Part shown: positions 1 through 64,000 of the stretch, piece after piece
Numbering within the stretch: position 1 is the first letter of the stretch
Layout of the letters: each line of letters opens with the position of its first letter
Assembly: GCA_016861045.1 (NCBI GenBank)
Contig: BOKP01000003.1
Coordinates: 311,501 to 375,500 of the forward strand
Origin: Actinomycetes bacterium
GTDB taxonomy: Bacteria; Actinomycetota; Thermoleophilia; Solirubrobacterales; 70-9
DNA: 64,000 nt
Direction: 5' to 3'
Notes under the pieces: generated by a model
What the model saw: only the letters and a program-made list of their open reading frames with translations
Database searches by the model: none
Told to the model about the DNA's origin: nothing
Position numbers and translations under genes: made by a program

Positions 1-3
1 GAG

Positions 4-336
4 ATGAAGAAGCTGGGAGCCGTCGCGCTCACCGCCATCGGCGTCGCCCTCGCGAGCATCGCGATGGCGGTGCCGGCGACCGCCGCGGCGGCAGGCGTCC
101 ACAAGGCCGCCGAGCAGGAGTGCAAGCTCGAGCGCGCCACCGACACGCGCGAGTTCGTCAACCAGTACGGCGGCAAGGGCAAGCGGGCCCTGAAGCGCTG
201 CATCCGGCACGAGAAGCGCAGCGCCAAGCGGGACTGCAAGGAGGAGCGTGCCACCGACACGCGCGAGTTCGTCAACCAGTACGGCGGCAAGGGCAAGCGG
301 GCCCTGAAGCGCTGCATGATCGACGAGATCCGCTGA
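4..336 (+). CDS. Secreted Cys-bracketed tandem-repeat protein
   Basis: A 110-residue protein of unknown function. Residues 1-30 form a Sec-type signal peptide: MKK, then a hydrophobic Ala/Val-rich core, then an AxA-type cleavage region. The mature part holds two almost identical units at residues 40-66 and 78-104. Each starts and ends with Cys (C40/C66, C78/C104) and contains the core ERATDTREFVNQYGGKGKRA. The repeat period is 38 codons and the DNA copies at 121-203 and 235-317 differ at only a few bases, so the duplication is recent or kept homogeneous. I recall similar Cys-terminated YG units in exported proteins of Thermoleophilia, but cannot verify this here. One disulfide per unit is an inference. 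The upstream signals lie outside the window. A strong hairpin follows the stop codon. Confidence 0.75.
   Translation: MKKLGAVALTAIGVALASIAMAVPATAAAAGVHKAAEQECKLERATDTREFVNQYGGKGKRALKRCIRHEKRSAKRDCKEERATDTREFVNQYGGKGKRALKRCMIDEIR
121..317 (+). repeat. Intragenic direct repeat, period 114 nt
   Basis: Two copies of about 83 nt (121-203 and 235-317) encode the duplicated Cys-bracketed unit of the secreted protein. The copies differ mainly in ctcgag versus gaggag and gcgcc versus gtgcc. Confidence 0.9.
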
Positions 337-350
337 GCCGGGGCGGGCCG

Positions 351-385
351 GACGAAGCCGGGGGCCTGCGGCCCCCGGCTTCGTC
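351..385 (+). terminator. Hairpin terminator after the secreted protein gene
   Basis: A perfect 15-bp stem (351-365 with 371-385, arm GACGAAGCCGGGGGC) closes a 5-nt loop just after the stop codon at 334-336. There is no T-run, as is common in high-GC actinobacteria. It could also serve the converging GFA-family gene. Confidence 0.75.
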
Positions 386-427
386 GTGCTCGGGGTCGGT
401 GGACGGGTCGGCGAGTCCCGTCGGCGC

Positions 428-817
428 TCAGGCCGGCGGCGCCTCGGCGAACTGCGGCGCGTCGCCGCCGATCTCGTGCCAGTCGGCCTTGTAGGCGACC
501 TGCAGGTGGAAGCTCGGCTCGAGATCGAGGTCGCGCATCAGCCCCGCGGCCACGAAGTACTTCTCGCCGAGGTCGTCGTAGAGGCTCGATCCGCACCTGC
601 TGCAGAAGTTGCGCGGCGCGAACTCGCTCTCGTACCGCGTGACCAGGTCCTCGCCCTTGGTGAACCTGAAGTTCTCCTTCGCGACGACGACGCCCGCGAG
701 GCTCGACCCCGTCCACCGCTGACAGCGCGTGCAGTGGCAGTAGCCCAGCGACTCCGGATCCTGGACCTCGTACTCGACGGCGCCGCACAGGCACGCCCCC
801 TTGAGCGTCTTGGCCAT
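428..817 (-). CDS. GFA/CENP-V domain protein
   Basis: A protein of 129 residues with the zinc-binding Cys pattern of the glutathione-dependent formaldehyde-activating (GFA/CENP-V) family: CLCG near the N-terminus, then CHCTRC, then FCSRCG. Members bind structural zinc and some act on S-hydroxymethylglutathione, but many are of unknown substrate and thiol-dependent formaldehyde activation should not be assumed. The start at 817 is chosen over the longer ATG at 868 because AGGAGGG lies about 7 nt upstream of it and the family begins close to this residue. The gene stands alone, divergent from a small ORF at 955. Confidence 0.85.
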   Translation of the reverse strand: MAKTLKGACLCGAVEYEVQDPESLGYCHCTRCQRWTGSSLAGVVVAKENFRFTKGEDLVTRYESEFAPRNFCSRCGSSLYDDLGEKYFVAAGLMRDLDLEPSFHLQVAYKADWHEIGGDAPQFAEAPPA

Positions 818-917
818 GACGAACCCTCCTCCGGTTGGCGTTGAACGATCCCGGGGCAACGCTACCACCGGCGAGCCCGTGCGCCGCGATCGAGGGGCCG
901 GAGTTGCCGGGCGCCCG

Positions 918-933
918 GTTAGGTATCCCTAAC
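918..933. promoter_or_regulatory. Inverted repeat in a divergent intergenic region
   Basis: GTTAGG-TATC-CCTAAC is a perfect 6-bp inverted repeat with a 4-nt spacer. It covers where a -35 box would lie for the TAGGCT box at 941-946, and sits between the GFA gene and the ORF at 955. It is a possible operator; the regulator is unknown. Confidence 0.4.
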
Positions 934-940
934 ACGCTGC

Positions 941-946
941 TAGGCT
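941..946 (+). promoter_or_regulatory. -10 box of the ORF at 955
   Basis: TAGGCT lies 8 nt before the ATG at 955, which predicts a leaderless transcript. There is no clear -35 box. Confidence 0.4.
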
Positions 947-954
947 ACGGTCCG

Positions 955-1167
955 ATGCCACCCGGGCGCTGCTGCCGATCGACCCCGCGATGCCGCCGCT
1001 GCCCACTGCGGACGGTGGCGGAGACGCCGACCGGGACCGGGTCCCCCACCCCCGCCCACATGCGCGGCCTGCCCGAGTCGCTGTGGAAGTACGAGCCGCT
1101 TCTGCGCGCGAGCTGGGAGCGCCGGCGGTCGGAGGCCACAGCGCCCGCCGCCGACCGCGCCGCCTGA
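955..1167 (+). CDS. Small hypothetical protein
   Basis: An ORF of 70 codons plus stop. The first third is Arg/Pro/Cys-rich and looks non-coding. The last 35 residues (motif RGLPESLWKYEPLLRASWER) look more like real protein, so translation may instead begin at the internal ATG at about residue 36 (1060). Support comes from the TAGGCT box 8 nt upstream of 955. The gene converges on ferritin and overlaps nothing. I recognise no family and cannot exclude a spurious ORF. Confidence 0.3.
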   Translation: MPPGRCCRSTPRCRRCPLRTVAETPTGTGSPTPAHMRGLPESLWKYEPLLRASWERRRSEATAPAADRAA

Positions 1168-1168
1168 C

Positions 1169-1675
1169 TCAGTCGGCCTCGGCGTCGCCGAGCTTGTCGC
1201 CCTCGCGATAGACGAACTCGTCGAGCATCATCGGGAAGTCCTCGAGCCGCTCGGCGACCTCGAGCAGCGACCCCATCCGCGACTCCTCCTCGACCTGCTC
1301 GGCGATGAACCAGTGCAGGAACACCTCGCTCGCGCTATCGCGGGTCTCCCGGGCGATGTCGAAGAGCTCGTGGATCGCGACCGTGTTCGACCGCTCCTGC
1401 TCGAGCGCCAGGCGAACGGGCTCGACGTGGTCCTTGAACTCGTCGATCGGGGCGGCGATCTCGGTCAGCTTCGGCCGCGTGCCCGAGTCGATCAGGTAGG
1501 CGACCATCTTCGCCGCGTGCTCGCGCTCCTCCTCGGCCTGCTCGTTGAACAGCCGGGCCAGGTTCGGGTAAGTCGCGGCGTCGTAGTAGGAGGCGATCGC
1601 CACGTACTGGTGCGCGGCGGCGTACTCCCGGCCGATCTGCTCGTTGAGGGCGTCGATCAATCGCTCGGAGGGCAT
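1169..1675 (-). CDS. ftn: Ferritin (non-haem iron storage)
   Basis: A 168-residue ferritin of the bacterial FtnA type, which oxidises Fe(II) at a di-iron ferroxidase centre and stores it in a 24-subunit cage. Visible residues include EYAAAHQYVAIASYY (helix A, Glu and Tyr), EEEREHAAKM (the E-x-x-H ferroxidase motif), a long Glu-rich helix C, and FIAEQVEEE on helix D. Length and helix order fit the family with no insertions. The start at 1675 fits the family's beginning; the frame runs far upstream, but that part is non-coding in character. It is a single gene reading away from the amidohydrolase relic. No iron-regulator box is obvious upstream. Confidence 0.92.
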   Translation of the reverse strand: MPSERLIDALNEQIGREYAAAHQYVAIASYYDAATYPNLARLFNEQAEEEREHAAKMVAYLIDSGTRPKLTEIAAPIDEFKDHVEPVRLALEQERSNTVAIHELFDIARETRDSASEVFLHWFIAEQVEEESRMGSLLEVAERLEDFPMMLDEFVYREGDKLGDAEAD

Positions 1676-1820
1676 GGCCCGATCATCCCAGATCCGCCGC
1701 TGGGCCGGCGGCGACACGCGCTGCCTCCCTCCCTCGCGGTCGGGGCCCGCGCTCGCCGCCCGAGGGCGGCAAGCGCGGGCCCGCCGGGTCTCGTGATGGC
1801 CTCCCCGCTCAGCCCCCTCG

Positions 1821-2010
1821 CTACGGCGCCTGGGGCTGCTGGTAGACGGTCTCGCCGGCGACCATGGTCCGAAGCACCTGCGTGGATTCGATCTCCAGCA
1901 GCTCGGTCTCCAGCGGATTCCGATCGACGACCACGATGTCGGCGTCCTTTCCGGGCACCAGGGAGCCCACCCGCTTGTCCAGGCCGAGCTGCCGGGCCGA
2001 CCCCATCGTG
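1821..2010 (-). pseudogene. Relic of an amidohydrolase 3' end
   Basis: About 62 codons encode only the C-terminal beta-sandwich tail of a metal-dependent amidohydrolase (YtcJ/imidazolonepropionase-like). Motifs are ARQLGLDKRVGSLVPGKDAD followed by IVVVDRNPLE and VLRTMVAGETVYQ. The metal-binding HxH, Lys and Asp regions, which need about 400 further residues, are absent upstream, where similarity stops abruptly near 2010. It is most simply a deletion remnant between ferritin and tRNA-Gly. A short expressed ORF from the ATG at 2006 is possible but would have no catalytic centre. Confidence 0.7.
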
Positions 2011-2247
2011 TGCGCCGGTGCTCGCCCGTCAGGGACTTATGAGCCCGCCGGCACGCGGACCATTTAGGCCGGGAGCGCGGACCCGCGCGTCGAGTCCTAG
2101 GGTTGCGCTGATTGGGCTCGGCGGGCGCTCGCCGTTCGTCCGGGCTACCGGGCATCGCGGCTACCCGATCGCGGCTCCGCGTCGTCTGGGCCATAACCGG
2201 GCCACGGCGGGAACCGGGCGAAGCGCGCGAACCGCGCTGCAATGAGA
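2011..2247. other. Gene-free stretch beside the relic
   Basis: No credible gene on either strand and no clear hairpin or repeat. With the adjoining relic and the segment 1676-1820 it forms a decayed interval of about 570 bp between ferritin and the tRNA. Confidence 0.5.
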
Positions 2248-2321
2248 AGCGGCTGATGGGATTCGAACCCACGACCTTCTGCATGGCAAGCAGACGCTCT
2301 AGCCAACTGAGCTACAGCCGC
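2248..2321 (-). tRNA. tRNA-Gly(GCC)
   Basis: A cloverleaf reads on the minus strand. The acceptor stem GCGGCTG/CAGCCGC is followed by discriminator U73, typical of bacterial tRNA-Gly. The D arm is GCTC/GAGC. The anticodon stem TCTGC/GCAGA frames loop TTGCCAT with anticodon GCC. The T arm holds TTCGAAT. CCA is not encoded. It is the only tRNA in the window. Confidence 0.96.
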
Positions 2322-2332
2322 ACGGGGGCGGG

Positions 2333-2338
2333 ATTATA
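2333..2338 (-). promoter_or_regulatory. -10 box of tRNA-Gly
   Basis: A perfect TATAAT on the minus strand lies 11 nt upstream of the tRNA 5' end. The -35 region is not recognisable. Confidence 0.7.
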
Positions 2339-2459
2339 GAAGGGGCCTCACGGCACCGCGGCGGCGGGTGAGCGTCGCCGTTGCGCCCGTGCGGGCGGGA
2401 ATGGCGCTCGCCGGATCGGGGCGTCGGGCGCGTGCGGAGCGCGGCGGGGCGGCGTGCGG

Positions 2460-2858
2460 TCAGGCGGCGTCGAGCGCCTCGTTGACGAGGCGGTCGGCCT
2501 CGGCGTTGAGCTCGCGGCGGACATGGCGGATCGACCAGGAGTCGAGGCGGCCGAGGGCGGCGGTCGCGGCTGCGTGGAGCGGCTTCAGGTCGGGCTTTTT
2601 GACCTTGTACTCGCCCCGCACCTGCTTGACGACCAGCTCCGAGTCGCCGACGATCTCGAGCTCGGTCGCGCCGTGAGCGGCGGCTTGCTCGATCCCGAGG
2701 ATCAGCGCCCGGTACTCGGCGACGTTGTTGGTCGCCCTGCCGATCAGCTGCGAGACGCTGTGGATCACCTCGCCGTCCCGATCGCTGAGGACCGCGGCGA
2801 TCGCTGCCGGGCCGGGATTGCCGCGGGCCCCGCCGTCGACGTGGACCGTGAGCTTCAT
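2460..2858 (-). CDS. rnhA: Ribonuclease HI
   Basis: A 132-residue RNase H-fold enzyme that cuts the RNA strand of RNA:DNA hybrids. All four metal-binding acids are present: Asp in HVDGGARGNPG, Glu in NNVAEYRAL, Asp in GDSELVVKQ and Asp in NAEADRLV. It resembles the short actinobacterial/archaeal-type RNase HI, which lacks the basic protrusion. The ATG overlaps the TGA of the upstream zinc-ribbon gene (ATGA), so the two are translationally coupled. The window has a second RNase H, RnhB, at 17.4 kb. Confidence 0.93.
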   Translation of the reverse strand: MKLTVHVDGGARGNPGPAAIAAVLSDRDGEVIHSVSQLIGRATNNVAEYRALILGIEQAAAHGATELEIVGDSELVVKQVRGEYKVKKPDLKPLHAAATAALGRLDSWSIRHVRRELNAEADRLVNEALDAA

Positions 2859-3553
2859 GGCTCCTCGACCGGTGCGGTCATGGACGTCTTCTCCTCGAGC
2901 GTGCCGTCCACGGCGACCATCAGGTTCCAGGCCCGGTCGGGGGCGCCGAGCTGGTCGATCGTGTCCCCCTTGCCCGACTCGCGGACCTCGTGCCCGCGGC
3001 CGGCCGGCGCGACCTCCCACTGATACCAGGTGATCTCCCAGGCGATCGTCAGGCGGACCGTCCCGCCGCCGTTGCCCTTGCGGATCAGCGCCGTCGCCCG
3101 CGGCGAGCCGAGGGTCCTGGTCAGGCCGGCCACCGTGCGGCGGTGGTTGGAGCGGTTGAAGGCCGCGACGGCGTCGGCGACGGAGGTCCCGGCCGGCTCC
3201 GCGCCGGGCGCGGGCGCCGGGGCCCGCCGGCTCCCGACCCCCTCCCCCTCCCCCGGATCCGGCTCCGCCACCCGGGAGCCGTCCGCTTCCCGATCGGGCA
3301 GGCGCCAGGACGAGAGCAGCCCGCCGATGACGCCGCCGCCGCGACCGCGCCGGCGTTGGGTTCCGGCCGACGCCCCCGCCGCCGCCACGTCCTCGGGGCG
3401 AAGCCAGCCGGCGGCCTCGGCGCGGGGCTTGCAGAGCTCGCAGACGGCGAGGCCGGCGCCGGCGCCGGTCACGAACTCGATCGCGCGCTCGCCGGGCAGC
3501 AGGCGCCGCCCGCAGACGGCACAGGCGGGATCGGGCTCCGGCTCGCCGTGCAT
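2855..3553 (-). CDS. Zinc-ribbon protein of unknown function
   Basis: A 232-residue protein I cannot name. The N-terminus has two CxxC pairs (CAVCGRR at 10-13 and CELC at 38-41) spaced like a zinc ribbon. A low-complexity Gly/Arg/Pro/Ala linker (about residues 60-120) follows, then a folded C-terminal part with AVAAFNRSNHRRTVAGLTRT, which could be a helix-turn-helix, and a Trp-rich beta segment (AWEITWYQWEV). It overlaps rnhA by ATGA and so probably shares its transcript. Lack of a signal peptide suggests a cytoplasmic protein. The coupling to RNase HI hints at a nucleic-acid role, which is an inference. Confidence 0.7.
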   Translation of the reverse strand: MHGEPEPDPACAVCGRRLLPGERAIEFVTGAGAGLAVCELCKPRAEAAGWLRPEDVAAAGASAGTQRRRGRGGGVIGGLLSSWRLPDREADGSRVAEPDPGEGEGVGSRRAPAPAPGAEPAGTSVADAVAAFNRSNHRRTVAGLTRTLGSPRATALIRKGNGGGTVRLTIAWEITWYQWEVAPAGRGHEVRESGKGDTIDQLGAPDRAWNLMVAVDGTLEEKTSMTAPVEEP

Positions 3554-3609
3554 CGGCCGCAGGTTAGATCAAGGCCGAGACGGGCCGGCCGCGACCGGCG
3601 GCCCCGCCG

Positions 3610-4386
3610 TCAGGCCGCGTTCTGCAGGTGCGACCGCATCCCCAGCACCGCCTTCGTGTGGAGCTGGGAGACTCGCGACTCGGTCACCCCGAGCACCTCG
3701 CCGATCTCGCGCAGCGTCAGGGTCTCGTAGTAATAGAGGGCGATGACGAGCCGCTCGCGGTCGGGCAGCGACTCGATCGCGTCGGCGAGCCGGTCCTTCA
3801 GCTCGACCGTGTCGATCGCCTCCTCGGGATCGACCGCGTTCGGGTCGTGGATCGTGTCGAGGAGCGAGACCTGGCCGCCATCGGGATCGGAGACCGTCCA
3901 GAGGTCGTCGAGCGCCAGCACCGAGGAGTTGGCGATCTCCAGCAGGGTCGTCCGGAAGTCCTCGACCGAGATCCCGAGGCGATCGGCCATCTCCTCCTCG
4001 CTCGGAGCCCGCCCGAGCTTGTTCTCGAGCTCCGAGTGGGCCTTCTCGACGTCGCGGGCCTTCGCCCGGACCGAGCGCGGCACCCAGTCGAGCGAGCGCA
4101 GCTCGTCGATGATCGCGCCGCGGATCCGCGCGACCGCGTACGTCTCGAACTTGATGTCGCGGTCGAGGTCGTAGCGCTCGATCGAGCCGATCAGGCCGAT
4201 CAGGCCGTAGGAGATGAGATCGCCCTCCTCGACGTGGGACGGAAGGCCCGAGGCCATTCGCCCCGCGACGTACTTGACGAGCGGCGAATAGGCGACGACG
4301 AGCCGCTCGCGAGCGCGCTCGTCTCCTTCCTCCTTGCAACGACGCCAAAGCTCCTTGAGCTCGACCGCCTTGACGTTGGTCTCCAT
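3610..4386 (-). CDS. whiG: Sigma factor of the FliA/WhiG group
   Basis: A 258-residue alternative sigma factor (sigma-28 group). Region 2 includes [20 protein letters not shown] and [18 protein letters not shown] then [18 protein letters not shown]. Region 3 holds [17 protein letters not shown]. Region 4 ends with the helix-turn-helix [19 protein letters not shown]. The same group drives flagellar genes (FliA) or sporulation (WhiG). No flagellar or spore gene is present here, so the regulon is unknown. The start at 4386 has GAGGAGG about 7 nt upstream and replaces the longer ATG at 4407. It is placed beside a XerC-type recombinase, as in some other actinobacteria. Confidence 0.9.
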
Positions 4387-4426
4387 TCCGGGTCCTCCTC
4401 GGGCCATACGTTAGTCAAGGTCGCCG

Positions 4427-5359
4427 CTATGCCCGCGGGTGAGCGCCGGCGTAGGCAGCGCGCAACCGCCCCGGCTCGACGCGGGTGTAGATCTGGGTGG
4501 TCGAGATGCTCGCGTGGCCGAGCAGCTCCTGGATCGAGCGCAGGTCGGCGCCGCCCTCGAGCATGTGAGTGGCGAACGAGTGCCGCAGCGCGTGCGGCGA
4601 GACGCGGCCGGCGATCGCTGCCTCCTCCACCCAGCGGCCGAGCCTCCGCGTCACGTCCGAGGGCGACAGGCGCCGGCCGCTCTTCGAGAGCAGCAGGGCC
4701 CGCTGCGCGGGATCGCCGACGAGCGCCGGCCGAAACCGCTCCAGGTACCGCGAGACAGCCCGCTGCGCGGGCTCGCCGAGCGGCACGATCCGCTCCTTGC
4801 CGCCCTTGCCGCTGACCCTGACCGTCTCGGCGTCGAAGTCGACCGAGTCGACGTCCAGGGCCACGAGCTCGGCGCAACGGAGCCCCGAGGAGTAGGCGAG
4901 CTCGAGCATCGCGCTGTCGCGGGCGGCGAGCGGCGTCGTCGCCGGGATCCGCTCGAGCAGCCGCCGGGCCTGCTCGCGGTCGAGCACCCGGGGCAGGCGC
5001 GAGGCCGACCTCGGGTTCGGCAGCAGCTCGGCCGGGTTCTGCGCGGCGACCCCGGCCCTGGTCAGGTGGTCGAAGAGCCCGCGCGCGGCCGCCAGCTTGC
5101 GCCCGACCGTGGTCCGCTCGAGCCCGCGCCCGGCGAGGGCCGCCGCGTAGCCCCGCAGGCGCCGGTAATCGAGCCCGCGCGGATCGTCGATGCCGGCGGC
5201 GGTCGCCCACCCCGCGAGCTCCTCGAGGTCGCCGGCGTAGGCGCGCATCGTGCTCGCCGCGAGCTGCCGGGCGCGAAGCTCGCGCCGGTAGCCGAGCAGC
5301 GCCGCCCGCCACGCGGCCGAGACGGCCGCCGCCCGCTCGCGCTCGTCGTCGCTCGCCAT
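4427..5359 (-). CDS. xerC: Tyrosine recombinase XerC/XerD
   Basis: A 310-residue site-specific recombinase. The N-terminal SAM-like core-binding domain covers about residues 15-105. The catalytic domain shows all active residues: R161 in [10 protein letters not shown]185/K188 in GKGGKER, H256 and R259 in HALRH, H282 in GHAS, and nucleophile Y291 in TQIYTR. Such enzymes resolve chromosome dimers at dif with a partner. Size and location next to whiG and in the wider dprA region favour XerC over a mobile-element integrase. The ATG at 5359 fits the family better than the longer frame to 5434. Confidence 0.88.
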
Positions 5360-5441
5360 CGCAAGGCCCGATTCGCGGTTCGGGGGCCGGAACCTGCCGA
5401 CGGCTGCGATCCTGTCGCGCCGCGAGGCGGGCACGGCTCGC

Positions 5442-6476
5442 TCAGCCGATGTAGATCGGTGTGCCGACGTCGACGCGGTCGTAGAGCTCGATCACGTCCG
5501 GCACCGCCATCCGCACGCAGCCGTGCGATGCGGCGCTGCCGAGCGAGGCGGTGTCGTCGGTGCCGTGGATGCCGGCGCCGTCGTAGATCCCCATCCACCT
5601 CGCCTTCAGCGGGTTGTCGGGCCCGGGCGGGATCGTCTGCCCGGCGAGGCTTCCCGCCCAGCCCGAGTCGGGGACGCTCCAGACGGGATCGACCTGCTTG
5701 TTCTGGATGCTGTAGAGCCCCGTCGGCGTGTCGAAGCCCTGGGCGCCGATCGCGACGGTGTAGGTCCTGACCGGCTTCAGGTCCTCGTAGAGCGTCAGCG
5801 TGAAGTTCGATCGATCGACCACGAGGTAGGTCGGATACTCGTCGGCGACCTCGGCGGTGCTGACCTCGGGCTTGACCTTCTCGACCTCGGCCTCGACGAT
5901 GCGGTCGGACGGGTCCTCGAGAGCCCGCTCGACCCCCCGCGTCAGCCCGCCCCGATCGACCGTGAGCCCCGACCTCGAGGCGACGGGAACGAGCTTGCCG
6001 CCGCTCGGCTCGACGCTGGCGTCGACGGGCTCGCGATCGATGTTGGCGGCGATGTGGGCGACGAAGTGGTCGACTGCCTCGCGGTCGTACTCGATCCTCG
6101 GCGTGATCGCCTCGTGGACCTCCTCGCCGGTCAGCGCTCGCCAGGTGCGGCCGGCCAGCCCGCCCTCCCGGGACGCGGCGAGGGCCTCGTCGATGGTCCG
6201 CTCGACGTCGGCGCTGACGTCGCTCTCGTGACGGGTCAGCGTGAACTTCTCGTCCCCGTACTTGACGGTGACGGTCTCGCTCAGCGGGTCGATCAGGTTG
6301 CGCTCGACCTCGCCCCGCGCCGCGTCGGCGTCGAGGCCGCCCACATCGACGCCGCCGATCGTCACCCCCTCGGCGATCGTTCCGTCCCGGCTCGCGTCCC
6401 AGAGGTAGGCGCCCAGCGCGACGAGGACCGCCGTGAGGACGACCGCGACCAGCGAGATCTGTGCCTTGCGCCCCAT
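5442..6476 (-). CDS. L,D-transpeptidase with YkuD domain
   Basis: A 344-residue envelope enzyme that makes 3-3 cross-links in peptidoglycan or attaches proteins to it. Residues 6-24 form an N-terminal membrane anchor. A pair of peptidoglycan-binding-type repeats (PG_binding_4-like, with GVDVGGLDADAARGEV) fills about 40-215. The YkuD catalytic domain covers about 220-344 with SHGCVRM, nucleophile Cys320. It is a single gene between xerC and the epimerase operon. A -10-like TACACT lies at 6538-6543 on the minus strand, giving a leader of about 55 nt. The residue set is intact. Confidence 0.92.
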   Translation of the reverse strand: MGRKAQISLVAVVLTAVLVALGAYLWDASRDGTIAEGVTIGGVDVGGLDADAARGEVERNLIDPLSETVTVKYGDEKFTLTRHESDVSADVERTIDEALAASREGGLAGRTWRALTGEEVHEAITPRIEYDREAVDHFVAHIAANIDREPVDASVEPSGGKLVPVASRSGLTVDRGGLTRGVERALEDPSDRIVEAEVEKVKPEVSTAEVADEYPTYLVVDRSNFTLTLYEDLKPVRTYTVAIGAQGFDTPTGLYSIQNKQVDPVWSVPDSGWAGSLAGQTIPPGPDNPLKARWMGIYDGAGIHGTDDTASLGSAASHGCVRMAVPDVIELYDRVDVGTPIYIG

Positions 6477-6537
6477 CGAGGGAGGAGTTACGAGATCGCC
6501 GCGCGACGCCCTCCTGGCGCCCCGCTTCTCTTTCTGA

Positions 6538-6543
6538 AGTGTA
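6538..6543 (-). promoter_or_regulatory. -10 box of the L,D-transpeptidase gene
   Basis: TACACT on the minus strand, about 62 nt upstream of the ATG at 6476. Confidence 0.4.
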
Positions 6544-6563
6544 GGCGGAGCGGCGGTCGGCCG

Positions 6564-6600
6564 GCACCGCGGCGCCGCGGTGCAACCGCCGTTGCGGGGC
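6564..6600 (-). terminator. Palindromic hairpins after the epimerase gene
   Basis: A perfect 20-bp palindrome at 6564-6583 (GCACCGCGGC and its complement) adjoins a second small stem (GCAAC...GTTGC). It lies downstream of the epimerase stop at 6630 and before the transpeptidase promoter, as a terminator would. There is no T-run. Confidence 0.45.
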
Positions 6601-6629
6601 CGACTCGGAGCCCGCGGCCGGGCCTCGGG

Positions 6630-7754
6630 TCAGATCCCGAACGGCTCGCGCTCGGTGCCGCTGCCCTCGTCCCCGGACGGTTGCGGCGGCTGCGCCAGCG
6701 GACTGCGCCGCAGGAAGCGCTCGACCTCGCCCTCGTAGGTGTAGCCGGTCTCGACCCCGCGGAGGATCGGGCGCAGGCGCAGGTGCTCGGCGAACGCGAG
6801 CACGGTCTCGCGCGTCGTGTAGCCGTACTCGAAGCCGCTCGCCTTGTACCGGCGGTTGTCGAGGCCGCGACCGAAGCGCAGCAGGTCGAGCATCTCCGGC
6901 CCGAGCCGCAGCCCGAACGGCCGCAACGGCGCGGCCAGCAGACCGGTCCCCCAGGGCGAGAGCGCGGGAAGCGCCCGCTTCCCGAGCAGCCCGATCACCT
7001 CCGACAGCGCCAGGACGCCGTCGGCTGCCACGTTGTAGACGCCCGGCAGCCGGTTCAGCGTCGCGTGCTCGAGGGCGTGGACGACGTCGTCCTCGTGCAC
7101 GAACTGCAGGCGCGGGTCGAAGCCGGCGATCATCGGCACCAGCGGCAGCGACATGAGCCGGGTGAAGGACGTCGTCACGTCGGGACCGAGGACGTTGGAG
7201 CAGCGCAGGACGGTGACGTCGACGTCCCGCTGCTTGCCGGCGAAGTCGATCACCGAGGCCTCGGCGTCGACGATGTCGCGCTCGATCGGAGCCGCCGGCG
7301 GCCGCGAGCGATCCATCGCCTCGGTGAAGAACGCGGGGTCGGTCCGCGCCGATCCGTAGACGTGCCCGGACGACTTGAAGATCAGCTTGCGGACCGGCGA
7401 GCCCTCGCCGGCGCAGGCGGCGAGCAGGTTCATCGTCCCGGTCACGTTGCTCTCGTGGGCGCGCCGCCGCGAGGTCGTGGCCGAGTCGACGACGAGGCGG
7501 GCGTCGATGACGGTGTCGATCCGGGCGGCGCGCACGATCCGCTGGATCAGCCCGTGCTGGTCGGAGACCTTGACGAACTCGGTCCGCTCGAGCTCGCGCG
7601 TCGGGTCGCGGGAGTCGACGCCGACGATCGCCTCGACCTCCGCGAACGACTCGAGGGCCTGGGCGAGCCGGCCGCCCCAGTAGCTCGAAAGGCCGGTGAT
7701 CAGCACCCGGCGCCGCCCGCGTCGGGCCCCGTCCACGTCGACGCCGCCGCTCAT
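6630..7754 (-). CDS. NAD-dependent epimerase/dehydratase family protein
   Basis: A 374-residue extended SDR. The N-terminal Rossmann motif is degenerate (RVLITGLSSYWGGRLAQAL, with GxxxxxG spacing instead of GxxGxxG). An NVTGTMNLLAAC segment, the catalytic-type SSGHVYG region and a C-terminal substrate half complete it. The canonical YxxxK pair is not obvious, since the region reads VIDFAGKQRD, so it may bind NAD(P) without classic epimerase chemistry. The start at 7754 overlaps the acyltransferase stop by ATGA. Pairing with a PlsC-like acyltransferase suggests a lipid or envelope role. The substrate is unknown. Confidence 0.82.
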   Translation of the reverse strand: MSGGVDVDGARRGRRRVLITGLSSYWGGRLAQALESFAEVEAIVGVDSRDPTRELERTEFVKVSDQHGLIQRIVRAARIDTVIDARLVVDSATTSRRRAHESNVTGTMNLLAACAGEGSPVRKLIFKSSGHVYGSARTDPAFFTEAMDRSRPPAAPIERDIVDAEASVIDFAGKQRDVDVTVLRCSNVLGPDVTTSFTRLMSLPLVPMIAGFDPRLQFVHEDDVVHALEHATLNRLPGVYNVAADGVLALSEVIGLLGKRALPALSPWGTGLLAAPLRPFGLRLGPEMLDLLRFGRGLDNRRYKASGFEYGYTTRETVLAFAEHLRLRPILRGVETGYTYEGEVERFLRRSPLAQPPQPSGDEGSGTEREPFGI

Positions 7755-8626
7755 CCCAGCCAGACCGACCGGCGCCGGCTGACCATCTCCTCGAGGTTCT
7801 CCTGGATCCGCGCCCGCACCTCCTGCGCGACGGACTGGACCAGCGCCTTGTCCTCGGCCGGGTCCGGCCCCATCGCGGTCGTGTCGATCGGTTCCAGGAA
7901 GCGGATCCTGAACTTGGCCGGCAGGTAGCCGAGCATCCCGAGCGGGCCGAGCCACGGAAAGGTCGGCGTCAACGGGAAGTAGAGCAGCCCCGTTGCCCTC
8001 TGCAGGAGCCGCGAGCGGGCGAACACGGGTGCCGCCTCCTCGGCCCCGACGACGCAGACGGGCACGATCCGGGCCTGACCGCGCATCGCGGCCTCGACGA
8101 ACCCGCCGCGCCCGAAGCGCCGCACCCTGTAGCGGTCCTTGACGAGCTTCTCGGTGCCCTTGCGGCCCTCGGGGAAGACGAGCACCAGGCCGCCCTCGTC
8201 GTAGAGCAGGCGGTGGACGTTGGCCGGATGGGCGGGAACGCAGCCGATCTTCGGCAGCAGCGCCGAGAACCCCGGATAGCCCTTGAAGAAGTGCTCCACG
8301 GTCATGTGCAGCGGCCGCGGGTGCGGGTGCTCATCGCGGATCGCCTTGCCGATCATCACCGCGTCCGGCGGCAGCGCTCCGGCGTGGTTGGAGACGAGCA
8401 ACGCTCCGCCCTCGTCGGGAACGTTCCCGACCCCCTCGACCTCGCAGCGGAACCAGTACCGGTAGAAGAACTCGACCAGGGTCGCGTCGAAGACGGCCTC
8501 GACCCGCTCGGAGCGGCCTCAGTCGTCGATCCGGCGGTCGGGCTCGATCGCCGGCAGGAGCGCACGCATCCGCTCGCGGTCGCGGGGGTCGAGCTCGGAG
8601 CCGGACCGCCCGGCGGGGCCGGGCAT
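7751..8626 (-). pseudogene. PlsC-family acyltransferase interrupted by an in-frame TGA
   Basis: This codes for a 1-acylglycerol-3-phosphate acyltransferase-like protein (lysophospholipid acylation at the membrane), with SNHAG (the NHxxxD-type motif, in the form NHAGALPPD), VFPEGRKGTE and VPVCVVGAEE. Read from the ATG at 8626, the frame holds 35 codons (start MPGPAGRSGSELDPRD), then TGA at 8519-8521, then continues in the same frame (GRSERVEAVFDATLVEF) into the conserved domain. Restoring TGG gives DDWGRSERVE and a protein of 291 residues. After the TGA there is no ATG or GTG until beyond the conserved NHAG motif; the only usual start before it is the TTG at 8401. It is a nonsense mutation, a sequencing error, or a gene started from a rare codon. 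Confidence 0.7.
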
Positions 8627-8706
8627 CGGGGCCAGCGATGTGTTGCGCGGGGCCACGATGGGATCTTCGCACCAAGCGCCGGCCCCGGCGAGGCCGGGGC
8701 GGTGGC

Positions 8707-8712
8707 TAAGCT
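8707..8712 (+). promoter_or_regulatory. -10 box, leaderless start of the hydrolase
   Basis: TAAGCT lies 6 nt before the ATG at 8719. Confidence 0.55.
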
Positions 8713-8718
8713 CGATCC

Positions 8719-9705
8719 ATGGCGGAGCCCGAGTCCGGCCGGGGAAGGCGGAGGCGCCCGCCGCGAGCTGTCACCTACCCGTACCGGCGGATCGAGCGCG
8801 TCGAGGTGACACCCGCGGACGAGCCCGATCCGTACGGCGACGATTCGCCGGCCTGGCTCGCGATCGACTGGGGACGGCACCTGCGGACGATCGAGGCCGG
8901 CGGGACGCCGATCAACTACGCGGAGATCGGCGAGGGGCCGGCGATCGTCTTCGTGCACGGCCTCGGCGGCTGCTGGCAGAACTGGCTCGAGAACATGCCG
9001 CGGATGGCGGCGCTCGGGTTCCGGGCGATCGCTCTCGACCTGCCCGGCTTCGGCTCCAGCCCGATGCCTCCCTGGCAGATCTCGATCCCCGACTACGGCC
9101 GGCTGCTCGGCGGCTTCCGGGAGGCGCTCGGCCTCGACGCCTGCACCCTGGTCGGCAACTCGATGGGGGGCTTCATCGCCGCCGAGGTGGCGGTCGGGGA
9201 GCCGGAATGGGTCGAGCGGCTCGTCCTCGTCTCCTCGGCCGGGATCAGCCATGCACGGATGCGGCGGGGGCCGGTCCTCGCCGGCGCCCGGGTCAGCGTG
9301 CTCGTCAACCCGCTCCTGCGGCGACTCGACATCGCGGCGATGAGGCGTCCCGGGCTGCGCGGCCTGCTGATGGGCGGCGTTATCCGCCATCCCGAGTGGA
9401 TGCCGCGGGAGATGCTGGTCGAGTTCATCGCGCCCGCGCTCGGCGCCCCGGGCTTCGTCCCGGCGGTGGCCGCGCTGACCGGATACGACCTGCTCGACCG
9501 CCTCGCGCGGATCCGCATGCCGACGCTCGTCGTCTGGGGCCGGGACGACCTCGTGGTTCCGGCCGCGGATGCCGCCGGCTTCATCGAGCGCATCCCCGGG
9601 GCGCGGCTCGTCGTCTTCGACGACTGCGGCCACCTGCCGATGGCGGAGCGTCCGGTCCGGTTCAACCGGCTGCTCGCGGGCTTCTGTGGCGCCCGCGCGA
9701 GCTAG
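8719..9705 (+). CDS. Alpha/beta hydrolase
   Basis: A 328-residue alpha/beta-hydrolase-fold enzyme. The oxyanion-hole motif HGLGG starts at residue 80, the nucleophile elbow GNSMGG has Ser148, an acid is available in VVWGRDDLVV, and the catalytic His is in DCGHLPM near the C-terminus. Residues 1-60 are a polar Arg-rich extension absent from minimal family members. The cap region (about 175-235) carries RRGPVLAGARVSVLVNPLLR, as in ester or C-C bond hydrolases. The substrate is not predictable. It is divergent from the acyltransferase gene and converges on the MBL-like gene, whose stop it overlaps by 4 nt. Confidence 0.9.
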   Translation: MAEPESGRGRRRRPPRAVTYPYRRIERVEVTPADEPDPYGDDSPAWLAIDWGRHLRTIEAGGTPINYAEIGEGPAIVFVHGLGGCWQNWLENMPRMAALGFRAIALDLPGFGSSPMPPWQISIPDYGRLLGGFREALGLDACTLVGNSMGGFIAAEVAVGEPEWVERLVLVSSAGISHARMRRGPVLAGARVSVLVNPLLRRLDIAAMRRPGLRGLLMGGVIRHPEWMPREMLVEFIAPALGAPGFVPAVAALTGYDLLDRLARIRMPTLVVWGRDDLVVPAADAAGFIERIPGARLVVFDDCGHLPMAERPVRFNRLLAGFCGARAS

Positions 9706-10322
9706 CCGCGGGCTCGGACCATCGACACGATCGCCAGCGGGATGCGGCGCCGCGAGGCCGCGAGCGCGTCCGCCAGGGCGGCCGCGGTCGCCGGCCCGTG
9801 GATCCCGGTCCCATGCCCGGTCAGCAGGTGCATGGGCTCGAGCTCGGCGAGGCGCCGCGGTGGCAGCGCCCGCAGCATCGGATGCACGCCGACGGCCTCA
9901 TCGCCGGCCCGGAAGTAGCGGGCGGTGCCGACGGCCTCGGGGACGATCAGGGCCCGATCGGCGGGCGAGTGGATCGCGACCTCGCGCCAGAAGCGGCGGT
10001 CGAGGACCTTCACCGGCTCGAGCCCGCTGCCCTCGATGCCGGTGAACGGCAGCCGGTGAAGCGGCGCCCCGAGCCGCTCGGCGAAGGCGCCGCAGTCGCG
10101 CTCGTGGCGATCGAGGAGCTGCAGGACGCCGGCCACGCCCTCGCCCCCGGCGACGGTCGCGATCCGCTCGTCGACCCCGGGGGCGTCGACCGGATCGATC
10201 ACCCAGACCTTGCCGCCGCCGTCACCGAGCCGGACGCAGTGGCTGGCGCGCTGCATCAGCTCGCCGCGGTCGGCGAGCCAGCTCAGGCCGAGATCGTGCT
10301 CCTCGAACCGCGGCCGTCCCAT
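9702..10322 (-). CDS. Degenerate metallo-beta-lactamase-like protein
   Basis: A 206-residue protein whose layout resembles MBL-fold proteins: KVWVIDPVDAPG (first strand and Asp), LLDRHERDCGAFAERLGAPLH, FWREVAIHSPADRALIVPEAVG, and a C-terminal LLTGHGTGIHG. The canonical HxHxDH metal motif is reduced to DRHERD, so only part of the zinc site remains (His, Asp and later His residues). It may bind one metal or none. No signal peptide. It converges on the hydrolase gene with a 4-nt overlap of the 3' ends. No specific function can be assigned. Confidence 0.72.
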   Translation of the reverse strand: MGRPRFEEHDLGLSWLADRGELMQRASHCVRLGDGGGKVWVIDPVDAPGVDERIATVAGGEGVAGVLQLLDRHERDCGAFAERLGAPLHRLPFTGIEGSGLEPVKVLDRRFWREVAIHSPADRALIVPEAVGTARYFRAGDEAVGVHPMLRALPPRRLAELEPMHLLTGHGTGIHGPATAAALADALAASRRRIPLAIVSMVRARG

Positions 10323-10386
10323 TCAGCGCCCGCCCGGTGCCCGACGTTGAGTAGCCGCCACGGATGATCGTCCGGCGGCGGCGGCG

Positions 10387-10392
10387 TAGCCT
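10387..10392 (+). promoter_or_regulatory. -10 box, leaderless start of the zinc-ribbon ORF
   Basis: TAGCCT lies 8 nt before the ATG at 10401. Confidence 0.5.
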
Positions 10393-10400
10393 CGGAGACG

Positions 10401-10604
10401 ATGACGATCTCCCGTTGCCCCGCCTGTGGAATGGTGACCGTAGCGGTGGCCGACGAGCGCTCGCCTTCGCGCTGCGAGCACTGCGGGCACCACCTCGACG
10501 AGTCCGCCCCGGCGAGCCGCACCGGCTCCGGCTCGATCGAGAGCCGCGTCCGCGAGCGACTCTACGGCCGCCAGGGCCTCGGGCGACGCCTCGTCAGGCG
10601 GTGA
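10401..10604 (+). CDS. Small zinc-ribbon protein
   Basis: A 67-residue protein with two knuckles, CPACG at residues 6-10 and CEHCG at about 25-29, followed by a basic tail ([19 protein letters not shown]). The layout is that of a zinc ribbon with a nucleic-acid or protein-binding tail. The TAGCCT box 8 nt upstream supports a leaderless start. Its 3' end overlaps that of ilvD by 11 nt on the opposite strand. No name can be given. Confidence 0.65.
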
Positions 10605-12276
10605 CGGCGCCCTCCGAGGCGCTCGAGACGGTCGCCGCATACTTCGCCATCACCCCCGATCGGTAGGCGGGCTCGGGCGGCTCGTAGGCGGCGACGCGCG
10701 CCGCGATCTCCTCGTCGTCCAGGTCGACGTCGATCCGGCGGGCGTCGACGTCGACGGTGATCATGTCGCCCTCGCGGATCGCCGCTATCGGTCCGCCCTT
10801 GACCGCCTCGGGAGCGACGTGGCCGATCATCAGGCCGCGGGTCGCGCCTGAGAACCGGCCGTCGGTGATCAGCGCCACGTCCTCGCCGTGGCCGCTGCCG
10901 ACGATCGCCGCGGTGACCTGCAGCATCTCGCGCATGCCGGGGCCGCCGGTAGGCCCCTCGTTGCGGATGACGATGATGTCGCCGGGGTGGATCCCTCCCG
11001 CCTTGACCACAGCGAAGCAGTCCTCCTCGCATTCGAACACGCGCGCGGGCCCGGTCTGCCCCGTCCGCTCGGTGCCGGCGACCTTGACCACGGCACCGTC
11101 GGGGGCGAGGTTGCCGTGGAGTATCGCGAGGCCGCCCTGCGCCTTGACCGGGTCGCCGACGGGACGGACGACATCCTGGCCCGGCGCCTCGTCGGCGCGG
11201 TCGGCCTCCTCGCCGATCGTCCTCCCGGTGACCGTGATCTCGTCGCGGTTGAGCAGGCCGGCCTCCGACAGCCGGCTGAGGATCAGCGGCACGCCGCCGG
11301 CGCGGTAGAGGTCGGTCGCCACGTAGCGCCCGCCCGGCTTCATGTCGGCGAACAGCGGCGTCCGCCGCGAGATCCGCTCGAAGTCGGCGATCTCGAGCGC
11401 GACGCCCGCCTCGCGCGCGACCGCGAGGAGATGCAGGACTCCGTTCGTCGAGCCGCCGGACGCGCAGACGCAGGCGATCGCGTTCTCCAGCGACCCCCTG
11501 GTGATGATCCGGCTCGGGCGCAGGTCGGCGGCGAGGACCTCCATCACCAGCTCCCCGACCTTCTCGGCGACCGTGCCCTTCTCGTCGTCCTCGGCGGGCA
11601 CCATCGCCGAGCCGCCGGCGGAGATGCCGAGCGCCTCGAACGCACAGGCCATGGTGTTGGCGGTGAACTGGGCGCCGCAGGCTCCGGCTCCGGGGCTGGC
11701 GACCCCCTCGAGCTCATGGAGCTCCTCGTCGGTCACGGTGCCCGCGGCGTGGCCGCCGATCGCCTCGAAGACGTCGAGGATCGTGACGTCGCGGCCGTGG
11801 TAGCGGCCCGGGGCGATCGACCCCCCGTACAGCATCAGCGACGGGACATCGAGGCGCGCCAGGGCCATCACGCACCCGGGGATCGTCTTGTCGCAGCCCG
11901 ACAGCGCGACCAGCGCGTCGAACTGGTAGCCGCGCGCGGTGAGCTCGATCGAGTCGGCGATCACCTCGCGGCTGACGAGCGAGCTCTTCATGCCCTTGGT
12001 CCCCATCGTGATCCCGTCCGAGATCGCGACCGTGTTGAACTCCATCGGCGTTCCGCCGGCGGCCCGGATCCCGTCCTTGATGTGCTCGGCGAGGCCGCGG
12101 AGGTGGTAGTTGCACGGCATCGCCTCGATCCAGGTGTTGGCGATCCCGATCGTCGGCCGGCGGAGCGCCTCGTCGTCGAAGCCGATCCCCTTCATGTAGG
12201 CGCGGGCGGCGGCCCGATCGGGACCGTCGAAGACGGCGGCCGAGCGGGGACGCGGTGGTGTGGGGGATTCGCTCAT
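10594..12276 (-). CDS. ilvD: Dihydroxy-acid dehydratase
   Basis: A 560-residue enzyme that dehydrates 2,3-dihydroxy-isovalerate and 2,3-dihydroxy-3-methylvalerate in valine, leucine and isoleucine synthesis. Fe-S ligands lie in [12 protein letters not shown] and [12 protein letters not shown]; the N-terminal MPCNYHL and PTIGIANTW segments and the C-terminal [10 protein letters not shown] and GHVAPEA segments are intact, and the length is standard. The start at 12276 follows the family's N-terminus; the longer frame is non-coding. No other ilv or leu gene is nearby, so it appears to be a single-gene unit. Confidence 0.97.
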
Positions 12277-12299
12277 CGCGGGGATTCTCGCGGATCGGG

Positions 12300-12890
12300 T
12301 CAGACGCCGCCGACGCCGTCGACGTTGCCCTCGGCGGCGGTGGGCGTGCCACCGGTCCACTCGCTGAGCCTGGCGATGTCGCGGCGGACGTGGTCGGGGT
12401 CGAGCTGGCGACCCGGCAGGTGCATGTTCGCCTCGTTGACGAGCGCGTGCTCGTCGGCGCGCAGGGCGAGCCACTTGGCGAGCACGTCGTCGGCCGCGGG
12501 CAGGCGTTCGCCGGCGGCCGCCTCCTCGCGATCGGGAAATGAGACGCAGTGCTCGTTGAGCAGCTCGCCGGTGGTCGCGTCGAAGCTCACGATCGGCTTG
12601 TGCGGGTAGATCAGATAGCCGTAGGCGTGGCCCTCCCCGCCGAAGAGGTGCAGGAAGCCGAGCGCCCGATACGCCTCGAGCGCGTCGGCGCCGACAACCT
12701 GACCGAGCAGGCGCTCGGCCCGGCGCTCGGCACGGAGCTCCTCGCCGGGATCGGGAACGGCCCAGCCGACCGGCCGTCGCGGCTCGCGGCGCTCGCGCCG
12801 GCGCAGGCGGCGGACCAGGTCCGGGCCGTAGGCGACCGCGGCCAGCGCCAGGCAGATGATCGCCAACGCCGCCGCCGCGCCGGCGCTCAT
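12300..12890 (-). CDS. Membrane-anchored protein of unknown function
   Basis: A 196-residue protein. One transmembrane helix (about residues 5-24, [17 protein letters not shown]) is followed by a strongly basic stretch ([13 protein letters not shown]), indicating Nout-Cin orientation. The cytoplasmic domain has [20 protein letters not shown], then [20 protein letters not shown] and [11 protein letters not shown]. Comparable ageing cytosolic domains occur in several actinobacterial proteins of unknown role. Its ATG overlaps the stop of the upstream 80-residue ORF (ATGA). Confidence 0.72.
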
Positions 12891-13129
12891 CCCCCCACCG
12901 CCGGCGGGATGAAGATGATTCGGTCGGCGTCCGCGGGCACCTCGTCGAAGTCGCACACCCGAATCGCCTCGCGCCGGCCGGCGGAGCCGGTCGGGACGGC
13001 GGCCCACATGCCGAGGTCGAGCTGGCGGCGGAACGCCTCGATCAGCCGCGCCTCGTCCTCGGCCAGCGCCGGGTCCCCTTCCGCCAGCAGCTCGTCGCCG
13101 TGACCGGAGCGCATGCGGACGAGCTGCAT
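12887..13129 (-). CDS. Small conserved-looking hypothetical protein
   Basis: An 80-residue acidic protein. A Leu/Glu-rich helix ([20 protein letters not shown]) is followed by [18 protein letters not shown] and the end [14 protein letters not shown]. The pattern looks like a folded alpha/beta protein and I recall similar small proteins in this class, but can name no family. It is coupled by ATGA to the membrane-anchored gene and starts 8 nt after the thiD stop on the same strand, so all three may share a transcript. Confidence 0.65.
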
Positions 13130-13136
13130 GGGCCGA

Positions 13137-13949
13137 TTATGGCAGCGGTGGCCGCGGGCGCCGGTCGGCGATCGCGAGCGCGTCGACCGGTCCGGCGCCG
13201 GCGCCGAGGTCGCGGAGCCCGGCCGCGACCGCCTCCCCCGCCCGGCGGCGGGCCTCGATTGCCGCGGCGCGAAGCGGAAACCCGAGCGCCAGCAGCGCCG
13301 CCACGGTCGAGCTGTGCGTGCAGCCCGACCCGTGTGCCGCCCCCGATCGATGCACGGCGCCCGGGATCGGCAGCGCCTCGCCGCCGTCGTCGAGGAGGTC
13401 GATGCCGTCGGCGTGGCCGCCGGTGACGATCACGGCCCGCGGCCCGAGCCGGCGGATCGCGCCCGCCAGCTCCGCCCCCCTCGCGGCCCCGCCGGCCGCC
13501 GCCAGGACCCGGGCCTCCGGGAGGTTCGGCGTGACGACGGCCGCGCGCGGCAGGATCCGCTCGATCAGCGCCCCCCGGGCCGACTCGTCCAGGAGCCGAG
13601 CGCCGCTCTCGGAGACCATGACCGGATCGACGACAACGGGGGCGTCGCCGACCAGGTCCAGCGCCGCGGCGACGGCGTCGATGATCGCCTCGTTCCCGAG
13701 CATCCCGACCTTGACCGCGTCGACCCCGATGTCGCCGGCGACGGCCTCGACCTGGGCGACGATCACGTCGCCCGGCACCGGGTGGATCGCCGTGACGCCG
13801 ACCGTGCTCTGGGCGGTGATCGCCGTGATCGCGGTCGTGCCGTGGACGCCGGCCGCGGCGAATGCCTTTAGGTCGGCCTGGATCCCCGCCCCGCCTCCGG
13901 AATCCGAGCCGGCGATCGCCAGCGCCACCGGTGTCCGCGAGCGTTCCAC
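13137..13949 (-). CDS. thiD: Hydroxymethylpyrimidine/phosphomethylpyrimidine kinase
   Basis: A 270-residue ribokinase-fold enzyme that phosphorylates HMP to HMP-P and HMP-PP for thiamine synthesis. The N-terminal signature [18 protein letters not shown] is exact. [14 protein letters not shown] and the C-terminal anion hole [16 protein letters not shown] (catalytic region) are intact. It starts with GTG. No other thi gene is near. It heads a minus-strand group with two unknown small genes downstream. Confidence 0.95.
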
Positions 13950-14033
13950 TGCGGCGATCCTAGGGACCGGCGCGCCCGTGCCGGTCCCGACCTGCGCCCA
14001 CGGTGACCGCGATCGGGCCGGGGCGGCCGGCCG

Positions 14034-15296
14034 TCAGCGGGATCCGCACCCCGCGGACGGAGCGCTCGGCGCCGGCGCCTGCAGCATCGTCCGCGTCCAG
14101 CGGCCGCCGTGGTCGCATGTCAGGTAGCCGTGGCGCTCGAGCGTGGCCAGGGCCCGCAGGGCCGAGCCGAGCTCGAGCCCGGCGGCGACGGCGACCGCGT
14201 CGGGGGTCGCGGCGCCGGTCTCGACCGCGTCGAGCGTCGCCGCGCCCTCCACCCCGAGCTGCGGCCCGGTGATCGGCGCCGGGTCGGCGCCCGGGCCGAG
14301 GAGCGCATCGAGCGCGTCGCGGGCGTCGCGGATCACCGCGGCGCCGTCGGCGAGCAGCCCGTTCGTACCGCTCGACCGCCACGAGCTCACCGGCCCGGGG
14401 ACCGCGCCGACGATGCGCCCGCAATCGCCGGCCATCTCGGCGGTGATCAGCGATCCCGAGCGCTCAGCGGCCTCGACGACCACGGTGAGGCCGGAGAGCG
14501 CCGCCATCAGCCGGTTGCGGGACGGGAACATCCAGCGAAAGGTCGGCGGCGCGCCCGGCAGCTCCGAGATCGCGGCGCCGGAGTCGAGCACCCGCCGGTA
14601 GAGGCCACCGGCGGAACGCGGGTAGGCCCGCTCGGCACCGGGGCCGAGGACGGCGAGCGTGGCGCCGCCCCCGGCCAGCGCCCCTTCGTGCGCCGCGGCG
14701 TCGATCCCGAGCGCCAGCCCGCTGACGACGACGATCCCCGCGCCGGCGAGAGCCCGCCCGAGCTCGAATGCGACCTCGCGTCCGTACGGGCCGGCGCGGC
14801 GCGCGCCGACGATCGTGACCGCTCGCTTCGGCTCGATCGCGGCGAGCAGCTCGCGATCGCCACGGCCGAACAGGGCATGTGGCCGCGATGCGTCGAGCAC
14901 GTCGAGGGCCGCCGGCAGGGGCGAGTGGGCGCAGATGCTCCAGCCACCGCCGCCGCGGCCGGCCTCCGCAGCTCGCGGCGCACCCGCCCGCCGCCGCTCC
15001 GCCTCCTCCCCCGGCCGCCGGTCGCCGGGTGGCCCGGCGGCCGCCGCCCTCGCCGCGGCCCCGGCCTCGCGCAGGCGCCGGCGCCAGTCGGCGGGCGCGA
15101 TCGCGGCGGCCAGCCGCTCGTCGTCGAGCGCGAGCAGGTCGCGCGCCCGGGCGCCGGCGCGTTCGCCCACCGACCGCTCGATGCGGCCCGCCAGGTTGCT
15201 GAGCAGAAAGCCGCGCCGGGCACAGCGCGGGCAGGCCGGCCCGGACCGCCGCCGATCGGTCGCAGCGGCACCGGTCGACTCCGTCTCGGCGCTCAC
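14034..15296 (-). CDS. dprA: DNA processing protein DprA
   Basis: A 420-residue protein that loads RecA onto incoming single-stranded DNA in natural transformation. A Cys pair near the N-terminus (CPRCARRG) is unusual. Residues 60-110 are a helical domain with a low-complexity Ala/Arg linker. The Rossmann core carries [53 protein letters not shown] and GSLITAEMA. The C-terminal winged helix (about 345-400) is present. The start overlaps the comM stop. With ComM it suggests competence-type DNA uptake or repair. Confidence 0.93.
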
Positions 15297-16792
15297 CTGC
15301 CGCCTCGCCGCCGCATCGAGAGCGCCTCGTCCACGTGGTCGGCGGTGACGGCGCGGGACCCGGCGAGGTCGGCGCAGGTCCGCGCGATCCTGATCACCCG
15401 CATCCAGCCGCGACCGCTCAGCCGGGCGCTCGCGTGGCCGTCGACCAGCCGCGACCGCGCGTCGCGATCGAGGCCGGCGGTCTCGGCGATGTCGCGGTCG
15501 CTCATCGTCGCGTTGCTCCGACCCTCGCCGAGGCGCACGCGCTGGGCCTTGCGGGCGGCCGCCACACGCCCGGCGACGACCTCGGACGACTCGCCGGGAT
15601 CGCCGTCGAGAGCCGCCGCCGAGGGCTGCTCGACCCCGAGCGCGATGTCGAAGCGGTCAGCGAGCGCGCCGCTCAGCCTCGCCGCGTATGCGCGGATCCG
15701 CTCGGGGCTGCACCCGCAGCGCGGCGAGCCTTCCCCGTGGCCGCAGGGGCACGGGTTGGCGGCGGCGAAGAGCTGGAAGCGGGCCGGGAAGCGGACGGAC
15801 CCGCGCGCCCGGGCGATCGTCACGGCGCCGTCCTCGAGCGGCTGCCGCAGCGCCTCGAGCGCGGGCCGGGAGAACTCGCCGAGCTCGTCGAGGAAGAGCA
15901 CCCCGTGGTGGGCGAGCGTGATCTCGCCGGGGCGCGGCGGGCTGCCGCCGCCGACCAGCCCCGCGGTCGAGATCGTGTGATGGGGGGCGCGGAAGGGGCG
16001 GCTCGCCAGCGTCCCGTCCCGGCACGGCCGGCCGGCGACGCTGGCGATCTTCGTCGCCTCGATCGCCTCGCGGCGCGAGAGCGGCGGCATGATCGAGGGC
16101 AGCCGTCGCGCCGCGAGCGACTTGCCGGCTCCCGGCGGGCCCACGACGAGAGCCGCGTGGCCGCCCGCCGCCGCGACCTCGAGGCCGCGGCGCAGGCCGG
16201 GTTGGCCCTTCAGGTCGGCGAGATCCGGCAGCGGCGCGCCGCCGCGAAGCGGCGAGGGCTCGGGGGCGGGCGCCCGGGGGACCTCGCCGGAGGCGAGCGC
16301 CACGAGGTCGCGAAGCCCGCCCAGGGAGGCCACCCGCAGCCCCTCGACCAGGCGCGCCTCGGTCGCGTTCGCCGCCGCGACCGCGATCCCGTCGCCGTCC
16401 AGGTGCCCCGCCTGCTCGGCCATCGCCAGCACCCCGGACAGCGGCCGGATCGATCCGTCGAGCCCGAGCTCCCCGGCGAGCCACCAGCGCTCCAGTGCCG
16501 CGCCCTCGAGCTGCCCTCCCGCGACCAACACCGCCGCCGCGATCGCCAGGTCGAACCCGGGCCCCGCCTTGCGGAGGTCCGCCGGCGCGAGGCTGGCCGT
16601 GATCCGCTGCAACGGGAACTCGAACCCGCTGTTGACGATCGCCGCCCGGACCCGCTCCCGCGCCTCGCGGACCGCGGCATCGGGCAGGCCGACGAGGGTG
16701 AAGGCCGGCAGGCCGCGACGGATGTCGACCTCGACGTCGACGCCCGTCGCATCGACGCCGACGATCGCGAGGGTCCTGGTTCGCGCGAGCAC
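15293..16792 (-). CDS. comM: Magnesium chelatase-like AAA ATPase (ComM/YifB)
   Basis: A 499-residue AAA+ protein related to ComM, the branch-migration helicase of transformation. The N-terminal ChlI-type domain starts ARTRTLAIVGVDATGVDVEV. Walker A is GPPGAGKSLAAR, Walker B FLDELGEF, and the sensor region QLFAAANPCPCG includes the zinc-like Cys set (CPCGHG...RCGC). The start is the GTG at 16792, where the family begins, with TAGCGT 7 nt upstream; the extra 34 codons of the longer frame are Arg-rich and non-conserved. It overlaps dprA by 4 nt. Confidence 0.93.
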   Translation of the reverse strand: MLARTRTLAIVGVDATGVDVEVDIRRGLPAFTLVGLPDAAVREARERVRAAIVNSGFEFPLQRITASLAPADLRKAGPGFDLAIAAAVLVAGGQLEGAALERWWLAGELGLDGSIRPLSGVLAMAEQAGHLDGDGIAVAAANATEARLVEGLRVASLGGLRDLVALASGEVPRAPAPEPSPLRGGAPLPDLADLKGQPGLRRGLEVAAAGGHAALVVGPPGAGKSLAARRLPSIMPPLSRREAIEATKIASVAGRPCRDGTLASRPFRAPHHTISTAGLVGGGSPPRPGEITLAHHGVLFLDELGEFSRPALEALRQPLEDGAVTIARARGSVRFPARFQLFAAANPCPCGHGEGSPRCGCSPERIRAYAARLSGALADRFDIALGVEQPSAAALDGDPGESSEVVAGRVAAARKAQRVRLGEGRSNATMSDRDIAETAGLDRDARSRLVDGHASARLSGRGWMRVIRIARTCADLAGSRAVTADHVDEALSMRRRGGR

Positions 16793-16799
16793 GCCGCCG

Positions 16800-16805
16800 A
16801 CGCTA
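16800..16805 (-). promoter_or_regulatory. -10 box, leaderless start of comM
   Basis: TAGCGT on the minus strand, 7 nt before the GTG at 16792. Confidence 0.5.
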
Positions 16806-16985
16806 GGCGGCGGCGACGCACGTGTAGCGCATCGGCGTGCCGATTCCCGCGCGCGAGCATGCCGGATCACGAGCGCGCGCACGAAGGTCGCCACCGCGGC
16901 ACGATTCCGTCACGCTCCGGCACGTTCGCGGACCCACGGGTGACGACCGCCCCGCCAGCATCCCGGCGATGGAGGACCGGGAAGG

Positions 16986-17357
16986 ATGACGAGAGCGCGG
17001 CTCGAGACCGGCCGGATCGGCGAGGAGGCGGCCTGCCGGCACCTCGAGCGCCGCGGCCTGCGGATCGTCGCCCGCAACTGCCGAACCCGGTTCGGCGAGC
17101 TCGACGCGATCGCGCTCGACCGGGAGACGCTGGTCTTCGTCGAGGTGAAGACGACCCGGCCCGGCGCCACCACGGGCCCGGTGCTGCCGGCCCATGCCGT
17201 CGGACGGCGCAAGCAGATGCAGGTCCGCCGCCTCGCCCGCGCGTGGCTGGCCGAGAACGTGCCGCCCCGCCACGGCTCGATCCGCTTCGACGTCGTCGGC
17301 GTCAGCCTCGATGGCTCGAGCCCCGTCGCCGTCGAGCACATCCCGGGAGCGTTCTGA
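16986..17357 (+). CDS. yraN: UPF0102 endonuclease-fold protein YraN
   Basis: A 123-residue protein with the Holliday-junction-resolvase-like (PD-(D/E)xK) fold. The N-terminal TGRIGEEAACRHLERRG is followed by RFGELDAIA and then FVEVKTTR (E-x-K), the putative metal site. Function in vivo is not established. The start has GGAGG about 10 nt upstream. It is divergent from comM across a 193-bp interval with no other gene. YraN next to rnhB, comM and dprA is the usual bacterial arrangement. Confidence 0.92.
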   Translation: MTRARLETGRIGEEAACRHLERRGLRIVARNCRTRFGELDAIALDRETLVFVEVKTTRPGATTGPVLPAHAVGRRKQMQVRRLARAWLAENVPPRHGSIRFDVVGVSLDGSSPVAVEHIPGAF

Positions 17358-17413
17358 TCGGGCCGCGCGGCGATCGACGCGGCTTGCAGGCCGGCCCGGT
17401 TGCGCCCCGCCGG

Positions 17414-18229
17414 CTACGCCGGGCCGAGCTCGAGCTGGCTGTACGCGGTCGATGCGAACGACCGCCGGTGCAGCGAGCAGATCCCGATCCGCGTGATCGC
17501 CTCGCGATGACCGGGCGAGGAGTAGCCGGCGTTGTCGGCGAACTCCCAGCCCGGGTAGGCGTCGGCGGCGCGGCGCATGAAGCGGTCGCGCGTGACCTTG
17601 GCGACGACCGATGCGGCGGCGATCGCCGCGCTGCGGGCATCACCCTCGACCACGGCCTCGTGCTCGACCCGGCAGCGGGAGCCGAGGCGGAAGCCGTCGC
17701 TGAGGCAGACCGCGCCCGGGACCGCGACCCTCCCGAGCATATCGGCGAGCGCGTCGAGGTTGGTGACGTGGAGGCCACGCGAGTCGATCCCGGCCGGGCA
17801 GCGGGCGGTGACCGCGACGCGGCTCGCGGCGGCGAGCACGGCCGGGTAGAGCCGCTCCCGCTCCTCCTCGGTCTTGCGCTTGGAGTCGTCGAGCCCGGCG
17901 AGCGACCGGCGCACCTCGGTCGTCAGGCAGCGGTAGTCGAGCAGCACTCCGGCCGCGACCAGCGGACCCGCCAGCGAGCCGCGGCCCGCCTCGTCGGCGC
18001 CGGCGACGAACCGGCGACCGAACTGCTGGTCGAAGCGGAAGAGCCAGACCGTGCGACGCCCGTCCGGCCGGCGACGCCGCCGCTTCGCCCGCGCCCCGCG
18101 CTCGCCGCCTGGCGACCCCTCCTCAGAGGAGCCCGATCCGGTTGATCGGCCAGTAGGTGGCGAACGCCTCGCCGATGATCCAGTCCTTGGGGACGGGTCC
18201 CCAGAACCTGCTGTCGTCGCTGGCGCCAC
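17414..18229 (-). CDS. rnhB: Ribonuclease HII
   Basis: The enzyme removes ribonucleotides from DNA. The catalytic residues are in GADEAGRGSLAGP (Asp-Glu), LDDSKRKT and GDARSAAIAAASVVAKVTRD. The conserved part begins near 18040 and fits a protein of 205-215 residues. No ATG, GTG or TTG exists in frame between the lepB stop (18123) and the conserved domain; the only usual start is the GTG at 18229, inside lepB with a 107-nt overlap, giving 271 residues and an Arg-rich tail. GAGGAGGGG lies near 18110-18120, so a rare start codon such as ACG downstream of it is an alternative. Confidence 0.85.
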   Translation of the reverse strand: MAPATTAGSGDPSPRTGSSARRSPPTGRSTGSGSSEEGSPGGERGARAKRRRRRPDGRRTVWLFRFDQQFGRRFVAGADEAGRGSLAGPLVAAGVLLDYRCLTTEVRRSLAGLDDSKRKTEEERERLYPAVLAAASRVAVTARCPAGIDSRGLHVTNLDALADMLGRVAVPGAVCLSDGFRLGSRCRVEHEAVVEGDARSAAIAAASVVAKVTRDRFMRRAADAYPGWEFADNAGYSSPGHREAITRIGICSLHRRSFASTAYSQLELGPA

Positions 18230-18731
18230 GGTTGTCGCCCATCATGAAGTAATGGTCGGGCGGGATCGTGATCTCCTTCGGGAGGTCGCAGCCGCGCGAG
18301 TTCCCGCACGGCCTGATGAAGTCGTCGGGGATCGGCTCGCCGTTGACGATCGCGTGACCGTCCTCGATCCTCAAGGTATCCCCCGGCGTCGCCACGACCC
18401 GCTTGATGAAGTTCGTGTCGGCGGGCTCGTCGACGGGCTCGGGGCAGGCCTCGCCCGGGGGCAGCGGCTCGACGCCGCACGTCTCGGTCGTGTCGGCGCC
18501 CTTCGGCGGGTGGAAGACGACGATGTCGCCGATCTCGGGATCGCTGAAGTGGTAGCCGACGCGCTGGACGAGCACGCGCTGGCCGACCTCCAGCGTCGGC
18601 AGCATCGAGCCGGTCGGGATCTGGTAGGGCTTGACGACGAAGGCCTGGATCAGCAGCGCCAGCCCGATCGCGAACGCGACGATGACGACCAGCTCGACGA
18701 TCGCACCGAGCGTCGACTTCGGGCGCGGCAT
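18123..18731 (-). CDS. lepB: Signal peptidase I
   Basis: A 202-residue membrane protease that removes signal peptides. One transmembrane helix (about 10-32) precedes the nucleophile Ser42 in QIPTGSMLPTL. The general base Lys109 lies in TNFIKRVVA. GDNRGASDDSRFWGPV is the conserved box E. A Cys pair (C84, C95) and a further pair (PCGNSRGC) lie in the periplasmic domain and could form disulfides. The ATG at 18731 is the only start consistent with the helix; the longer frame is non-coding. It follows rplS closely. Confidence 0.96.
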   Translation of the reverse strand: MPRPKSTLGAIVELVVIVAFAIGLALLIQAFVVKPYQIPTGSMLPTLEVGQRVLVQRVGYHFSDPEIGDIVVFHPPKGADTTETCGVEPLPPGEACPEPVDEPADTNFIKRVVATPGDTLRIEDGHAIVNGEPIPDDFIRPCGNSRGCDLPKEITIPPDHYFMMGDNRGASDDSRFWGPVPKDWIIGEAFATYWPINRIGLL

Positions 18732-18753
18732 GGCGGTTCGATCGGCGGCGGCC

Positions 18754-19422
18754 CTAGCCGTCCCGCCGCGCGTCCCCGTCGTCTGCGCCAGCGTCGGAGG
18801 CCGACGCCGCGACTCCTCCCTCCGGCTCCCCTGCCGGCTCGCTCTCGGCGGCAGCCTCCGGCTCCCCGCCCTCGGCCGCGGGCTCGGCCGCGCCGTCCTC
18901 GACGTCCGCGGCGGCCCCGGGCTCGCCGGCAGCCGTCTCGGGTACCTGCTCGACCTCGCGGACGGTCTCCTCACCGTCCTCGCCCTCGGCCGGTACGGCC
19001 TGCGGCGCCTCGAGCTGGGTCGCGCCCTCGGCGTCGACGGCCGCGTCCTCCTCGGCACCGAGGATGCCCTCGTCGATCCCCCAGCGGCGCTCGGCGACGC
19101 GGGCGGCCTTGCCGACGCGGTCGCGGAGGTAGTAGAGCTTGGCGCGGCGGACATCGCCGCGGGCGGCGACCTCGAGCTGCTCGATCTTCGGCGAGTGCAG
19201 CGGGAAGGTCCGCTCGACCCCGACCCCGAAGGACTGCTTGCGGACGGTGAAGGTCTCCCGCAGGCCGCTGCCCTGGCGCTTGATCACGACGCCCTCGAAG
19301 ACCTGGGTGCGGGTGCGGGAGCCCTCGATCACCTGGAAGTGGACGCGGACGCGGTCGCCGGCGGCGAACCGGGGCCGCTGCTGCAGCTGCTCCTGCTCGA
19401 GGCTCTGGATGATCGTGCTCAT
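18754..19422 (-). CDS. rplS: Ribosomal protein L19 with acidic C-terminal extension
   Basis: Residues 1-117 are a normal L19 (bridge protein at the 30S-50S interface), with [40 protein letters not shown] and [19 protein letters not shown]. Residues 118-222 form a Glu/Ala/Gly-rich, strongly acidic low-complexity tail, almost as long as the core. Canonical L19 proteins end near 115-125 residues. It lies between trmD and lepB as usual. Confidence 0.95.
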
Positions 19423-19533
19423 GGGGGATTGGCTCCGCGTGTCGCCGCCGCCGTGGCGGCGATCCCGGTCGGCGGGCCCGACGCACCGGGGGCGACCCCG
19501 GCATCGGGGCGGCCGCGCGGCGGGGAATAGTAG

Positions 19534-20211
19534 CTAAGAACCCTCGCCCTCACGGCGGCCGCGCTCGCGGCTGCGCTCGAGCCGCCAGCGACGCACGAGA
19601 TCGTGATCGCCGGAGAGCAGGACCGCCGGCACATCCCAGCCGCGATAGCTGGCCGGGCGGGTGTAGTGCGGGTACTCGGGATGCCCGCCGAGCGCCGCGC
19701 TGAAGGACTCCTCGTGGACGCTGTCGGCGTGCCCGAGCGCGCCCGGCAGCTTGCGCAGGACGGCGTCGGCGACCACCATCGCGGCGAGCTCGCCGCCGGC
19801 GAGGACGTAGCGGCCGATCGAAACCGCATCGGTTGCGAGGTGGTCGCGGACGCGCTCGTCCACCCCCTCGTAGCGGCCGCAGAGGAGCGTCAGCTCCGGC
19901 TCCGCCGCGAGCTCGGTCGCCAGCTCCTCGTCGAACATCCGGCCCGAGGGCGTGAGCAGGAGGATCCGCCGGTCCCCGGGCTGATTGCCGTAGGTGGCGC
20001 GCAGGGCGGCGTCGACGACGTCGACCCGCATCACCATCCCGGCCCCGCCGCCGTAGGGGGAGTCATCGACCTGCCCGGCGCCGAGCGGCGTCGTCTCCCG
20101 GTAGTCGATGAACCGCAGCTCCGACCCGGCGGCGACGACGTTCTCGACGTGCCGCTGGGTCGTGAACCAGTCGAACCACCGGGGAAACAGGGTGAAGACG
20201 TCGAGCCGCAT
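19534..20211 (-). CDS. trmD: tRNA (guanine-37-N1)-methyltransferase
   Basis: A 225-residue SPOUT methyltransferase that makes m1G37 and prevents frameshifting. The N-terminus MRLDVFTLFP, DDSPYGGGAGMVM, LCGRYEGVDERV and YPHYTRPASYRGWDVPAVLL are typical. Two knot-region positions deviate: SIGRYVLAGGE has Arg where SIGDYVL is usual, and the segment matching E. coli Asp169 reads HEESF, with Glu. The rimM gene normally found upstream is missing; a 212-bp gap separates it from the KH gene. Confidence 0.96.
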   Translation of the reverse strand: MRLDVFTLFPRWFDWFTTQRHVENVVAAGSELRFIDYRETTPLGAGQVDDSPYGGGAGMVMRVDVVDAALRATYGNQPGDRRILLLTPSGRMFDEELATELAAEPELTLLCGRYEGVDERVRDHLATDAVSIGRYVLAGGELAAMVVADAVLRKLPGALGHADSVHEESFSAALGGHPEYPHYTRPASYRGWDVPAVLLSGDHDLVRRWRLERSRERGRREGEGS

Positions 20212-20423
20212 CCGGCGCCGCAGCCTAGATGGTCGGTCGCGAGCGGCCAGGCCGGCATCCCGCTCCGGGCCCGCCGCCGCCGCGCCCAGGCCCGGTGGCA
20301 GGCGTGGGAGTCGACCTTGACGGCGGGCCTCGACGCCGCCGGTGGAAGCCGACCTCGCAGCCGGGGAGAGCCGGGGACCGGGCGGGCGCGGGTCGGGGGC
20401 CGGGCCGGGGTGCGGCCCGCGCG
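20212..20423. other. Gap at the usual rimM position
   Basis: About 210 bp between khpA and trmD. No ORF on either strand has coding character and nothing resembles RimM, which would need about 510 bp. The sequence is GC-rich with short inverted repeats only. Confidence 0.6.
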
Positions 20424-20654
20424 TCAGTCGAGGATGTCGACGATGACGCGACGGTCGTCGCGGGCGCCGGCGGCCCGGGCGACGGTGCGGATCGCGTTCG
20501 CGATCCGGCCGCCGCGGCCGATCACCCGGCCGAGGTCGTCCTCGGCGACCGACACCTCGAGGACGAGGTCGCCGCCCTCCTCGAACTCCTCGACCTCGAC
20601 GCGCTCCGGCTGCTCGACGAGCGCGCGAACGAGGAACTCGACGAGCTCACGCAC
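20424..20654 (-). CDS. khpA: KH-domain RNA-binding protein
   Basis: A 76-residue KH protein (KhpA/YlqC family). The conserved part is VELVEFLVRALVEQPERVEV in outline, and the KH loop DDLGRVIGRGGRIANAIRTV carries the GxxG RNA-binding motif (GRGG). KhpA forms an RNA chaperone with KhpB in other bacteria. The GTG start at 20654 lies 11 nt from the rpsP stop, matching the standard rpsP-khpA pair; a longer frame overlapping rpsP is spurious. Confidence 0.92.
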   Translation of the reverse strand: MRELVEFLVRALVEQPERVEVEEFEEGGDLVLEVSVAEDDLGRVIGRGGRIANAIRTVARAAGARDDRRVIVDILD

Positions 20655-20665
20655 GGCTCGGCCGT

Positions 20666-20923
20666 TCAGGTGCCGGCACCGACGTCGACGCCGCGGGTGC
20701 GGAGCAGCTTGGCGACCGTCGGCGAGGGCTGGGCGCCATGGTCGAGCCAATGGCGGGCGCGCTCGGTGTCGATCGTGATCTCGGAGGGCTCCGTCTGCGG
20801 GTTGTAGCTGCCGATCGTCTCGATCGTGCGGCCATCGCGCGGGGAGCGCTTGTCGGCGACGACGATGCGCCAGATCGGGTTCTTCGAGGAGCCCGCTCGT
20901 CTCAGTCGGATTCTCACTGCCAT
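20666..20923 (-). CDS. rpsP: Ribosomal protein S16
   Basis: An 85-residue S16 of the small subunit. [40 protein letters not shown] and AKLLRTRGV are typical and the length is standard for the short actinobacterial form. It is the first of the rpsP-khpA-trmD-rplS run. It lies 40 bp downstream of the ffh stop codon. Confidence 0.97.
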
Positions 20924-20962
20924 GTGACGGCGGCGCAGGTTACAGGCCCCGCCCGGGGGCCG

Positions 20963-22315
20963 TCACCGCCGTCGCGCCCCGAGCTGGCCGCGCAGCAACG
21001 ACTCCGGGCTCGGCATCTTCCCCGAGGCCATCAGCTTCATCATCTTCCGCATCTGCTCGAACTGCCTGGTCAGCTGCTTGACCGCCTGCACGTTCGTCCC
21101 CGAGCCCGCCGCGATCCGACGCCGCCGGGAGCCCCGGATCACGTCCGGGTTCGCCCGCTCCTCGGGCGTCATCGAGAGGATGATCGCCTCGAGCCGGTCG
21201 AGCTCGCGGTCGTCGATGCTCGCTCCGCGCAGCTCCTTCATCGCCTTGCCCATCCCCGGCATCATCCCCAGCACGCTCGAGAGCGGCCCCATCTTCCGCA
21301 CCTGCTTGAGCTGCCCGAGGAAGTCCTCGAGGGTGAACCGGTCCTGGCGCATCTTCCGCTCAAGCTCCTCGGCCTCGGATGCGTCGATGTCCTTCTCGGC
21401 CTTCTCGATCAGCGACAGGACGTCGCCCATGCCGAGGATCCGCTGCGCCATCCGGTCCGGGTGGAAGCGCTCGAGCTGGTCGAGCTTCTCCCCGGTCGAG
21501 GCGTAGAGGATCGGCTTGCCGGTGACGGCCTTGACGCTCAGCGCGGCGCCGCCGCGGGCATCACCGTCGAGCTTGCTCATCAGGACGCCGTCGAACTCCG
21601 TCGCGGCGGCAAACTGCTCGGCGACGTTGACGGCGTCCTGGCCGGTCATCGCGTCGACGACGAGGAGGACGTCGTGCGGCTTCGTCCGCTTCTTGATCTC
21701 GGCCAGCTGCGCCATCAGCTCCTCGTCGATGTGGAGGCGCCCGGCGGTGTCGATGATCAGCGCGTCGAGGCCCGCCGTGCGCGCCTGCCCGAGCGCCCAC
21801 TCGGCGATGTCGACCGGATCGCGCTCGGTTCCCTGCGAGTAGACGGTCGCCCCGGCCTGCCCACCGAGGCGCTCGAGCTGCTCGACGGCCGCGGGGCGCT
21901 GGGTGTCGCAGGCGGCGACCCCCGCCGTCTTTCCCTCGCCGATCAGGAGCCTGGCGAGCTTCGCGGTCGCCGTCGTCTTCCCCGAGCCCTGCAGGCCCGC
22001 CATCAAGATCACGGTCGGCGGCCTGGCCGCGAAGGCGAGCTCGCGCCCGGATCCGCCCATCAGCTCCGCGAGCCGCTCGTTGACGACCTTGACGACCATC
22101 TGGCCGGGATCGAGGCTCTCGAGGACCCCGGCCCCGATCGCCTGCTCGCGGACGTCGGCGACGAACCGCTTGGCCACCTTGAAGTTGACGTCCGCCTCGA
22201 GCAGGGCGAGACGGATCTCGCGCATCGCCTTGTCGACGTCGGCTTCGGTCAGCTTGCCGCGCGAGCGGAGGTCCGAGAGCGTGCCCTGGAGGCGCTCTGA
22301 GAGCTGGTCGAACAT
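20963..22315 (-). CDS. ffh: Signal recognition particle GTPase Ffh
   Basis: A 450-residue SRP54. The N domain starts MFDQLSERLQGTLSDLR. The G domain has GLQGSGKTTATAKLA, DTQRPAAVEQL, DTAGRLHID and SKLDGDARGGAALS. The Met-rich M domain (about 300-440) carries MMPGMGKAMKEL and MRKMMKLMASGKMPS, which bind SRP RNA and the signal sequence. TACCCT 6 nt before the ATG predicts a leaderless transcript separate from ftsY, from whose stop it is 160 bp away. I do not see the SRP RNA gene in the window. Confidence 0.97.
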   Translation of the reverse strand: MFDQLSERLQGTLSDLRSRGKLTEADVDKAMREIRLALLEADVNFKVAKRFVADVREQAIGAGVLESLDPGQMVVKVVNERLAELMGGSGRELAFAARPPTVILMAGLQGSGKTTATAKLARLLIGEGKTAGVAACDTQRPAAVEQLERLGGQAGATVYSQGTERDPVDIAEWALGQARTAGLDALIIDTAGRLHIDEELMAQLAEIKKRTKPHDVLLVVDAMTGQDAVNVAEQFAAATEFDGVLMSKLDGDARGGAALSVKAVTGKPILYASTGEKLDQLERFHPDRMAQRILGMGDVLSLIEKAEKDIDASEAEELERKMRQDRFTLEDFLGQLKQVRKMGPLSSVLGMMPGMGKAMKELRGASIDDRELDRLEAIILSMTPEERANPDVIRGSRRRRIAAGSGTNVQAVKQLTRQFEQMRKMMKLMASGKMPSPESLLRGQLGARRR

Positions 22316-22321
22316 CGGGCC

Positions 22322-22327
22322 AGGGTA
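22322..22327 (-). promoter_or_regulatory. -10 box, leaderless start of ffh
   Basis: TACCCT on the minus strand, 6 nt before the ATG at 22315. Confidence 0.55.
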
Positions 22328-22476
22328 AGCGTTGCGGGGGCCGGGGGACCTCTCCCCCGCATGCCCGCCGTCGAGCCCCCGGACGGGGCGCCGTGATCTC
22401 AGCACCGCCGGCGGTCAGGTCACCGAGCCGGCGCCGGCGGAAGCGAAGGCGAAGCGGAGCATTCCGCCGGAGTGAT

Positions 22477-23472
22477 CTACCCGCCCACGAGCGCGGCCGA
22501 GAACTCCCCAGCGTCGAAGGGGCGAAGGTCCTCGATGTCCTCGCCGACGCCGATCAGCTTCACCGGGATCCCCAGCTCGCCGGCGATCGCGAGCGCGATG
22601 CCGCCCTTGGCGGTGCCGTCGAGCTTCGTCAGCGCGACGCCGGTCAGGTCGACGGCCCCGGCGAAGGCCTTGGCCTGGCGGAGCCCGTTCTGTCCCGTCG
22701 TCGCGTCGACGACGATCAGCGTCTCCGAGGGGCCCCGGCCGAGGCGCTTGCCGATCACGCGGCCGACCTTCGCGAGCTCCTCCATCAGGTCGTGGCGGGT
22801 GTGAAGTCGACCGGCGGTATCGACGAGGACGACGTCGCAGCCGCGGGCCTCGGCGGCGGCGATCGCGTCGAAGACCACCGCGCCCGCGTCCTGGCCGGTC
22901 TCCGCCCTGACGATCTCGCACCCCGCCCGCTCCGCCCAGGCGCCGAGCTGCTCGACCGCGGCGGCGCGGTAGGTGTCGGCCGCGGCGACCATCACCTTCA
23001 AGCCCGCCTCGCGCCGGAGGTGCCAGGCGAGCTTGCCGATCGTGGTCGTCTTGCCGGTGCCGTTGACGCCGACGATCAGGACGACGGCCGGATCGGGGCG
23101 GAGGTCGATGGTTCCGCGCCCGGCCTCCGCGAGCTCGGCGAGGAGCTCGACGAGCCGCTCCCGCGCCGCCTCCCCGCCCTCGACCCGCCCGGCCTCGACC
23201 TCGGCCTCGAGCCGGCCGACGACCTCGGCAGTCGTCCGGGCACCGACGTCGGCCATGATCAACGCCTCCTCGAGCTGCTCCCAGGCGGCCGTATCGAGCG
23301 TCTCGAACAGGCTCGAGCCGAGCTCAGCCGCCAACGCCTCGCGGCTGGTCGAGATGCTCTCGCGCAGGCGCCGAAGGAAGCCGCGCCGCTTCGGCGCGTC
23401 CTCCGGGCTCGGCGCGGCGGCGGCCGCGTCACGGTCGCCGAGGTCGAGTAGGTCGGCCCAGCTCTTCGGCAC
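22477..23472 (-). CDS. ftsY: SRP receptor GTPase FtsY
   Basis: A 331-residue receptor that pairs with Ffh at the membrane. There is only a short acidic A region (about 1-35), then the N domain, then GVNGTGKTTTIGKLA, ADTYRAAAVEQLG, DTAGRLHTRHDLM and TKLDGTAKGGIAL, and the end FDAGEFSAAL. The start is the GTG at 23472 (VPKSWADLLD), with TAGGCT 8 nt upstream; the first two bases after it overlap the smc stop region. The longer frame inside smc is spurious. Confidence 0.95.
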   Translation of the reverse strand: MPKSWADLLDLGDRDAAAAAPSPEDAPKRRGFLRRLRESISTSREALAAELGSSLFETLDTAAWEQLEEALIMADVGARTTAEVVGRLEAEVEAGRVEGGEAARERLVELLAELAEAGRGTIDLRPDPAVVLIVGVNGTGKTTTIGKLAWHLRREAGLKVMVAAADTYRAAAVEQLGAWAERAGCEIVRAETGQDAGAVVFDAIAAAEARGCDVVLVDTAGRLHTRHDLMEELAKVGRVIGKRLGRGPSETLIVVDATTGQNGLRQAKAFAGAVDLTGVALTKLDGTAKGGIALAIAGELGIPVKLIGVGEDIEDLRPFDAGEFSAALVGG

Positions 23473-23480
23473 GGGCGCGC

Positions 23481-23486
23481 AGCCTA
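23481..23486 (-). promoter_or_regulatory. -10 box of ftsY over the smc stop codon
   Basis: TAGGCT on the minus strand, 8 nt before the GTG at 23472. Its TAG is the stop codon of smc (23484-23486). Confidence 0.55.
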
Positions 23487-25835
23487 CGCGGCGCGCCGGT
23501 CCGGCTCCGCCCCGGCGAGCCGGGGCTCGCGCGGCAGCCGCCGTGAGACGACCTTCGTCGCCCCGTCCTTCATGCTGACCCCGTAGAGGACGTCGGCGGC
23601 GTCCATGGTCCGCTTCTGGTGGGTGACGATCACGAACTGGGCGCGGTCGGAGAAGCGCCGCACGAGCTGCAGGAAGCGGTCGATGTTGGCGTCGTCGAGC
23701 GCCGCCTCGACCTCGTCGAGGATGTAGAAGGGCGAGGGCCGGGCGAGAAAGACGCTGAAGACGAAGGCGAGCGCGACGAGCGACTTCTCCCCGCCCGAGA
23801 GCAGCGAGAGCCGCCGCGTGGCCTTGCCGGCGGGGGTCACCTCGATCTCGACCCCGGCGACCTCGGCCGGATCGCGATCCTCCTCCTCGTCGGCCTCCGC
23901 GGCCGGCTCGTCGGCTCCGGCCGCCGCGGCGCCGCCGGCGTCGGCGCCGCCGAGCACGCGTGCGGGACGCGGCTCCTCGACCAAGCGCAGGCGTCCGCTG
24001 CCGCCCGGGAACATGTGCTCGATCAGCTCGCTGAAGCTCTCGCCGGCGGCCTCGAAGGTCTCGTCGAAGGCGGCGGCGATCTCGCGGTCGGTCTGGCGGA
24101 TCAGCCTGCCGAGCTCGTCGAGGGCGCGCTCGAGGTCCTCGCGCTGGCCCTCGAGCTCGGCGACGTGCTGCTTCGCGGCCTCGTACTCGCCCCCGGCGAG
24201 CGGGTTGACCGGCCCGAGCTGCTCGCGGCGCCGGATCAGCCTCTCGATCGAGGCCTCGACGGAGGATCGCTCCGCGGCGTCGAGCGCGACCGGATCGGGT
24301 GCCGGGTCGAGCTCGAGCCGGGCGACGATGCGCCCCCACTCGGCCTCCGCCTCCTCGCGGCGGTCGCGCAGGCCGGCGGCACGGACCTCGGCTCCGGTGA
24401 CGCGCTCGGCGACGAGGCGGAGCTCGCCGTGGAGCTCGGCCTCGACCCGCGAGCAGTCGCGCAGCTCGAGCGCCAGCTCGTCGCCCTCCGTCGCGCCGAC
24501 CACTTGCTCCTCGACGGCCGCCGCGCGGGCGCCGACGGCGTCGCGGGCGGCCGCCAGGGCGGTGCAGAGCGCGGCGAGCGTCGCCGCGAGCTCCGCCTCG
24601 GCCTCGATCCTGCGCTCGAGCGAGTCCTGGCGGCGGTGGCCGAGCAGGTCCTCGGCCCGCCGCGCCGAGCGGGCGGCCCGCTCGGAGCCGCTGCGGACGG
24701 TCGCCAGCGCCTCCAGCCGGGCCGCGACGCCTGCGGCGTCGGCGGCCGCCGCGATCGCCTGGCTCGCCTCGCCGAGGGCCGCCCGCGCCGACTCGAGCTC
24801 GCGGACAACCGCCACCTCGGCGTCGCGCTCGCTCGCGCGCAGCTCGGCGGCGAGCGCCCCGAGCGATGCGCGCCTGCGCTCGACGGCGGCGGCCAGCTCC
24901 GCCTCGCGGGCGGCGATCGCCTCGGTGCGGGCGCCGAGCCGCTCGTGGGCGGCGCGCAGCGCCGTCAGCTCCGCCCAGACCGCGGTGCGCTCGCGATCGC
25001 GGGCGGCCAGCCGCTCCTCGACCGCGCTGCGGCGCTGGTTCGCCTGCTCGAGCCGGGCCTCGATCCCGTCGCGCTCGCCTCGCGCCGCGCGCACCTCCCG
25101 CTCCGCCGCAGCGAGGTCGCCACCGCCGGCGGTGAGCCGGTCGCCGAGCAGCCGGAGGCGGAGCTCGAGCGACCGCCGCTCGAGGCGGGCGTGGGTCTCG
25201 GCCGCGTTCGCCTGCTCGCGCAGGGGGCGAAGCCTGGAGCGGGCCTCGCGCTCGACATCGAGCGCCCTATCGAGGTTGGAGCGGGTGCGCTCGATCTTCA
25301 GCTGGGCACGGCGGCGGCGCCTGCGATGCTTCCCTAGGCCCGCCGCCTCCTCGATCAGCAGGCGCCGCTCGCGGGGCTTCGAAAGCACGATCTCCTCGAC
25401 CTTCCCCTGGCCGATCACCGAGTGCATCTCGCGCCCGAGGCTGGCGTCGGAGAGCGCCTCGGTCACGTCGGCGAGCCGGCAGCGGGCGCCGTTGAGGCGG
25501 TAGCCGCCCTCGCCGTTGCGATCGAGGCGCCGGGAGACGGAGATCTCGCTGAACTCCGAGCCGGCGGCGCCGTCGGAGTTGTCGATGACGACCTCGACCT
25601 CGGCGGCGTTGCGTGCTCCGCGGTCGCGGCCGCCGGCGAAGATCACGTCCTGCATCGACTGGCCGCGGACGGCGAGCGGGCTCTGCTCGCCGAGCGCCCA
25701 GAGCACCGCGTCGGTGATGTTCGACTTGCCGCAGCCGTTCGGACCGACGATCACGCTGACGCCCGGAGAGAACTCCAGCTCGGTGCGCTCGGGGAAGGAC
25801 TTGAAGCCCTTCAGCGTGATCGACTTCAGGTGCAT
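23484..25835 (-). CDS. smc: Short SMC-type condensin ATPase without a hinge
   Basis: A 783-residue SMC protein. The N-terminal head has Walker A GPNGCGKSN (31-39), the ALGEQSP element and VIGQGKVEEIV (about 140-150). The C-terminal head has the signature LLSGGEK (678-684), Walker B FYILDEVEAALD (703-714) and the usual switch region. The coil between them is only about 365 residues (175-540), against roughly 850 including a 150-residue hinge in a normal bacterial SMC. No hinge-like Gly-rich segment is visible; residues 340-480 are plain Ala/Glu/Arg coil. An acidic insert lies at about 625-660. ScpA and ScpB genes are at 60.7-62.1 kb. Confidence 0.93.
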   Translation of the reverse strand: MHLKSITLKGFKSFPERTELEFSPGVSVIVGPNGCGKSNITDAVLWALGEQSPLAVRGQSMQDVIFAGGRDRGARNAAEVEVVIDNSDGAAGSEFSEISVSRRLDRNGEGGYRLNGARCRLADVTEALSDASLGREMHSVIGQGKVEEIVLSKPRERRLLIEEAAGLGKHRRRRRRAQLKIERTRSNLDRALDVEREARSRLRPLREQANAAETHARLERRSLELRLRLLGDRLTAGGGDLAAAEREVRAARGERDGIEARLEQANQRRSAVEERLAARDRERTAVWAELTALRAAHERLGARTEAIAAREAELAAAVERRRASLGALAAELRASERDAEVAVVRELESARAALGEASQAIAAAADAAGVAARLEALATVRSGSERAARSARRAEDLLGHRRQDSLERRIEAEAELAATLAALCTALAAARDAVGARAAAVEEQVVGATEGDELALELRDCSRVEAELHGELRLVAERVTGAEVRAAGLRDRREEAEAEWGRIVARLELDPAPDPVALDAAERSSVEASIERLIRRREQLGPVNPLAGGEYEAAKQHVAELEGQREDLERALDELGRLIRQTDREIAAAFDETFEAAGESFSELIEHMFPGGSGRLRLVEEPRPARVLGGADAGGAAAAGADEPAAEADEEEDRDPAEVAGVEIEVTPAGKATRRLSLLSGGEKSLVALAFVFSVFLARPSPFYILDEVEAALDDANIDRFLQLVRRFSDRAQFVIVTHQKRTMDAADVLYGVSMKDGATKVVSRRLPREPRLAGAEPDRRAA

Positions 25836-25905
25836 GGTCTCCGGCCCGCCGCTGAAGACTGCTGGCCGGACCGGACGGGATCGCGCCGGCGCCTCCGGGA
25901 CGCGC

Positions 25906-26634
25906 TCATTCCGCCTCGGAGCCGAGCGCCTCGGCCGCCGCCGCCTGCTCCGCCGCCTTCTTGCTCGACCCCGATCCGGTGCCGACGACCACCTCGTCGA
26001 CCCGGGCCTCGACCTCGAACGTCTTGTCGTGCGGAGGGCCCGATTCCACCGTGACCACGTAGCGGACCTGGCGGCCGCGGCGGGCGAGGCGCTCCTGCAG
26101 GGCCGACTTGAAATCGAGCAGGGTTCCGGAGGCGAGCTCGATCTGGGGCGCGAACGCCGCCAGCAGCGCCGCCGCTGTCCGGTCGAGGCCGAACTGCAGG
26201 TAGCAGGCGCCGATCAGCGACTCGACGATCGAGGCCATGGCGCGCTCGCTGGCGATCAGCTCGGCCGGCGCCAGCCCGCCCTCGAAGCCGTCCGGATAGG
26301 CCTGCTCCAGCATCGCCGGGACCCCGAGCTCGAGCGCGATCTCGGCGCACGCCCGACCGCTCACGACCTGGCCGTGGATCTTCGTCAGCCGGCCGATGTC
26401 CGATCGCGGGAAGCGGGCGAAGAGGTGCTCGGCGACGGCCAGCCCGAGGACGCTGTCGCCGAGGAAAGCGAGCCGCCCCCAGGAGCGGACGCGGCGCTCG
26501 GTCCAGGAGCTGTGCGTCAGCGCCTGCAGGCGGGCTCCGGACTCGAGCCCGGCGATCAGCCCGAGCAGGGGCCCGACCGCGCTCGGGGTCGGAAGGTCCT
26601 CCTCCAGCGGGTCGGCCGATCCCGCGTCAGGCAC
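25906..26634 (-). CDS. rnc: RNase III family protein with altered active site
   Basis: A 242-residue protein with an RNase III domain (about 20-160) and a normal dsRNA-binding domain (about 170-238, ending GSGSSKKAAEQAAAAEAL). Residues matching E. coli E38 and E41 (NERLEFLGDS) are Gly53 and Ala56 (WGRLAFLGDS); D45 is kept as Asp60. The position of D114 is Ser135 (ASIVESLIG), while E117 is kept as Glu138. So two of four metal ligands are missing. dsRNA binding should persist; cleavage is doubtful. GTG start overlaps the acpP stop. Confidence 0.9.
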   Translation of the reverse strand: MPDAGSADPLEEDLPTPSAVGPLLGLIAGLESGARLQALTHSSWTERRVRSWGRLAFLGDSVLGLAVAEHLFARFPRSDIGRLTKIHGQVVSGRACAEIALELGVPAMLEQAYPDGFEGGLAPAELIASERAMASIVESLIGACYLQFGLDRTAAALLAAFAPQIELASGTLLDFKSALQERLARRGRQVRYVVTVESGPPHDKTFEVEARVDEVVVGTGSGSSKKAAEQAAAAEALGSEAE

Positions 26635-26902
26635 CGGGCAGCTGCTCGAAGACGAAGTCGACGGCGGCGCCCACGGTCTCGATCCGCGCCGCCTCGTCCT
26701 CGCCCATCGTGATCCCGTAGGTGTCCTCGAGCTCCATCACGAGCTCGTAGAGGTCGAGCGAGTCCGCATCGAGGTCGTCGCGGAAGCGGGTCTCGTCGGT
26801 GATCTCGCCCGCCGGCACCTCGAGCTCCGCCGCGAGGTGGTCGCGGACCATCGCGAAGATCGTCTCGCGATCGACAGCGGACTGCTCGCCGGCCGTGCTC
26901 AT
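26627..26902 (-). CDS. acpP: Acyl carrier protein
   Basis: A 91-residue ACP. Ser48 in DLDADSLDLYELVMELED is the 4'-phosphopantetheine site, within an acidic helix II. The N-terminal extension of about 10 residues is short. It sits between plsX and rnc, the common bacterial order, but fabD, fabG and fabH are not in this cluster. The start at 26902 fits the family; the longer frame overlapping plsX is rejected. Confidence 0.95.
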   Translation of the reverse strand: MSTAGEQSAVDRETIFAMVRDHLAAELEVPAGEITDETRFRDDLDADSLDLYELVMELEDTYGITMGEDEAARIETVGAAVDFVFEQLPGA

Positions 26903-26918
26903 TGCCCCGGAACGTGTA

Positions 26919-27986
26919 TCACGACCGCGCTCGGGACTCGCGGATCGCGCCGCGTCCCGCGCCCGACTCCGCGACCAGCGCCGCGGTCCGATCGACCGCA
27001 CGCTCGCGCGCGGCGCGGGCCGCGAGACGGATCTGGCCGGCGATCCCGAGCGAGCCCGCGGAGCCGTGCCCGACCACGGCCACGCCCCGAAGCCCGAGCA
27101 GGATCGCGCCGCCGGTCCGGTCGGGGTCGAGCTCCGCCCGGAGGCCGCCGAGCGCCGGCCGCAGCAACAGCCCGCCCGCGGCCGCGAGCGGGCCGGAGCG
27201 GGCCGCCTGGCCGACGGCGTCGCCGACCGCCCGGGCCGTGCCCTCGATCGTCTTCAGCACGACGTTGCCGGTGAAGCCGTCGCTGACGACGACGTCGGCG
27301 TCGGGGTCGAGCAACTCGCGTCCCTCGACGTTGCCGGCGAAGTCGATCCCGTCCGCCCCCCTGAGGGCGGCGTGCGCCTCGACGACCGCGGCGCTTCCCT
27401 TCTTCGCCTCGGCGCCGACGCTGAGCAGCCGCACCCGCGGCGCCTCGACCCCGAGGACCGCGCCGGCGAACGCGGCGCCGAGGTAGGCGAACTGGACCAG
27501 GTGCGAGGGCCGCGCGTCGGCATTGGCGCCGACGTCCAGCATGAGCAGCGGCCGCTCCCGCCCGGGCGCCGGCAGCTCGACGGCGAGCGCCGGCCGCTGG
27601 ATCGAGCGGATCCGCTTCAGGGCGAGCAGGGCCGCGGTCATCGTCGCCCCGGTCGAGCCGGGGCTGGCGAGCGCGTCGGCGCGGCCGGCGGCGACGTCCG
27701 CGGCGGCGCGGACGATCGAGGCGTCGGGGCGCGTGCGAACGGCGCGGACCGGCTCCTCGTCGTTGCCGATCACCTCGGTCGCGTCGACGATCTCGATCAG
27801 GTCCGAGGCGAGCCCACCGTATTCCGCGACGGGGCCGTGGACCCGGACCGCGATCCCGTCGGCGGCCGCCGCCCGCACGCCCGCGGCGACGGCCCCGCTC
27901 CCGGCCTCGGCCCCGAGCGCGTCGAAGGCGACCGTGACCCGCTGCTTCGGCGTCGCGCCCGGCGGGGACGCCGCCGGGGCTCCCAC
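26919..27986 (-). CDS. plsX: Phosphate acyltransferase PlsX
   Basis: A 355-residue enzyme making acyl-phosphate from acyl-ACP for phospholipid synthesis. Visible segments are RVTVAFDALGAEAG (the usual DxMGGD start is changed to DALGAE), ASPGSTGATMTAALLALKRI, LLMLDVGANADARPSHLVQFA and DVVVSDGFTGNVVLKTIEGTA. The GTG start follows the L32 stop codon directly. Its genomic partners are rpmF upstream and acpP downstream. Confidence 0.93.
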   Translation of the reverse strand: MGAPAASPPGATPKQRVTVAFDALGAEAGSGAVAAGVRAAAADGIAVRVHGPVAEYGGLASDLIEIVDATEVIGNDEEPVRAVRTRPDASIVRAAADVAAGRADALASPGSTGATMTAALLALKRIRSIQRPALAVELPAPGRERPLLMLDVGANADARPSHLVQFAYLGAAFAGAVLGVEAPRVRLLSVGAEAKKGSAAVVEAHAALRGADGIDFAGNVEGRELLDPDADVVVSDGFTGNVVLKTIEGTARAVGDAVGQAARSGPLAAAGGLLLRPALGGLRAELDPDRTGGAILLGLRGVAVVGHGSAGSLGIAGQIRLAARAARERAVDRTAALVAESGAGRGAIRESRARS

Positions 27987-28196
27987 CTACCGCTCCTCGA
28001 GCCCGCCGAGATCGGTCGGCTCGTCGGCGACGACGACCTCACGGCCCGCGTAGGTCCCGCACGTCGGGCAGACCCGGTGCGGCAGCTTCGGGCTGTGGCA
28101 CTGCGGGCACTCGTTCAGGCGCGGCGCCGCGACCGCGTCGTGGGCGCGGCGCTTGTCGCGACGGGCACTCGATTGGCGCTGCTTCGGGACGGCCAT
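27987..28196 (-). CDS. rpmF: Ribosomal protein L32
   Basis: A 69-residue large-subunit protein. The N-terminus MAVPKQRQSSARRDKRRAHD is canonical, and CPQCHSPKLPHRVCPTCG gives the four zinc-binding Cys (CxxC...CxxC). The C-terminal tail is acidic. The stop TAG is followed immediately by the plsX GTG. TACGAT at 28207-28212 (minus), 10 nt before the ATG, may give it its own promoter. Confidence 0.96.
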   Translation of the reverse strand: MAVPKQRQSSARRDKRRAHDAVAAPRLNECPQCHSPKLPHRVCPTCGTYAGREVVVADEPTDLGGLEER

Positions 28197-28206
28197 GCGG
28201 CGGCGA

Positions 28207-28212
28207 ATCGTA
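28207..28212 (-). promoter_or_regulatory. -10 box of rpmF
   Basis: TACGAT on the minus strand, 10 nt before the ATG at 28196. Confidence 0.4.
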
Positions 28213-28278
28213 GCGGCCGCGCCGCAACGGGCGAGCCCAGCCGCGCCACGCGTGGGCGGAGATGGCCCGCGGCCGGCG

Positions 28279-28791
28279 TCAGCCGAGGAGGTCGCGGAGC
28301 TTCGCGAAGCGCGGGTCGGGCTCGGGATCATGGACGTGGGTCGCCGGGTCCACCTCGTTCAGCGAGACGCCGCAGACCGCGCAGAGGCCGGCGCAGTCCT
28401 CGCGGCAGAGGACCCGGTCGGGCAGCGCCAGCACGATCGCGTCGCGCAGCCAGCGGGCCGGCTCGAGCAGGCCGTCGGCGACGTAGGGGCTGCGCAGGTC
28501 CGGGTCGTCGGCCTCGCCCTGCTCGACCTCGCGCACGTCGATCTCGAGCTCGAGCCGGGCCGGGCCGAGGCAGCGGGCGCATTCCGCGAGCACGACGACG
28601 CCCGCTCGCAGGCGCAGCGCCCATCCCGAGCTCGTCCGGGAGACGTCGATCCGGGCCGCGACCGGCGTCGACCCGAGGGTCAGCCCCCCGCCGCCGGCGG
28701 CGGGGGGCTCCGGCTCGAGGTCGAGCTCGATCCGCTCCGCAGCGCCGCTCCGCAGCGCCAGGGCGTCGAGGTCGATCGGTCGCTCCACCAT
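28279..28791 (-). CDS. yceD: DUF177/YceD family protein
   Basis: A 170-residue protein of the YceD family that usually precedes rpmF and is implicated in rRNA or ribosome biogenesis in some organisms. Two Cys pairs occur: CARC at about 90, and CREDCAGLCAVCG near 130-145, the latter probably a zinc site, followed by DPATHVHDPEPDPRFAKLRD. Start options are ATG at 28791 or TTG at 28797. Its start is only 17-23 bp from the start of the divergent methyltransferase. Confidence 0.9.
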   Translation of the reverse strand: MVERPIDLDALALRSGAAERIELDLEPEPPAAGGGGLTLGSTPVAARIDVSRTSSGWALRLRAGVVVLAECARCLGPARLELEIDVREVEQGEADDPDLRSPYVADGLLEPARWLRDAIVLALPDRVLCREDCAGLCAVCGVSLNEVDPATHVHDPEPDPRFAKLRDLLG

Positions 28792-28798
28792 CTGCAAC

Positions 28799-28804
28799 TA
28801 GCAT
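28799..28804 (+). promoter_or_regulatory. -10 box of the methyltransferase
   Basis: TAGCAT lies 10 nt before the GTG at 28815. A minus-strand TACGCT at 28807-28812 faces it 2 nt away and may serve DUF177. Confidence 0.4.
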
Positions 28805-28814
28805 CGAGCGTAGC

Positions 28815-29360
28815 GTGAGCGCTCAGTTCCACTGGGACCCGGACACCTACCTGGAGATGATCCGGGCCGAGGTCCCCAGCTTCGACGCGCTCCAGGAGGC
28901 GGCGGTGGCGGCGGTCCCGTTCGCCCCCGACGCCGTGCTCGACCTCGGGATCGGCACCGGCGAGACGTCGCGGCGGCTGCTCGATGCCTACCCCGGAGCC
29001 CGGATCACCGGCCTCGACGCGAGCCCCGAGATGGTCTTCCGCGCGCGCCGCCTCGGGATCGAGGTCCGGCTGGCGCGGATGGAGGACCCGCTCCCCGACG
29101 GGCCGTGGGACCTCGTCATCGCGGTCCTCAGCGTCCACCACCTCACCGGCGAGCAGAAGCGGGACCTGTTCCGACGCGTTCGCGAGCAGGCCCGCGCGCT
29201 CGTCCTCGCCGACATCGTCGAGACCGGCGAGCGGGTCGCGCCGGTCGACCCCGCCCACGACTTCCCGGAGCCGGCCGTGGACCTGGCGGAATGGGCTGGC
29301 GGCGAGGTGGTCTGGAGCACCGACGACCTCGTGGTCATCCGCGCCGTCTATGGCGAGTAG
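28815..29360 (+). CDS. Class I SAM-dependent methyltransferase
   Basis: A 181-residue protein. Motif I is VLDLGIGTGETSRRLLD, motif II acid in ITGLDASPEM, then LARMEDPLPDGPWDLVIAVL and SVHHLTGEQK. It resembles small-molecule methyltransferases of the Methyltransf_25/UbiE type; the substrate is unknown. It starts at the GTG (SAQFHWDPDTYLEMIR). It is the only plus-strand gene between 17.4 and 40 kb and converges on the SepIVA-like gene. Confidence 0.88.
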   Translation: MSAQFHWDPDTYLEMIRAEVPSFDALQEAAVAAVPFAPDAVLDLGIGTGETSRRLLDAYPGARITGLDASPEMVFRARRLGIEVRLARMEDPLPDGPWDLVIAVLSVHHLTGEQKRDLFRRVREQARALVLADIVETGERVAPVDPAHDFPEPAVDLAEWAGGEVVWSTDDLVVIRAVYGE

Positions 29361-29387
29361 CGGAACCGCGCTCGGGGCGCGACCCGC

Positions 29388-29861
29388 TCACACCTCCGCC
29401 GGTTCCACCTCTTCCTCGTCGCGTCCGGCGAGCCGGTCGCGGCCGCGCTGCACCGCGGCGAGGAACTTCTGCAGGTTGACCTCGAGCGTCGAGAGGATCT
29501 CGTCGGCGTAGTCCTCGGCGCCGAGGCGGATCTGCCGCTCGGTGTCGCGGGCGTCCTCGAGGATCTCCTCGGCGCCGCGCTCGGCCTGCTTGTAGACCTC
29601 CTCCTCGGAGATCAGCCGGGCCTGCTGGTCACGGGCCTCCTTGACGATCCGCTCCGCCTCGCGCTTGGCCTCGGCGAGCATCTCCTGGCGCTCCTTGACG
29701 ATCCAGCGCGCCTGCTTGATCTCCTCGGGAATCGTCGCCCGCATCTGGTCGAGCAGGTCGTAGATCTCCTCGCGATCGACCCGCACCTGGTCGGTCAGCG
29801 GGACCGGCCGCGCGTTGTGGATCAGGTCGTCGAGCTTGTCGATGAGAACGAGAACGTCCAT
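29388..29861 (-). CDS. SepIVA/DivIVA-like coiled-coil protein
   Basis: A 157-residue, highly charged protein. The N-terminal VLVLIDKLDDLIHNARPVPLTD is followed by a long coiled coil (about 35-130: AEAKREAERIVKEARDQQ, EEEVYKQAERGAEEILEDA). DivIVA-type N-terminal lipid-binding residues are not clear. It matches Mycobacterium SepIVA (Rv2927c), a divisome and polar-growth factor also found near coaD, rsmD, yceD, rpmF and rnc; this homology is inferred from layout and pattern. It probably assembles at the membrane or septum. Confidence 0.75.
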   Translation of the reverse strand: MDVLVLIDKLDDLIHNARPVPLTDQVRVDREEIYDLLDQMRATIPEEIKQARWIVKERQEMLAEAKREAERIVKEARDQQARLISEEEVYKQAERGAEEILEDARDTERQIRLGAEDYADEILSTLEVNLQKFLAAVQRGRDRLAGRDEEEVEPAEV

Positions 29862-29956
29862 GGTTGCGGCCGAATCTTAGGGATGCCAGCGAAGAAGGCT
29901 CACCCCGGCGAGACATTCTCCGCCCCGATGCAAGCTCCTGCCCATCGCGGCCGCCG

Positions 29957-30444
<488 letters not shown>

Positions 30445-30448
<4 letters not shown>

Positions 30449-30966
30449 CGTGGCACCCCCTGGATCCGGATCGCGGTCGCGCCGTAGTCGCGGCGATCGA
30501 GCGTGGGCAGCCCGAGCTCGATCGGGTCGGCGCTCGCCGACTCGACGATCGCGAGGCCACCGTCGGCGAGCCGCGCCGGGACGAGATCTTCGAGCTCGGA
30601 AACCAAGCGGCGGGCGAGTCTATAGGGCGGGTCGAGATAGATGAGGTCGTAGCGGCCACGGTCGCGACGAAGGAACCGGATCGCGTCGCCGCCGACGACC
30701 CGGCAGCGCTCCTCGAGGCCGAGCGCCGCGACGTTCGCCCGCGCCGCCGCCGGATCGGTGTCGACGAGGGTGGCCCGCGCCGCGCCGCGCGAGATCGCCT
30801 CGATCGCCACGGCTCCGGTGCCGGAGAAGAGGTCGAGGACGACGAGGCCGGTGACGTCGCCGAGGATCGCGAAGAGCGCCTCGCGAACGCGGTCGGCGGT
30901 GGGCCGGACCGACTCCCGCGGCGCCCGCAGGCGGCGGCCGCGGAGCTCTCCGGCGACGACCCGCAT
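30445..30966 (-). CDS. rsmD: 16S rRNA (guanine-966-N2)-methyltransferase
   Basis: A 173-residue enzyme of 16S modification. MRVVAGELRGRRL, RPTADRVREALFAIL, VVLDLFSGTGAVAIEAISRGA and the catalytic YLDPPY are all present. Length is normal. It is coupled to coaD, which is the usual pair. Confidence 0.96.
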
Positions 30967-30998
30967 CTCAGGCGATCGACTCCGTCCCGCCGCTCATC

Positions 30999-33245
30999 TC
31001 AGGCGGCGATCGGCCCGGTCCGCTCGTCGCCGTAGCGCTCGCGGACGGTGTCGAGCAGCGGTCCGAGCGCCGGCGCGTCGAGCGAGCCGTGACGATCGAC
31101 CAGCGCGATCAGGTCGGCGCGCGCCGCCGCAAGCAGCTCCGCGTCCTCGGGGAGCGAGGCGATCCGGAAGCGCGGCAGCCCGCTCTGGCGGGTGCCAAGC
31201 ACCTCACCCTCGCCTCGCATCGCGAGGTCGGCCTCGGCGAGAGCGAACCCGTCGCGCTCGGCGACGAAGGCCTCGAGGCGGGCGCGGGCGCGGGCCCCCT
31301 CGGGCTCGGCGAAGAGGATGCACTGCGACGCGTGCCCGCCGCGCCCGATCCGGCCCCGGAGCTGGTGGAGCTGGCTGAGCCCGTAGCGATCGGCGGCCTC
31401 GATCAGCATCACCGAGGCGTTCGCGACATCGATCCCGACTTCGATCACGCTGGTCGCGACGAGCACGTCCGCCTCGCCGGCCGCGAAGCGGCCCATCGCA
31501 GCGGCCTTCTGCGCCGCCGGCATCTGGCCGTGCAGGACCTCGACCTCGAAGTCGCTCAGCTCGCCCCCGGCGAGCCGCTCGGCCTCGCTCGTCGCCGCCT
31601 TCGCCTGGTCGCGCTCGGAGTCGGCGACGAGCGGGCAGACGACGTAGGCCTGCCGGCCCTCCCGCAACCGCTTGCGAATGAACCCGTAGGCTCCGGCACG
31701 CCGCTCCTCGCCGACGAGCCAGGTCTCGACCGGTCGCCGCCCGGCCGGAAGCTCGCGCAGGACGGTGGCGTCGAGGTCGCCGAACGCGGTCAGCGACAGG
31801 GTCCGCGGGATCGGGGTGGCGGTCATGTGAAGGACGTGCGGCGCGAGCTTCCCGCCCTTGTCGTCGAGCGCTCGCCGCTGCTCGACCCCGAACCGGTGCT
31901 GCTCGTCGACGACCGCGACCGCGAGCCGCGCGAAGCGGACGGCGGGCTCGACCAGGGCGTGGGTGCCGACGAGAAGCGGCAGCTCGCCGCTCGCGAGCCG
32001 GTCCAGGGTCGATCGCCGTCGCGTCGCCGGAGTCGACCCGGTCAGCAGGCCGATCGGAACCGGGGCGCCGTCGAGGAGCGCCTCGAGCGTCGCGAAGTGC
32101 TGCTCGGCGAGCGTCTCAGTCGGAGCCATCAGCGCCGCCTGACCGCCCGCCTCGAGGGCGCGCAGCATCGCGTAGAGGGCGACGACCGTCTTGCCGGAGC
32201 CGACCTCGCCCATCAGCAGCCGCTGCATCGGCGCCGCGGCGGCGAGGTCGGCGTCGATCGCCGCGAACGCCGCCCGCTGGTCCGCGGTCGGCGCGAACGG
32301 AAGCGAGCCGATCCACGAGGCGACGAGCTCGCCCCGCCGGCCGAGGTCCGGCGCCCGCCTCGTGGTGCGGCGCTCGCCGCGGCGCAGCCGCAGCGCGGCC
32401 TGGTGCATGAACAGCTCCTCGTAGGCGAGCCGGGCCCGCGCAGGAGCGACCTCGCCGGGCGAGCGCGGGAAGTGGATCGCGATCCGGGCGTCGGCGGCGC
32501 CGGCGAGGCGGCGCCGGGCGCGCATCTCCGCCGGCAGCGGCTCCGGCACCGCCGGGGCGAGCGCAAGCGCCCTCCATGCCCATTCGCGGATCCGCTCGAC
32601 CCGGAGCCCCTCGCCGCTCGGATGGAGGGGAACGATCCCGGTCGTGTGCAGGCCCGCCGGAGGGTCGCCGCGATCGCGCAGCGGCTCGCCACGACCCGTC
32701 CCCGCCCAGGCGTCGCCAGGGCCGAGGATCTCGTGCGCTTCGGGGCGGAAGCCGCGGCCTTCGCGACGGCCGCTGAGCAGCACCCGCACGCCGGGCTTCA
32801 ACCTCTCGGCCAGCCATGCGCGGTTGAACCAGACGACCTCGATCGCGCCGGAGCGGTCGGCGACGGTCGCCTCGACGACCCGCAGGTTGCGGCGTCGGGT
32901 CGGTCGCGCGCGCACCCTCCTCACCTCGGCGAGAACGGTCGCCGGACGGCCCGGCTCGAGCGCCGCGATCTCGGTCGGCCGCGCTCGGTCGATCCGGTCG
33001 TGCGGGAAGTGCTCGATCAGGTCCGCGAGCGATGCGAGGCCGATCCGGGCAGCCGACGCGGCGACCTTGGGCCCGACGCCGCGGAGGTCGGTCAGCGGCC
33101 GCCGGAGGGGACCCCGTGGCGGCCGCGACCGGAGCGGCGCCGCCAGGAGGGTCGCGCGGTCGGCCGACCCCACCCCGGCGAAGCGCCGCGGCGGCTCCGG
33201 CGAGCGGGCCGGGGCCCGCTCCGCGGCGGTCACCGCCGATGACAT
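30999..33245 (-). CDS. recG: ATP-dependent DNA helicase RecG
   Basis: A 748-residue branch-migration helicase for stalled forks. The wedge domain (OB, residues about 90-200) precedes the helicase core: Walker A LLMGEVGSGKTVVALYA, DEQH box VVDEQHRFGVEQR, TATPIPRTL, VVCPLV and QLRGRIGRGGHAS. The C-terminal TRG-like motif region is present. Its ATG has GTGAGG about 8 nt upstream, and a -10 TATCCT lies at 33263-33268 (minus). It transcribes toward rsmD and coaD. Confidence 0.96.
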   Translation of the reverse strand: MSSAVTAAERAPARSPEPPRRFAGVGSADRATLLAAPLRSRPPRGPLRRPLTDLRGVGPKVAASAARIGLASLADLIEHFPHDRIDRARPTEIAALEPGRPATVLAEVRRVRARPTRRRNLRVVEATVADRSGAIEVVWFNRAWLAERLKPGVRVLLSGRREGRGFRPEAHEILGPGDAWAGTGRGEPLRDRGDPPAGLHTTGIVPLHPSGEGLRVERIREWAWRALALAPAVPEPLPAEMRARRRLAGAADARIAIHFPRSPGEVAPARARLAYEELFMHQAALRLRRGERRTTRRAPDLGRRGELVASWIGSLPFAPTADQRAAFAAIDADLAAAAPMQRLLMGEVGSGKTVVALYAMLRALEAGGQAALMAPTETLAEQHFATLEALLDGAPVPIGLLTGSTPATRRRSTLDRLASGELPLLVGTHALVEPAVRFARLAVAVVDEQHRFGVEQRRALDDKGGKLAPHVLHMTATPIPRTLSLTAFGDLDATVLRELPAGRRPVETWLVGEERRAGAYGFIRKRLREGRQAYVVCPLVADSERDQAKAATSEAERLAGGELSDFEVEVLHGQMPAAQKAAAMGRFAAGEADVLVATSVIEVGIDVANASVMLIEAADRYGLSQLHQLRGRIGRGGHASQCILFAEPEGARARARLEAFVAERDGFALAEADLAMRGEGEVLGTRQSGLPRFRIASLPEDAELLAAARADLIALVDRHGSLDAPALGPLLDTVRERYGDERTGPIAA

Positions 33246-33363
33246 CGAGACCTCACGCAGCGAGGATAGGAAGGCGACGGAACGGAACCGGCGAGACCCG
33301 CGCTCGTCGCGGCGGCGAGCGACGGGCCGTCGATCGATCGCGGACCGGCGGCGACCGCGGCGG

Positions 33364-34134
33364 TCAGGGGCGGACGGGCTCGCCGCGATGGCGGGCGAAG
33401 GTCTCCTCGACCCAGGCGAATCCGCATCGCCCGCGGAGCGAGTCGCGGTACTCGACCAGGGCGGGCGGCGGGTCGGGCTCGGCCGGGGCCCGCGGCGGGG
33501 CGACGACCGGCGCGAGCAGGGCGGCGGCGGTCAGGTCCGCGACCGTGAACCGGTCCCCGACGAGGTAGTCGCCCGCGCCGGATTCGAGCTCGGACTCGAG
33601 CCGGTCGAAGGCCGCGGCTATTCGCGCCCGCGACTCGGCGGCGGCAGCTTCGGGGCCGACCCGGTAGCGGACGCGGGTGAACGCGGCGGCGCCGCGTGCG
33701 AATGCGCTCACCGCGAGGTCGCTGCGGGTGAGCCGGTCGGGCATGACAGTCGCCGCGAACCGCCTCAGGCCGCCATCGTCCGCCCGCAGCTCGTGGAAGA
33801 CGAGCTGGCGCGAGTAGGGCCCGAGCCGCTCGTCGAAGAACTCCTCGAGCGCAAGCGCCCGCGCCCGCTCGCCGGGCTCGTCCGGAATGAGCGGCGGGCC
33901 CGCGAACCGCTCCTCGATCGCGGCGATGATCGCGGTCGAATCGCCGATCGCCCGTCCGTCGATCTCGAGCACCGGGAACGTGTGGGCGGCGCCACGGGTC
34001 AGCCAGAGCGCCACCGCGACGTGGCTCGGCGGCGGCGGCGCCCGGCGCTCGTGCCCGACGCCCTTGAGCTCCAGCGCCCAGCGCACCTTCTCGTTGTAGT
34101 GGGAGATCGGGATGTGCCAGAGAACCACGCTCAT
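33364..34134 (-). CDS. Glutathione S-transferase family protein
   Basis: A 256-residue protein with an N-terminal thioredoxin-like domain (VVLWHIPISHYNEKVRWALE; FPVLEIDGRAIGDSTAIIAA, the cis-Pro and acid motif) and a helical C-terminal domain (about 90-240) with YLVGDRFTVADLTAAALLA, the N-capping Asp box. A catalytic Ser/Tyr/Cys is not certain; Ser10 or Tyr12 may serve. Actinobacteria generally lack glutathione, so its thiol partner is unknown. The ATG overlaps the fakA stop (ATGA). Confidence 0.85.
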   Translation of the reverse strand: MSVVLWHIPISHYNEKVRWALELKGVGHERRAPPPPSHVAVALWLTRGAAHTFPVLEIDGRAIGDSTAIIAAIEERFAGPPLIPDEPGERARALALEEFFDERLGPYSRQLVFHELRADDGGLRRFAATVMPDRLTRSDLAVSAFARGAAAFTRVRYRVGPEAAAAESRARIAAAFDRLESELESGAGDYLVGDRFTVADLTAAALLAPVVAPPRAPAEPDPPPALVEYRDSLRGRCGFAWVEETFARHRGEPVRP

Positions 34135-35762
34135 TGCGACGCCAGCAACCACCAGTAGAGGGGCTGCCCGCCGCGGTGGGCCTCCGCCTCGATGCCGTCG
34201 GCGACGAGGCCGGTGACCTCGTCGAGGGAGATCGGCGCCCCCGCCCCCTCGACGATCGTGACGATCTCGGCACCGTCGGCGAGGGTCGCGATCGTCGCGG
34301 CGAGCGTCGAGCCCGCCCCGCCCCAGGCGATCACCTCGCCGTCGACGAAGCCGACCGCGTCACCGCGAACGAAGCGGCCCTCGGAGTCGTCCCTCGCCGC
34401 GGGAGCGACCGCGCCCGTCCGCGTCTCCGCGAGCGCCTCCGAGAGCCGGTCTGCGTTGGCTGCGAGCGGGGCGCCCGGATCGAGCTCGACCATCGCGACG
34501 AGCCCCGCCTGCTGGGAGGTGCAGTCGAGGACGCGCGCCTCGCGGTCGGTCAGCTCCGCCGCCTGCTCGGCAGCGAGGACCACGTTGGAGGAGTTCGGGA
34601 GCACGATCACGCCCTCGGCGCCGACCGAGTGGATCCCGGCGAGGAGCTCGTCGGTCGAGGGGTTCATCGTCTCGCCGCCATCGACTACCGTGGCCCCGAG
34701 CCCCTCGTAGAGATCGCGAAGGCCGGAGCCGGAGACGACGGCGACAAGCCCGCAGCGTGAGCCGGCGAGGCGGCGCTCGCGCTCCGCCACCTGGGCGCGC
34801 ATGTCGGCCTCGTCGACCTGCGAGACCGTGCCGCGGCCGGCGAACACCGCCCGCGCGCCGGGCGGATCGTCGGTGTGGACGTGGACCCGCAGGGTCCGCT
34901 CGTCGCCGACGATCAGGATCGAGTCGCCGAGCTCGCGCAGCGGCCGCTCGAAGGAGGGGCCGTCGAGCCCCTGGCCCTCGACGATGAAGTTGACACACCA
35001 GCGATAGCGGCTGTCGGTGTGCTCGGGCGCCGAGAAGCGCGGCGGCGCCTGCGCCGGGATCTCGACCTCGGGCGCCTCCTCGCCGCGCAGCCCGGCGACC
35101 ATCCCGGCCAGGATCAGGACGAGGCCGTGAGCGCCCGCGTCGACCACGCCCGCCTCGGCGAGGACGTCCAACTGCTCGGGCGTCCGCAGCACCGCCTGCT
35201 CGCCGGCGCGAGTGATCGCCTCCAGCACCGCCGCCAGCATCTCGTCCTGCTGCCCCTGGCCCAGGCCGGCGCTGAAGCTGATGTCGCCGTCGGCGAGGCG
35301 GGCGAGGTGCATGGTCGCGGCGTTGGCCATCGCCCGGGCGACGGTCAGCATCGTCCCCTCGGCCGGGTTGCGGACCGAGTCGTAGGCGGCATCGGCCGCG
35401 GCCGAGAACGCCGAGGCGACGAGCACCGGGTCGATCAGGTCCCCCGGTCGCGTCGCAAGCTCCTCGGCGGCGCCGCGGACGATCTGGCTCAGGATCACCC
35501 CCGAGTTGCCGCGGGCGCCCATCAGGGCCGCCCGGGCGACCGCGTGGACGACCTCGGTCCGGTCGACCTCCTCCCCCTCCTCGGACTCGATCCGGTCGAG
35601 CTCGGCCAGGACGGCGCGCATCGTCAGCGCCATGTTGTCGCCGGTGTCGCCGTCGGCCACCGGGTAGACGTTGAGGTCGTTGACCTCGTCGCGGCGGGCG
35701 TCGAGGTAGGCGTAGGCGGTCTCGACGACGCGCCGGAAGCGGACGACGGAGGGATCGGGCAC
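34131..35762 (-). CDS. fakA: DAK2/DegV-type fatty acid kinase subunit
   Basis: A 543-residue protein of the YloV/FakA group. The N-terminal DhaL (DAK2) ATP-binding domain holds NVYPVADGDTGDNM, GARGNSGVILSQI and VVDAGAHGLVLIL. The middle region includes RYRWCVNFIVEG and RVHVHTDDP; the C-terminal domain has VIVLPNSSNVVLAA. With FakB/DegV proteins it phosphorylates fatty acids; no fakB is in the window. It starts with a GTG at 35762, after 292 bp without a gene. Confidence 0.9.
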   Translation of the reverse strand: MPDPSVVRFRRVVETAYAYLDARRDEVNDLNVYPVADGDTGDNMALTMRAVLAELDRIESEEGEEVDRTEVVHAVARAALMGARGNSGVILSQIVRGAAEELATRPGDLIDPVLVASAFSAAADAAYDSVRNPAEGTMLTVARAMANAATMHLARLADGDISFSAGLGQGQQDEMLAAVLEAITRAGEQAVLRTPEQLDVLAEAGVVDAGAHGLVLILAGMVAGLRGEEAPEVEIPAQAPPRFSAPEHTDSRYRWCVNFIVEGQGLDGPSFERPLRELGDSILIVGDERTLRVHVHTDDPPGARAVFAGRGTVSQVDEADMRAQVAERERRLAGSRCGLVAVVSGSGLRDLYEGLGATVVDGGETMNPSTDELLAGIHSVGAEGVIVLPNSSNVVLAAEQAAELTDREARVLDCTSQQAGLVAMVELDPGAPLAANADRLSEALAETRTGAVAPAARDDSEGRFVRGDAVGFVDGEVIAWGGAGSTLAATIATLADGAEIVTIVEGAGAPISLDEVTGLVADGIEAEAHRGGQPLYWWLLASQ

Positions 35763-36054
35763 GGCGGCTAGTTGTATCGGTTGGAGGTCGGAGGTTGGAG
35801 GTTGGAGCCTCCGAGCGAGCGCAACGAGCGTTCTCCAACGGAGCGCCAGCCGCGCGAGCCAGCTGGGGGGACAACGACGGCTCCGGCTTCACCAAGGCCC
35901 CGCTCTTCGGTCCGGCGAGCGGCTTTGGACGCGCGGCTGGAGCCCTGTCGACGGGGTTGCCGGCCTCCGCGACGTCGCCGGCCGCCAGTCGGACGAGCGG
36001 CAGGACCGCGGGCTGGCCGAGCCGGACGCAGAGACGCGAAGCGCCAGCGGGCGC
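35763..36054. other. 292-bp gene-free stretch between rpmB and fakA
   Basis: No credible ORF. A tandem 7-mer array lies at 35779-35806, followed by low-complexity gagcgagcgcaacgagcg-type sequence near 35812-35830. No RNA family is recognisable. Confidence 0.5.
35779..35806 (+). repeat. Tandem 7-mer repeat (GGTTGGA)
   Basis: Four units: GGTTGGA, GGTCGGA, GGTTGGA, GGTTGGA. They lie 17 nt upstream of the fakA start on its non-template side. Confidence 0.85.
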
Positions 36055-36246
36055 CTAGGCCGCCTTGGTGACCTTGTTGGCCTTCAGGCAGCGGGTGCAG
36101 ACGTAGACCCGGCGCGGACCCGAGCCCTCGTCGATCCGGACCTTCTGCAGGTTCGGGTTGAAGCGGCGGCGGGTCGCGACCATCGAGTGGCTGCGCGAGT
36201 TCCCGACCGCGGGCTTCTTGCCGCAGCTGTGACAGACCTTGGCCAT
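36055..36246 (-). CDS. rpmB: Ribosomal protein L28
   Basis: A 63-residue large-subunit protein with two CxxC pairs (CHSCGKKP and CTRC), the zinc form, and [18 protein letters not shown]. The start at 36246 (MAKVCHSC) matches the family; an ATG at 36258 would add MPRP. The TACCAT box 10 nt upstream of the start fits a near-leaderless transcript. Confidence 0.95.
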
Positions 36247-36283
36247 CGGACGCGGCATGGTAGCGACCGCCCCCGGGTGGCGC

Positions 36284-36766
36284 TCAGGCGAGCCGCTCGT
36301 CGGCCGCGAGCAGGTGCATGTGGACGGCGGCGGCGGCGGCGGCGCGGCCCTGGTCGCGCTTGCCGCCCCCGGCCCGCGCCTCGGCCTGCTCGCGCGTGTC
36401 GCAGGTGATGACCCCGAACGAGCAGGGGACGCCGGTCTCGAGGGTCACCTGCCGGAGGCCCCCGGCGGTCTCGGCGCAGACGAAGTCGTAGTGGTCGGTC
36501 TCCCCGCGGATCACGGCGCCGAGGCAGGCGACCCCGGCGAACCTCCCCGAGCCGGCGCAGAGCTTCGCGGCCAGCGGCAGCTCGAAGGCGCCGGGGACCT
36601 CGAAGGTCTCGATCGCCCCCGCGCTCGCGCCGAGCTCCATGAAGCCCTCGACGGCGCCCGCGGTCAGGCGCTCGGCGAGGTCCTCGTAGAACGTGGCCAC
36701 GCAGATCGCCCACCCGGCGGCGGCCACCAGGCGGCGGCGCACCGACCCGGCCGCGCCCTCAGCCAT
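36284..36766 (-). CDS. ribH: 6,7-dimethyl-8-ribityllumazine synthase
   Basis: A 160-residue enzyme of the penultimate step of riboflavin synthesis. [34 protein letters not shown] (with the active-site His) and [18 protein letters not shown] are typical. The N-terminus carries an Arg-rich extension of about 18 residues. It overlaps ribBA by 8 nt and completes the ribD-ribE-ribBA-ribH operon. Confidence 0.96.
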
Positions 36767-38078
36767 CCTCCCCCTCGCCGCGCCCGCCGCCGCGCTGCCG
36801 CTCGCCGTGGATCATCTCGTCATCGAAGCCGAGCCCTTGGTGGTGGAGCGTGTGGCCCATGCGGTCGCGCTTGGTCGCGAGGTAGCCCGCGTTGTGGGGG
36901 TTGGCGACGGCGACGATCGGGACCTGCTCGCTGACCGAGAGCCCGTAGCCCTCCAGCCCGATGATCTTCTTCGGGTTGTTGGTGATGATGCGGATGCTGC
37001 CGAGCCCGAGGTCGCGGAGGATCTGGGCGCCGATCCCGTAGTCGCGGAGGTCCGCGGGAAGGCCGAGCTTGAGGTTGGCATCGACCGTGTCGAGCCCCTC
37101 CTCCTGCAGCTTGTAGGCCTTGAGCTTGTTCAGCAGCCCGATCCCGCGGCCCTCCTGCGAGAGGTAGAGGAGGACGCCGGTGCCCTCCCTCTCGATCATC
37201 GCCAGCGCCGCGGCGAGCTGCTCGCCGCAGTCGCAGCGCAGCGAGTGGAAGACGTCGCCGGTCAGGCACTCGCTGTGGACGCGGACGAGCACGTCGTCGC
37301 TGCCGGCGACGTCGCCCTTGACCATCGCGACGTGGTGCTTGTCGTCGACCAGCGAGCGGTAGCCGACCGCGGTGAAGTCACCGAACCCGGTCGGAAGCGA
37401 GGTCGCGACGATCCGCTCGACGAGCTTCTCGCGCCGGCGCCGGTAGGCGATCAGGTCGGCGATCGTGATCATCTTCAGCCCGTGCTGGGCGCAGTAGGAG
37501 GCGAGGTCCGGCACCCGCGCCATCGTCCCGTCGTCGTTCATGATCTCGCAGATCACGCCCGCCGGGTTGAGGCCGGCGAGCTGGGCAAGGTCGACGCTCG
37601 CCTCGGTGTGGCCGGTCCGCTCCAGCACGCCTCCCCCCTTCGCCTTGAGCGGGAAGAGGTGGCCGGGAATGCGGACGTCCTCGGGTCCCGACGAAGGATC
37701 GATCGCGACCTGGATCGTCCGCGCGCGGTCGTGGGCGGAGATCCCGGTGGTGACCCCTTCCGCGGCCTCGATGGAGACGGTGAACGCGGTCTGCAGCGGC
37801 GCCTCGTTCTTCGCCGCCATCAGGTTCAGGCCGAGCTCGTCGCAGCGCCGGGCGGTGAGCGCGAGGCAGATCAGCCCGCGGCCGTGGGTCGCCATGAAGT
37901 TGACGGCCTCGGGCGTGGCGAACTGCGCCGCCATCACAAGGTCGCCCTCGTTCTCGCGATCCTCGTCGTCGCAGACGACGACCATGCGGCCGCGCCGGAT
38001 CTCCTCGATCGCCTCGTCGATCGTCGTGAACGGTGCTTTCGGCGTCTTCCTGGTCATCATCGCGTCTTCAGGTTCCAT
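36759..38078 (-). CDS. ribBA: Bifunctional DHBP synthase / GTP cyclohydrolase II
   Basis: A fusion of RibB and RibA providing both substrates for riboflavin. The RibB half has [20 protein letters not shown] and the RibB signature [15 protein letters not shown]. The RibA half has the zinc motif [32 protein letters not shown] and [12 protein letters not shown]. The last 25 residues are Gly/Glu-rich. ATG at 38078 is used; ATGs at 38060 and 38057 are also possible, and the first overlaps ribE by 11 nt. Confidence 0.96.
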
Positions 38079-38676
38079 TCTCGGCAATGCCTCCCAGCAG
38101 CCGCTCGACGTGGCGAGCGATCAGATCAACCTCGACGTTGACGGCGTCCCCCGGCGCGATCGCGCCGAAGGTCGTCCTCTGCAGGGTCTCCGGTATGAGC
38201 GAGACCTCGACGATACGCCCCTCGATCCCGGCGACGGTGAGGCTGGCACCGTCGAGGGCGATCGACCCCCGGGCGACGACGTAGCGGTCGAGCCCGCCCG
38301 GGAGCTCGACGCGAACCCGGCGCGCGAACCCGTCGGGCTCGACGCCCGCGACCGAGGCGACGGCGTCGACGTGGCCCTGGACGAAGTGGCCCCCGAGCCG
38401 GTCGCCGGCCCGCAGCGCGGGCTCGAGGTTCACGGCGGAGCCCGGCGCGAGCGTCCCGAGCCCGGTCAGCTCGAGGGTCCGGTTCATGACGTCCGCCACG
38501 AAGCCGTCCGGCCGCGGCTCGGCCGCCGTCAGGCAGACCCCGGCGACTGCCACCGAGTCGCCCGGCGCGAGCTCGGCGCCGAGCGCCGCCGCGATCCCGA
38601 GGCGGGCCCCTGCCTCGTCGCGATCGACCGACTCGACCGTCCCGACCTCGGCGATCAGCCCCGTGAACACCCTCAC
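38068..38676 (-). CDS. ribE: Riboflavin synthase
   Basis: A 202-residue protein with two repeated lumazine-binding domains: [14 protein letters not shown] with [13 protein letters not shown], and [17 protein letters not shown] with [14 protein letters not shown]. It converts two lumazine molecules to riboflavin. The GTG start at 38676 overlaps the ribD TGA (GTGA); a GTG at 38670, directly before FTGL, is an alternative. It ends near the ribBA start. Confidence 0.95.
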
Positions 38677-39809
38677 CACTCCCGCATCCGCGCGCGCACG
38701 AGAAGATCCTCGCCCGAACGCTCCCAATCGACCGCGAGCGCCCGCTCGGCCGCGGCGATCCCACCGGCCCCGGCCCCGCCGACGAGCGGCCTGGCGGCGG
38801 CGCCTCCGAGGAGGATCGGGGCGTGGAAGAGGCGCAGCTCGTCGATCTCGCCGGCGTCACGGAACGCGCCGGCCAGCGTCGCGCCGCCCTCTAGGAGCAG
38901 GCTCGTCGCCCCGCGACGGCCGAGCTCGGCCAGCGCCGGCCCGACCTGCGCGGCGCCCGCGCCGGGAAGCTGGACAACCTCGACGCCGGCATCGCGGAGA
39001 GCGGCGATGCGTCCCGGCGGCGCCCCGGCCCCGGCGAGGGCGAGGATCGGGCCCTCGTCGAGCGTCGCGACGAGCCGGGAGGCGGTGGGCAGCCGCGCCT
39101 TCGCGTCGAAGACGACGCGGAGCGGCTGACGCCGGACGGCCACCCCGCGCGCCGTCAGGGCGGGATCGTCGGCGAGCGCCGTCCCGATCCCGACCGCGAT
39201 CGCGTCCGCCTCCGCCCGCCAGCGATGGACGAGCTCTCGCGAGGCCGGTCCCGAGATCCAGCGCGACTCGCCACCGCCGGTGGCCGTGCGCCCGTCGAGG
39301 GTCACGGCCGACTTCAGGGTCACGAGCGGCCTGCCGGTCCGGGCGTGCTTGCGGAACGGTTGGTTGAGCAGGCGGGCGGCAGCGGCATCCGGGCCCTCCG
39401 CCCAGGCGACGTCGACGCCGCCGTCGCGGAGGATGCCGGGGCCGCGGCCGCTCGCCTTCGCGCTCGGATCGTCGCAGCCGATCACGACGCGGGCGATTCC
39501 GGCGTCGAGGATCGCGTCGGCGCACGGCGGCTGCCGGCCCTCGTGCGCGCAGGGCTCCAGGGTCACGTACATCGTCGCTCCGGCCGGGTCGGCGCCGCGC
39601 TCGAGCGCGTCGGCGAGCGCGGCCGCCTCCGCGTGCGGGCCGCCGAGCACGGCATGATGGCCCTCCCCGAGGACGGCGCCGCCGCGATCCACGATCACCG
39701 CCCCGACCAGCGGGTTCGGGCTGACGGCGCCGCGGCCGGCGGCCGCGAGCTCGAGCGCCCGCCCCATCGGCGTTCGATCCCCGGTGGCGACGTTCCGGCT
39801 CCGACTCAT
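38673..39809 (-). CDS. ribD: Bifunctional riboflavin deaminase/reductase RibD
   Basis: A 378-residue protein. The N-terminal deaminase has the zinc site HAEAAALADAL and LEPCAHEGRQPPC. The C-terminal reductase (about 150-370) has VTLKSAVTLDGRTATGGGES and LLLEGGATLAGAF. It is first in the operon. I looked for an FMN riboswitch upstream (39810-40050) and saw none of its conserved pieces. The ATG has AGGAG-type signals about 15 nt upstream. Confidence 0.96.
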   Translation of the reverse strand: MSRSRNVATGDRTPMGRALELAAAGRGAVSPNPLVGAVIVDRGGAVLGEGHHAVLGGPHAEAAALADALERGADPAGATMYVTLEPCAHEGRQPPCADAILDAGIARVVIGCDDPSAKASGRGPGILRDGGVDVAWAEGPDAAAARLLNQPFRKHARTGRPLVTLKSAVTLDGRTATGGGESRWISGPASRELVHRWRAEADAIAVGIGTALADDPALTARGVAVRRQPLRVVFDAKARLPTASRLVATLDEGPILALAGAGAPPGRIAALRDAGVEVVQLPGAGAAQVGPALAELGRRGATSLLLEGGATLAGAFRDAGEIDELRLFHAPILLGGAAARPLVGGAGAGGIAAAERALAVDWERSGEDLLVRARMREW

Positions 39810-39837
39810 CCTTGAAGCGCTCCTGCGCGGCGTTGAT

Positions 39838-39851
39838 TGACTGGTCAGTCA
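39838..39851. promoter_or_regulatory. Palindromic operator-like site
   Basis: TGACTG-GT-CAGTCA, a perfect 6-bp inverted repeat with a 2-nt spacer, between divergent ribD and the antiporter. TTGACT at its left edge with TAGCGA 18 nt downstream could be a plus-strand promoter. The form fits TetR-type operators. Confidence 0.45.
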
Positions 39852-40050
39852 GCGGCATCTTAGCGACCGCGAGCCCCGATTCCCGGGCGCGAGCCGCCGG
39901 CCGGAGATGAGCCGCTGCGGGGCCCGGAGGCCCGTCGCCCGGCGGGGCGAGAAGGCCCGGACCGGTCCCGGGCGCGAGCCGATCCGTCCGATCCCGCACG
40001 CCCCATCTATCCTCCCCTTTCGCCGCCCCCGGACCGAGGAGCGACACCTG

Positions 40051-41850
40051 GTGACCGACGCCGAGCTGATCCTCATCGGCGGCTTGCTGCTCGGGGCCGG
40101 GATCGCCGCCGCGATGATCGCCGACAAGGTCAGGGTGCCGGGCCTCGTCCTGTTCCTCGGCCTCGGCATGCTGGTCGGCAGCGAGGGTCCCGGCGGGGTC
40201 GAGTTCGACGACGTCGAGCTGACGCAGACGCTGGGGACGATCGGAATCGTCCTGATCCTGTTCGAAGGCGGCCTGAACGCGGGCTGGCCCGAGATCCGGC
40301 CGGTGCTGAAGACGGCGATCTCGCTGGCGGTCGTGGGGACGATCCTGACCGCGGTGATCGCCGCCGCCGCGGCCGCCTGGCTGTTCGGCCTGGGCACGCT
40401 CGAGTCCCTGATCCTCGGCTCGGCGATCGCCGCGACCGACTCGGCCGCGATCTTCTCCGTGCTGCGTGGCTCGTCCCTGCGCCGCCGGGTGGCCCGGGCG
40501 CTCGAGGGCGAGTCGGGCCTCAACGACCCCGTCGCCGTCCTGCTCGTCACCGGGTTCATCTCGTGGCTGCAGAAGCCCGGCTGGGGGGTCGAGGAGATGC
40601 TCCTCAGCTTCGCCGGCGAGATCGTCGTCGGCGCGGTCGTCGGCATGCTCGTCGGCCTCGGGGCGCGCTGGGCGTTCGTCCGGCTCGACTACCCGACGCC
40701 GGGCCTCTATCCGGTCGCCTCGATCGCCGCCGCCGCGCTCGCGTTCGGCATCGCCGACATCGGCCACGGCTCCGGCCTGCTCGCCGTCTACCTGACGGGC
40801 CTGACCCTCGGGACCGGCATCGTCCCCGGCCAGCGCACGGTCACCGCCTTCCACCAGGGGCTCGGCTGGGTCGCCCAGATCTCGCTCTTCTTCCTGCTCG
40901 GGCTGCTCGTCCTCCCGAGCCAGCTCGCCGAGGTCGCGCTCGAGGGCACTGCGTTCGCGCTCGCGCTGATCTTCGTCGCCCGGCCGATCGCCACCCTCGT
41001 CGCGACCCAGGTCGAGCGGTACCGCCTCCGCGAGCGGATCATGCTGAGCTGGGCGGGGCTCCGCGGGGCGGTCCCGATCTGGCTCGCGACGCTGCCGGTG
41101 ATCGCCGGAGTCCAGGGCAGCGGGTTCCTCTTCAACGACATCTTCTACGTCGTCGTGATCTCGACGCTGCTGCAGGGGTTCACGTTCGAGCCGCTCGCGC
41201 GCCGGCTCGGGCTGACGACCAGCGGGGCCGCCCTGGCGCAGCCGATCGTCGAGACCGGGACGATCCGCGAGCTCGGCGGCGACGTGTTCGCGATCCGGAT
41301 CGACGAGGGCGACGCCGCCGCGGGCCGCATGGTCAAGGAGCTCGGGCTCCCGCGCGAGGCGCTGATCTCGGTGATCGTCCGCGACGGCGAGGCCGTGCTC
41401 CCGCGCGGCTCGACCATGATCGCCGGCGGCGACGAGCTCCACCTGCTGATCCGGCGCGAGCTCCACGGCGAGATCGAGCGGCTGCTCGAGACCTGGCACG
41501 AGGGGCCGATCCCCGGCCCCCCGTCGATCGCGGTCGAGATGCGCGGCTCGCCTGCGATCTTCACGGTGCGCCCGACGCGCCCCGAGGACGGCGACACCGG
41601 CGCCCCGACTGCCCTCGACGGGATCGAGGTCGTGCTGACCCTGCGAACGCGCCCCGACGTCCCCGCCGCGGTCGTCGCCCTCGCCGACGGCCGCTTCGCG
41701 GTCACGGGCCCCGACCTGGTCGCCGTCGGCGGCCGCCACGACCTCTCCCGCTGGTGCACGCGCCGCGCCCGCCGCGAGGCGGTCTCGCCGCAGGACCGCG
41801 CCTGGCTGCAGGAGGCGATCGGGTCGGTCGACGCTCCCGACCTGCGCTGA
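40051..41850 (+). CDS. Cation:proton antiporter (CPA1/NhaP2-type)
   Basis: A 599-residue membrane protein. About twelve transmembrane helices fill residues 5-390; motifs are SAIAATDSAAIFSVLRG (the antiporter TD pair), ESGLNDPVAVLLV (the ND motif of electroneutral CPA1 antiporters) and WAGLRGAVPIWLAT. The C-terminal cytosolic part includes a TrkA-C-like domain (about 410-495, GRMVKELGLPREALISVIVR; DELHLLIRR), suggesting regulation by a ligand. It may exchange K+ or Na+ for H+. The GTG at 40051 has GAGGAG 9 nt upstream; TATCCT at 40008-40013 is a likely -10. Confidence 0.93.
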   Translation: MTDAELILIGGLLLGAGIAAAMIADKVRVPGLVLFLGLGMLVGSEGPGGVEFDDVELTQTLGTIGIVLILFEGGLNAGWPEIRPVLKTAISLAVVGTILTAVIAAAAAAWLFGLGTLESLILGSAIAATDSAAIFSVLRGSSLRRRVARALEGESGLNDPVAVLLVTGFISWLQKPGWGVEEMLLSFAGEIVVGAVVGMLVGLGARWAFVRLDYPTPGLYPVASIAAAALAFGIADIGHGSGLLAVYLTGLTLGTGIVPGQRTVTAFHQGLGWVAQISLFFLLGLLVLPSQLAEVALEGTAFALALIFVARPIATLVATQVERYRLRERIMLSWAGLRGAVPIWLATLPVIAGVQGSGFLFNDIFYVVVISTLLQGFTFEPLARRLGLTTSGAALAQPIVETGTIRELGGDVFAIRIDEGDAAAGRMVKELGLPREALISVIVRDGEAVLPRGSTMIAGGDELHLLIRRELHGEIERLLETWHEGPIPGPPSIAVEMRGSPAIFTVRPTRPEDGDTGAPTALDGIEVVLTLRTRPDVPAAVVALADGRFAVTGPDLVAVGGRHDLSRWCTRRARREAVSPQDRAWLQEAIGSVDAPDLR

Positions 41851-41877
41851 GGCCACGGTCGGCCGGCCGGCGCCGGC

Positions 41878-42570
41878 TCAGTCCGCGCCGGCCGCCGCCG
41901 CGATCCCCGCGTACGCCGCCGCCGGATCGGCGGCGCCGAAGACGGCGGAGCCGGCCACCAGCCAGGCCGCCCCCGCGGCCACGGCGGCGGGCGCGGTCGC
42001 GGCGTCGATCCCGCCGTCGACCTCGATCACCGCGGCCGGCGCGAGCCCCGCGAGGGCGGTCAGCTTCGCCGGCGTGCCCGGCAGGAACGCCTGCCCGCCC
42101 CAACCCGGGTTGACGCTCATGCAAAGCAGGAGGTCGCAGTCGGCGGCGATCGCCTCGAGCGCGCCCGCCGGGGTCGCCGGGTTGATCGCGACCCCGGCGC
42201 TGCAGCCGGACTCGTGGATCGCGTGGACGACGCGGTTGAGGTGCGCGGTGGCCTCGGCGTGGACCGTGATCGAGTCGGCGCCGGCCCGGGCGAACTCGGC
42301 AACCTGCGCCTCGGGGCGCGCGATCATCAGGTGGCAGTCGACGATCGCGCCGGCGCCGTGGACGCGGTCGGCGATCGCCGAAGCGACCAGCGGTCCGATC
42401 GTTATCGGCGGGACGAAGTCCCCGTCCATGACGTCCACGTGGATCACCCGGGCGCCGGCGGCGAGCACCTCGTCGACCTGCTCTCCGAGGCGGGCGAAGT
42501 CGGCGGAGAGGATCGAGGGCGCGACCCGGCACCCCGCCGGCAACCGGTGCACGTCCGCCCGCCCCTCCAT
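41878..42570 (-). CDS. rpe: Ribulose-phosphate 3-epimerase
   Basis: A 230-residue TIM-barrel enzyme of the pentose phosphate pathway. VAPSILSADFARL, HVDVMDGDFVPPITIG, CHLMIARPE, MSVNPGWGGQAFLPGT and EVDGGIDA carry the catalytic Asp and metal-binding His/Asp residues. It directly follows the small Cys-rich gene (start next to its stop). Confidence 0.96.
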   Translation of the reverse strand: MEGRADVHRLPAGCRVAPSILSADFARLGEQVDEVLAAGARVIHVDVMDGDFVPPITIGPLVASAIADRVHGAGAIVDCHLMIARPEAQVAEFARAGADSITVHAEATAHLNRVVHAIHESGCSAGVAINPATPAGALEAIAADCDLLLCMSVNPGWGGQAFLPGTPAKLTALAGLAPAAVIEVDGGIDAATAPAAVAAGAAWLVAGSAVFGAADPAAAYAGIAAAAGAD

Positions 42571-42813
42571 TCAGAGCACCCGCAGCATCGAGGAGCCGCA
42601 CTCCTGGCAGCGCAGGTCCTGGTCGACGCTCATCCGCACGATCGTCTGGTGCGTCCCGCAGTCCGGGCATTGCGAGACGAGCTCGAACCGCTGCAGGCAG
42701 TTGACGCAGCGGAAGCGGCCGGGAAGCTGCGTCGGCCGCAGCCACGGCTCCCCGCACCCGGGGCAGGCTGGCCGCGAGAACGTCGACTGCCCGGGCTCCG
42801 GCGAGGTGCTCAT
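42571..42813 (-). CDS. Four-CxxC zinc-ribbon protein
   Basis: An 80-residue protein with four CxxC knuckles: CPGC, CVNC, CPDC, CQEC. They suggest two zinc ribbons, a tandem form rarely seen at this size. It ends next to rpe, so it is probably cotranscribed. A TACGAT box 6 nt before the ATG gives a leaderless start. No signal peptide. The role is unknown. Confidence 0.72.
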   Translation of the reverse strand: MSTSPEPGQSTFSRPACPGCGEPWLRPTQLPGRFRCVNCLQRFELVSQCPDCGTHQTIVRMSVDQDLRCQECGSSMLRVL

Positions 42814-42819
42814 GCCGCG

Positions 42820-42825
42820 ATCGTA
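42820..42825 (-). promoter_or_regulatory. -10 box, leaderless start of the four-CxxC gene
   Basis: TACGAT on the minus strand, 6 nt before the ATG at 42813. Confidence 0.55.
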
Positions 42826-42925
42826 GTGGCCGCCGAGGCGGCCGCCGGCGGGCGACGGCCACCGCCCCCGGGTCGATCGCCAAGTCGCGCTCCGGCGGCC
42901 GCCCCGTAGCTCGGGCCGTTCCCGC

Positions 42926-44269
42926 TCATCCGGCCTCGAGCGCGGCGACGAAGAACCCGTCGGTGCCGTCGCGATCGCTCCGGGTCTGGAGGAAGCGCCG
43001 GTCGGCGGGCAGGGCGAGCGACGCCCGGGCCGGGTCGGCGCCGAGGTCGACGATCCGCGCCGGGGCGGCGGCGGCGACGCCCTCGTTCTCCGCCCGGCTG
43101 ATCGTGCAGGTCGAGTAGACGACGCGGCCGCCCGGCGCCGCCTCGAGCGCCCGCTCGAGGATCCGGCCGGCGGCCGCCGCCATCCTCGCGATCCCCTCGG
43201 GGTCGCGCTGCCAGCGCGCATCCGGCCGCGTCGCCAGCGTCCCCAGCCCGGAGCACGGCGGATCGACGAGGACGGCGTCGAAGCGGCCCGGCGGCGGCCC
43301 GCTCGCGTCGCGGATCTCGACCGCGGCGGCGTCGGCGCCGACGCGGTCGAGCGTCGTCCTCAGCCGGCGGGCACGGCCGGGGTGCCGCTCGACCGCCACG
43401 AGGCCGGCGCCGCGCCTGCCGAGCGCGGCGGCGATCTGGGTGGCCTTGGCGCCGGGCGCCGCGCAGAGGTCGAGGACGCGATCTCCCGGCCGCGGCGCCA
43501 GGATCTCGACGACGGACGCCGACGCCCGCGACTGCGGCACGACGGCCCCGGCGGCGACGAGCCCCCCGATCGCGCCTCGCTCGCCCCCGGTCACGACCAT
43601 CGATCCCGCCGGCGCCGGCGGGATCGCCGGGTCGGCGGCGCGAGCCTCGACCCCCGCGGCCGCCAGCTCCGCCAGCGCCGCCGCGCGGTCGCCCCGGAGC
43701 CCGTTCGCCCGCAGCGCCAGCTCGGGCGGTTCGTTGACGGCCTTGAGCAGCGATCGGGCATCCTCGGCCCCGAGCTCCCGCCACCAGAGACCGGCGAGCC
43801 ACGGCGGCACCGAATGCGCGACCGCCGCCGCGTCCGGGTCGCCGTCGTCGAGCGAGCCGAGGAGCTCGTCGCGCTCGCGCGCGGCGCGGCGGAGCACGGC
43901 GTTGACGAAGCCGCCGCCGCGGCGGCGTCCGCCCCTTCCCTTCGCCAGCGCGACCGCCTGGTCGACCGCGGCATGCTCGGCGCCCGCGGCCGCGAAGAGC
44001 AACTCGTAGAGGCCGAGCCGGAGCGCCGCCAGCAGCGGCGCGTCGATCCGCTGCGGCGAGCGCCCGGTCAGCGCGGCCGCGAAGTGATCGCTCGTCCCGC
44101 GGCGCTGGACGGCGCCGTAGGCGAGCGCCTGCGCCTGGGCCCGCTCGCGCCCCCGGAGCCCGAGCCGCTCCGCCTCGGCGCGCAGCGCCCGGTCCGCCCA
44201 GGCCCCTTCCTCGAAGACGCGCCGCAGGGTCACGTAGGCGGCGCGGCGAGCCGCGGTCGGGACGCTCAA
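42926..44269 (-). CDS. rsmB: 16S rRNA (cytosine-967-C5)-methyltransferase RsmB
   Basis: A 447-residue enzyme. The N-terminal NusB-like domain (about 1-140, AYVTLRRVFEEGAWADRALR) precedes the methyltransferase core (VLDLCAAPGAKATQIAA, DPPCSGLGTLATRPDARW with the first catalytic Cys, and VYSTCTISRAENE with the second). It starts at TTG 44269, whose last bases overlap the fmt stop (TTGA). With fmt and def it forms the usual def-fmt-rsmB operon. Confidence 0.95.
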   Translation of the reverse strand: MSVPTAARRAAYVTLRRVFEEGAWADRALRAEAERLGLRGRERAQAQALAYGAVQRRGTSDHFAAALTGRSPQRIDAPLLAALRLGLYELLFAAAGAEHAAVDQAVALAKGRGGRRRGGGFVNAVLRRAARERDELLGSLDDGDPDAAAVAHSVPPWLAGLWWRELGAEDARSLLKAVNEPPELALRANGLRGDRAAALAELAAAGVEARAADPAIPPAPAGSMVVTGGERGAIGGLVAAGAVVPQSRASASVVEILAPRPGDRVLDLCAAPGAKATQIAAALGRRGAGLVAVERHPGRARRLRTTLDRVGADAAAVEIRDASGPPPGRFDAVLVDPPCSGLGTLATRPDARWQRDPEGIARMAAAAGRILERALEAAPGGRVVYSTCTISRAENEGVAAAAPARIVDLGADPARASLALPADRRFLQTRSDRDGTDGFFVAALEAG

Positions 44270-45180
44270 GGCTCGGCGGCCGCGGGCAGGCCGTGGCCGC
44301 GCAGGTAGTCGCCGGCGCTCATCCACCGCCGTCCCGGCGGCTGCACCGAGCCGATCTCGAGGGCGCCGGCGCGGCAGCCGAGCACGAGGGCGTCCCCCGC
44401 GGACGCGAGCTCACCCGGAGCCGGGCCGCTCGCGCGCACGACCGGATCGCGGACGCCGAGGCGGGAGCCGCCGGCGAGCTCGACGAAGGCGCCGATGTGA
44501 GGCGTCAGGGCCCTGATCCGCAGCGCCTCGGCCCGGGCTCCGGCCCCGGGGTCGATCCGGCGCTCGGCGGGCCCGATCCGCTCCGCGTAGGTGAGCCCTG
44601 CCGCCGCCTGGTCGACCAGCTCGAGCGTCCCCGTCGCCCGCAGGTCGAGCGTCCCGGCGAGCAGCCGGGCGCCGATCCCGGCGAGGCGACCCGCGAGCGA
44701 GCCGTAGTCCTCCGCGGCCCCGATCGGCGTCGACTCGCGGGCCGCCACCGGGCCGGCGTCGAGCCCGGCGGTGACCCTCATCACGCAGGCGCCGGTGACC
44801 TCGTCGCCGGCCATGATCGCCCGCTCGATCGGCGCCGCCCCGCGCCACCGCGGCAGCAGCGACGGATGCAGGTTGAGGAGCTCGATCGCGGCGAGGAGCT
44901 CGGCCCCGATGAGCTGGCCGAAAGCGCAGACCACGCCGACCTCGACGCCGGTCGCGAGCAGGCGCCGACGCGACTCCGGCTCGTTCACGTCGGCCGTCTG
45001 CATCAACTCGATCCCGAGCCCCGCCGCCGCCGCCGCGGCCGGCGGCGGCGCGAGCTTGCGACCGCGCCCGCGGGGCCGGTCCGGGGGGGTGATGACGAGC
45101 AGCGGCCGGTGCGGGCCCGCGGCGAGCTCCTCGAGCACGGCGGCCGCGAACCCGGAGCTGCCCAGGTAGACGATCCTCAA
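44266..45180 (-). CDS. fmt: Methionyl-tRNA formyltransferase
   Basis: A 304-residue enzyme that formylates initiator Met-tRNA. MRIVYLGSSGFAAAVLEEL, the LNLHPSLLPRWRGAAPIERA active-site loop (Asn/His and SLLP), and DAGPVAARESTPI are typical. The C-terminal domain (about 210-300) binds tRNA. The 3' end overlaps rsmB by TTGA. Confidence 0.96.
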   Translation of the reverse strand: MRIVYLGSSGFAAAVLEELAAGPHRPLLVITPPDRPRGRGRKLAPPPAAAAAAGLGIELMQTADVNEPESRRRLLATGVEVGVVCAFGQLIGAELLAAIELLNLHPSLLPRWRGAAPIERAIMAGDEVTGACVMRVTAGLDAGPVAARESTPIGAAEDYGSLAGRLAGIGARLLAGTLDLRATGTLELVDQAAAGLTYAERIGPAERRIDPGAGARAEALRIRALTPHIGAFVELAGGSRLGVRDPVVRASGPAPGELASAGDALVLGCRAGALEIGSVQPPGRRWMSAGDYLRGHGLPAAAEP

Positions 45181-45184
45181 GGGA

Positions 45185-45808
45185 TCACTCCGACCCGGGC
45201 TCGGGCTCCCCGTCCCCCTCCAGCATCGCGGGCTCGAACCGCTCGCCCTCGCGCAGCGCCCGCAGCGCTGCCCGCCGCTGCCGGCGCTCGGTCCGGTCGA
45301 GGATCAGGATCCCGTCGAGGTGATCGATCTCGTGCTGGAGGACCCGCGCCTCGAGACCCGACGCCTCGATCGTGAGCGGCGTCCCGCCGAGGTCGACGGC
45401 GCTGACGCGGGCGTGCAGGGGCCGCTCGACGTCGACGAGGATGTCGGCGAGGCTCAGGCAGCCCTCCTCGGCGGTCGCGAGCTCCCCGGAGGCCCATTCG
45501 ACCCTCGGGTTGACGATCGCCCGCGGCTCGGCGTCGAGGGTGGACTGGAACACCAGCAGCCGCCGCATCAGGCCGAGCTGGGTGGCGGCGAGGCCGATCC
45601 CGAGCGCGTTCTCCATCAGCGTGTGCATCCGCTCCGCGGCGGCCCGGAGCTCGGGGCCGAAGTCGGTCACCGGCGAGGCCTTCGACTTCAGCACCGGGTC
45701 ACCGAACTGGCGTACCTCGCCGAGCGCCCGCCGGCGCCGCTCGAGCGTCTCGTCGTCGACCCCGGGCTCGGCGCCCGCCTCGGCCTCTCTCGCCTCGGTC
45801 TCGGCCAT
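45185..45808 (-). CDS. def: Peptide deformylase
   Basis: A 207-residue metal enzyme that removes the N-formyl group. GIGLAATQLG (motif I), EGCLSLAD (motif II, Cys ligand) and QHEIDHLDGILILDR (motif III, two His and Glu) are complete. The N-terminal 28 residues are an acidic, poorly conserved extension and the C-terminus is also acidic. TAAGAT 6 nt before the ATG at 45808 predicts a leaderless transcript for the def-fmt-rsmB operon. Only 4 nt separates it from fmt. Confidence 0.95.
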   Translation of the reverse strand: MAETEAREAEAGAEPGVDDETLERRRRALGEVRQFGDPVLKSKASPVTDFGPELRAAAERMHTLMENALGIGLAATQLGLMRRLLVFQSTLDAEPRAIVNPRVEWASGELATAEEGCLSLADILVDVERPLHARVSAVDLGGTPLTIEASGLEARVLQHEIDHLDGILILDRTERRQRRAALRALREGERFEPAMLEGDGEPEPGSE

Positions 45809-45814
45809 GTGACG

Positions 45815-45820
45815 ATCTTA
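45815..45820 (-). promoter_or_regulatory. -10 box of the def operon
   Basis: TAAGAT on the minus strand, 6 nt before the ATG at 45808; leaderless. Confidence 0.6.
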
Positions 45821-45837
45821 TTAGGGGGCCGGCGCGG

Positions 45838-48048
45838 TCACTGGGGATCGACGTCGACCGCGAGCGTCACCCCGCGCAGCGCCGCCCTCACCCCCGGCTG
45901 CTCGAGCGCCACCCGCGCCGCCGCCGCGTCGCGCTCGGGCTGGCCGCTCTTGACCAGCAGGCGGCGGCGGAAGCGCCCCCGGCGGCGGAAGCGCGGCGCC
46001 GGACCGAGGAGCTCCGCGTCGGATCCGAGCCGGGGGCCGAGCTCGGCCGCGATCGCGGCGGCGGCGGCGGCTAGCTCGCCCTCGTCGGCGCCGCTGAGCT
46101 CGATCGCCAGCAGCGCGGAGAAGGGCGGGTAGCCGAACTCGCGCCGGCGGACGAGCTCGGCGGCGAGAAAGCCCGCCGCGTCGTGGTCGGCCGCCGCCGC
46201 GATCGGCGGCGCCGAAGGCGCGAGCGTCTGCACGAGCACGCGCCCGCCGCGCTCACCGCGACCGCTCCGGCCGGCGAGCTGGGCGACGAGCGCGAACGTC
46301 CGCTCCTCCGCCCTGAAGTCCGGGTAGCGCAGGGTCGAGTCGGCGTCGATCAGCACGCTCAGGGCGACATCCGGGAAGTCGTGGCCCTTGGCGACCATCT
46401 GCGTGCCGACGAGGACGCCGCCGTCGGCCCGGTCGAACGCGGCGAGGATCCGGCCGTGGCCGTCGCGACCGCCGACGGCGTCGGCATCGAGGCGGAACAC
46501 GGGCGCGGGCGCGACGATCTCGCCGACGATCCGCTCGATCCGCTCGGTTCCCGCCCCGTGACGCGTGATCGAGACCGATCCGCAACCGGGACACGCGGCC
46601 GGCACCGGCTCGACGTGGCCGCAGTGGTGGCAGCGGACCGCGGCGCGCCCGCGATGGAGGACGAGCGACACGTCGCAGCTCGGGCAGACGACCGCGGCGC
46701 CGCAGGCGCCGCAGCTCAGGTGCGGCGCATAGCCGCGACGGTTGAGCATCACGATCGCCTTCGCCCCCGCCCCGCCCCGCGAGAGCGTCGCGAGCGCCTC
46801 ACGGGTGGTCGGATGCAGCGGCCCGACGCCGCCCGCGACCTCGCGCATGTCGAGGATCTCGACCGGCGGCAGCGACCGGCCATCGACCCGCTCGGGCAGC
46901 TCGAGTCGATCGAGCTCGGCCCAGCTCTCCGGCCGCGGGGTCGCGCTCCCGGCCAGATACACCGCGCCGGCCCCGGCGGCCCGGTGGCGGGCGACGGCGC
47001 GGGCGTCATAGCGCGGGTCCCCCTCCTGCTTGTAGGAGGGGTCGTGCTCCTCGTCGACGACGATCAGGCCGACGCCGGCGATCGGCGCGAAGACCGCCGA
47101 GCGGGGGCCGACGCAGACCCGGGCCTCGCCCGAGCGCAGCCGCCGCCACTCGTCGAAGCGCTCCCCCTCCGAGAGGCCGGAATGGAGGACGGCAACCCGG
47201 TCGCCGAGCCGGGCGGCGACGCGGCCGACGGTCTGCGGGGTGAGGCCGATCTCGGGGACGAGCAGGATCGCGCCGCGGCCGCGCTCGAGCGCGGCCTCGA
47301 TCACGGCCAGGTAGACCTCGGTCTTGCCGGAGCCGGTGACGCCGTGCAGCAGCCGCTCCCGAGGCCCCTCGCCGTCGAGCCCGGCGACGAGCGCCGCGAC
47401 GCAGCCGCGCTGCGCCGCCGTGAGCCGCGACGCCCCCGCGGGCGCCCCGACGGCGTCGAACCGCGGGACGCGCCGGAGCTCGCGAAGCGGACGCTCGACG
47501 AGACCGCGCCGCTCGAGCCTGGCGAGGACGACGGAGTCGGCTCCGGCGAGCTCGCGCAGCCGGGCTCCAGCGAGCTCCCCCGCTGCGGCGAGGCGCTCGA
47601 GCGCCGCCCGCTGGCGGACGCCGAGGCGGGCATCCGAGCCGGGCTCGAGCGCGGCGCGGCCGGCGTCGGTGATCGCGGCGCGACGCTCGGTCCGCGGCTT
47701 CGGGGAGCGCGGCACGCGGCCGGTCCGCGTCCCCGGCGGCAGCACCAGGGCGAGGCCGCGGGACGCGGTCGAGCAGTATCGCTCGGCGACCCAGAGCCCG
47801 AGCCGCACCAGCTCGGCCGGGGCGCCCGCCTCGAGCGCCTCGAGGGGCTCGGCGAGCCGCTCCGGCGGCAGGTCGCTGGCGGCGGCGACCTCGACGACGA
47901 CGCCGAGCAGGCGACGGCCGGCGAAGGGCACGACCAGCAGCGAGCCGACGCCGACGCCGGCGGCGACCATCGGCTCCGGCAGGCGGTAGTCGAACGGTCC
48001 GCGCACCGCGCGCGCGGTCGTCATCGGCTCTACCCTGGCGATCTCCAT
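45838..48048 (-). CDS. priA: Primosomal protein PriA
   Basis: A 736-residue replication-restart helicase. The N-terminal DNA-binding domain (about 1-110) precedes the helicase core with HGVTGSGKTEVY, IVVDEEHDPSYKQ and GSATPRPESWAEL. The zinc-binding Cys set lies in CGACGAAVVCPSCD and CHHCGHVEPVPAACPGCG. The core ends VGTQMVAKGHDFPDV and AQLAGRSGRGER. It is the last gene before the divergent PH-domain gene. TAGGTT 10 nt before the ATG gives a near-leaderless start. Confidence 0.95.
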   Translation of the reverse strand: MEIARVEPMTTARAVRGPFDYRLPEPMVAAGVGVGSLLVVPFAGRRLLGVVVEVAAASDLPPERLAEPLEALEAGAPAELVRLGLWVAERYCSTASRGLALVLPPGTRTGRVPRSPKPRTERRAAITDAGRAALEPGSDARLGVRQRAALERLAAAGELAGARLRELAGADSVVLARLERRGLVERPLRELRRVPRFDAVGAPAGASRLTAAQRGCVAALVAGLDGEGPRERLLHGVTGSGKTEVYLAVIEAALERGRGAILLVPEIGLTPQTVGRVAARLGDRVAVLHSGLSEGERFDEWRRLRSGEARVCVGPRSAVFAPIAGVGLIVVDEEHDPSYKQEGDPRYDARAVARHRAAGAGAVYLAGSATPRPESWAELDRLELPERVDGRSLPPVEILDMREVAGGVGPLHPTTREALATLSRGGAGAKAIVMLNRRGYAPHLSCGACGAAVVCPSCDVSLVLHRGRAAVRCHHCGHVEPVPAACPGCGSVSITRHGAGTERIERIVGEIVAPAPVFRLDADAVGGRDGHGRILAAFDRADGGVLVGTQMVAKGHDFPDVALSVLIDADSTLRYPDFRAEERTFALVAQLAGRSGRGERGGRVLVQTLAPSAPPIAAAADHDAAGFLAAELVRRREFGYPPFSALLAIELSGADEGELAAAAAAIAAELGPRLGSDAELLGPAPRFRRRGRFRRRLLVKSGQPERDAAAARVALEQPGVRAALRGVTLAVDVDPQ

Positions 48049-48058
48049 CGAAGCGCTG

Positions 48059-48064
48059 AACCTA
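48059..48064 (-). promoter_or_regulatory. -10 box of priA
   Basis: TAGGTT on the minus strand, 10 nt before the ATG at 48048. Confidence 0.4.
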
Positions 48065-48124
48065 CGCGCACGCGCGGACGCTCGGCCCGGCCCGACCGCC
48101 TCCCCGCGACCGAACCGACCGGTA

Positions 48125-48130
48125 TATCTT
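48125..48130 (+). promoter_or_regulatory. -10 box, leaderless start of the PH-domain gene
   Basis: TATCTT ends 6 nt before the GTG at 48137. Confidence 0.5.
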
Positions 48131-48136
48131 GCCCCC

Positions 48137-48661
48137 GTGGCGCTGAACCTGGGACCGGGAGAGGAGGTCGTCTTCGAGGGCCATCCCTCCTGGCGGGCGA
48201 TCCTCGGCTTCTACATCAAGGGGATCGTGGTGGTCGCCGTCGTCGCCGCCCTCGCCGCCCTGATCGGCGGCGGCTCCGACGTCGCCCTGATCACCGTGAT
48301 CGTCGTCGCCGGCGCGGTTCTCGTCGTCCTGATCGGCTTCGTGCGTCGCGTCGCGACCCGCTACACGATCACGACGCGACGGCTGAACATCAAGCACGGG
48401 ATCGTCTCCCGCGACGTCCAGGAGACGAAGATCGAGCGGGTCCAGGACGTCAACTACCGCCAGTCGGTCTTCCAGCGGATCATGAAGATCGGGGACGTCG
48501 ACTTCGACACCGCCGCCGACAACTCCGAGTCCGACTTCGTCTTCGCCGGCGTCGCCAACCCCGAGGAGGTCGTCGAGCGCGTCCACATGGCGACCGAGCC
48601 CGGCGCCCGTCCCCAGCGGCGGCGCGAGCAGGCCGAGACCCGCTTCGATCCCGGCGTCTAG
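48137..48661 (+). CDS. PH-domain (bPH2/DUF304) membrane protein
   Basis: A 174-residue protein with two transmembrane helices (about 29-46 and 50-68: GIVVVAVVAALAALIGG and VALITVIVVAGAVLVVLIG) and a bacterial PH domain (about 74-145: RYTITTRRLNIKHGIVSRDV, then VNYRQSVFQRIMKIGDVDFD). The N-terminal LGPGEEVVFEGHPSWR is typical of the family. The C-terminus is basic/polar. It probably acts at the membrane; no specific role is established. It is divergent from priA. Confidence 0.88.
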   Translation: MALNLGPGEEVVFEGHPSWRAILGFYIKGIVVVAVVAALAALIGGGSDVALITVIVVAGAVLVVLIGFVRRVATRYTITTRRLNIKHGIVSRDVQETKIERVQDVNYRQSVFQRIMKIGDVDFDTAADNSESDFVFAGVANPEEVVERVHMATEPGARPQRRREQAETRFDPGV

Positions 48662-48681
48662 CCGGGCCGTCGCGGCGCCGC

Positions 48682-49953
<1,272 letters not shown>

Positions 49954-50029
49954 CTGGAACCTGGTGGCCTCTCTTCGCTCGCGTTGCGGCCCCGATCGCG
50001 GCCTCGCCCGGCCCGGCGGGCGTCCCGCA

Positions 50030-50035
50030 ATGCTA
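50030..50035 (-). promoter_or_regulatory. -10 box of metK
   Basis: TAGCAT on the minus strand, about 76 nt upstream of the ATG; the leader between contains GC-rich stems of unknown role. Confidence 0.4.
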
Positions 50036-50039
50036 TTCG

Positions 50040-51917
50040 CTATTCGCCGAACGGCGAGGGATCGATCTCGGGGACCTGCCGGGGCCCGACGGCGATCCTG
50101 AGGTCGGTGTCGATCTCCTCCTTCCCGCCGACCACCGTCAGCGCCGCCGCCGTCACAGCTCGCAGGTCCGGCGCGAGGGCGGCGTAGTCGGGATCGACCG
50201 CGAGCCCGGCCTGCTCTCCGAGGTCGAGGAGTCCGCCGAGGTCGAGGTAGGCGATCAGCGACACCTCCTCCGGCATCCCGTCGGTCAGCTCGCGGAACCG
50301 CTCCGAGTCCTCGAGGCCGCCGTCGGGCGAGCGGGCCTGCTCGATCCCGAGCGAGTCGGTCGCGATCACCAGCCGGTCGTCCCAGGCCGCGTACGTGAGG
50401 TCGACCGCATCGCTGACGACCAGCGACCGGGCCTGGACGCCGGCGAGCTGGATCGACTCGAAGGTCGCCTCGCGCCCCCCGTCCGGGCCGGCGGCGCGCT
50501 CGACCGCGGGCTCGAGACGGGCCAGCGAGCGCCGCGCCGCCTCGGGATCGACTCCGCTCGAGACCAGGCTCGCGTAGGGGGTCCCGGCACCTGCCGCGAC
50601 TCCGGGCACCGAGGCCTCCGAGCCGATCGCGACCGGCTGCAGCGACAGTGCCGCCTCGTCGCCGAGGAGCGGCAGCACGTCGCGGATCAGGTCGACGCCG
50701 GCGTCCCGGCCGAGCCGGCCGGTGGCGCGGCGAAACGCGGTCAGCAGCCCGGGCGAGCTGGTGCGGGCCTGGTCGAGCAGCGCCCCGATCCCCGCGTCCG
50801 GGTCGCCGAGCCCGAGGTAGGCCAGCGGCCGCGGGCCGATCGAGGCGGTCAGCGCCGGCGTGAACCGGGGCAGCGTCGTGAAGACGCCGGGCCGGTCCTC
50901 AGCCCGCGCCGGGTCGAGGTCGCTGCGGATCGCGAGGTGGAGGCCGTCGGCGTCGGCGCCGAGCGAGGCCGCCGCCCCCTCGGTTGCGGCGGCCTGGACG
51001 AGCGGCTCGAGCACGCCGAGGCCGCCGCCCGACCAGAGCAGCGTCCGGGCTCCGTCGGCGGACAGGTAGGCGGTGGCAACGCGATCCTCGGGGAGCTCGT
51101 CGAGCACGTCCGCCCCGGCCGACCCCTCGAGCGACCCCCCCGCCTCGAGCATCGCCGTCAGCCCGGTCCGCGACCCGAGCAGCAGAAAGCCCCCGTCGAT
51201 GGCCCAGGCGGTGTCACCGCGGCCGACCGCGACGTCGACGCCGGCGACGGAGGCCGTCGACTGCCGCGGCCCGAGCAGCTCGGACGCGAACCGGTCCGCG
51301 GCTTCCTCGTCGGCGGCCTCGACCATCAGCACCCGTTGCCCGCTCCGGCCCGCAGGCAGGGCCGCGAGCGCGATCTCGCCGCCCGCCCAGGGCTCGATCT
51401 GGCGCTCGTAGTCGAACCGGATCCCGGTGAGGCCGGTGAGCGCCCCGACGGCGAGGCGGCTGAGCAGCGGGACGCGACCACCGATGTCGGCCACGGCCGC
51501 GAACCGCTCGGACTCGGGATCGACGTCGAGGTGGACGTAGGCGAGCGCGTCCTCGGGGACGAGCGCGATCGCATCGTCTCCCGGCGGGCACGAATCGCCG
51601 CCCGACAGGCCGCATGGCGCGGCTGGCACCAGCACGAGCCAGATCAGCGCCACGACCGCGGCGACGATCGCCACCGCGGCGATCCGGTGGCGGGTGGTCG
51701 CCTCGAGGCGCCGCCAGGCGCCGCCGGCCCGCTGCCGGGACCTGCGCAGCCAGGCGGTCCAGGTCCCGCTCCCGGGCCCGTGGTCGCGAAGCGCCCGCAG
51801 CCGGCGGCCGATGGCGCCGGGGCCGTCGGCGGGCGCGCCGAGCTGCGCCTCCGGGCGCGGCCCCGAGAACGGCTTCCTCGGGGACCCGGGCGCGGGCTTC
51901 GGCGGTTCCTCCGGCAC
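50040..51917 (-). CDS. DUF3352 membrane-anchored protein
   Basis: A 625-residue protein. The first 85 residues are Pro/Arg-rich and cytosolic, then one transmembrane helix (about 92-112, [20 protein letters not shown]). The large extracytoplasmic part follows the DUF3352 layout: repeated [91 protein letters not shown]. Such proteins are of unknown function in actinobacterial envelopes. It starts with GTG at 51917; the TATAAA box 7 nt upstream contains the TAA stop of der. Confidence 0.85.
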
Positions 51918-51924
51918 CCGCGCG

Positions 51925-51930
51925 TTTATA
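51925..51930 (-). promoter_or_regulatory. -10 box of the DUF3352 gene over the der stop
   Basis: TATAAA on the minus strand, 7 nt before the GTG at 51917. Its TAA is the stop codon of der (51926-51928). Confidence 0.55.
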
Positions 51931-53236
51931 CCTGCCCGCGGCGCCGGCGCCGGCGCCGCGGCGTCAGATCGATCAGAAGCGGCACCCCCTCGAGCCCGAG
52001 CGCCTCCCGGAACCGGTTCTCGAGGTAGTAGGCCCAGTCGCGCGAGACCAGGGTCCGGTCGTTGACCTGGATCGCGATCCGCGGCGGCGCCTCGCCGACC
52101 TGGGCGGCGTAGTAGAGGCGCAGGCGCTTGCCGCGCCGGGCCGGCGGCGGGTTGCGCTCGACCGCGTCGGCGAGGATCCGGTTCAGCTCCGGCGTCCGCG
52201 CCCGCGCCGCCCGACGGTCGGCCAGCTCGAGCGCCTTCGGCAAGACCTTCGCGAGGTTGCGGCCGCGGAGCGCGGAGATCGTGATCACGGCAGGCCGCTG
52301 TCGCAGCCGCCGGGCGATCCGCGCCTTTGCGTCGTCGAGGTCGACCGCGACCACGTCCCACTTGTTGAGGACGACCAGCGTCGCGCAGCCGGCCTTCATC
52401 GCGAGCTCGCCGATCCGCAGGTCCTCGGCGGTCACGCCCTCGCGGGCATCGCAGACGAGGATCGCGACGTCAGCGCGGGAGGCCGCGCGCTCGGACCGGA
52501 GCTGGGCGTAGTAATCGATCGTCCCGGCGACCTTGGTGCGCCTGCGGATGCCCGCGGTATCGACCAGCAGCGCCCGCCGGCCATCGACCTCGATCGCCGT
52601 GTCGATCGCGTCGCGGGTGGTCCCGGGGACGTCGCTGACGATCGTCCGGTCGCTGCCGACGAGCGCGTTGAGAAGCGACGACTTGCCGACGTTGGGCCGG
52701 CCGAGGATCGCGATCCGGGGTTGCTCGCGCTCGATCGCCTCCGACGACGGCGGCGCGAGGCCGCTGAGGCGGTCGAGCAGGTCGCCGGTGCCGAGGCCGT
52801 GGGCGGCGGATACGGCGACGGGCTCGCCGAGCCCGAGCGCGTTGAGCTCGGCGGCGAGGTGGACGTCGGCCGGATCGTCGACCTTGTTGGCGACGACGAC
52901 GACGGGCTGCTCCGCCGCCCGCAGCAACGCCGCCACCTCGGCGTCGCCGGGCCCCAGCCCCGCCTTCGCATCGATCACGTGGAGGACGGCGTCGGCGTCG
53001 GCGATCGCCTCACGGGCCTGGCGCTGGACCGCCCGCGACAGCGAGTCCGAGGCGGCGAGGTCGACGCCGCCGGTGTCGATCAGGACCAGCGGCACGCCGT
53101 TCCACTCGGTCTCGATCTCCTTGCGGTCGCGGGTTACGCCCGGCTCCTCGTGGGTGACCGCCTCGCGGCGGCCGCTGAGGCGGTTGATCAGCGTGCTCTT
53201 GCCCGCGTTCGGGTAGCCGACGACCGCGACCTTCAT
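51926..53236 (-). CDS. der: Ribosome-assembly GTPase Der (EngA)
   Basis: A 436-residue protein with two GTPase domains for 50S assembly: first P-loop [14 protein letters not shown] (unusual Ala), VANKVDD; second [32 protein letters not shown]. The C-terminal KH-like domain (about 345-430) ends in an Arg-rich tail. It follows cmk by 13 nt; the aroA-cmk-der grouping is common in bacteria. Confidence 0.96.
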
Positions 53237-53249
53237 CGTCGGCCCCCGC

Positions 53250-53888
53250 TCACGCCAGGCCACGCCCGCGAGCGATCGCGGCGATCCGCTCGACCACCTC
53301 GTCGACCCCGAGCCCCGTCGTGTCGAGCTCGACCGCGTCGGCGGCGATCGTCAGGGCCCCGTGCTCGCGATCGCGATCGCGGGCATCGCGATCGCGCTGC
53401 GCCGCGAGCACGGCAGCCTCGTCGTCGCCGGTCTCGGCGGCGCGACGGCGCGCCCGCTCCTCCTCCGAGGCGCTGAGGTGGATCTTCAGCGGAGCGTCGG
53501 GGCAGACCACCGTGCCGATGTCACGACCCTCCGCGACCCACGAGCCGGTGGACACGAGCTCGCGCTGGCGGGCGACCATCGCGTCGCGGACGCCGCGGTG
53601 GACGGAGACCCGCGAGGCCGCCGCCGACACCGCCGGCCCGCGGATCGGCGCGCTCACGTCCTCGCCGTCGATCGCGATCCGGCCCGGCTCGATTCGAAGC
53701 TCGAGCGCGGCGGCGAGCGCGGCGGTTCCCTCGGCATCGTCGGGATCGAGCCCGGCCCGCAGCGTCGCCAGGGCGACGCTGCGATACATCGCCCCGGAAT
53801 CCAGGTAGGTGAAGCCGAGGCGCTCGGCCAGCGCCCGGGCCACGGTCGATTTCCCGGCCCCGGCGGGCCCGTCGATGGCGATCACCAT
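53250..53888 (-). CDS. cmk: Cytidylate kinase
   Basis: A 212-residue kinase of CMP/d[22 protein letters not shown] is the P-loop, [13 protein letters not shown] and [21 protein letters not shown] are typical, and the lid has [16 protein letters not shown]. The start at 53888 fits; the longer frame to 53996 is not conserved. It follows aroA and the divergent membrane gene in the cluster. Confidence 0.96.
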
Positions 53889-53964
53889 GAGCGGCAGCAG
53901 GGTACCCGCCGATCGCGGCGAGCAAGCGGAAGCCGCCCGCCCGGGAACCCGAGACGACCCCCGC

Positions 53965-54471
53965 ATGCCGTCCGCTCGCGGCGTCAGGGTGGCCACCGTG
54001 CTCGACCTCGTGCGCCACGCCGACCGCGCGATCTACGTCCTGATCGCGGTGATGGCCGTCACGGTCGCGCTCGAGGGCGTCGAGGACCGGGCCGGCAAGG
54101 TGCTCGCCTACACGATCGGCGCCGCGATCGCCCTGACCCTGGCCGAGCTCTTCGCCGACCGGGTCGGGATCTCGGTCAGCGAGCGGCGGCCGGCGAACGA
54201 GGCGGAGCGGCGGCGCGAGTACCGCGAGGCGCTCACCGGCCTCGTCGTCGCCGCGATCCCGATCGCGTTCTTCCTGCTGGCGGTGCTCGATGCGATCGAG
54301 CTCCGCGGGGCCTTCATCCTCTCGCAGTGGTCCGGCTTCGGGATCCTCGCCGTCTACTCGTTCGTCGCCTCGCGGGCGGCCGGCAACAGCACGCCCCGGA
54401 GCGTCGCCGGCGCCGCCGCCCTGACCGCGGTCGGCGGCGCGCTGATCCTGCTCAACGCCGCCACCAAGTGA
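53965..54471 (+). CDS. Four-helix membrane protein of unknown function
   Basis: A 168-residue protein with about four transmembrane helices (about 25-45, 48-68, 95-118 and 125-165), charged ends and no known domain. A charged loop with RRPANEAERRREYREAL is cytosolic by the positive-inside rule. It is the only plus-strand gene between cmk and aroA, diverging from cmk over 76 bp. The ATG at 53965 is preferred to the longer frame. Function unknown. Confidence 0.7.
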   Translation: MPSARGVRVATVLDLVRHADRAIYVLIAVMAVTVALEGVEDRAGKVLAYTIGAAIALTLAELFADRVGISVSERRPANEAERRREYREALTGLVVAAIPIAFFLLAVLDAIELRGAFILSQWSGFGILAVYSFVASRAAGNSTPRSVAGAAALTAVGGALILLNAATK

Positions 54472-54482
54472 TCCCGCGACCC

Positions 54483-54515
54483 GCGCCCCGGGGCGCTCGA
54501 CTTCCCTCGGGTCGA
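54483..54515. terminator. Bidirectional hairpins between converging genes
   Basis: A perfect palindrome GCGCCCCGGGGCGC at 54483-54496 is followed by a stem TCGAC...GTCGA at 54497-54515. They lie between the membrane-protein gene (+) and aroA (-), in the place of a shared terminator. Confidence 0.5.
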
Positions 54516-54519
54516 TCCC

Positions 54520-55869
54520 TCAGCCCGGCAGGAGCGAGCGCAGGTCGCCCTCGAAGCCCGGATAGCTGACCCGGGCGCAGCCGAAATCGCGCACGGTGAC
54601 CCCCTCGCGCGAGGCGAGGCCGGCGACGGCGCCCAGCATCGCCAGGCGATGGTCGCCCCGGGCGTCGATCTCGCCGCCGCGGATGCCGCCGGTGCCCCGC
54701 ACCGCGAACCCGTCCTCGAGCGGCTCGGCGTCGCCGCCGATGGCGTTGATCGCGTCGACCGCCCCGGCGATCCGGTCGGACTCCTTGTGGCGGAGCTCGG
54801 CGGCGCCGCCGACGTGCGTCGTCCCCTCGGCGAAGCACCCGAGCAGGCCGACGAGCGGCAGCTCGTCGATCGTCGCCGGGACCTCGGCGGCGACGACGCG
54901 CGCCGCCGCGAGCCCGCCGTGGCGCGCCCGCACCGAGCCGACCGGCTCGCCGCCCTCGCGCCCCTCCTCGACGACCTCGATATCGGCGCCCATCCGGTTC
55001 AGGACCCCGAGCAGCCCGATCCGCGTCGGGTTCAGGCCGACCCCGGCGACGGTCACGTCGCCCCCCGGGACGAGCAGGGCGGCGGCGAGGTGGAAGGCGG
55101 CCGAGGAGAGATCGCCCGGCACCCGCATCGGCGGCAGCGCGATCCCCTCCGCCGGCTCGACCGCGATCGTCGACCGGACCGGATCGCCGGGGAGGCTCGG
55201 CCGCTCCCGCTCGACGCGGACGGCGGCGCCGGCGGCGCGGAGCATCCGCTCGCTGTGGTCGCGCGACGCCGCCGGCTCACGTACCGTCGTCCGGCCCTCC
55301 GCGAGCAGGCCCGCGAGCAGCAGGCACGACTTGACCTGGGCGGACGCGACGGGCATCTCGTGATGGATAGCGTGCAGGCGACCTCCGTCGATCGCAAGCG
55401 GCGGCCGCCCTCCGGGCGCCGTCTCGACCGCCGCCCCCATCTCCCGCAGCGGCTCGGCGATGCGGGCCATCGGCCGCATCCGGATCGACCCGTCGCCGTC
55501 GAGCCGGAAGCCGCGACCCTCCTGGCCGGCTAGGAGGCCGGCAAGGAGGCGGATCAGCGTGCCGGCGTTGCCGACGTCGATCGCGCCCACCGGCTCGGCG
55601 GCGCCGGCGATCCCGAAGCCCCCGATGCCGACATCGAGGGCGCCGCCGCGATCGCCGGGGCGCACCTCGACCGCCGCCCCGAGCGCTTCGATCGCCGACA
55701 GCGTGCTGCGGGTGTCGGCCGAGTCGAGGTAGCCCGAGACGCGGGTCGACCCGTCGCCGAACGCGCCGAGCAGGGCGGCGCGATGCGAGATCGACTTGTC
55801 GGGCGGCGCCTCGAGCCTGCCGGCAGGCGGCCCGACCGCGGCGAAGTGCGCGTCGACCCGCCCCCGCAT
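54520..55869 (-). CDS. aroA: 3-phosphoshikimate 1-carboxyvinyltransferase (EPSP synthase)
   Basis: A 449-residue shikimate-pathway enzyme, step six. DKSISHRAALLGAFGDGSTR near the N-terminus is the substrate motif. DVGNAGTLIRLLAGLLA and the C-terminal RHKESDRIAGAVDAINAIGG with DHRLAMLGAVAG are intact. It overlaps tyrA by 1 nt and precedes the cmk-der pair. The aromatic operon order is aroF-tyrA-aroA. Confidence 0.96.
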   Translation of the reverse strand: MRGRVDAHFAAVGPPAGRLEAPPDKSISHRAALLGAFGDGSTRVSGYLDSADTRSTLSAIEALGAAVEVRPGDRGGALDVGIGGFGIAGAAEPVGAIDVGNAGTLIRLLAGLLAGQEGRGFRLDGDGSIRMRPMARIAEPLREMGAAVETAPGGRPPLAIDGGRLHAIHHEMPVASAQVKSCLLLAGLLAEGRTTVREPAASRDHSERMLRAAGAAVRVERERPSLPGDPVRSTIAVEPAEGIALPPMRVPGDLSSAAFHLAAALLVPGGDVTVAGVGLNPTRIGLLGVLNRMGADIEVVEEGREGGEPVGSVRARHGGLAAARVVAAEVPATIDELPLVGLLGCFAEGTTHVGGAAELRHKESDRIAGAVDAINAIGGDAEPLEDGFAVRGTGGIRGGEIDARGDHRLAMLGAVAGLASREGVTVRDFGCARVSYPGFEGDLRSLLPG

Positions 55870-57011
55870 CAGCCGCCTCCGCTCTCGGCGACCGGCGCGA
55901 CCTCGTGGCCGAGGCCGGCGACCACCTCGGCGGCCTGCACGGCCTCCTCGACGCCGGCGATCCAGAGCGAGATCGCGCCCGTGCGCCGATCCGCCGCCGG
56001 GAACAGCGACATGTCCTCGATGTTGACCCCGGCGCGACCGAGCGCCAGGGCGATCTCGGCGACGGTCCCGGGGCGGTTCTCGACCGCGATCCGGAGCTCG
56101 ACGAGCGGCGCCGTCGCCAGCTCCGCCTCGAGCATCCGGCGGCGGTCGTCGCGGGCCGATCGCTGCCAGGATTGGATCCGCTCGCGATCGCCGCCGCGGA
56201 TCAGCTCCGCCGCCGACCGCAGGCGCTCGACCGCCTCGTCGATCTCGGCCGCGACCGCAGCGCGATTGGAGCTGAAGATGTCCGCCCAGACCGCCGGGTT
56301 CGCGCCGGCCACCCGGGTCGCGTCGCGGAAGCTGCGGCCGACCTCGGGCCGGCGCTCCGCGCCGGCGGGCAGCGAGCCGGCGGCGATCCCGGCGAGGACG
56401 TTGGCGAGAACGTGCGGAAGGTGGCTGATCGTCGCCATCTCGAGATCGTGGGCGGCGGGGTCGAGAGCCATCGGACGCGCCCCGATCCCCGCCAGCACGC
56501 CGTGGAGGCGGTCGAACAGCACGCCCTGCGAGCGCTCGGTCGGCGTCAGGTACCAGCGCACGCCCTCGAACAGGTCCTGGCGCGCGCCCTCGACGCCGGC
56601 CGTCTCGGCCCCCGCGAGCGGGTGACCGCCGATGAAGCGGTCGGCCGACGGATCCGCGGCGATCGCCTCGACGAGCGCCTGCTTGGTGGAGCCGACGTCG
56701 CTGACCACCGTCGCCGGCGGCGACTCCCGCAGGGCCGCGGCGACGAGGCCCGGCAGCGCCGCGACCGGGGCGGCGCAGAAGACGGCGTCGGCGTCGGCGA
56801 CGGCGTCGGCGATCGAGACCGCGGCCCGGTCGAGGACTCCGAGCGCGACGGCTCGATCGCGGTTGGCGCCGTCGGGGTCGTAGCCGACGACCTCGGCTCC
56901 GAGCCGGTGTCGGGCGGCGAGGCCGATCGAGCCACCGATCAGGCCGACGCCGAGGACCGCTACCCGGGGCGGATGGTCAGGGCTCTCGGCCACGCGCCGA
57001 TCATCGCTCAA
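55869..57011 (-). CDS. tyrA: Prephenate dehydrogenase with ACT domain
   Basis: A 380-residue enzyme of tyrosine synthesis. The NAD-binding motif AVLGVGLIGGSIGLAARHRLG is followed by DVGSTKQALVEAI and FIGGHPLAGAE, the GH(P)LAG signature, then a helical dimerisation region. The last 80 residues match an ACT domain (LVELRIAVENRPGTVAEIAL), suggesting tyrosine feedback. The TTG start at 57011 overlaps the aroF stop (TTGA); GTG at 56993 is an alternative. Confidence 0.93.
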   Translation of the reverse strand: MSDDRRVAESPDHPPRVAVLGVGLIGGSIGLAARHRLGAEVVGYDPDGANRDRAVALGVLDRAAVSIADAVADADAVFCAAPVAALPGLVAAALRESPPATVVSDVGSTKQALVEAIAADPSADRFIGGHPLAGAETAGVEGARQDLFEGVRWYLTPTERSQGVLFDRLHGVLAGIGARPMALDPAAHDLEMATISHLPHVLANVLAGIAAGSLPAGAERRPEVGRSFRDATRVAGANPAVWADIFSSNRAAVAAEIDEAVERLRSAAELIRGGDRERIQSWQRSARDDRRRMLEAELATAPLVELRIAVENRPGTVAEIALALGRAGVNIEDMSLFPAADRRTGAISLWIAGVEEAVQAAEVVAGLGHEVAPVAESGGG

Positions 57012-57853
57012 ACCGGGCCCCCGGGGATGGCGGGCGCCCGTCCTCCGATCGCCGCCGCCCGCCGGACGCGATCGGCGTAGGCGCCGAACCGGTCGGCGGC
57101 CAGCGCCTGCGGGCCGTCGCAGATCGCGTTCTCGGGGTCGGGGTGGACCTCGACGATGATCCCGTCGGCGCCCGCCGCCGCGGCGGCCAGCGACATCGGC
57201 TCGACCCAGTCGCGGCGGCCCGGCGCGTGGCTCGGGTCGACGAGCACGGGCAGGCTCGATCGCTCCTGGAGCGCCGGGACCGCGAGCAGGTCGAGCGTGA
57301 ACCGGTAGGCGGTCTCGTGGGTGCGGATCCCCCGCTCGCACAGCATCACCCGCTCGTTGCCCTCCTTGAGCACGTACTCGGAGGCGAGCAGCAGCTCGTC
57401 GAGGGTGGCGGCGAGCCCGCGCTTGAGCAGGACCGCGCGGTCGCCGCGCCCGAGCTCGGTGAGCAGCGGGTAGTTCTGCATGTTGCGGGCGCCGACCTGG
57501 ATCACGTCGGCGACGGCGGCCACGTCCTCGAGGTCGCGGACATCGAGCAGCTCGGTGACCACCGGCAACCCGGTTCGCCGCTTCGCCTCGGCGAGGATCT
57601 CGAGCCCCTCGCGTCCGAGCCCCTGGAACGAGTAGGGAGAGCTCCGCGGCTTGTAGGCACCGCCGCGCAGCATCGACGCGCCGCCGGCCGCCACCGCGTC
57701 CGCCACCGCCTCCGTCTGCTCACGGCTCTCGACCGTGCAGGGGCCGGCGATCAGCGTGAAGCCGGCGCCGACGTGACGACCGGCGACGTCGAATCCGCGC
57801 GCGGGGTTCCCGGCCGGCCCGGCGGGGATCTGGTCGAGGGCTGTCGTGTTCAT
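57008..57853 (-). CDS. aroF: 3-deoxy-7-phosphoheptulonate synthase
   Basis: A 281-residue DAHP synthase of the KDO8P-like, short form, the first step of aromatic synthesis. FTLIAGPCTVESREQTEAVA, GGAYKPRSSPYSFQGLG, QVGARNMQNY, LLKRGLAATLDELLLA, CERGIRTHE and VDPSHAPGRRD cover the metal and PEP ligands (Cys, His, Glu, Asp). No N-terminal ACT or ferredoxin domain is fused. The ATG at 57853 has AAAGG about 9 nt upstream. Control may depend on the leader ORF 103 nt upstream. Confidence 0.95.
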   Translation of the reverse strand: MNTTALDQIPAGPAGNPARGFDVAGRHVGAGFTLIAGPCTVESREQTEAVADAVAAGGASMLRGGAYKPRSSPYSFQGLGREGLEILAEAKRRTGLPVVTELLDVRDLEDVAAVADVIQVGARNMQNYPLLTELGRGDRAVLLKRGLAATLDELLLASEYVLKEGNERVMLCERGIRTHETAYRFTLDLLAVPALQERSSLPVLVDPSHAPGRRDWVEPMSLAAAAAGADGIIVEVHPDPENAICDGPQALAADRFGAYADRVRRAAAIGGRAPAIPGGPV

Positions 57854-57873
57854 GCTGCTGCCTTTCGGATCGG

Positions 57874-57950
57874 GGCCGGTCGCGACGGCCGGCGGAGCTG
57901 GCTCGGGGGTCGATGCTCGGGGTTGCGACCGGTGTTACGACGCCGGCCGG
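57874..57950 (-). promoter_or_regulatory. Alternative stem-loops upstream of aroF
   Basis: In the minus-strand RNA the segment CGCCGGCC (57887-57894) can pair with the upstream CCGGCCGGCG (57941-57950) or with the downstream CCGGCC (57874-57879), but not both. The downstream stem is GGCC/GGCC with a GTC-type inner pair over 57874-57890. There is no U-run after it. This fits an attenuator-like switch; folding energies were not computed. Confidence 0.4.
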
Positions 57951-57955
57951 GACGC

Positions 57956-58057
57956 CTAGCTAAATCGCCAGGAGCGATACGAGAGGCGGGCGCGACGACG
58001 GGCGCCGGTGGGCGCGGGGATCCCGGAGACGGGTGCGGTCGTCGTCGGCGTGCGCAT
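57956..58057 (-). CDS. Putative aromatic leader peptide
   Basis: A 33-codon ORF between the hisC-type gene and aroF. It ends LSYRSWRFS, so Tyr, Trp and Phe codons lie within six codons just before the stop. They are TAT, TGG and TTT, with CGA between; TAT and TTT are rare in this GC-rich genome, where TAC and TTC dominate. Only 24 non-aromatic residues precede. A promoter (-35 TTGCGG at 58089-58094, 18-nt spacer, -10 TACAAA at 58065-58070) ends 7 nt before the ATG, so it is leaderless itself. The role in attenuation of the aroF operon is an inference. Confidence 0.55.
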   Translation of the reverse strand: MRTPTTTAPVSGIPAPTGARRRARLSYRSWRFS

Positions 58058-58060
58058 TCC

Positions 58061-58074
58061 GTGCTTTGTAGCAC
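58061..58074. promoter_or_regulatory. Inverted repeat over the leader promoter -10
   Basis: GTGCT-TTGT-AGCAC, a 5-bp inverted repeat with a 4-nt spacer, covers the TACAAA -10 box. It may be an operator or part of the promoter. Confidence 0.35.
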
Positions 58075-58094
58075 GGCGGGGCGGCGGGCCGCAA
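58065..58094 (-). promoter_or_regulatory. Promoter of the aromatic leader
   Basis: On the minus strand, TTGCGG (58089-58094), an 18-nt spacer and TACAAA (58065-58070) lie just after the hisC-type stop (58105). Transcription would start near the ATG at 58057. Confidence 0.55.
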
Positions 58095-58104
58095 GCGCCG
58101 AGGA

Positions 58105-59196
58105 TCAGAGCAGCTCGGCGAGCGCATCGAGGAAGCGGCGGTTCTCGGCCGCGGTCCCGTAGGTGACGCGGACGTGCCCGGGGCCCCCGAGCGGCGTCCC
58201 GGCGCGGACGATCACGCCGCGGCGGCCCAGGCCCTCGACGATCTCCCCCTCGTCGCGATCGCCGAGGTCGATCCATGAGAAGTTCGCCTCGGTGTCCGCG
58301 GTCCGCAGGCCGAGGCCGCGGAGCTCCTCCTCGACGGCGACCCGCTCGGCGATCGTCCGCTCGACCCGGGAATCGACGTCGTCGCCGTGCAGGAGCGCCT
58401 CGGCACCGGCAGCCTGGGCGAGCAGGTTGACGCTGAACGGCTGGCGGACCGCGTCGACCGCGCCCCGGAAGCGGGCCGAGCCGAGGGCGTAGCCGCAGCG
58501 CAGGCCGGCGAGGCCGTAGACCTTGCTGAACGTTCGCAACAGCACCAGGTTCGGATGCTCGGCGAGCAGGTCGACGGTGGCGTCGGGATGGTCGAGGACC
58601 TGCATCTCCACGTAGGCCTCGTCGACGACCACGGTGACGTGGTCGGGCACGCGATCGAGGAACGCCGCGATCGCGTCCGGCGGCAGGCAGGTCCCGGTCG
58701 GGTTGTTGGGGTTGCAGACGACGACGAGCCGGGTCGCCGCGGTCACCTCGGTCGCCATCGCGTCGAGGTCGTGGCGGTAGGCATCGTCGAGCGGCACGCG
58801 GATCTCGCGGGCGCCGGCGAGCGGCGCGAGCTGCGGATACATCGAGAACGACGGCCACGCGTAGAGGATCTCGGCGCCCGGCTCGCAGAGCGCGAGCGCC
58901 GCGGCGAGCAGGATCTCGCAGGAGCCGTTGGCGACCGCGATCCCGCCAGGCTCGACCTCGAAGCGGTCGGCGAGGCGGCGCCGCAGCCGCGCCGCGTGCT
59001 GGTCCGGATACCGGTTCGACCCGATCGCCGCCTCGCGAATCGCCTCGAGCACGGCCGGGTGCGGCCCCCAGGGGGACTCGTTCGATGCCAGCTTGATCAC
59101 GTCCGAGGCCTCGTAGGTGCGGCGGGCGCGGTCGATGTCCATGCCGCCCTCGTAGTGCGGCAGCGCCTCGAGCTTCTTCGCGAACCGGACGGTCAT
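58105..59196 (-). CDS. hisC: HisC-family aromatic/histidinol-phosphate aminotransferase
   Basis: A 363-residue PLP enzyme, fold type I. The Schiff-base Lys225 lies in LRTFSKVYGLAGLRCG; KLASNESPWGPHP, CNPNNPTGTC and VDEAYVEM are typical of HisC. The same family includes aromatic aminotransferases that make Phe and Tyr. No other his gene is in the window, while aroH lies 10 nt upstream and the aroF-tyrA-aroA genes downstream, so an aromatic role is likely, as in some other bacteria. Confidence 0.92.
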   Translation of the reverse strand: MTVRFAKKLEALPHYEGGMDIDRARRTYEASDVIKLASNESPWGPHPAVLEAIREAAIGSNRYPDQHAARLRRRLADRFEVEPGGIAVANGSCEILLAAALALCEPGAEILYAWPSFSMYPQLAPLAGAREIRVPLDDAYRHDLDAMATEVTAATRLVVVCNPNNPTGTCLPPDAIAAFLDRVPDHVTVVVDEAYVEMQVLDHPDATVDLLAEHPNLVLLRTFSKVYGLAGLRCGYALGSARFRGAVDAVRQPFSVNLLAQAAGAEALLHGDDVDSRVERTIAERVAVEEELRGLGLRTADTEANFSWIDLGDRDEGEIVEGLGRRGVIVRAGTPLGGPGHVRVTYGTAAENRRFLDALAELL

Positions 59197-59206
59197 CGCG
59201 GCCCGC

Positions 59207-59581
59207 TCACTGGGCCGACTTCAGGTCGGAGCGGAGATCGGCGGCGGCGCCGAGGTAGGCGTGGGCGGGGACGTGGTCGGCGGGCGCGTAGTAGTGGAGC
59301 ATCGTGCGGATGACGCGGTCCATCGCGCCCGGCACCTCGATCTCCCGCGCGCACAGGAGCGGCACCGCGTCGAGTCCGAGGTTGCGGGCGGCCACCGCCG
59401 GGAACTCGGCGTCGAGGTCGCCGGTGCAGGTGAACACGCAGCTGATCATCCGCTCCGGGGCGAGGCCGTTGCGATCGATCAGCTCGCGAAGCAGCGCGTC
59501 CGTGGCCTCGAGGATCGCGGCGCGCTCGTTCGCGGCGGCCTGCACGGCGCCGCGCAGGGCGAACACGCGCTCGTCGCTCAT
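59207..59581 (-). CDS. aroH: Chorismate mutase AroH type
   Basis: A 124-residue trimeric-type chorismate mutase. RVFALRGAVQAAANERAAIL (substrate Arg), ELIDRNGLAPERMISCVFTC and ARNLGLDAVPLLCAREIEVPG are typical, and GAMDRVIRTMLHY holds the C-terminal Arg. It converts chorismate to prephenate, feeding TyrA and the aminotransferase. The start at 59581 is used; the longer ATG at 59617 would overlap rluB. It begins the aroH-hisC pair. Confidence 0.94.
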   Translation of the reverse strand: MSDERVFALRGAVQAAANERAAILEATDALLRELIDRNGLAPERMISCVFTCTGDLDAEFPAVAARNLGLDAVPLLCAREIEVPGAMDRVIRTMLHYYAPADHVPAHAYLGAAADLRSDLKSAQ

Positions 59582-59603
59582 CTCCGGCCTCGGCCCCGGC
59601 TGA

Positions 59604-60299
59604 TCATCGCCCCGCATCCTTCCAGAGCCGCCTCAGCTCCGAGCGCGAGAGCCGCCGTACGGCGCCGGGCGGCAGGTCGCCGAGCACGAGCGAGCCGAAC
59701 CGGACCCGCTCGAGAGCGGAGACCCGGTTGCCGACCGCCTCGACCATTCGCCGGACCTGGCGGTTGCGGCCCTCGCGGATCGTGATCTCGATCTCGCGCG
59801 GCCCGACCCGGTCCACCTCGGACGGCGCGGTCGGCCCGTCATCGAGCTCGACTCCGGATCGGAGCCGGGCGAGCTCGCGGGCGCCGATCGGCCGCCGGAG
59901 GACCGCCCTGTAGGCCTTCGGCACCCGGTAGCGGGGGTGGGTGAGCCGGTTCGCCAGCTCGCCGTCGTTGGTGAGCAGGATCAGGCCCGTGGAATCGGCG
60001 TCGAGACGGCCGACCGGGTAGAGCCGGCGGTCGCTCGTCACGAGGTCGGCCACGGCCCGCCGCCGGCCCGGCTCGCGCGCCGTCGAGGTGACGTCGAGCG
60101 GCTTGTTGACGATCCAGGTCTCCCGCGGCTCGGGCAGCACCGGCCGGCCGCCGAACGCGACGCCGCTCGCGGCATCGACGTCCCGGGCCGGATCGGTGAC
60201 GACGACCCCGTCGATCGACACCCGCCGATCGGCGATCAGCCGCTCGGCGGCGCGCCGCGAGGCGACACCGCAATGGGCGAGATAGCGGCTGAGCCGCAC
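59604..60299 (-). CDS. rluB: rRNA pseudouridine synthase (RluB/RsuA family)
   Basis: A 231-residue enzyme. The N-terminal S4 domain (RLSRYLAHCGVASRRAAERL) precedes the catalytic region: YPVGRLDADSTGLILLTNDG with catalytic Asp, then RPRYRVPKAYRA-type and REGRNRQVRRM motifs. It belongs to the scpA-scpB-rluB group usual in Gram-positive bacteria. The GTG at 60299 is used; the longer frame to 60632 runs through the ACT gene and is spurious. Confidence 0.93.
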   Translation of the reverse strand: MRLSRYLAHCGVASRRAAERLIADRRVSIDGVVVTDPARDVDAASGVAFGGRPVLPEPRETWIVNKPLDVTSTAREPGRRRAVADLVTSDRRLYPVGRLDADSTGLILLTNDGELANRLTHPRYRVPKAYRAVLRRPIGARELARLRSGVELDDGPTAPSEVDRVGPREIEITIREGRNRQVRRMVEAVGNRVSALERVRFGSLVLGDLPPGAVRRLSRSELRRLWKDAGR

Positions 60300-60301
60300 G
60301 G

Positions 60302-60709
60302 TCAGCGTTCCGTCGGCCCGAGCCCGCGCAGGCGATGGCCGGCGCCGCGCAGAGCGTCGGCGGCCGCGCCGGCCCGGTCGACCGGGACGAGGATGTAGTC
60401 GGTGTCGAAGGTCGAGACGGCGAACACCGGGACGTCCGCCTCGGCGAGCGGCGCGGCGATCGAGGCGAGGACCCCGGTCAGCGCATGATCCAGCGGGCCG
60501 GCGACCGCGAGCGCGCGCCAGCCTCGCGACACGCAGGCATCGGCCGGAACGTCGTCGGCGCGGCAGACGATCGAGGTCTCCGCCGCGGTCACCGTCGTCG
60601 ACAGCAGGCCGCCGGCGCCCGGCCGGGCCCACTCCGGGACCGCGTCGCCGGTGCCGAGCCGGATGACGGCGAGCTCCCCCTCGAGCAGCGTGAGGTCGAC
60701 GGGGCTCAA
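60302..60709 (-). CDS. ACT-domain protein (ACT_7/CASTOR-like)
   Basis: A 135-residue protein with two ACT-like halves. The start VDLTLLEGELAVIRLGTGDA and the end PVFAVSTFDTDYILVPVDRA are the hallmarks of the CASTOR-type ACT family, which binds amino acids. It has no catalytic or DNA-binding part, so it may be a small-molecule sensor. It lies between scpB and rluB, and starts at TTG 60709 with a TTGA overlap of the scpB stop. The ligand is unknown. Confidence 0.85.
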   Translation of the reverse strand: MSPVDLTLLEGELAVIRLGTGDAVPEWARPGAGGLLSTTVTAAETSIVCRADDVPADACVSRGWRALAVAGPLDHALTGVLASIAAPLAEADVPVFAVSTFDTDYILVPVDRAGAAADALRGAGHRLRGLGPTER

Positions 60710-61293
60710 GGAGCGGCGCGCTGCTCGCCCGCCTCGAGCAGCCGCTCGCGGAGGTCGGCCGCGTCCTCGGGGGTGGGGTCGAACTTCGACACGTCGGGCA
60801 GATCCTCGAGCCCGCGGAGGCCGAACAGGCGCTCGAAAAGCGCGCTCGTCCGGTAGATCACCGCGCCGAAGCGGGAACGGCCGGCCTCCTCGATCAGGCC
60901 CCGCTCCCCGAGCGTCTGCACCGCCGATTCGGAGCTGACGCCGCGGATCCGCGCGATCTCGGGCCTCGAGACCGGTTGCAGGTAGGCGACGATCGCCAGC
61001 GTCTCGGCCTGGGCGGCCGTCAGCGGCGGCGTCTTCGGGCGCGCGAGCAGGCGCCGGGCGGCAGCCTCGGCGGCGGGATCGGTCGCGAGCGCCCAGCCGC
61101 CCGCGACCTCGCGCAGGACGATGCCCCGCCGGCCCGGCGCCAGCTCCTCGGCCAGCAGGTCGAGGGCGTTGCGGAGCTGGACCTCGCTCACCTCGCAGGC
61201 CTCGATCAGCTCGCCGACCGGGACCGGATCGGGCGCCAGGAAGAGCAGGGCCTCGACGATCCGCGCCAGCTCGGCGGCGCTGCCGTCGCTCAT
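60706..61293 (-). CDS. scpB: Condensin subunit ScpB
   Basis: A 195-residue winged-helix protein that bridges SMC heads with ScpA. IVEALLFLAPDPVPVGELIEA, LALATDPAAEAAARRLL and ETLAIVAYLQPVSRPEIARIRGV with LIEEAGR are typical. It overlaps scpA by 4 nt and continues into the ACT gene. It is normal in length although the SMC here is very short. Confidence 0.93.
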   Translation of the reverse strand: MSDGSAAELARIVEALLFLAPDPVPVGELIEACEVSEVQLRNALDLLAEELAPGRRGIVLREVAGGWALATDPAAEAAARRLLARPKTPPLTAAQAETLAIVAYLQPVSRPEIARIRGVSSESAVQTLGERGLIEEAGRSRFGAVIYRTSALFERLFGLRGLEDLPDVSKFDPTPEDAADLRERLLEAGEQRAAP

Positions 61294-62060
61294 CCCCGCC
61301 CCCCGGCGCCGGCCTCGACCCTCCGCCCTCGGCCCTCGACCATCTCTCCCCGCACCTCGATCGGCCCGAAGTTCTCGTGCTGGCTCCAGGTCGCCTCGCC
61401 CTTCTTGTGGAGCTCGAGCAGGGCGAAGATCGTCACCGCCTGCGTCAGCCGGTCCTCGCTCCCGAACTGCTCGTCGAAATCGATCCGCGACGCGCGCCGG
61501 AGCAGGGCTCGGACGACCCCGAGGCGCCGCTCGAGCGAGACCGTCGGGCGGATGTGGCTGGTATCGGGGACGGGCGGGGCGCTCAGCAGGTCGCCGAGGG
61601 CGACCCCGAGGCGATCGGGATCGTAGGCCCGAACAGCGGCTTCGATCGAGACGCGGCGAAGCTCCGGCGGCAGCGGCGCGGCGCGGTGGAGGTAGGGCGC
61701 CTCGGCGGCGAGGCGGCGGCCGAGCTCGGCGCCGGCATCGCGGTAGCGGCGGTACTCGAGCATGCGCGCGAGCAGCTCGTCGGCCGCCTCCTCGGGGCCG
61801 AGGTCGAGCCCGGCCTCCTCCTCCGCCGGCAACATCAGGCGCGACTTCAGCTCGAGCAGGGCGGCGACGAGGACGAGGAACTCGGTCGCGGCCTCGAGAT
61901 CGAGATCGCCCTCCTCCTCGAGGTGCCCGACGTAGGCGACGACGACGGCCCCGAGCTCGACCTCGAGCAGGCTCACCTCCTCGCGGAGGACGACCGCCAG
62001 GAGCAGGTCGAAGGGGCCGGTGAAGACGTCGAGATCGAGCTCGAGGTCGGCGGTGCGCAC
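61290..62060 (-). CDS. scpA: Condensin kleisin ScpA
   Basis: A 256-residue kleisin. The N-terminus LDVFTGPFDLLLAVVLREEVS and the helix ATEFLVLVAALLELKSRLML are typical and bind the SMC neck; the C-terminal winged helix (about 180-256) contacts the SMC head. GTG start at 62060 has TAATCT 7 nt upstream. It begins the scpA-scpB-ACT-rluB run. All pieces look normal. Confidence 0.94.
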   Translation of the reverse strand: MRTADLELDLDVFTGPFDLLLAVVLREEVSLLEVELGAVVVAYVGHLEEEGDLDLEAATEFLVLVAALLELKSRLMLPAEEEAGLDLGPEEAADELLARMLEYRRYRDAGAELGRRLAAEAPYLHRAAPLPPELRRVSIEAAVRAYDPDRLGVALGDLLSAPPVPDTSHIRPTVSLERRLGVVRALLRRASRIDFDEQFGSEDRLTQAVTIFALLELHKKGEATWSQHENFGPIEVRGEMVEGRGRRVEAGAGGRG

Positions 62061-62067
62061 GAACGGG

Positions 62068-62073
62068 AGATTA
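62068..62073 (-). promoter_or_regulatory. -10 box, leaderless start of scpA
   Basis: TAATCT on the minus strand, 7 nt before the GTG at 62060. Confidence 0.55.
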
Positions 62074-62091
62074 GGCGGGCTGCCGGTCGGC

Positions 62092-63144
62092 CTACCGCTC
62101 GCGCGGCCCGGCGACGCCCATCGCCTCGCGGACGTCGGCGAGGACCGGGCCGCAGAGCGCCCGCGCCTTGACGGCCCCGGCGGCGAGCGCGCGCTCGAGC
62201 TCGGCCGGGTCGGCGCGGAGCTCCGCGTACCGCTCGCGGACCGGCGTCAGGAACTCGACCACGGCGTCGCCGACCGCCGCCTTGAAGTCCCCGTAGCCGC
62301 TGCCCTCGAACTCCGCCTCGACCTGCTCGGGGCCGACGCCGCGGGCGACGCAGAGGATCTCGATCAGGTTCTCGATCCCCTCCTTGCCGCCCCCGGGCCC
62401 GCCGCGCCGGACCTCGCGTCCGGAGTCCGTGACGGCGCCCTTCAGCTTCCCGCGGATCCGGTCGGGCTCGTCGAGCACGTAGACCGTGCCCGCCTCGCTG
62501 CCGCCGGTCGTCGACATCTTGCTCGTCGGGTCCTGGAGGTCCATGACCCGCGCGCCGACCGCTGGGATGCGGTGCTCGGGCACCACCAGGGTCTCGCCGA
62601 AGCGCTCGTTGAAGCGGCGGGCGATCTCGCGCATCAGCTCGACGTGCTGACGCTGGTCGTCGCCGACCGGGACCTCGGTGGCGCGGTAGGCGAGCACGTC
62701 GGCCGCCATCAGGATCGGGTAGTTGAAGAGGCTCGCGGGGACGAACGCGCCGCTCTTCCCCTCGGCCAGCTCCCGCTTCGCCTTCCACTGGTGCATGCGG
62801 TTCAGGTCCCCCCAGGCGGTGACCGCGCCCAGCAGCCAGGTCAGCTCGGTGTGCTCGCGGACGTCCCCCTGGCGGAACAGCACGCAGCGATCGGGGTCGA
62901 GGCCCGCGGCGAGCAGGATCGCGGTCGTGTCGTAGAGCCGCTCGCGGAGGTCGGCGGGGTCGTAGGCGACCGTAGTCGCGTGCAGGTCGACGATGCAGAA
63001 GATCGCCTCGTCGGCGGCTGCCGCGCCATCCTGCCCGGCGACGTACTGACGGATCGCGCCGATGTAGTTGCCGAGGTGCTTGCGGCCCGTCGGCTGGATC
63101 CCGCTGAAGATCCGCCGTCCCGCGTTGTTCGCGCCCGCGCCCAC
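62092..63144 (-). CDS. trpS: Tryptophanyl-tRNA synthetase
   Basis: A 350-residue class I enzyme. RRIFSGIQPTGRKHLGNYIGA carries the HIGH-type motif (here HLGN). DPTSKMSTTGG holds the KMSKS-type loop. ILMAADVLAYRATEVPVGDDQRQHVEL is typical. GTG start at 63144 has TAGATT 8 nt upstream; the longer frame is non-coding. It is one gene upstream of the scp run. Confidence 0.95.
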   Translation of the reverse strand: MGAGANNAGRRIFSGIQPTGRKHLGNYIGAIRQYVAGQDGAAAADEAIFCIVDLHATTVAYDPADLRERLYDTTAILLAAGLDPDRCVLFRQGDVREHTELTWLLGAVTAWGDLNRMHQWKAKRELAEGKSGAFVPASLFNYPILMAADVLAYRATEVPVGDDQRQHVELMREIARRFNERFGETLVVPEHRIPAVGARVMDLQDPTSKMSTTGGSEAGTVYVLDEPDRIRGKLKGAVTDSGREVRRGGPGGGKEGIENLIEILCVARGVGPEQVEAEFEGSGYGDFKAAVGDAVVEFLTPVRERYAELRADPAELERALAAGAVKARALCGPVLADVREAMGVAGPRER

Positions 63145-63152
63145 GGGCGGGG

Positions 63153-63158
63153 AATCTA
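63153..63158 (-). promoter_or_regulatory. -10 box, leaderless start of trpS
   Basis: TAGATT on the minus strand, 8 nt before the GTG at 63144. Confidence 0.5.
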
Positions 63159-63275
63159 CTCGCCGGGGCTGGGCCCGACCGGATCCGGGGGCCGGGCCCG
63201 CCGCCGGGCGCAAGATCGCGACCGATCACCGGGTTTGAAGCGGATGCGGCACGGTATCGTCGAAAGACTGCATCC

Positions 63276-64000
63276 ATGCCGCGCGCGATCTGGACAGGCA
63301 CGATCAGCTTCGGGCTCCTGAACGTGCCCGTGAAGCTCTATTCCGCGGTCTCGAGCAAGGCGATCCGCTTCCGCGAGCTGCGCGCGAAGGACGGCTCCCG
63401 AGTGCGCCACAAACGCGTCGCCGAGGCCGACGAGGAGGAGGTCGCGTACGAGGACCTCGTCAAGGGCTACGAGATCGCTCCCGACCGGTACGTGATCCTC
63501 TCCCGCGCCGAGCTCGAGGCGCTCGATCCGAAGCGGTCGAAGGCGATCGAGATCGAGGACTTCGTCGACCTCGAGCAGATCGACCCGATCTACTTCAACC
63601 AGCCCTACTACCTCGGCCCGGCGCCGGGCGCCGAGCGCGCCTACGCCCTGCTCGCCGAGGCGATGGGCGAGCAGCGGAAGGTGGCGATCGCCCGCTTCGT
63701 CCTCCGCAACCGCGAGAGCCTGGCGGCGATCCGGGCGGCCGATGGCGTGCTGACGCTGGCGACGATGCGGTTCGCCGACGAGGTCGTCCCGCCGGCCCAG
63801 CTCGAGGGCCTGCTCGGCGAGGAGCCGGAGACGCCGCCGCGCGAGCAGGAGGTCGAGATGGCGAAGCGGCTCATCGAGTCGCTGGCGAAGGACTTCGACC
63901 CGGGTGCCTACGAGGACGAGCATCGGGCCGAGCTGCTGGCGATGATCGAGCGCAAGGCCGCCGGCGAGGACGTGCTCGCGGCCGCGCCCGAGGCGCCGAA
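63276..64000 (+). CDS. ku: Non-homologous end-joining protein Ku (partial)
   Basis: The first 241 codons of a Ku protein, cut by the window end. The start MPRAIWTGTISFGLLNVPVK is the bacterial Ku hallmark, followed by FRELRAKDGSRVRHKRVAEA, GYEIAPDRYVILSRAELEAL and LATMRFADEV. It forms a ring on DNA ends and recruits LigD, which is not in the window. It diverges from trpS. TATCGT at 63255-63260, 15 nt before the ATG, is a likely -10. Confidence 0.95.
   Translation, partial: MPRAIWTGTISFGLLNVPVKLYSAVSSKAIRFRELRAKDGSRVRHKRVAEADEEEVAYEDLVKGYEIAPDRYVILSRAELEALDPKRSKAIEIEDFVDLEQIDPIYFNQPYYLGPAPGAERAYALLAEAMGEQRKVAIARFVLRNRESLAAIRAADGVLTLATMRFADEVVPPAQLEGLLGEEPETPPREQEVEMAKRLIESLAKDFDPGAYEDEHRAELLAMIERKAAGEDVLAAAPEAP

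What the first reader, a model, noticed from the sequence alone, without database searches (positions are those of the whole stretch)
25906..26634. RNase III that lost two of four metal-binding acids
Against E. coli RNase III, E41 is Ala56 and D114 is Ser135; E38 is also Gly53. D45 and E117 are kept, and the dsRNA-binding domain is normal. The protein should bind but may not cut dsRNA, so a different RNase may process rRNA here. It sits in the usual place between acpP and smc.
Basis: partly seen in the sequence, partly recalled or inferred. Interest (0 to 1): 0.68.

Follow-up and report, generated by a model that had tools for sequence, protein, structure and literature searches.

The report
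RNase III with rewired active site
A whole order of soil bacteria carries an RNase III (the enzyme that cuts double-stranded RNA) in which an acid thought to be universal is replaced by alanine, while a basic residue has appeared where eukaryotic Dicer and Drosha keep a catalytic lysine, so it probably still cuts RNA but with a rebuilt active site.

Summary
The gene (window 25906-26634, minus strand, 242 aa) is the only RNase III in its genome. Against E. coli it has G at E38, A at E41, I at E65 and S at D114; D45 and E117 are kept.

This is the state of the order Solirubrobacterales. E41 is Ala in 159 of 159 sequences (130 different); it is Glu in 71 of 71 from other Thermoleophilia and 70 of 70 from other Actinomycetota. 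The tree needs one change. D45 and E117 are kept in all 300.

The site was not left to decay. Ala41 itself is invariant, and position 110 is Arg/Lys in 156 of 159 (0 of 70 in other Actinomycetota). Position 110 (E117 minus 7) is where Dicer, Drosha and Rnt1p keep a catalytic Lys absent from bacterial enzymes. Long pre-rRNA stems persist (10 of 10 genomes).

Best reading: a still-cutting RNase III with a rebuilt site, D45 and E117 plus a basic residue that may offset the weakened metal site. Cutting is inferred, not shown. No report was found in the held library.

The parts
25906..26634 (-). rnc: RNase III homologue, 242 aa, GTG start
   Evidence: AF2 model pLDDT 88.8; best solved-structure matches M. 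tuberculosis 2a11 Z 19.1 and E. coli 7r97 Z 17.8
26125..26574 (-). nuclease (RIIID) domain, about residues 21-170
25924..26109 (-). dsRNA-binding domain, residues 176-237
   Evidence: dsrm 65 bits
26476..26478 (-). Gly53 in place of E38 (RNA-contact surface); drifts in the order: E/G/A/T/S/D/V
26467..26469 (-). Ala56 in place of E41 (MgA ligand); invariant Ala in the order
   Evidence: 159 of 159 sequences, 130 of 130 different
26455..26457 (-). Asp60 = D45 (MgB ligand), kept
   Evidence: 300 of 300 sequences
26395..26397 (-). Ile80 in place of E65 (RNA-contact surface); acidic in 1 of 159 of the order
26242..26244 (-). Arg131 at E. coli position 110, the place of the eukaryotic catalytic Lys ('K6')
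   Evidence: R/K in 156 of 159 of the order, 5 of 71 other Thermoleophilia, 0 of 70 other Actinomycetota; aligned to Lys of Drosha RIIIDb and DCL1; offset
26230..26232 (-). Ser135 in place of D114; S or E in the order
   Evidence: S 118, E 41 of 159
26221..26223 (-). Glu138 = E117 (bridges MgA and MgB), kept
   Evidence: 300 of 300 sequences
26627..27001 (-). acpP, overlapping the rnc start by 8 bases
23484..25835 (-). smc, downstream neighbour, 783 aa

Best explanation
It is the order-specific form of the bacterial class I RNase III, descended from a normal rnc. On the stem of Solirubrobacterales the MgA ligand E41 became Ala and the RNA-surface acid E65 was lost; D114 is Ser or Glu here and was already weakened in most of the class. 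At the same stage position 110, one helical turn before 114, became Arg. Proposed mechanism: the dimer still binds and cuts dsRNA. D45 and E117 hold MgB (leaving-group side). MgA, if present, is held only by E117, water and RNA phosphate. R110, placed like the Lys that eukaryotic RNase IIIs use beside MgA, contacts the scissile phosphate and supplies part of the missing positive charge. Loss of E65 (and often E38) lowers charge repulsion and should tighten RNA binding. It matures rRNA by cutting the leader-trailer stems. Shown: the substitutions, their single origin, conservation of D45/E117/A41, the basic residue, one RNase III per genome, the stems. Inferred: cleavage, metal number, the role of R110.
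For: Position 41 is A in 159/159 of the order, E in 71/71 and 70/70 outside; D45 and E117 in 300/300; R/K at 110 in 156/159. One clade (SH-aLRT 99) and one change at 41, on trees built without the trait columns. A41 is itself invariant in 130 different sequences of mean identity 59%, while positions 38 and 65 drift, so this is not relaxed decay. Every sequence with S114 has R/K110 (118 of 118; 101 of 101 different ones). Position 110 lines up with Lys of Drosha RIIIDb and DCL1; the offset fits K112/D116/E119 of EhRNaseIII and K217/E224 of KpDcr1. Lys-to-Ala there cuts activity in Dicer and Dcr1 (PMC5357909, passages). MgA is held by E41+E117, MgB by D45+E117, and D114 touches no Mg (PMC9291653). 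Pre-rRNA stems of 19-46 bp flank 16S and 23S in 10 of 10 genomes of the order, above the best of 20 shuffles in 20 of 20 cases, with two-sided compensatory changes in 5 of 25 and 4 of 21 columns. dN/dS 0.14-0.16 for RIIID against the nearest relatives. No second RNase III domain in the own genome.
Against: No activity, metal or structure data. E. coli E41A and D114A alone are only weakly active, in excess Mg2+, and here both are replaced. The gains and losses fall on one branch, so their association is one event: the independent-pairs test had 1 usable pair and no power. R/K110 also occurs in 5 of 71 other Thermoleophilia that keep E41, and is missing in 3 of 159 of the order (all with E114). 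The eukaryotic partner residue N5 is not present (S/G there). Stems may be kept for ribosome assembly and cut by RNase E/G or J, both present. The own genome's 16S was not found, so its stems were not tested. dN/dS against more distant members of the family is 0.46-0.69 for RIIID (4 comparisons), though dS is then near saturation for GC-rich DNA.
Confidence: 0.5

Rival explanations
1. Active enzyme without any new catalytic residue: D45 and E117 alone hold the metals, with slow, high-Mg2+ or Mn2+-dependent cleavage as in the E. coli E41A and D114A mutants. R110 is a structural or RNA-binding change unrelated to catalysis.
For: E41A and D114A of E. coli are weakly active in excess Mg2+ (PMC8708148 Table 1). 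D45 and E117 are invariant. R110 also appears in lineages that keep E41 (5 of 71).
Against: Does not explain why Ala41 is frozen and R/K110 kept in 156 of 159 while positions 38 and 65 drift.
Confidence: 0.22
2. One reading: a dsRNA-binding pseudoenzyme that no longer cuts. It may regulate or chaperone structured RNA, and another RNase matures rRNA.
For: Two of four catalytic acids gone in every member; RNase E/G and RNase J present; RNase III folds that serve only as ribosomal proteins appear among the fold matches (mitoribosome chains; their lack of catalysis is recalled, not tested).
Against: D45 and E117 invariant in 159 of 159 although E. coli D45A and E117 mutants bind RNA without them; long dsRNA stems retained with compensatory changes; A41 frozen.
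Confidence: 0.22
3. Another carboxylate replaces E41, for instance E109 (Asp/Glu in 116 of 130 different sequences), E114 in part of the order, or an acid from the other subunit of the dimer.
For: Acid at 109 is enriched in the order (0.82 against 0.11; 116 of 130); E at 114 in 41 of 159.
Against: 109 is not invariant (Gly, Gln, Val and others in 14 of 130) and by helical periodicity does not face D114 and E117. No coordinates could be measured here.
Confidence: 0.06

Closest known systems
E. coli / Aquifex aeolicus bacterial class I RNase III (rnc)
   Same: Same fold and dsRBD, ungapped signature motif, D45 and E117, place next to smc and acpP; Z 17.8 to 7r97.
   Different: E41 is Ala, D114 is Ser or Glu, E65 lost, Arg at 110; below the TIGR02191 cut-off.
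Eukaryotic RNase III active site with N5/K6 (Rnt1p K313, K. polysporus Dcr1 K217, Entamoeba K112; PMC9291653, PMC5357909)
   Same: A basic residue at E117 minus 7, where those enzymes keep a catalytic Lys that bacterial enzymes lack.
   Different: Arg instead of Lys; no Asn at N5; E1 and D3 absent, whereas eukaryotic enzymes keep them (D to N in some RIIIDa); descends from bacterial rnc on the tree.
EcEEQ, the engineered E38A/E65A/Q165A 'bacterial Dicer' (PMC9291653)
   Same: The window protein naturally lacks the same three side chains: G, I and A at positions 38, 65 and 165.
   Different: EcEEQ keeps all four catalytic acids. Ala at 165 is common in other actinobacteria (28 of 70), so that change is not special.
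RNase III-fold proteins reported inactive (maize RNC1; named inactive in PMC8708148)
   Same: Catalytic positions substituted in an RNase III fold.
   Different: Here D45 and E117 stay invariant; that such proteins lose them is recalled, not tested.

Membership tests
Bacterial class I RNase III (rnc) | RIIID fold and domain | tested here: met
   Ribonuclease_3 64.8 bits, cut-off 27; AF2 model against 2a11 Z 19.1, rmsd 2.2, 141 aligned
Bacterial class I RNase III (rnc) | C-terminal dsRNA-binding domain | tested here: met
   dsrm 65 bits, cut-off 23
Bacterial class I RNase III (rnc) | Orthology and gene context | tested here: met
   groups inside Thermoleophilia rnc; between acpP and smc
Bacterial class I RNase III (rnc) | Curated equivalog score (TIGR02191) | tested here: not met
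   149.3 bits against 166.25; over the cut-off in 1 of 42 genomes of the own family
Bacterial class I RNase III (rnc) | Acids D45 and E117 | tested here: met
   D60 and E138; 300 of 300 sequences
Bacterial class I RNase III (rnc) | Acids E41 and D114 | tested here: not met
   A56 and S135; E41 is Ala in 159 of 159 of the order
Bacterial class I RNase III (rnc) | Cleavage of dsRNA with divalent metal | not testable with these tools
   needs purified protein
Eukaryotic-type RNase III active site | Basic residue K6 at E117 minus 7 | tested here: met
   R131; alignment to Drosha and DCL1 Lys; 156 of 159 of the order R/K. Met as a position; the residue is Arg rather than Lys
Eukaryotic-type RNase III active site | Asn N5 about 33 residues after D45 | tested here: not met
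   S92/G93 there; positions 77/78 are S 156 and G 139 of 159 in the order
Eukaryotic-type RNase III active site | E1 and D3 kept | tested here: not met
   A56, S135
Mini-III or second RNase III replacing it | A further Ribonuclease_3 domain in the genome | tested here: not met
   1 match at E<=10 in the own genome; of 44 other genomes of the order searched, 43 have one match and G272 has two pieces

The most novel reading that the evidence does not exclude
Solirubrobacterales RNase III has left the metal-ion mechanism said to be common to all RNase IIIs. With the MgA ligand gone, it cuts with essentially one protein-held metal (D45 and E117) and an arginine that stands in for the lost metal charge. 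This would be a natural, order-wide remodelling of an otherwise universal active site, convergent in one residue with the eukaryotic enzymes.
Probability: 0.33. Interest if true: 0.85.

Novelty: new variant of a known kind. Interest (0 to 1): 0.66.

Why it matters
The 2022 structural paper on E. [quoted passage not shown] A whole bacterial order breaks the first statement, and at the K6 position the second. It gives a natural test of whether RNase III needs two protein-anchored metals, of what a basic residue at the K6 site does, and of how an essential-looking catalytic acid can be lost without losing the gene.

Tried and rejected
Restored acids nearby: rejected, because the segments around 41 and 114 align without gaps. 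Sequencing or assembly error: rejected by 130 different sequences. A single aberrant genome: rejected. E41A elsewhere in the phylum: a DNA pattern for RLA[F/Y]LGD matched in 50 of 396 genomes at 55 places. The 30 places kept as loci, all outside the order, are not RNase III (0 of 30); 11 of the others are the order's own rnc; 14 were not checked. Other phyla were not surveyed.

Gln74 as the counterpart of eukaryotic N5: considered, since it is order-specific (73 of 79), and rejected, because N5 sits about one helical turn later. Association of R110 with the D114 loss: 0 of 90 sequences with D or N at 114 have R/K at 110, but the phylogenetic pairs test had 1 usable pair, so no statistical claim is made. 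Long-window duplex folding of the rRNA flanks was uninformative and was replaced by an ungapped helix scan. Coordinates of the AF2 model were not available in the Python box, so no distances were measured. Literature: 'ribonuclease III' with 'Thermoleophilia' 0 papers; 'RNase III' with 'Solirubrobacter' 0; inactive or natural-variant searches gave nothing on point.

Full report
What is there. The window encodes on its minus strand, 25906-26634, a 242-residue RNase III with a GTG start that overlaps the end of acpP by 8 bases and is followed by smc. Pfam finds the nuclease domain and the dsRNA-binding domain well above their cut-offs. The curated equivalog model TIGR02191 scores below its cut-off, 149.3 against 166.25 bits. 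An AlphaFold2 model (mean pLDDT 88.8) matches M. tuberculosis RNase III (Z 19.1, rmsd 2.2 over 141 residues) and the E. coli postcleavage complex (Z 17.8, rmsd 6.2 over 211 residues).

The substitutions. The alignment to E. coli around the signature and around D114/E117 is ungapped. E38 is Gly53, E41 is Ala56, D45 is Asp60, E65 is Ile80, D114 is Ser135, E117 is Glu138. It missed E65 and one gain, Arg131, at E. coli position 110.

How wide it is. I collected RNase III from genomes of the order, class and phylum and from 80 named loci. The order is Solirubrobacterales: the named loci include Conexibacter arvalis, Solirubrobacter phytolaccae, Patulibacter minatonensis and Svornostia abyssi; two records titled Bifidobacterium breve and one titled Chlamydiae carry the same states and are probably mislabelled bins. 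The own family contains 'Solirubrobacterales bacterium 70-9': contig MKSH01000013.1 has the length of the contig of G025. In 300 sequences, position 41 is Ala in 159 of 159 of the order, Glu in 71 of 71 other Thermoleophilia and 70 of 70 other Actinomycetota. The group was picked by its residue at 41, but it coincides with taxonomy: all 79 loci from coded genomes fall in the four families of the order (36, 29, 11 and 3) and none of the other loci do. D45 and E117 are kept in 300 of 300. Position 65 is acidic in 1 of 159 of the order and 140 of 141 others. Position 114 is Ser (118) or Glu (41) in the order; in the rest of the class it is A 48, D 13, N 6, E 2, G 2; in the rest of the phylum D 59, N 11. 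So D114 was weakened earlier and more widely, and E41 was lost once.

One origin. On trees built without the seven trait columns, the order is one clade (SH-aLRT 99) and the state at 41 needs one change, with 97 rows and with 221 rows. These are quick trees without bootstrap, and E. coli meets some long branches.

Signs against decay. Among 130 different sequences of the order, mean pairwise identity 59%, Ala41 is itself invariant, as are G44, D45 and E117. By contrast the former surface acids at 38 and 65 drift through five or more residues. dN/dS of the nuclease domain against the nearest relatives is 0.14-0.16 (L152 and L153 give the same figures as L016 and L017). Against four more distant members it is 0.46-0.69, where dS is probably saturated.

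The gained basic residue. Position 110 is Arg or Lys in 156 of 159 of the order, 5 of 71 other Thermoleophilia and 0 of 70 other Actinomycetota. It lies seven residues before E117. In the phmmer alignments the window's Arg131 stands opposite the Lys of human Drosha RIIIDb and of Arabidopsis DCL1. The literature gives the same offset: K112, D116 and E119 in Entamoeba RNase III; K217 with E224 in K. polysporus Dcr1 (PMC5357909, passages read; the E224Q title); K313 in Rnt1p is named there as the same residue. That paper says this Lys and an Asn are not conserved in bacterial RNase IIIs and that Lys-to-Ala strongly lowers cleavage by Dicer and Dcr1. The 2022 E. coli structure paper says the Lys contacts the scissile phosphate, works with MgA, and takes the place of a third Mg used by bacterial enzymes (PMC9291653, section 8 and passages). 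The Asn is not present here. The three members of the order without R/K110 all have Glu, not Ser, at 114.

Why probably still an enzyme. In the E. coli mutant table (PMC8708148 Table 1, passage) E41A, D114A, E65A and E38A keep weak activity in excess Mg2+, whereas E117 mutants lose cleavage and keep RNA binding. MgA is held by E41 and E117, MgB by D45 and E117, and D114 touches no metal. The order keeps exactly the two acids without which E. coli RNase III loses or nearly loses cleavage.

Substrates and back-ups. The own genome has one RNase III domain. Of 44 other genomes of the order, 43 have one and G272 has two pieces, so no Mini-III or second copy replaces it. RNase E/G and RNase J are present. 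In 10 of 10 genomes of the order with a complete rRNA operon, the flanks of 16S and 23S form stems of 19-46 bp, each scoring above the best of 20 mononucleotide shuffles (20 of 20; also 4 of 4 in two genomes of other families). Those 12 genomes are all of the 19 searched in which a 16S gene was found. Two-sided compensatory changes occur in 5 of 25 columns (16S) and 4 of 21 (23S). The 16S gene of the window's own genome was not found and its 23S only in part, so this was not tested there.

Conclusion. The likeliest reading is a working RNase III with a rebuilt site, in which D45 and E117 carry the metal and an arginine helps. Cutting, metal count and the arginine's role are inferred. A binding-only protein remains possible.

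Noticed in passing
window 23484-25835 (-), smc next to rnc: The SMC protein is 783 aa with both head halves but no SMC_hinge domain. PF06470 is absent from the whole genome in 13 of 16 genomes of the own family, but present in 15 of 15 from the other families of the order and 10 of 10 from other families of the class. In seven hinge-less relatives the Walker A to signature distance is 643-679 residues, against 934-953 in three hinge-bearing ones. A hinge-less chromosomal SMC in one family looks worth its own study.
   Followed up: partly
L335 (G164) and L343 (G122), rRNA operons: The 23S model match spans about 3.7 kb and 5.3 kb instead of 3.0 kb, which suggests inserts (introns or intervening sequences).
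   Followed up: no
   Followed up: no
L084 and L092 (G176): One genome of another family of the class has two RNase III domains; contamination of the bin (4%) is the simple explanation.
   Followed up: no
L292, L300-L303, L305, L307, L309, L311, L275, L331: D114 is Asn in 11 of 70 other Actinomycetota and 6 of 71 other Thermoleophilia, as in some eukaryotic RIIIDa domains; Ala there is common in the class (48 of 71).
   Followed up: partly
L201, L202, L231: Records titled Bifidobacterium breve and Chlamydiae bacterium carry typical Solirubrobacterales rnc; probably mislabelled metagenome bins.
   Followed up: no

What the first reader, a model, noticed from the sequence alone, without database searches (positions are those of the whole stretch)
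57870..58100. Aromatic leader peptide with Tyr-Trp-Phe rare codons and a possible attenuator upstream of DAHP synthase
Between the hisC-type gene and aroF a 33-codon ORF ends LSYRSWRFS. TAT and TTT are rare in this GC-rich genome, and Tyr, Trp and Phe are the end products of the operon that follows (aroF-tyrA-aroA). The ORF has its own -35/-10 ending at its ATG, and two mutually exclusive stems follow. Known attenuators sense one amino acid (Trp, Phe, His, Leu); one leader reporting all three aromatics would be unusual. There is no U-tract after the last stem, so the mechanism could be Rho-dependent or translational.
Basis: partly seen in the sequence, partly recalled or inferred. Interest (0 to 1): 0.82.

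Follow-up and report, generated by a model that had tools for sequence, protein, structure and literature searches.

The report
Three-aromatic leader peptide before DAHP synthase
Just before the first gene of aromatic amino acid synthesis lies a tiny conserved gene whose last codons call for tyrosine, tryptophan and phenylalanine, and whose RNA probably masks the enzyme's ribosome-binding site until a ribosome starved of those amino acids stalls on it.

Summary
The finding is real and better than stated. The 33-codon ORF (57956-58057, minus) has relatives at the same place in most genomes sampled from the window's order (Solirubrobacterales by record titles): 94 distinct leaders. 93 of 94 carry Tyr, Trp and Phe in the last 13 residues. 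The core CGA-TTT-nnn-TAG-GC is almost fixed at nucleotide level, although CGA, TTT and TAG are rare in this genome. A covarying stem (P1) begins at the G of the stop codon. The leader is kept whether the DAHP synthase behind it is type I-beta or I-alpha. An extended -10 sits just before the start codon, so the mRNA is probably leaderless. No U-tract exists. I favour translational attenuation: a ribosome stalled on Tyr/Trp codons frees the SD. Closest known cases: C. glutamicum aroR (Phe-Tyr-Phe, aroF) and the actinobacterial LEU element (Leu codons pair with the leuA SD). Mixed-aromatic leaders before DAHP synthase also appear in other Actinobacteria. All evidence is comparative.

The parts
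58089..58094 (-). -35-like hexamer TTGCGG, 18 nt before the -10 (spacer includes TGC)
   Evidence: position weakly conserved
58065..58073 (-). extended -10 TGC-TACAAA; the leader start codon follows 7-10 nt later in most relatives, so the mRNA is probably leaderless
57956..58057 (-). leader ORF, 33 codons, MRTPTTTAPVSGIPAPTGARRRARLSYRSWRFS*
   Evidence: conserved in 94 sequences
57953..57970 (-). conserved element TGG CGA TTT AGC TAG GCG (Trp-Arg-Phe-x-stop plus start of P1); CGATTT-nnn-TAGGC fixed in 94 retained leaders
57975..57987 (-). P0 5' arm: sensor codons (Leu-Ser-Tyr-Arg, GCCTCTCGTATCG) predicted to pair with the aroF SD region
57860..57872 (-). P0 3' arm: CGATCCGAAAGGC, contains the aroF SD GAAAGG (57861-57866)
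57941..57956 (-). P1 5' arm, beginning at the G of the UAG stop (57956); in the window a modified, interrupted form
   Evidence: relatives; covariance-model hit to the window E 1.2e-6
57882..57894 (-). P1 3' arm (approximate, from the covariance-model alignment)
57008..57853 (-). aroF, DAHP synthase, the controlled gene; lacks the N-terminal extension seen in relatives outside its genus
55869..57341 (-). tyrA, prephenate dehydrogenase with C-terminal ACT domain (ORF as listed; true start probably near 56990)
54520..55869 (-). aroA, EPSP synthase

Best explanation
A ribosome-mediated attenuator for the aroF-tyrA-aroA operon. Transcription starts at or next to the leader start codon and a ribosome translates the leader. 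If Tyr-tRNA or Trp-tRNA is short the ribosome halts on the sensor codons; this covers the codons that would otherwise pair with the aroF Shine-Dalgarno site, lets the conserved stem P1 form, and leaves the SD open, so aroF is made. If aromatics are plentiful the ribosome runs to UAG, sits on the 5' arm of P1 or leaves, and the sensor codons (P0) pair with the SD and shut aroF down. Shown by comparison: the conserved leader, its promoter, the three aromatics, P1, and excess SD-to-leader pairing. Inferred: stalling, direction of the response, the translational output, and the reason why CGA-UUU is fixed at nucleotide level.
For: Conserved 18-mer once per genome in 72 of 299 class genomes, all within the order. 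Tyr 21.6% of the last 8 codons before the core against 1.6% upstream; Tyr, Trp and Phe together in 93 of 94 leaders. Leader kept before two different DAHP synthase types. Conserved extended -10 close to the start codon. P1: 98.1% of cells paired, 21 two-sided changes against 7.6 shuffled, slides fall to 35-50%. SD pairs with the leader 0.413 against 0.276 +- 0.021 for shuffled leaders, 0.422 against 0.308 +- 0.034 in a non-redundant subset; matched genomes beat mismatched ones; control segments show no excess. Window: SD unpaired 0.24 without ribosome, 0.48 with a ribosome on Tyr; congener L093 has a perfect 9-bp P0 at the SD.
Against: P0 uses different registers in different genera and is not significant for every genome, nor for the I-alpha group; by shuffling alone the window scores only z = -0.4. 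Pyrimidine-rich aromatic codons and a purine-rich SD are partly complementary by composition. A -10-like TANNNT upstream of aroF in 37 of 53 relatives (9 expected) suggests a second promoter that would bypass the leader. In this model Phe starvation at TTT would partly cover P1. Translational output does not explain why CGA-UUU is invariant.
Confidence: 0.55

Rival explanations
1. The same leader works by transcription attenuation without a U-tract: P1 and the hairpin behind it decide whether Rho, or RNA polymerase at a tail-less hairpin, stops transcription before aroF.
For: C exceeds G in the leader and around P1; a GC-rich hairpin shortly after P1 is commoner than in shuffles (20 against 6.7); in L200, L242 and L244 a leader of similar sequence is followed by a terminator-like hairpin with a short U stretch (read by eye); C. 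glutamicum aroR acts on aroF transcription (PMC11802643).
Against: U-run after the hairpin in 1 of 62; the region after P1 has no strong fold signal (z -0.27); it gives no reason for the SD-leader pairing.
Confidence: 0.27
2. The end of the leader (W-R-F-x-stop) is an arrest peptide that holds the ribosome at UAG when an aromatic amino acid or tRNA is abundant, as TnaC does with tryptophan.
For: Near-invariant R-F-x-stop next to the stop codon and a fixed UAG.
Against: CGA and TTT are fixed at synonymous positions, which a peptide alone would not require; the last residue is free (S, I, T, R, M) and Trp can be Pro, Tyr or Leu; UAG is explained by the P1 base pair.
Confidence: 0.08
3. The conserved sequence is a binding site for a regulator protein or RNA, and the reading frame is secondary.
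For: Fixed nucleotides CGATTT and TAGGC.
Against: The only free triplet is exactly one codon; the aromatics upstream sit in frame at varying positions; P1 covaries as RNA; the start codon is placed behind a conserved promoter.
Confidence: 0.07
4. Chance ORF without function.
For: Short ORFs abound in a 74% GC genome.
Against: All the conservation above.
Confidence: 0.01

Closest known systems
aroR leader of Corynebacterium glutamicum (upstream of aroF, cg1129)
   Same: Leader peptide upstream of DAHP synthase with mixed aromatic codons (Phe-Tyr-Phe); reported to act by ribosome stalling (PMC4046766; PMC11802643 citing Neshat 2014). From my own memory of that abstract, which I could not open: the transcript is leaderless.
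   Different: No Trp in the reported motif; reported to respond to Phe and not to Tyr, on transcription. Here Tyr, Trp and Phe are all present, with a fixed CGA-UUU-nnn-UAG-GC and a stem starting in the stop codon.
LEU element upstream of leuA in Actinobacteria (PMC1262725)
   Same: Leader ORF without U-tract; run of sensor codons pairs with the SD of the biosynthetic gene and forms the base stem around an inner structure.
   Different: Leu and leuA, with a conserved pseudoknot; here aromatics and DAHP synthase, with a plain stem P1, and P0 in varying registers.
trp, pheA and ilv leader-peptide attenuators
   Same: Sensor codons for the end products in a short leader ORF.
   Different: Classical ones have an intrinsic terminator with U-tract (PMC1262725 for actinobacterial trp); none found here.
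TnaC
   Same: Conserved C-terminal residues next to the stop codon.
   Different: Fixed synonymous codons and a free last residue; no evidence of arrest.

Membership tests
Leader-peptide (ribosome-mediated) attenuator | Short translated ORF with codons for the pathway's end products upstream of the biosynthetic gene, conserved in relatives | tested here: met
   (translation itself not shown)
Leader-peptide (ribosome-mediated) attenuator | Conserved RNA structure next to the ORF whose formation depends on ribosome position | tested here: met
   P1 covaries and starts in the stop codon; dependence on ribosome position is inferred from geometry and in-silico masking
Leader-peptide (ribosome-mediated) attenuator | Response of expression to starvation for the amino acid | not testable with these tools
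   needs a reporter or RNA-seq
Classical transcription attenuator | Intrinsic terminator with U-tract | tested here: not met
   U-run after the post-P1 hairpin in 1 of 62
aroR-type leader | Mixed aromatic leader upstream of DAHP synthase | tested here: met
aroR-type leader | Phe-Tyr-Phe motif | tested here: not met
   tail is Tyr-rich followed by Trp-Arg-Phe
LEU element | Sensor codons pair with the SD of the controlled gene | tested here: met
   for type I-beta relatives and the window genus; not significant for the I-alpha group
LEU element | Conserved pseudoknot and leuA downstream | tested here: not met
   downstream gene is DAHP synthase; RNAalifold finds only P1, and pseudoknots were not searched systematically
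T-box or other Rfam family | Match to an Rfam 15 model | tested here: not met
   no relevant match
TnaC-like arrest peptide | Stall at the stop codon in the presence of the ligand | not testable with these tools
   needs toe-printing

The most novel reading that the evidence does not exclude
A previously undescribed RNA family in which one leader ORF reports all three aromatic amino acids and the sensor codons themselves are the anti-Shine-Dalgarno for DAHP synthase, with the stop codon built into the organising stem and a fixed CGA-UUU before it that times the ribosome. It would belong to a wider, mostly unnoticed set of mixed-aromatic DAHP synthase leaders across Actinobacteria and perhaps other phyla.
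Probability: 0.45. Interest if true: 0.8.

Novelty: new variant of a known kind. Interest (0 to 1): 0.68.

Why it matters
DAHP synthase is the entry point to all aromatic amino acids. A single RNA that reads Tyr, Trp and Phe together would act as an OR gate for the whole pathway, where E. coli uses separate isoenzymes and repressors. Its survival when the enzyme behind it is of a different type suggests that the control is conserved rather than the particular protein. A near-fixed CGA-UUU-nnn-UAG-GC gives a sharp handle on how codon speed and termination timing are used in attenuation.

Tried and rejected
Rfam search: nothing relevant. P1 3' arm pairing downstream when P1 is blocked: no more than in shuffles (0.439 against 0.458). 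SD opening by P1 alone: real but small (0.074 against 0.016 in shuffles). A location-free scan for the leader's best partner did not peak at the SD, because GC-rich stretches elsewhere score higher; SD pairing therefore rests on the matched and shuffled controls, not on that scan. Intrinsic terminator: no U-run. Covariance-model search of 396 phylum genomes: strong hits only in the order; weak hits mostly at noise level except the L200 group. Degenerate 17-mer search of the phylum: mostly noise. Aromatic leaders upstream of AroF in same-class genomes outside the order: none convincing. Literature for Thermoleophilia or 'YWRF' leaders: no hit.

Full report
Observation. On the minus strand between hisC (58105-59196) and aroF (57008-57853) lies an ORF of 33 codons at 57956-58057, MRTPTTTAPVSGIPAPTGARRRARLSYRSWRFS. 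Pfam confirms the neighbours: chorismate mutase, aminotransferase, DAHP synthase, prephenate dehydrogenase with ACT domain, EPSP synthase.

Conservation. Relatives fetched by AroF similarity showed a common leader end upstream of aroF. The 18-mer TGGCGATTTANCTAGGCG with at most one mismatch occurs once per genome in 72 of 299 genomes of the class, all within the window's order of about 100 sampled genomes, against one hit for the reversed pattern. Every mismatch falls in the last sense codon or the final G, so the other positions are not an artefact of the search. Genomes of the order that missed the pattern were then searched through their DAHP synthase. Nine carry the variants CCG-, TAT- or CTG-CGATTT-nnn-TAGGCG or TGGCGATTTCGCTAGGC[AC]. 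Trp is therefore replaceable, but CGATTT-nnn-TAGGC is not in these 94 distinct leaders. A TTC and a CAG exception occur only in a decayed copy (L196, before tyrA, no aroF adjacent) and in L185, where the stop is lost. Some genera of the order have no leader.

Sensor. In the last eight codons before the core, Tyr is 21.6% against 1.6% further upstream, Phe 6.3 against 2.2, Trp 5.4 against 0.9 (85 leaders). Tyr, Trp and Phe all occur in the last 13 residues of 93 of 94 leaders, in nearly equal totals (161, 143, 150). Aromatic positions vary while composition stays, as expected for a sensor rather than a protein.

Controlled gene. Behind the leader lies either a type I-beta DAHP synthase (MMIVMK...) or a type I-alpha one (RDQRIERVVPL...). 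The leader is conserved while the enzyme type differs. Types were assigned by reading the sequences; two NCBIfam searches meant to confirm them failed on query errors.

Promoter. In 53 leaders an extended -10 TGNTACAA (or a near variant) is followed by an in-frame start codon, most often 8-11 nt after that octamer, giving leaders of 21-46 codons, mostly 28-33. This places the start codon at or within a few bases of the transcription start, as in other actinobacterial attenuators described as leaderless (PMC8079986).

P1. RNAalifold on 52 leaders returns one helix of ten pairs, starting at the G of UAG and closing with GCCGrrCGCC about 30-110 nt later. Counted on the alignment, 98.1% of cells pair, with 21 two-sided changes against 7.6 in shuffles, and slid versions fall to 35-50%. 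In a looser check, the type of 5' arm predicts the type of 3' arm: both variable positions pair in 74 of 80 against 50 expected, maximum 62. Only UAG ends in G, which explains the fixed stop codon. The stretch from the stop to the 3' arm folds far better than shuffles (z -2.9). In the window P1 is altered but the covariance model still finds it (E 1.2e-6).

Output. There is no U-tract. The leader's sensor codons are complementary to the aroF SD region: matched genomes beat mismatched ones (-14.96 against -13.39 kcal/mol, permutation SD 0.37; helix score 17.6 against 15.6, SD 0.35). Control segments show nothing. In folds without a ribosome the SD pairs with the leader 0.413 against 0.276 +- 0.021 for shuffled leaders; masking a ribosome on Tyr raises SD openness to 0.48, masking one at the stop gives 0.41. 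The excess remains in 35 non-redundant I-beta sequences (0.422 against 0.308 +- 0.034) but not in the I-alpha set, where start codons are uncertain. In the window GCCTCTCGTATCG (57975-57987) pairs with CGATCCGAAAGGC (57860-57872) with probability mostly above 0.9, apart from one C/A mismatch and the outermost pair; congener L093 has the perfect CGCCTTTCG/CGAAAGGCG. Registers differ between genera, and codon composition alone gives some complementarity, so P0 is well supported as a tendency, not proven for each genome.

Mechanism. The arrangement sensor codons (P0 5' arm) - CGAUUUnnnUA - P1 5' arm - P1 3' arm - SD (P0 3' arm) is nested: P1 brings the two P0 arms together. A ribosome stalled on Tyr or Trp covers the P0 arm, leaves P1 free and opens the SD; a ribosome at UAG covers P1 and leaves P0 free to close the SD. 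This matches the published logic of the LEU element (PMC1262725). The weak points are the fixed CGA-UUU, for which I have no demonstrated reason, and a -10-like TANNNT 28-40 nt before aroF in many I-beta relatives (37 of 53 against 9 expected), which suggests an unregulated second promoter there but not in the window genus (read from the sequence).

Wider context. A covariance-model hit led to another family (L200, L242-L244) with leaderless-looking leaders such as VNIGVRASYWRFIKAPGG directly before a type I-alpha DAHP synthase. A survey of 90 DAHP synthase upstream regions in that class found short ORFs with at least four aromatics in eight residues in 35 sense strands against 0 antisense. 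Aromatic-rich ORFs also precede AroF in some Clostridia, a planctomycete and a Nitrospirota contig, where AT-rich controls are less clean. C. glutamicum aroR is the one described member I found (PMC4046766, PMC11802643). No paper in the searched library describes the three-aromatic form.

Verdict. It is a new variant of a known kind, well supported by comparison and untested by experiment.

Noticed in passing
57008-57853; L092, L093: AroF of the window genus starts MNTTALDQIPAG.. and lacks the roughly 80-residue N-terminal extension (MMIVMKEGAT..) of relatives, a region known in this enzyme type as the regulatory domain; allosteric control may have been lost while the leader stayed.
   Followed up: partly
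L196 (G005) 1440-1731: A decayed leader (..CRCWRFV*, TTC instead of TTT, no Tyr) sits directly before tyrA with no aroF adjacent.
   Followed up: partly
L185, about 1308 on the reverse strand: TGGCGATTTCGC-CAG-GCG: the conserved UAG is CAG, so the leader would run about nine codons into P1.
   Followed up: no
L200 1500-1620; L242, L243, L244: Leader ..YWRFI(E/K/V)APG before type I-alpha DAHP synthase in another class, with a P1-like pairing GGCTCCGGG/CCCGGAGCC and a terminator-like hairpin with a short U stretch.
   Followed up: partly
L246-L335 upstream regions: Mixed-aromatic short ORFs (RRYPYFAQAPGG, FWRFYGYRP, AFWFWYGDGP, RWFGYFTGSG) before many actinobacterial DAHP synthase genes: apparently a class-wide, mostly undescribed regulator.
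   Followed up: partly
L041, L049, L058, L071, L073, L044, L052: Aromatic-rich short ORFs upstream of AroF in Clostridia-like, planctomycete and Nitrospirota contigs.
   Followed up: no
I-beta relatives, 28-40 nt before the aroF ATG: Positioned TANNNT in 37 of 53 (9 expected): a likely second promoter between P1 and aroF, not seen in the window.
   Followed up: partly
L009: Contig titled 'Chlamydiae bacterium' carries the Solirubrobacterales leader and AroF; probably mis-binned or mislabelled.
   Followed up: no
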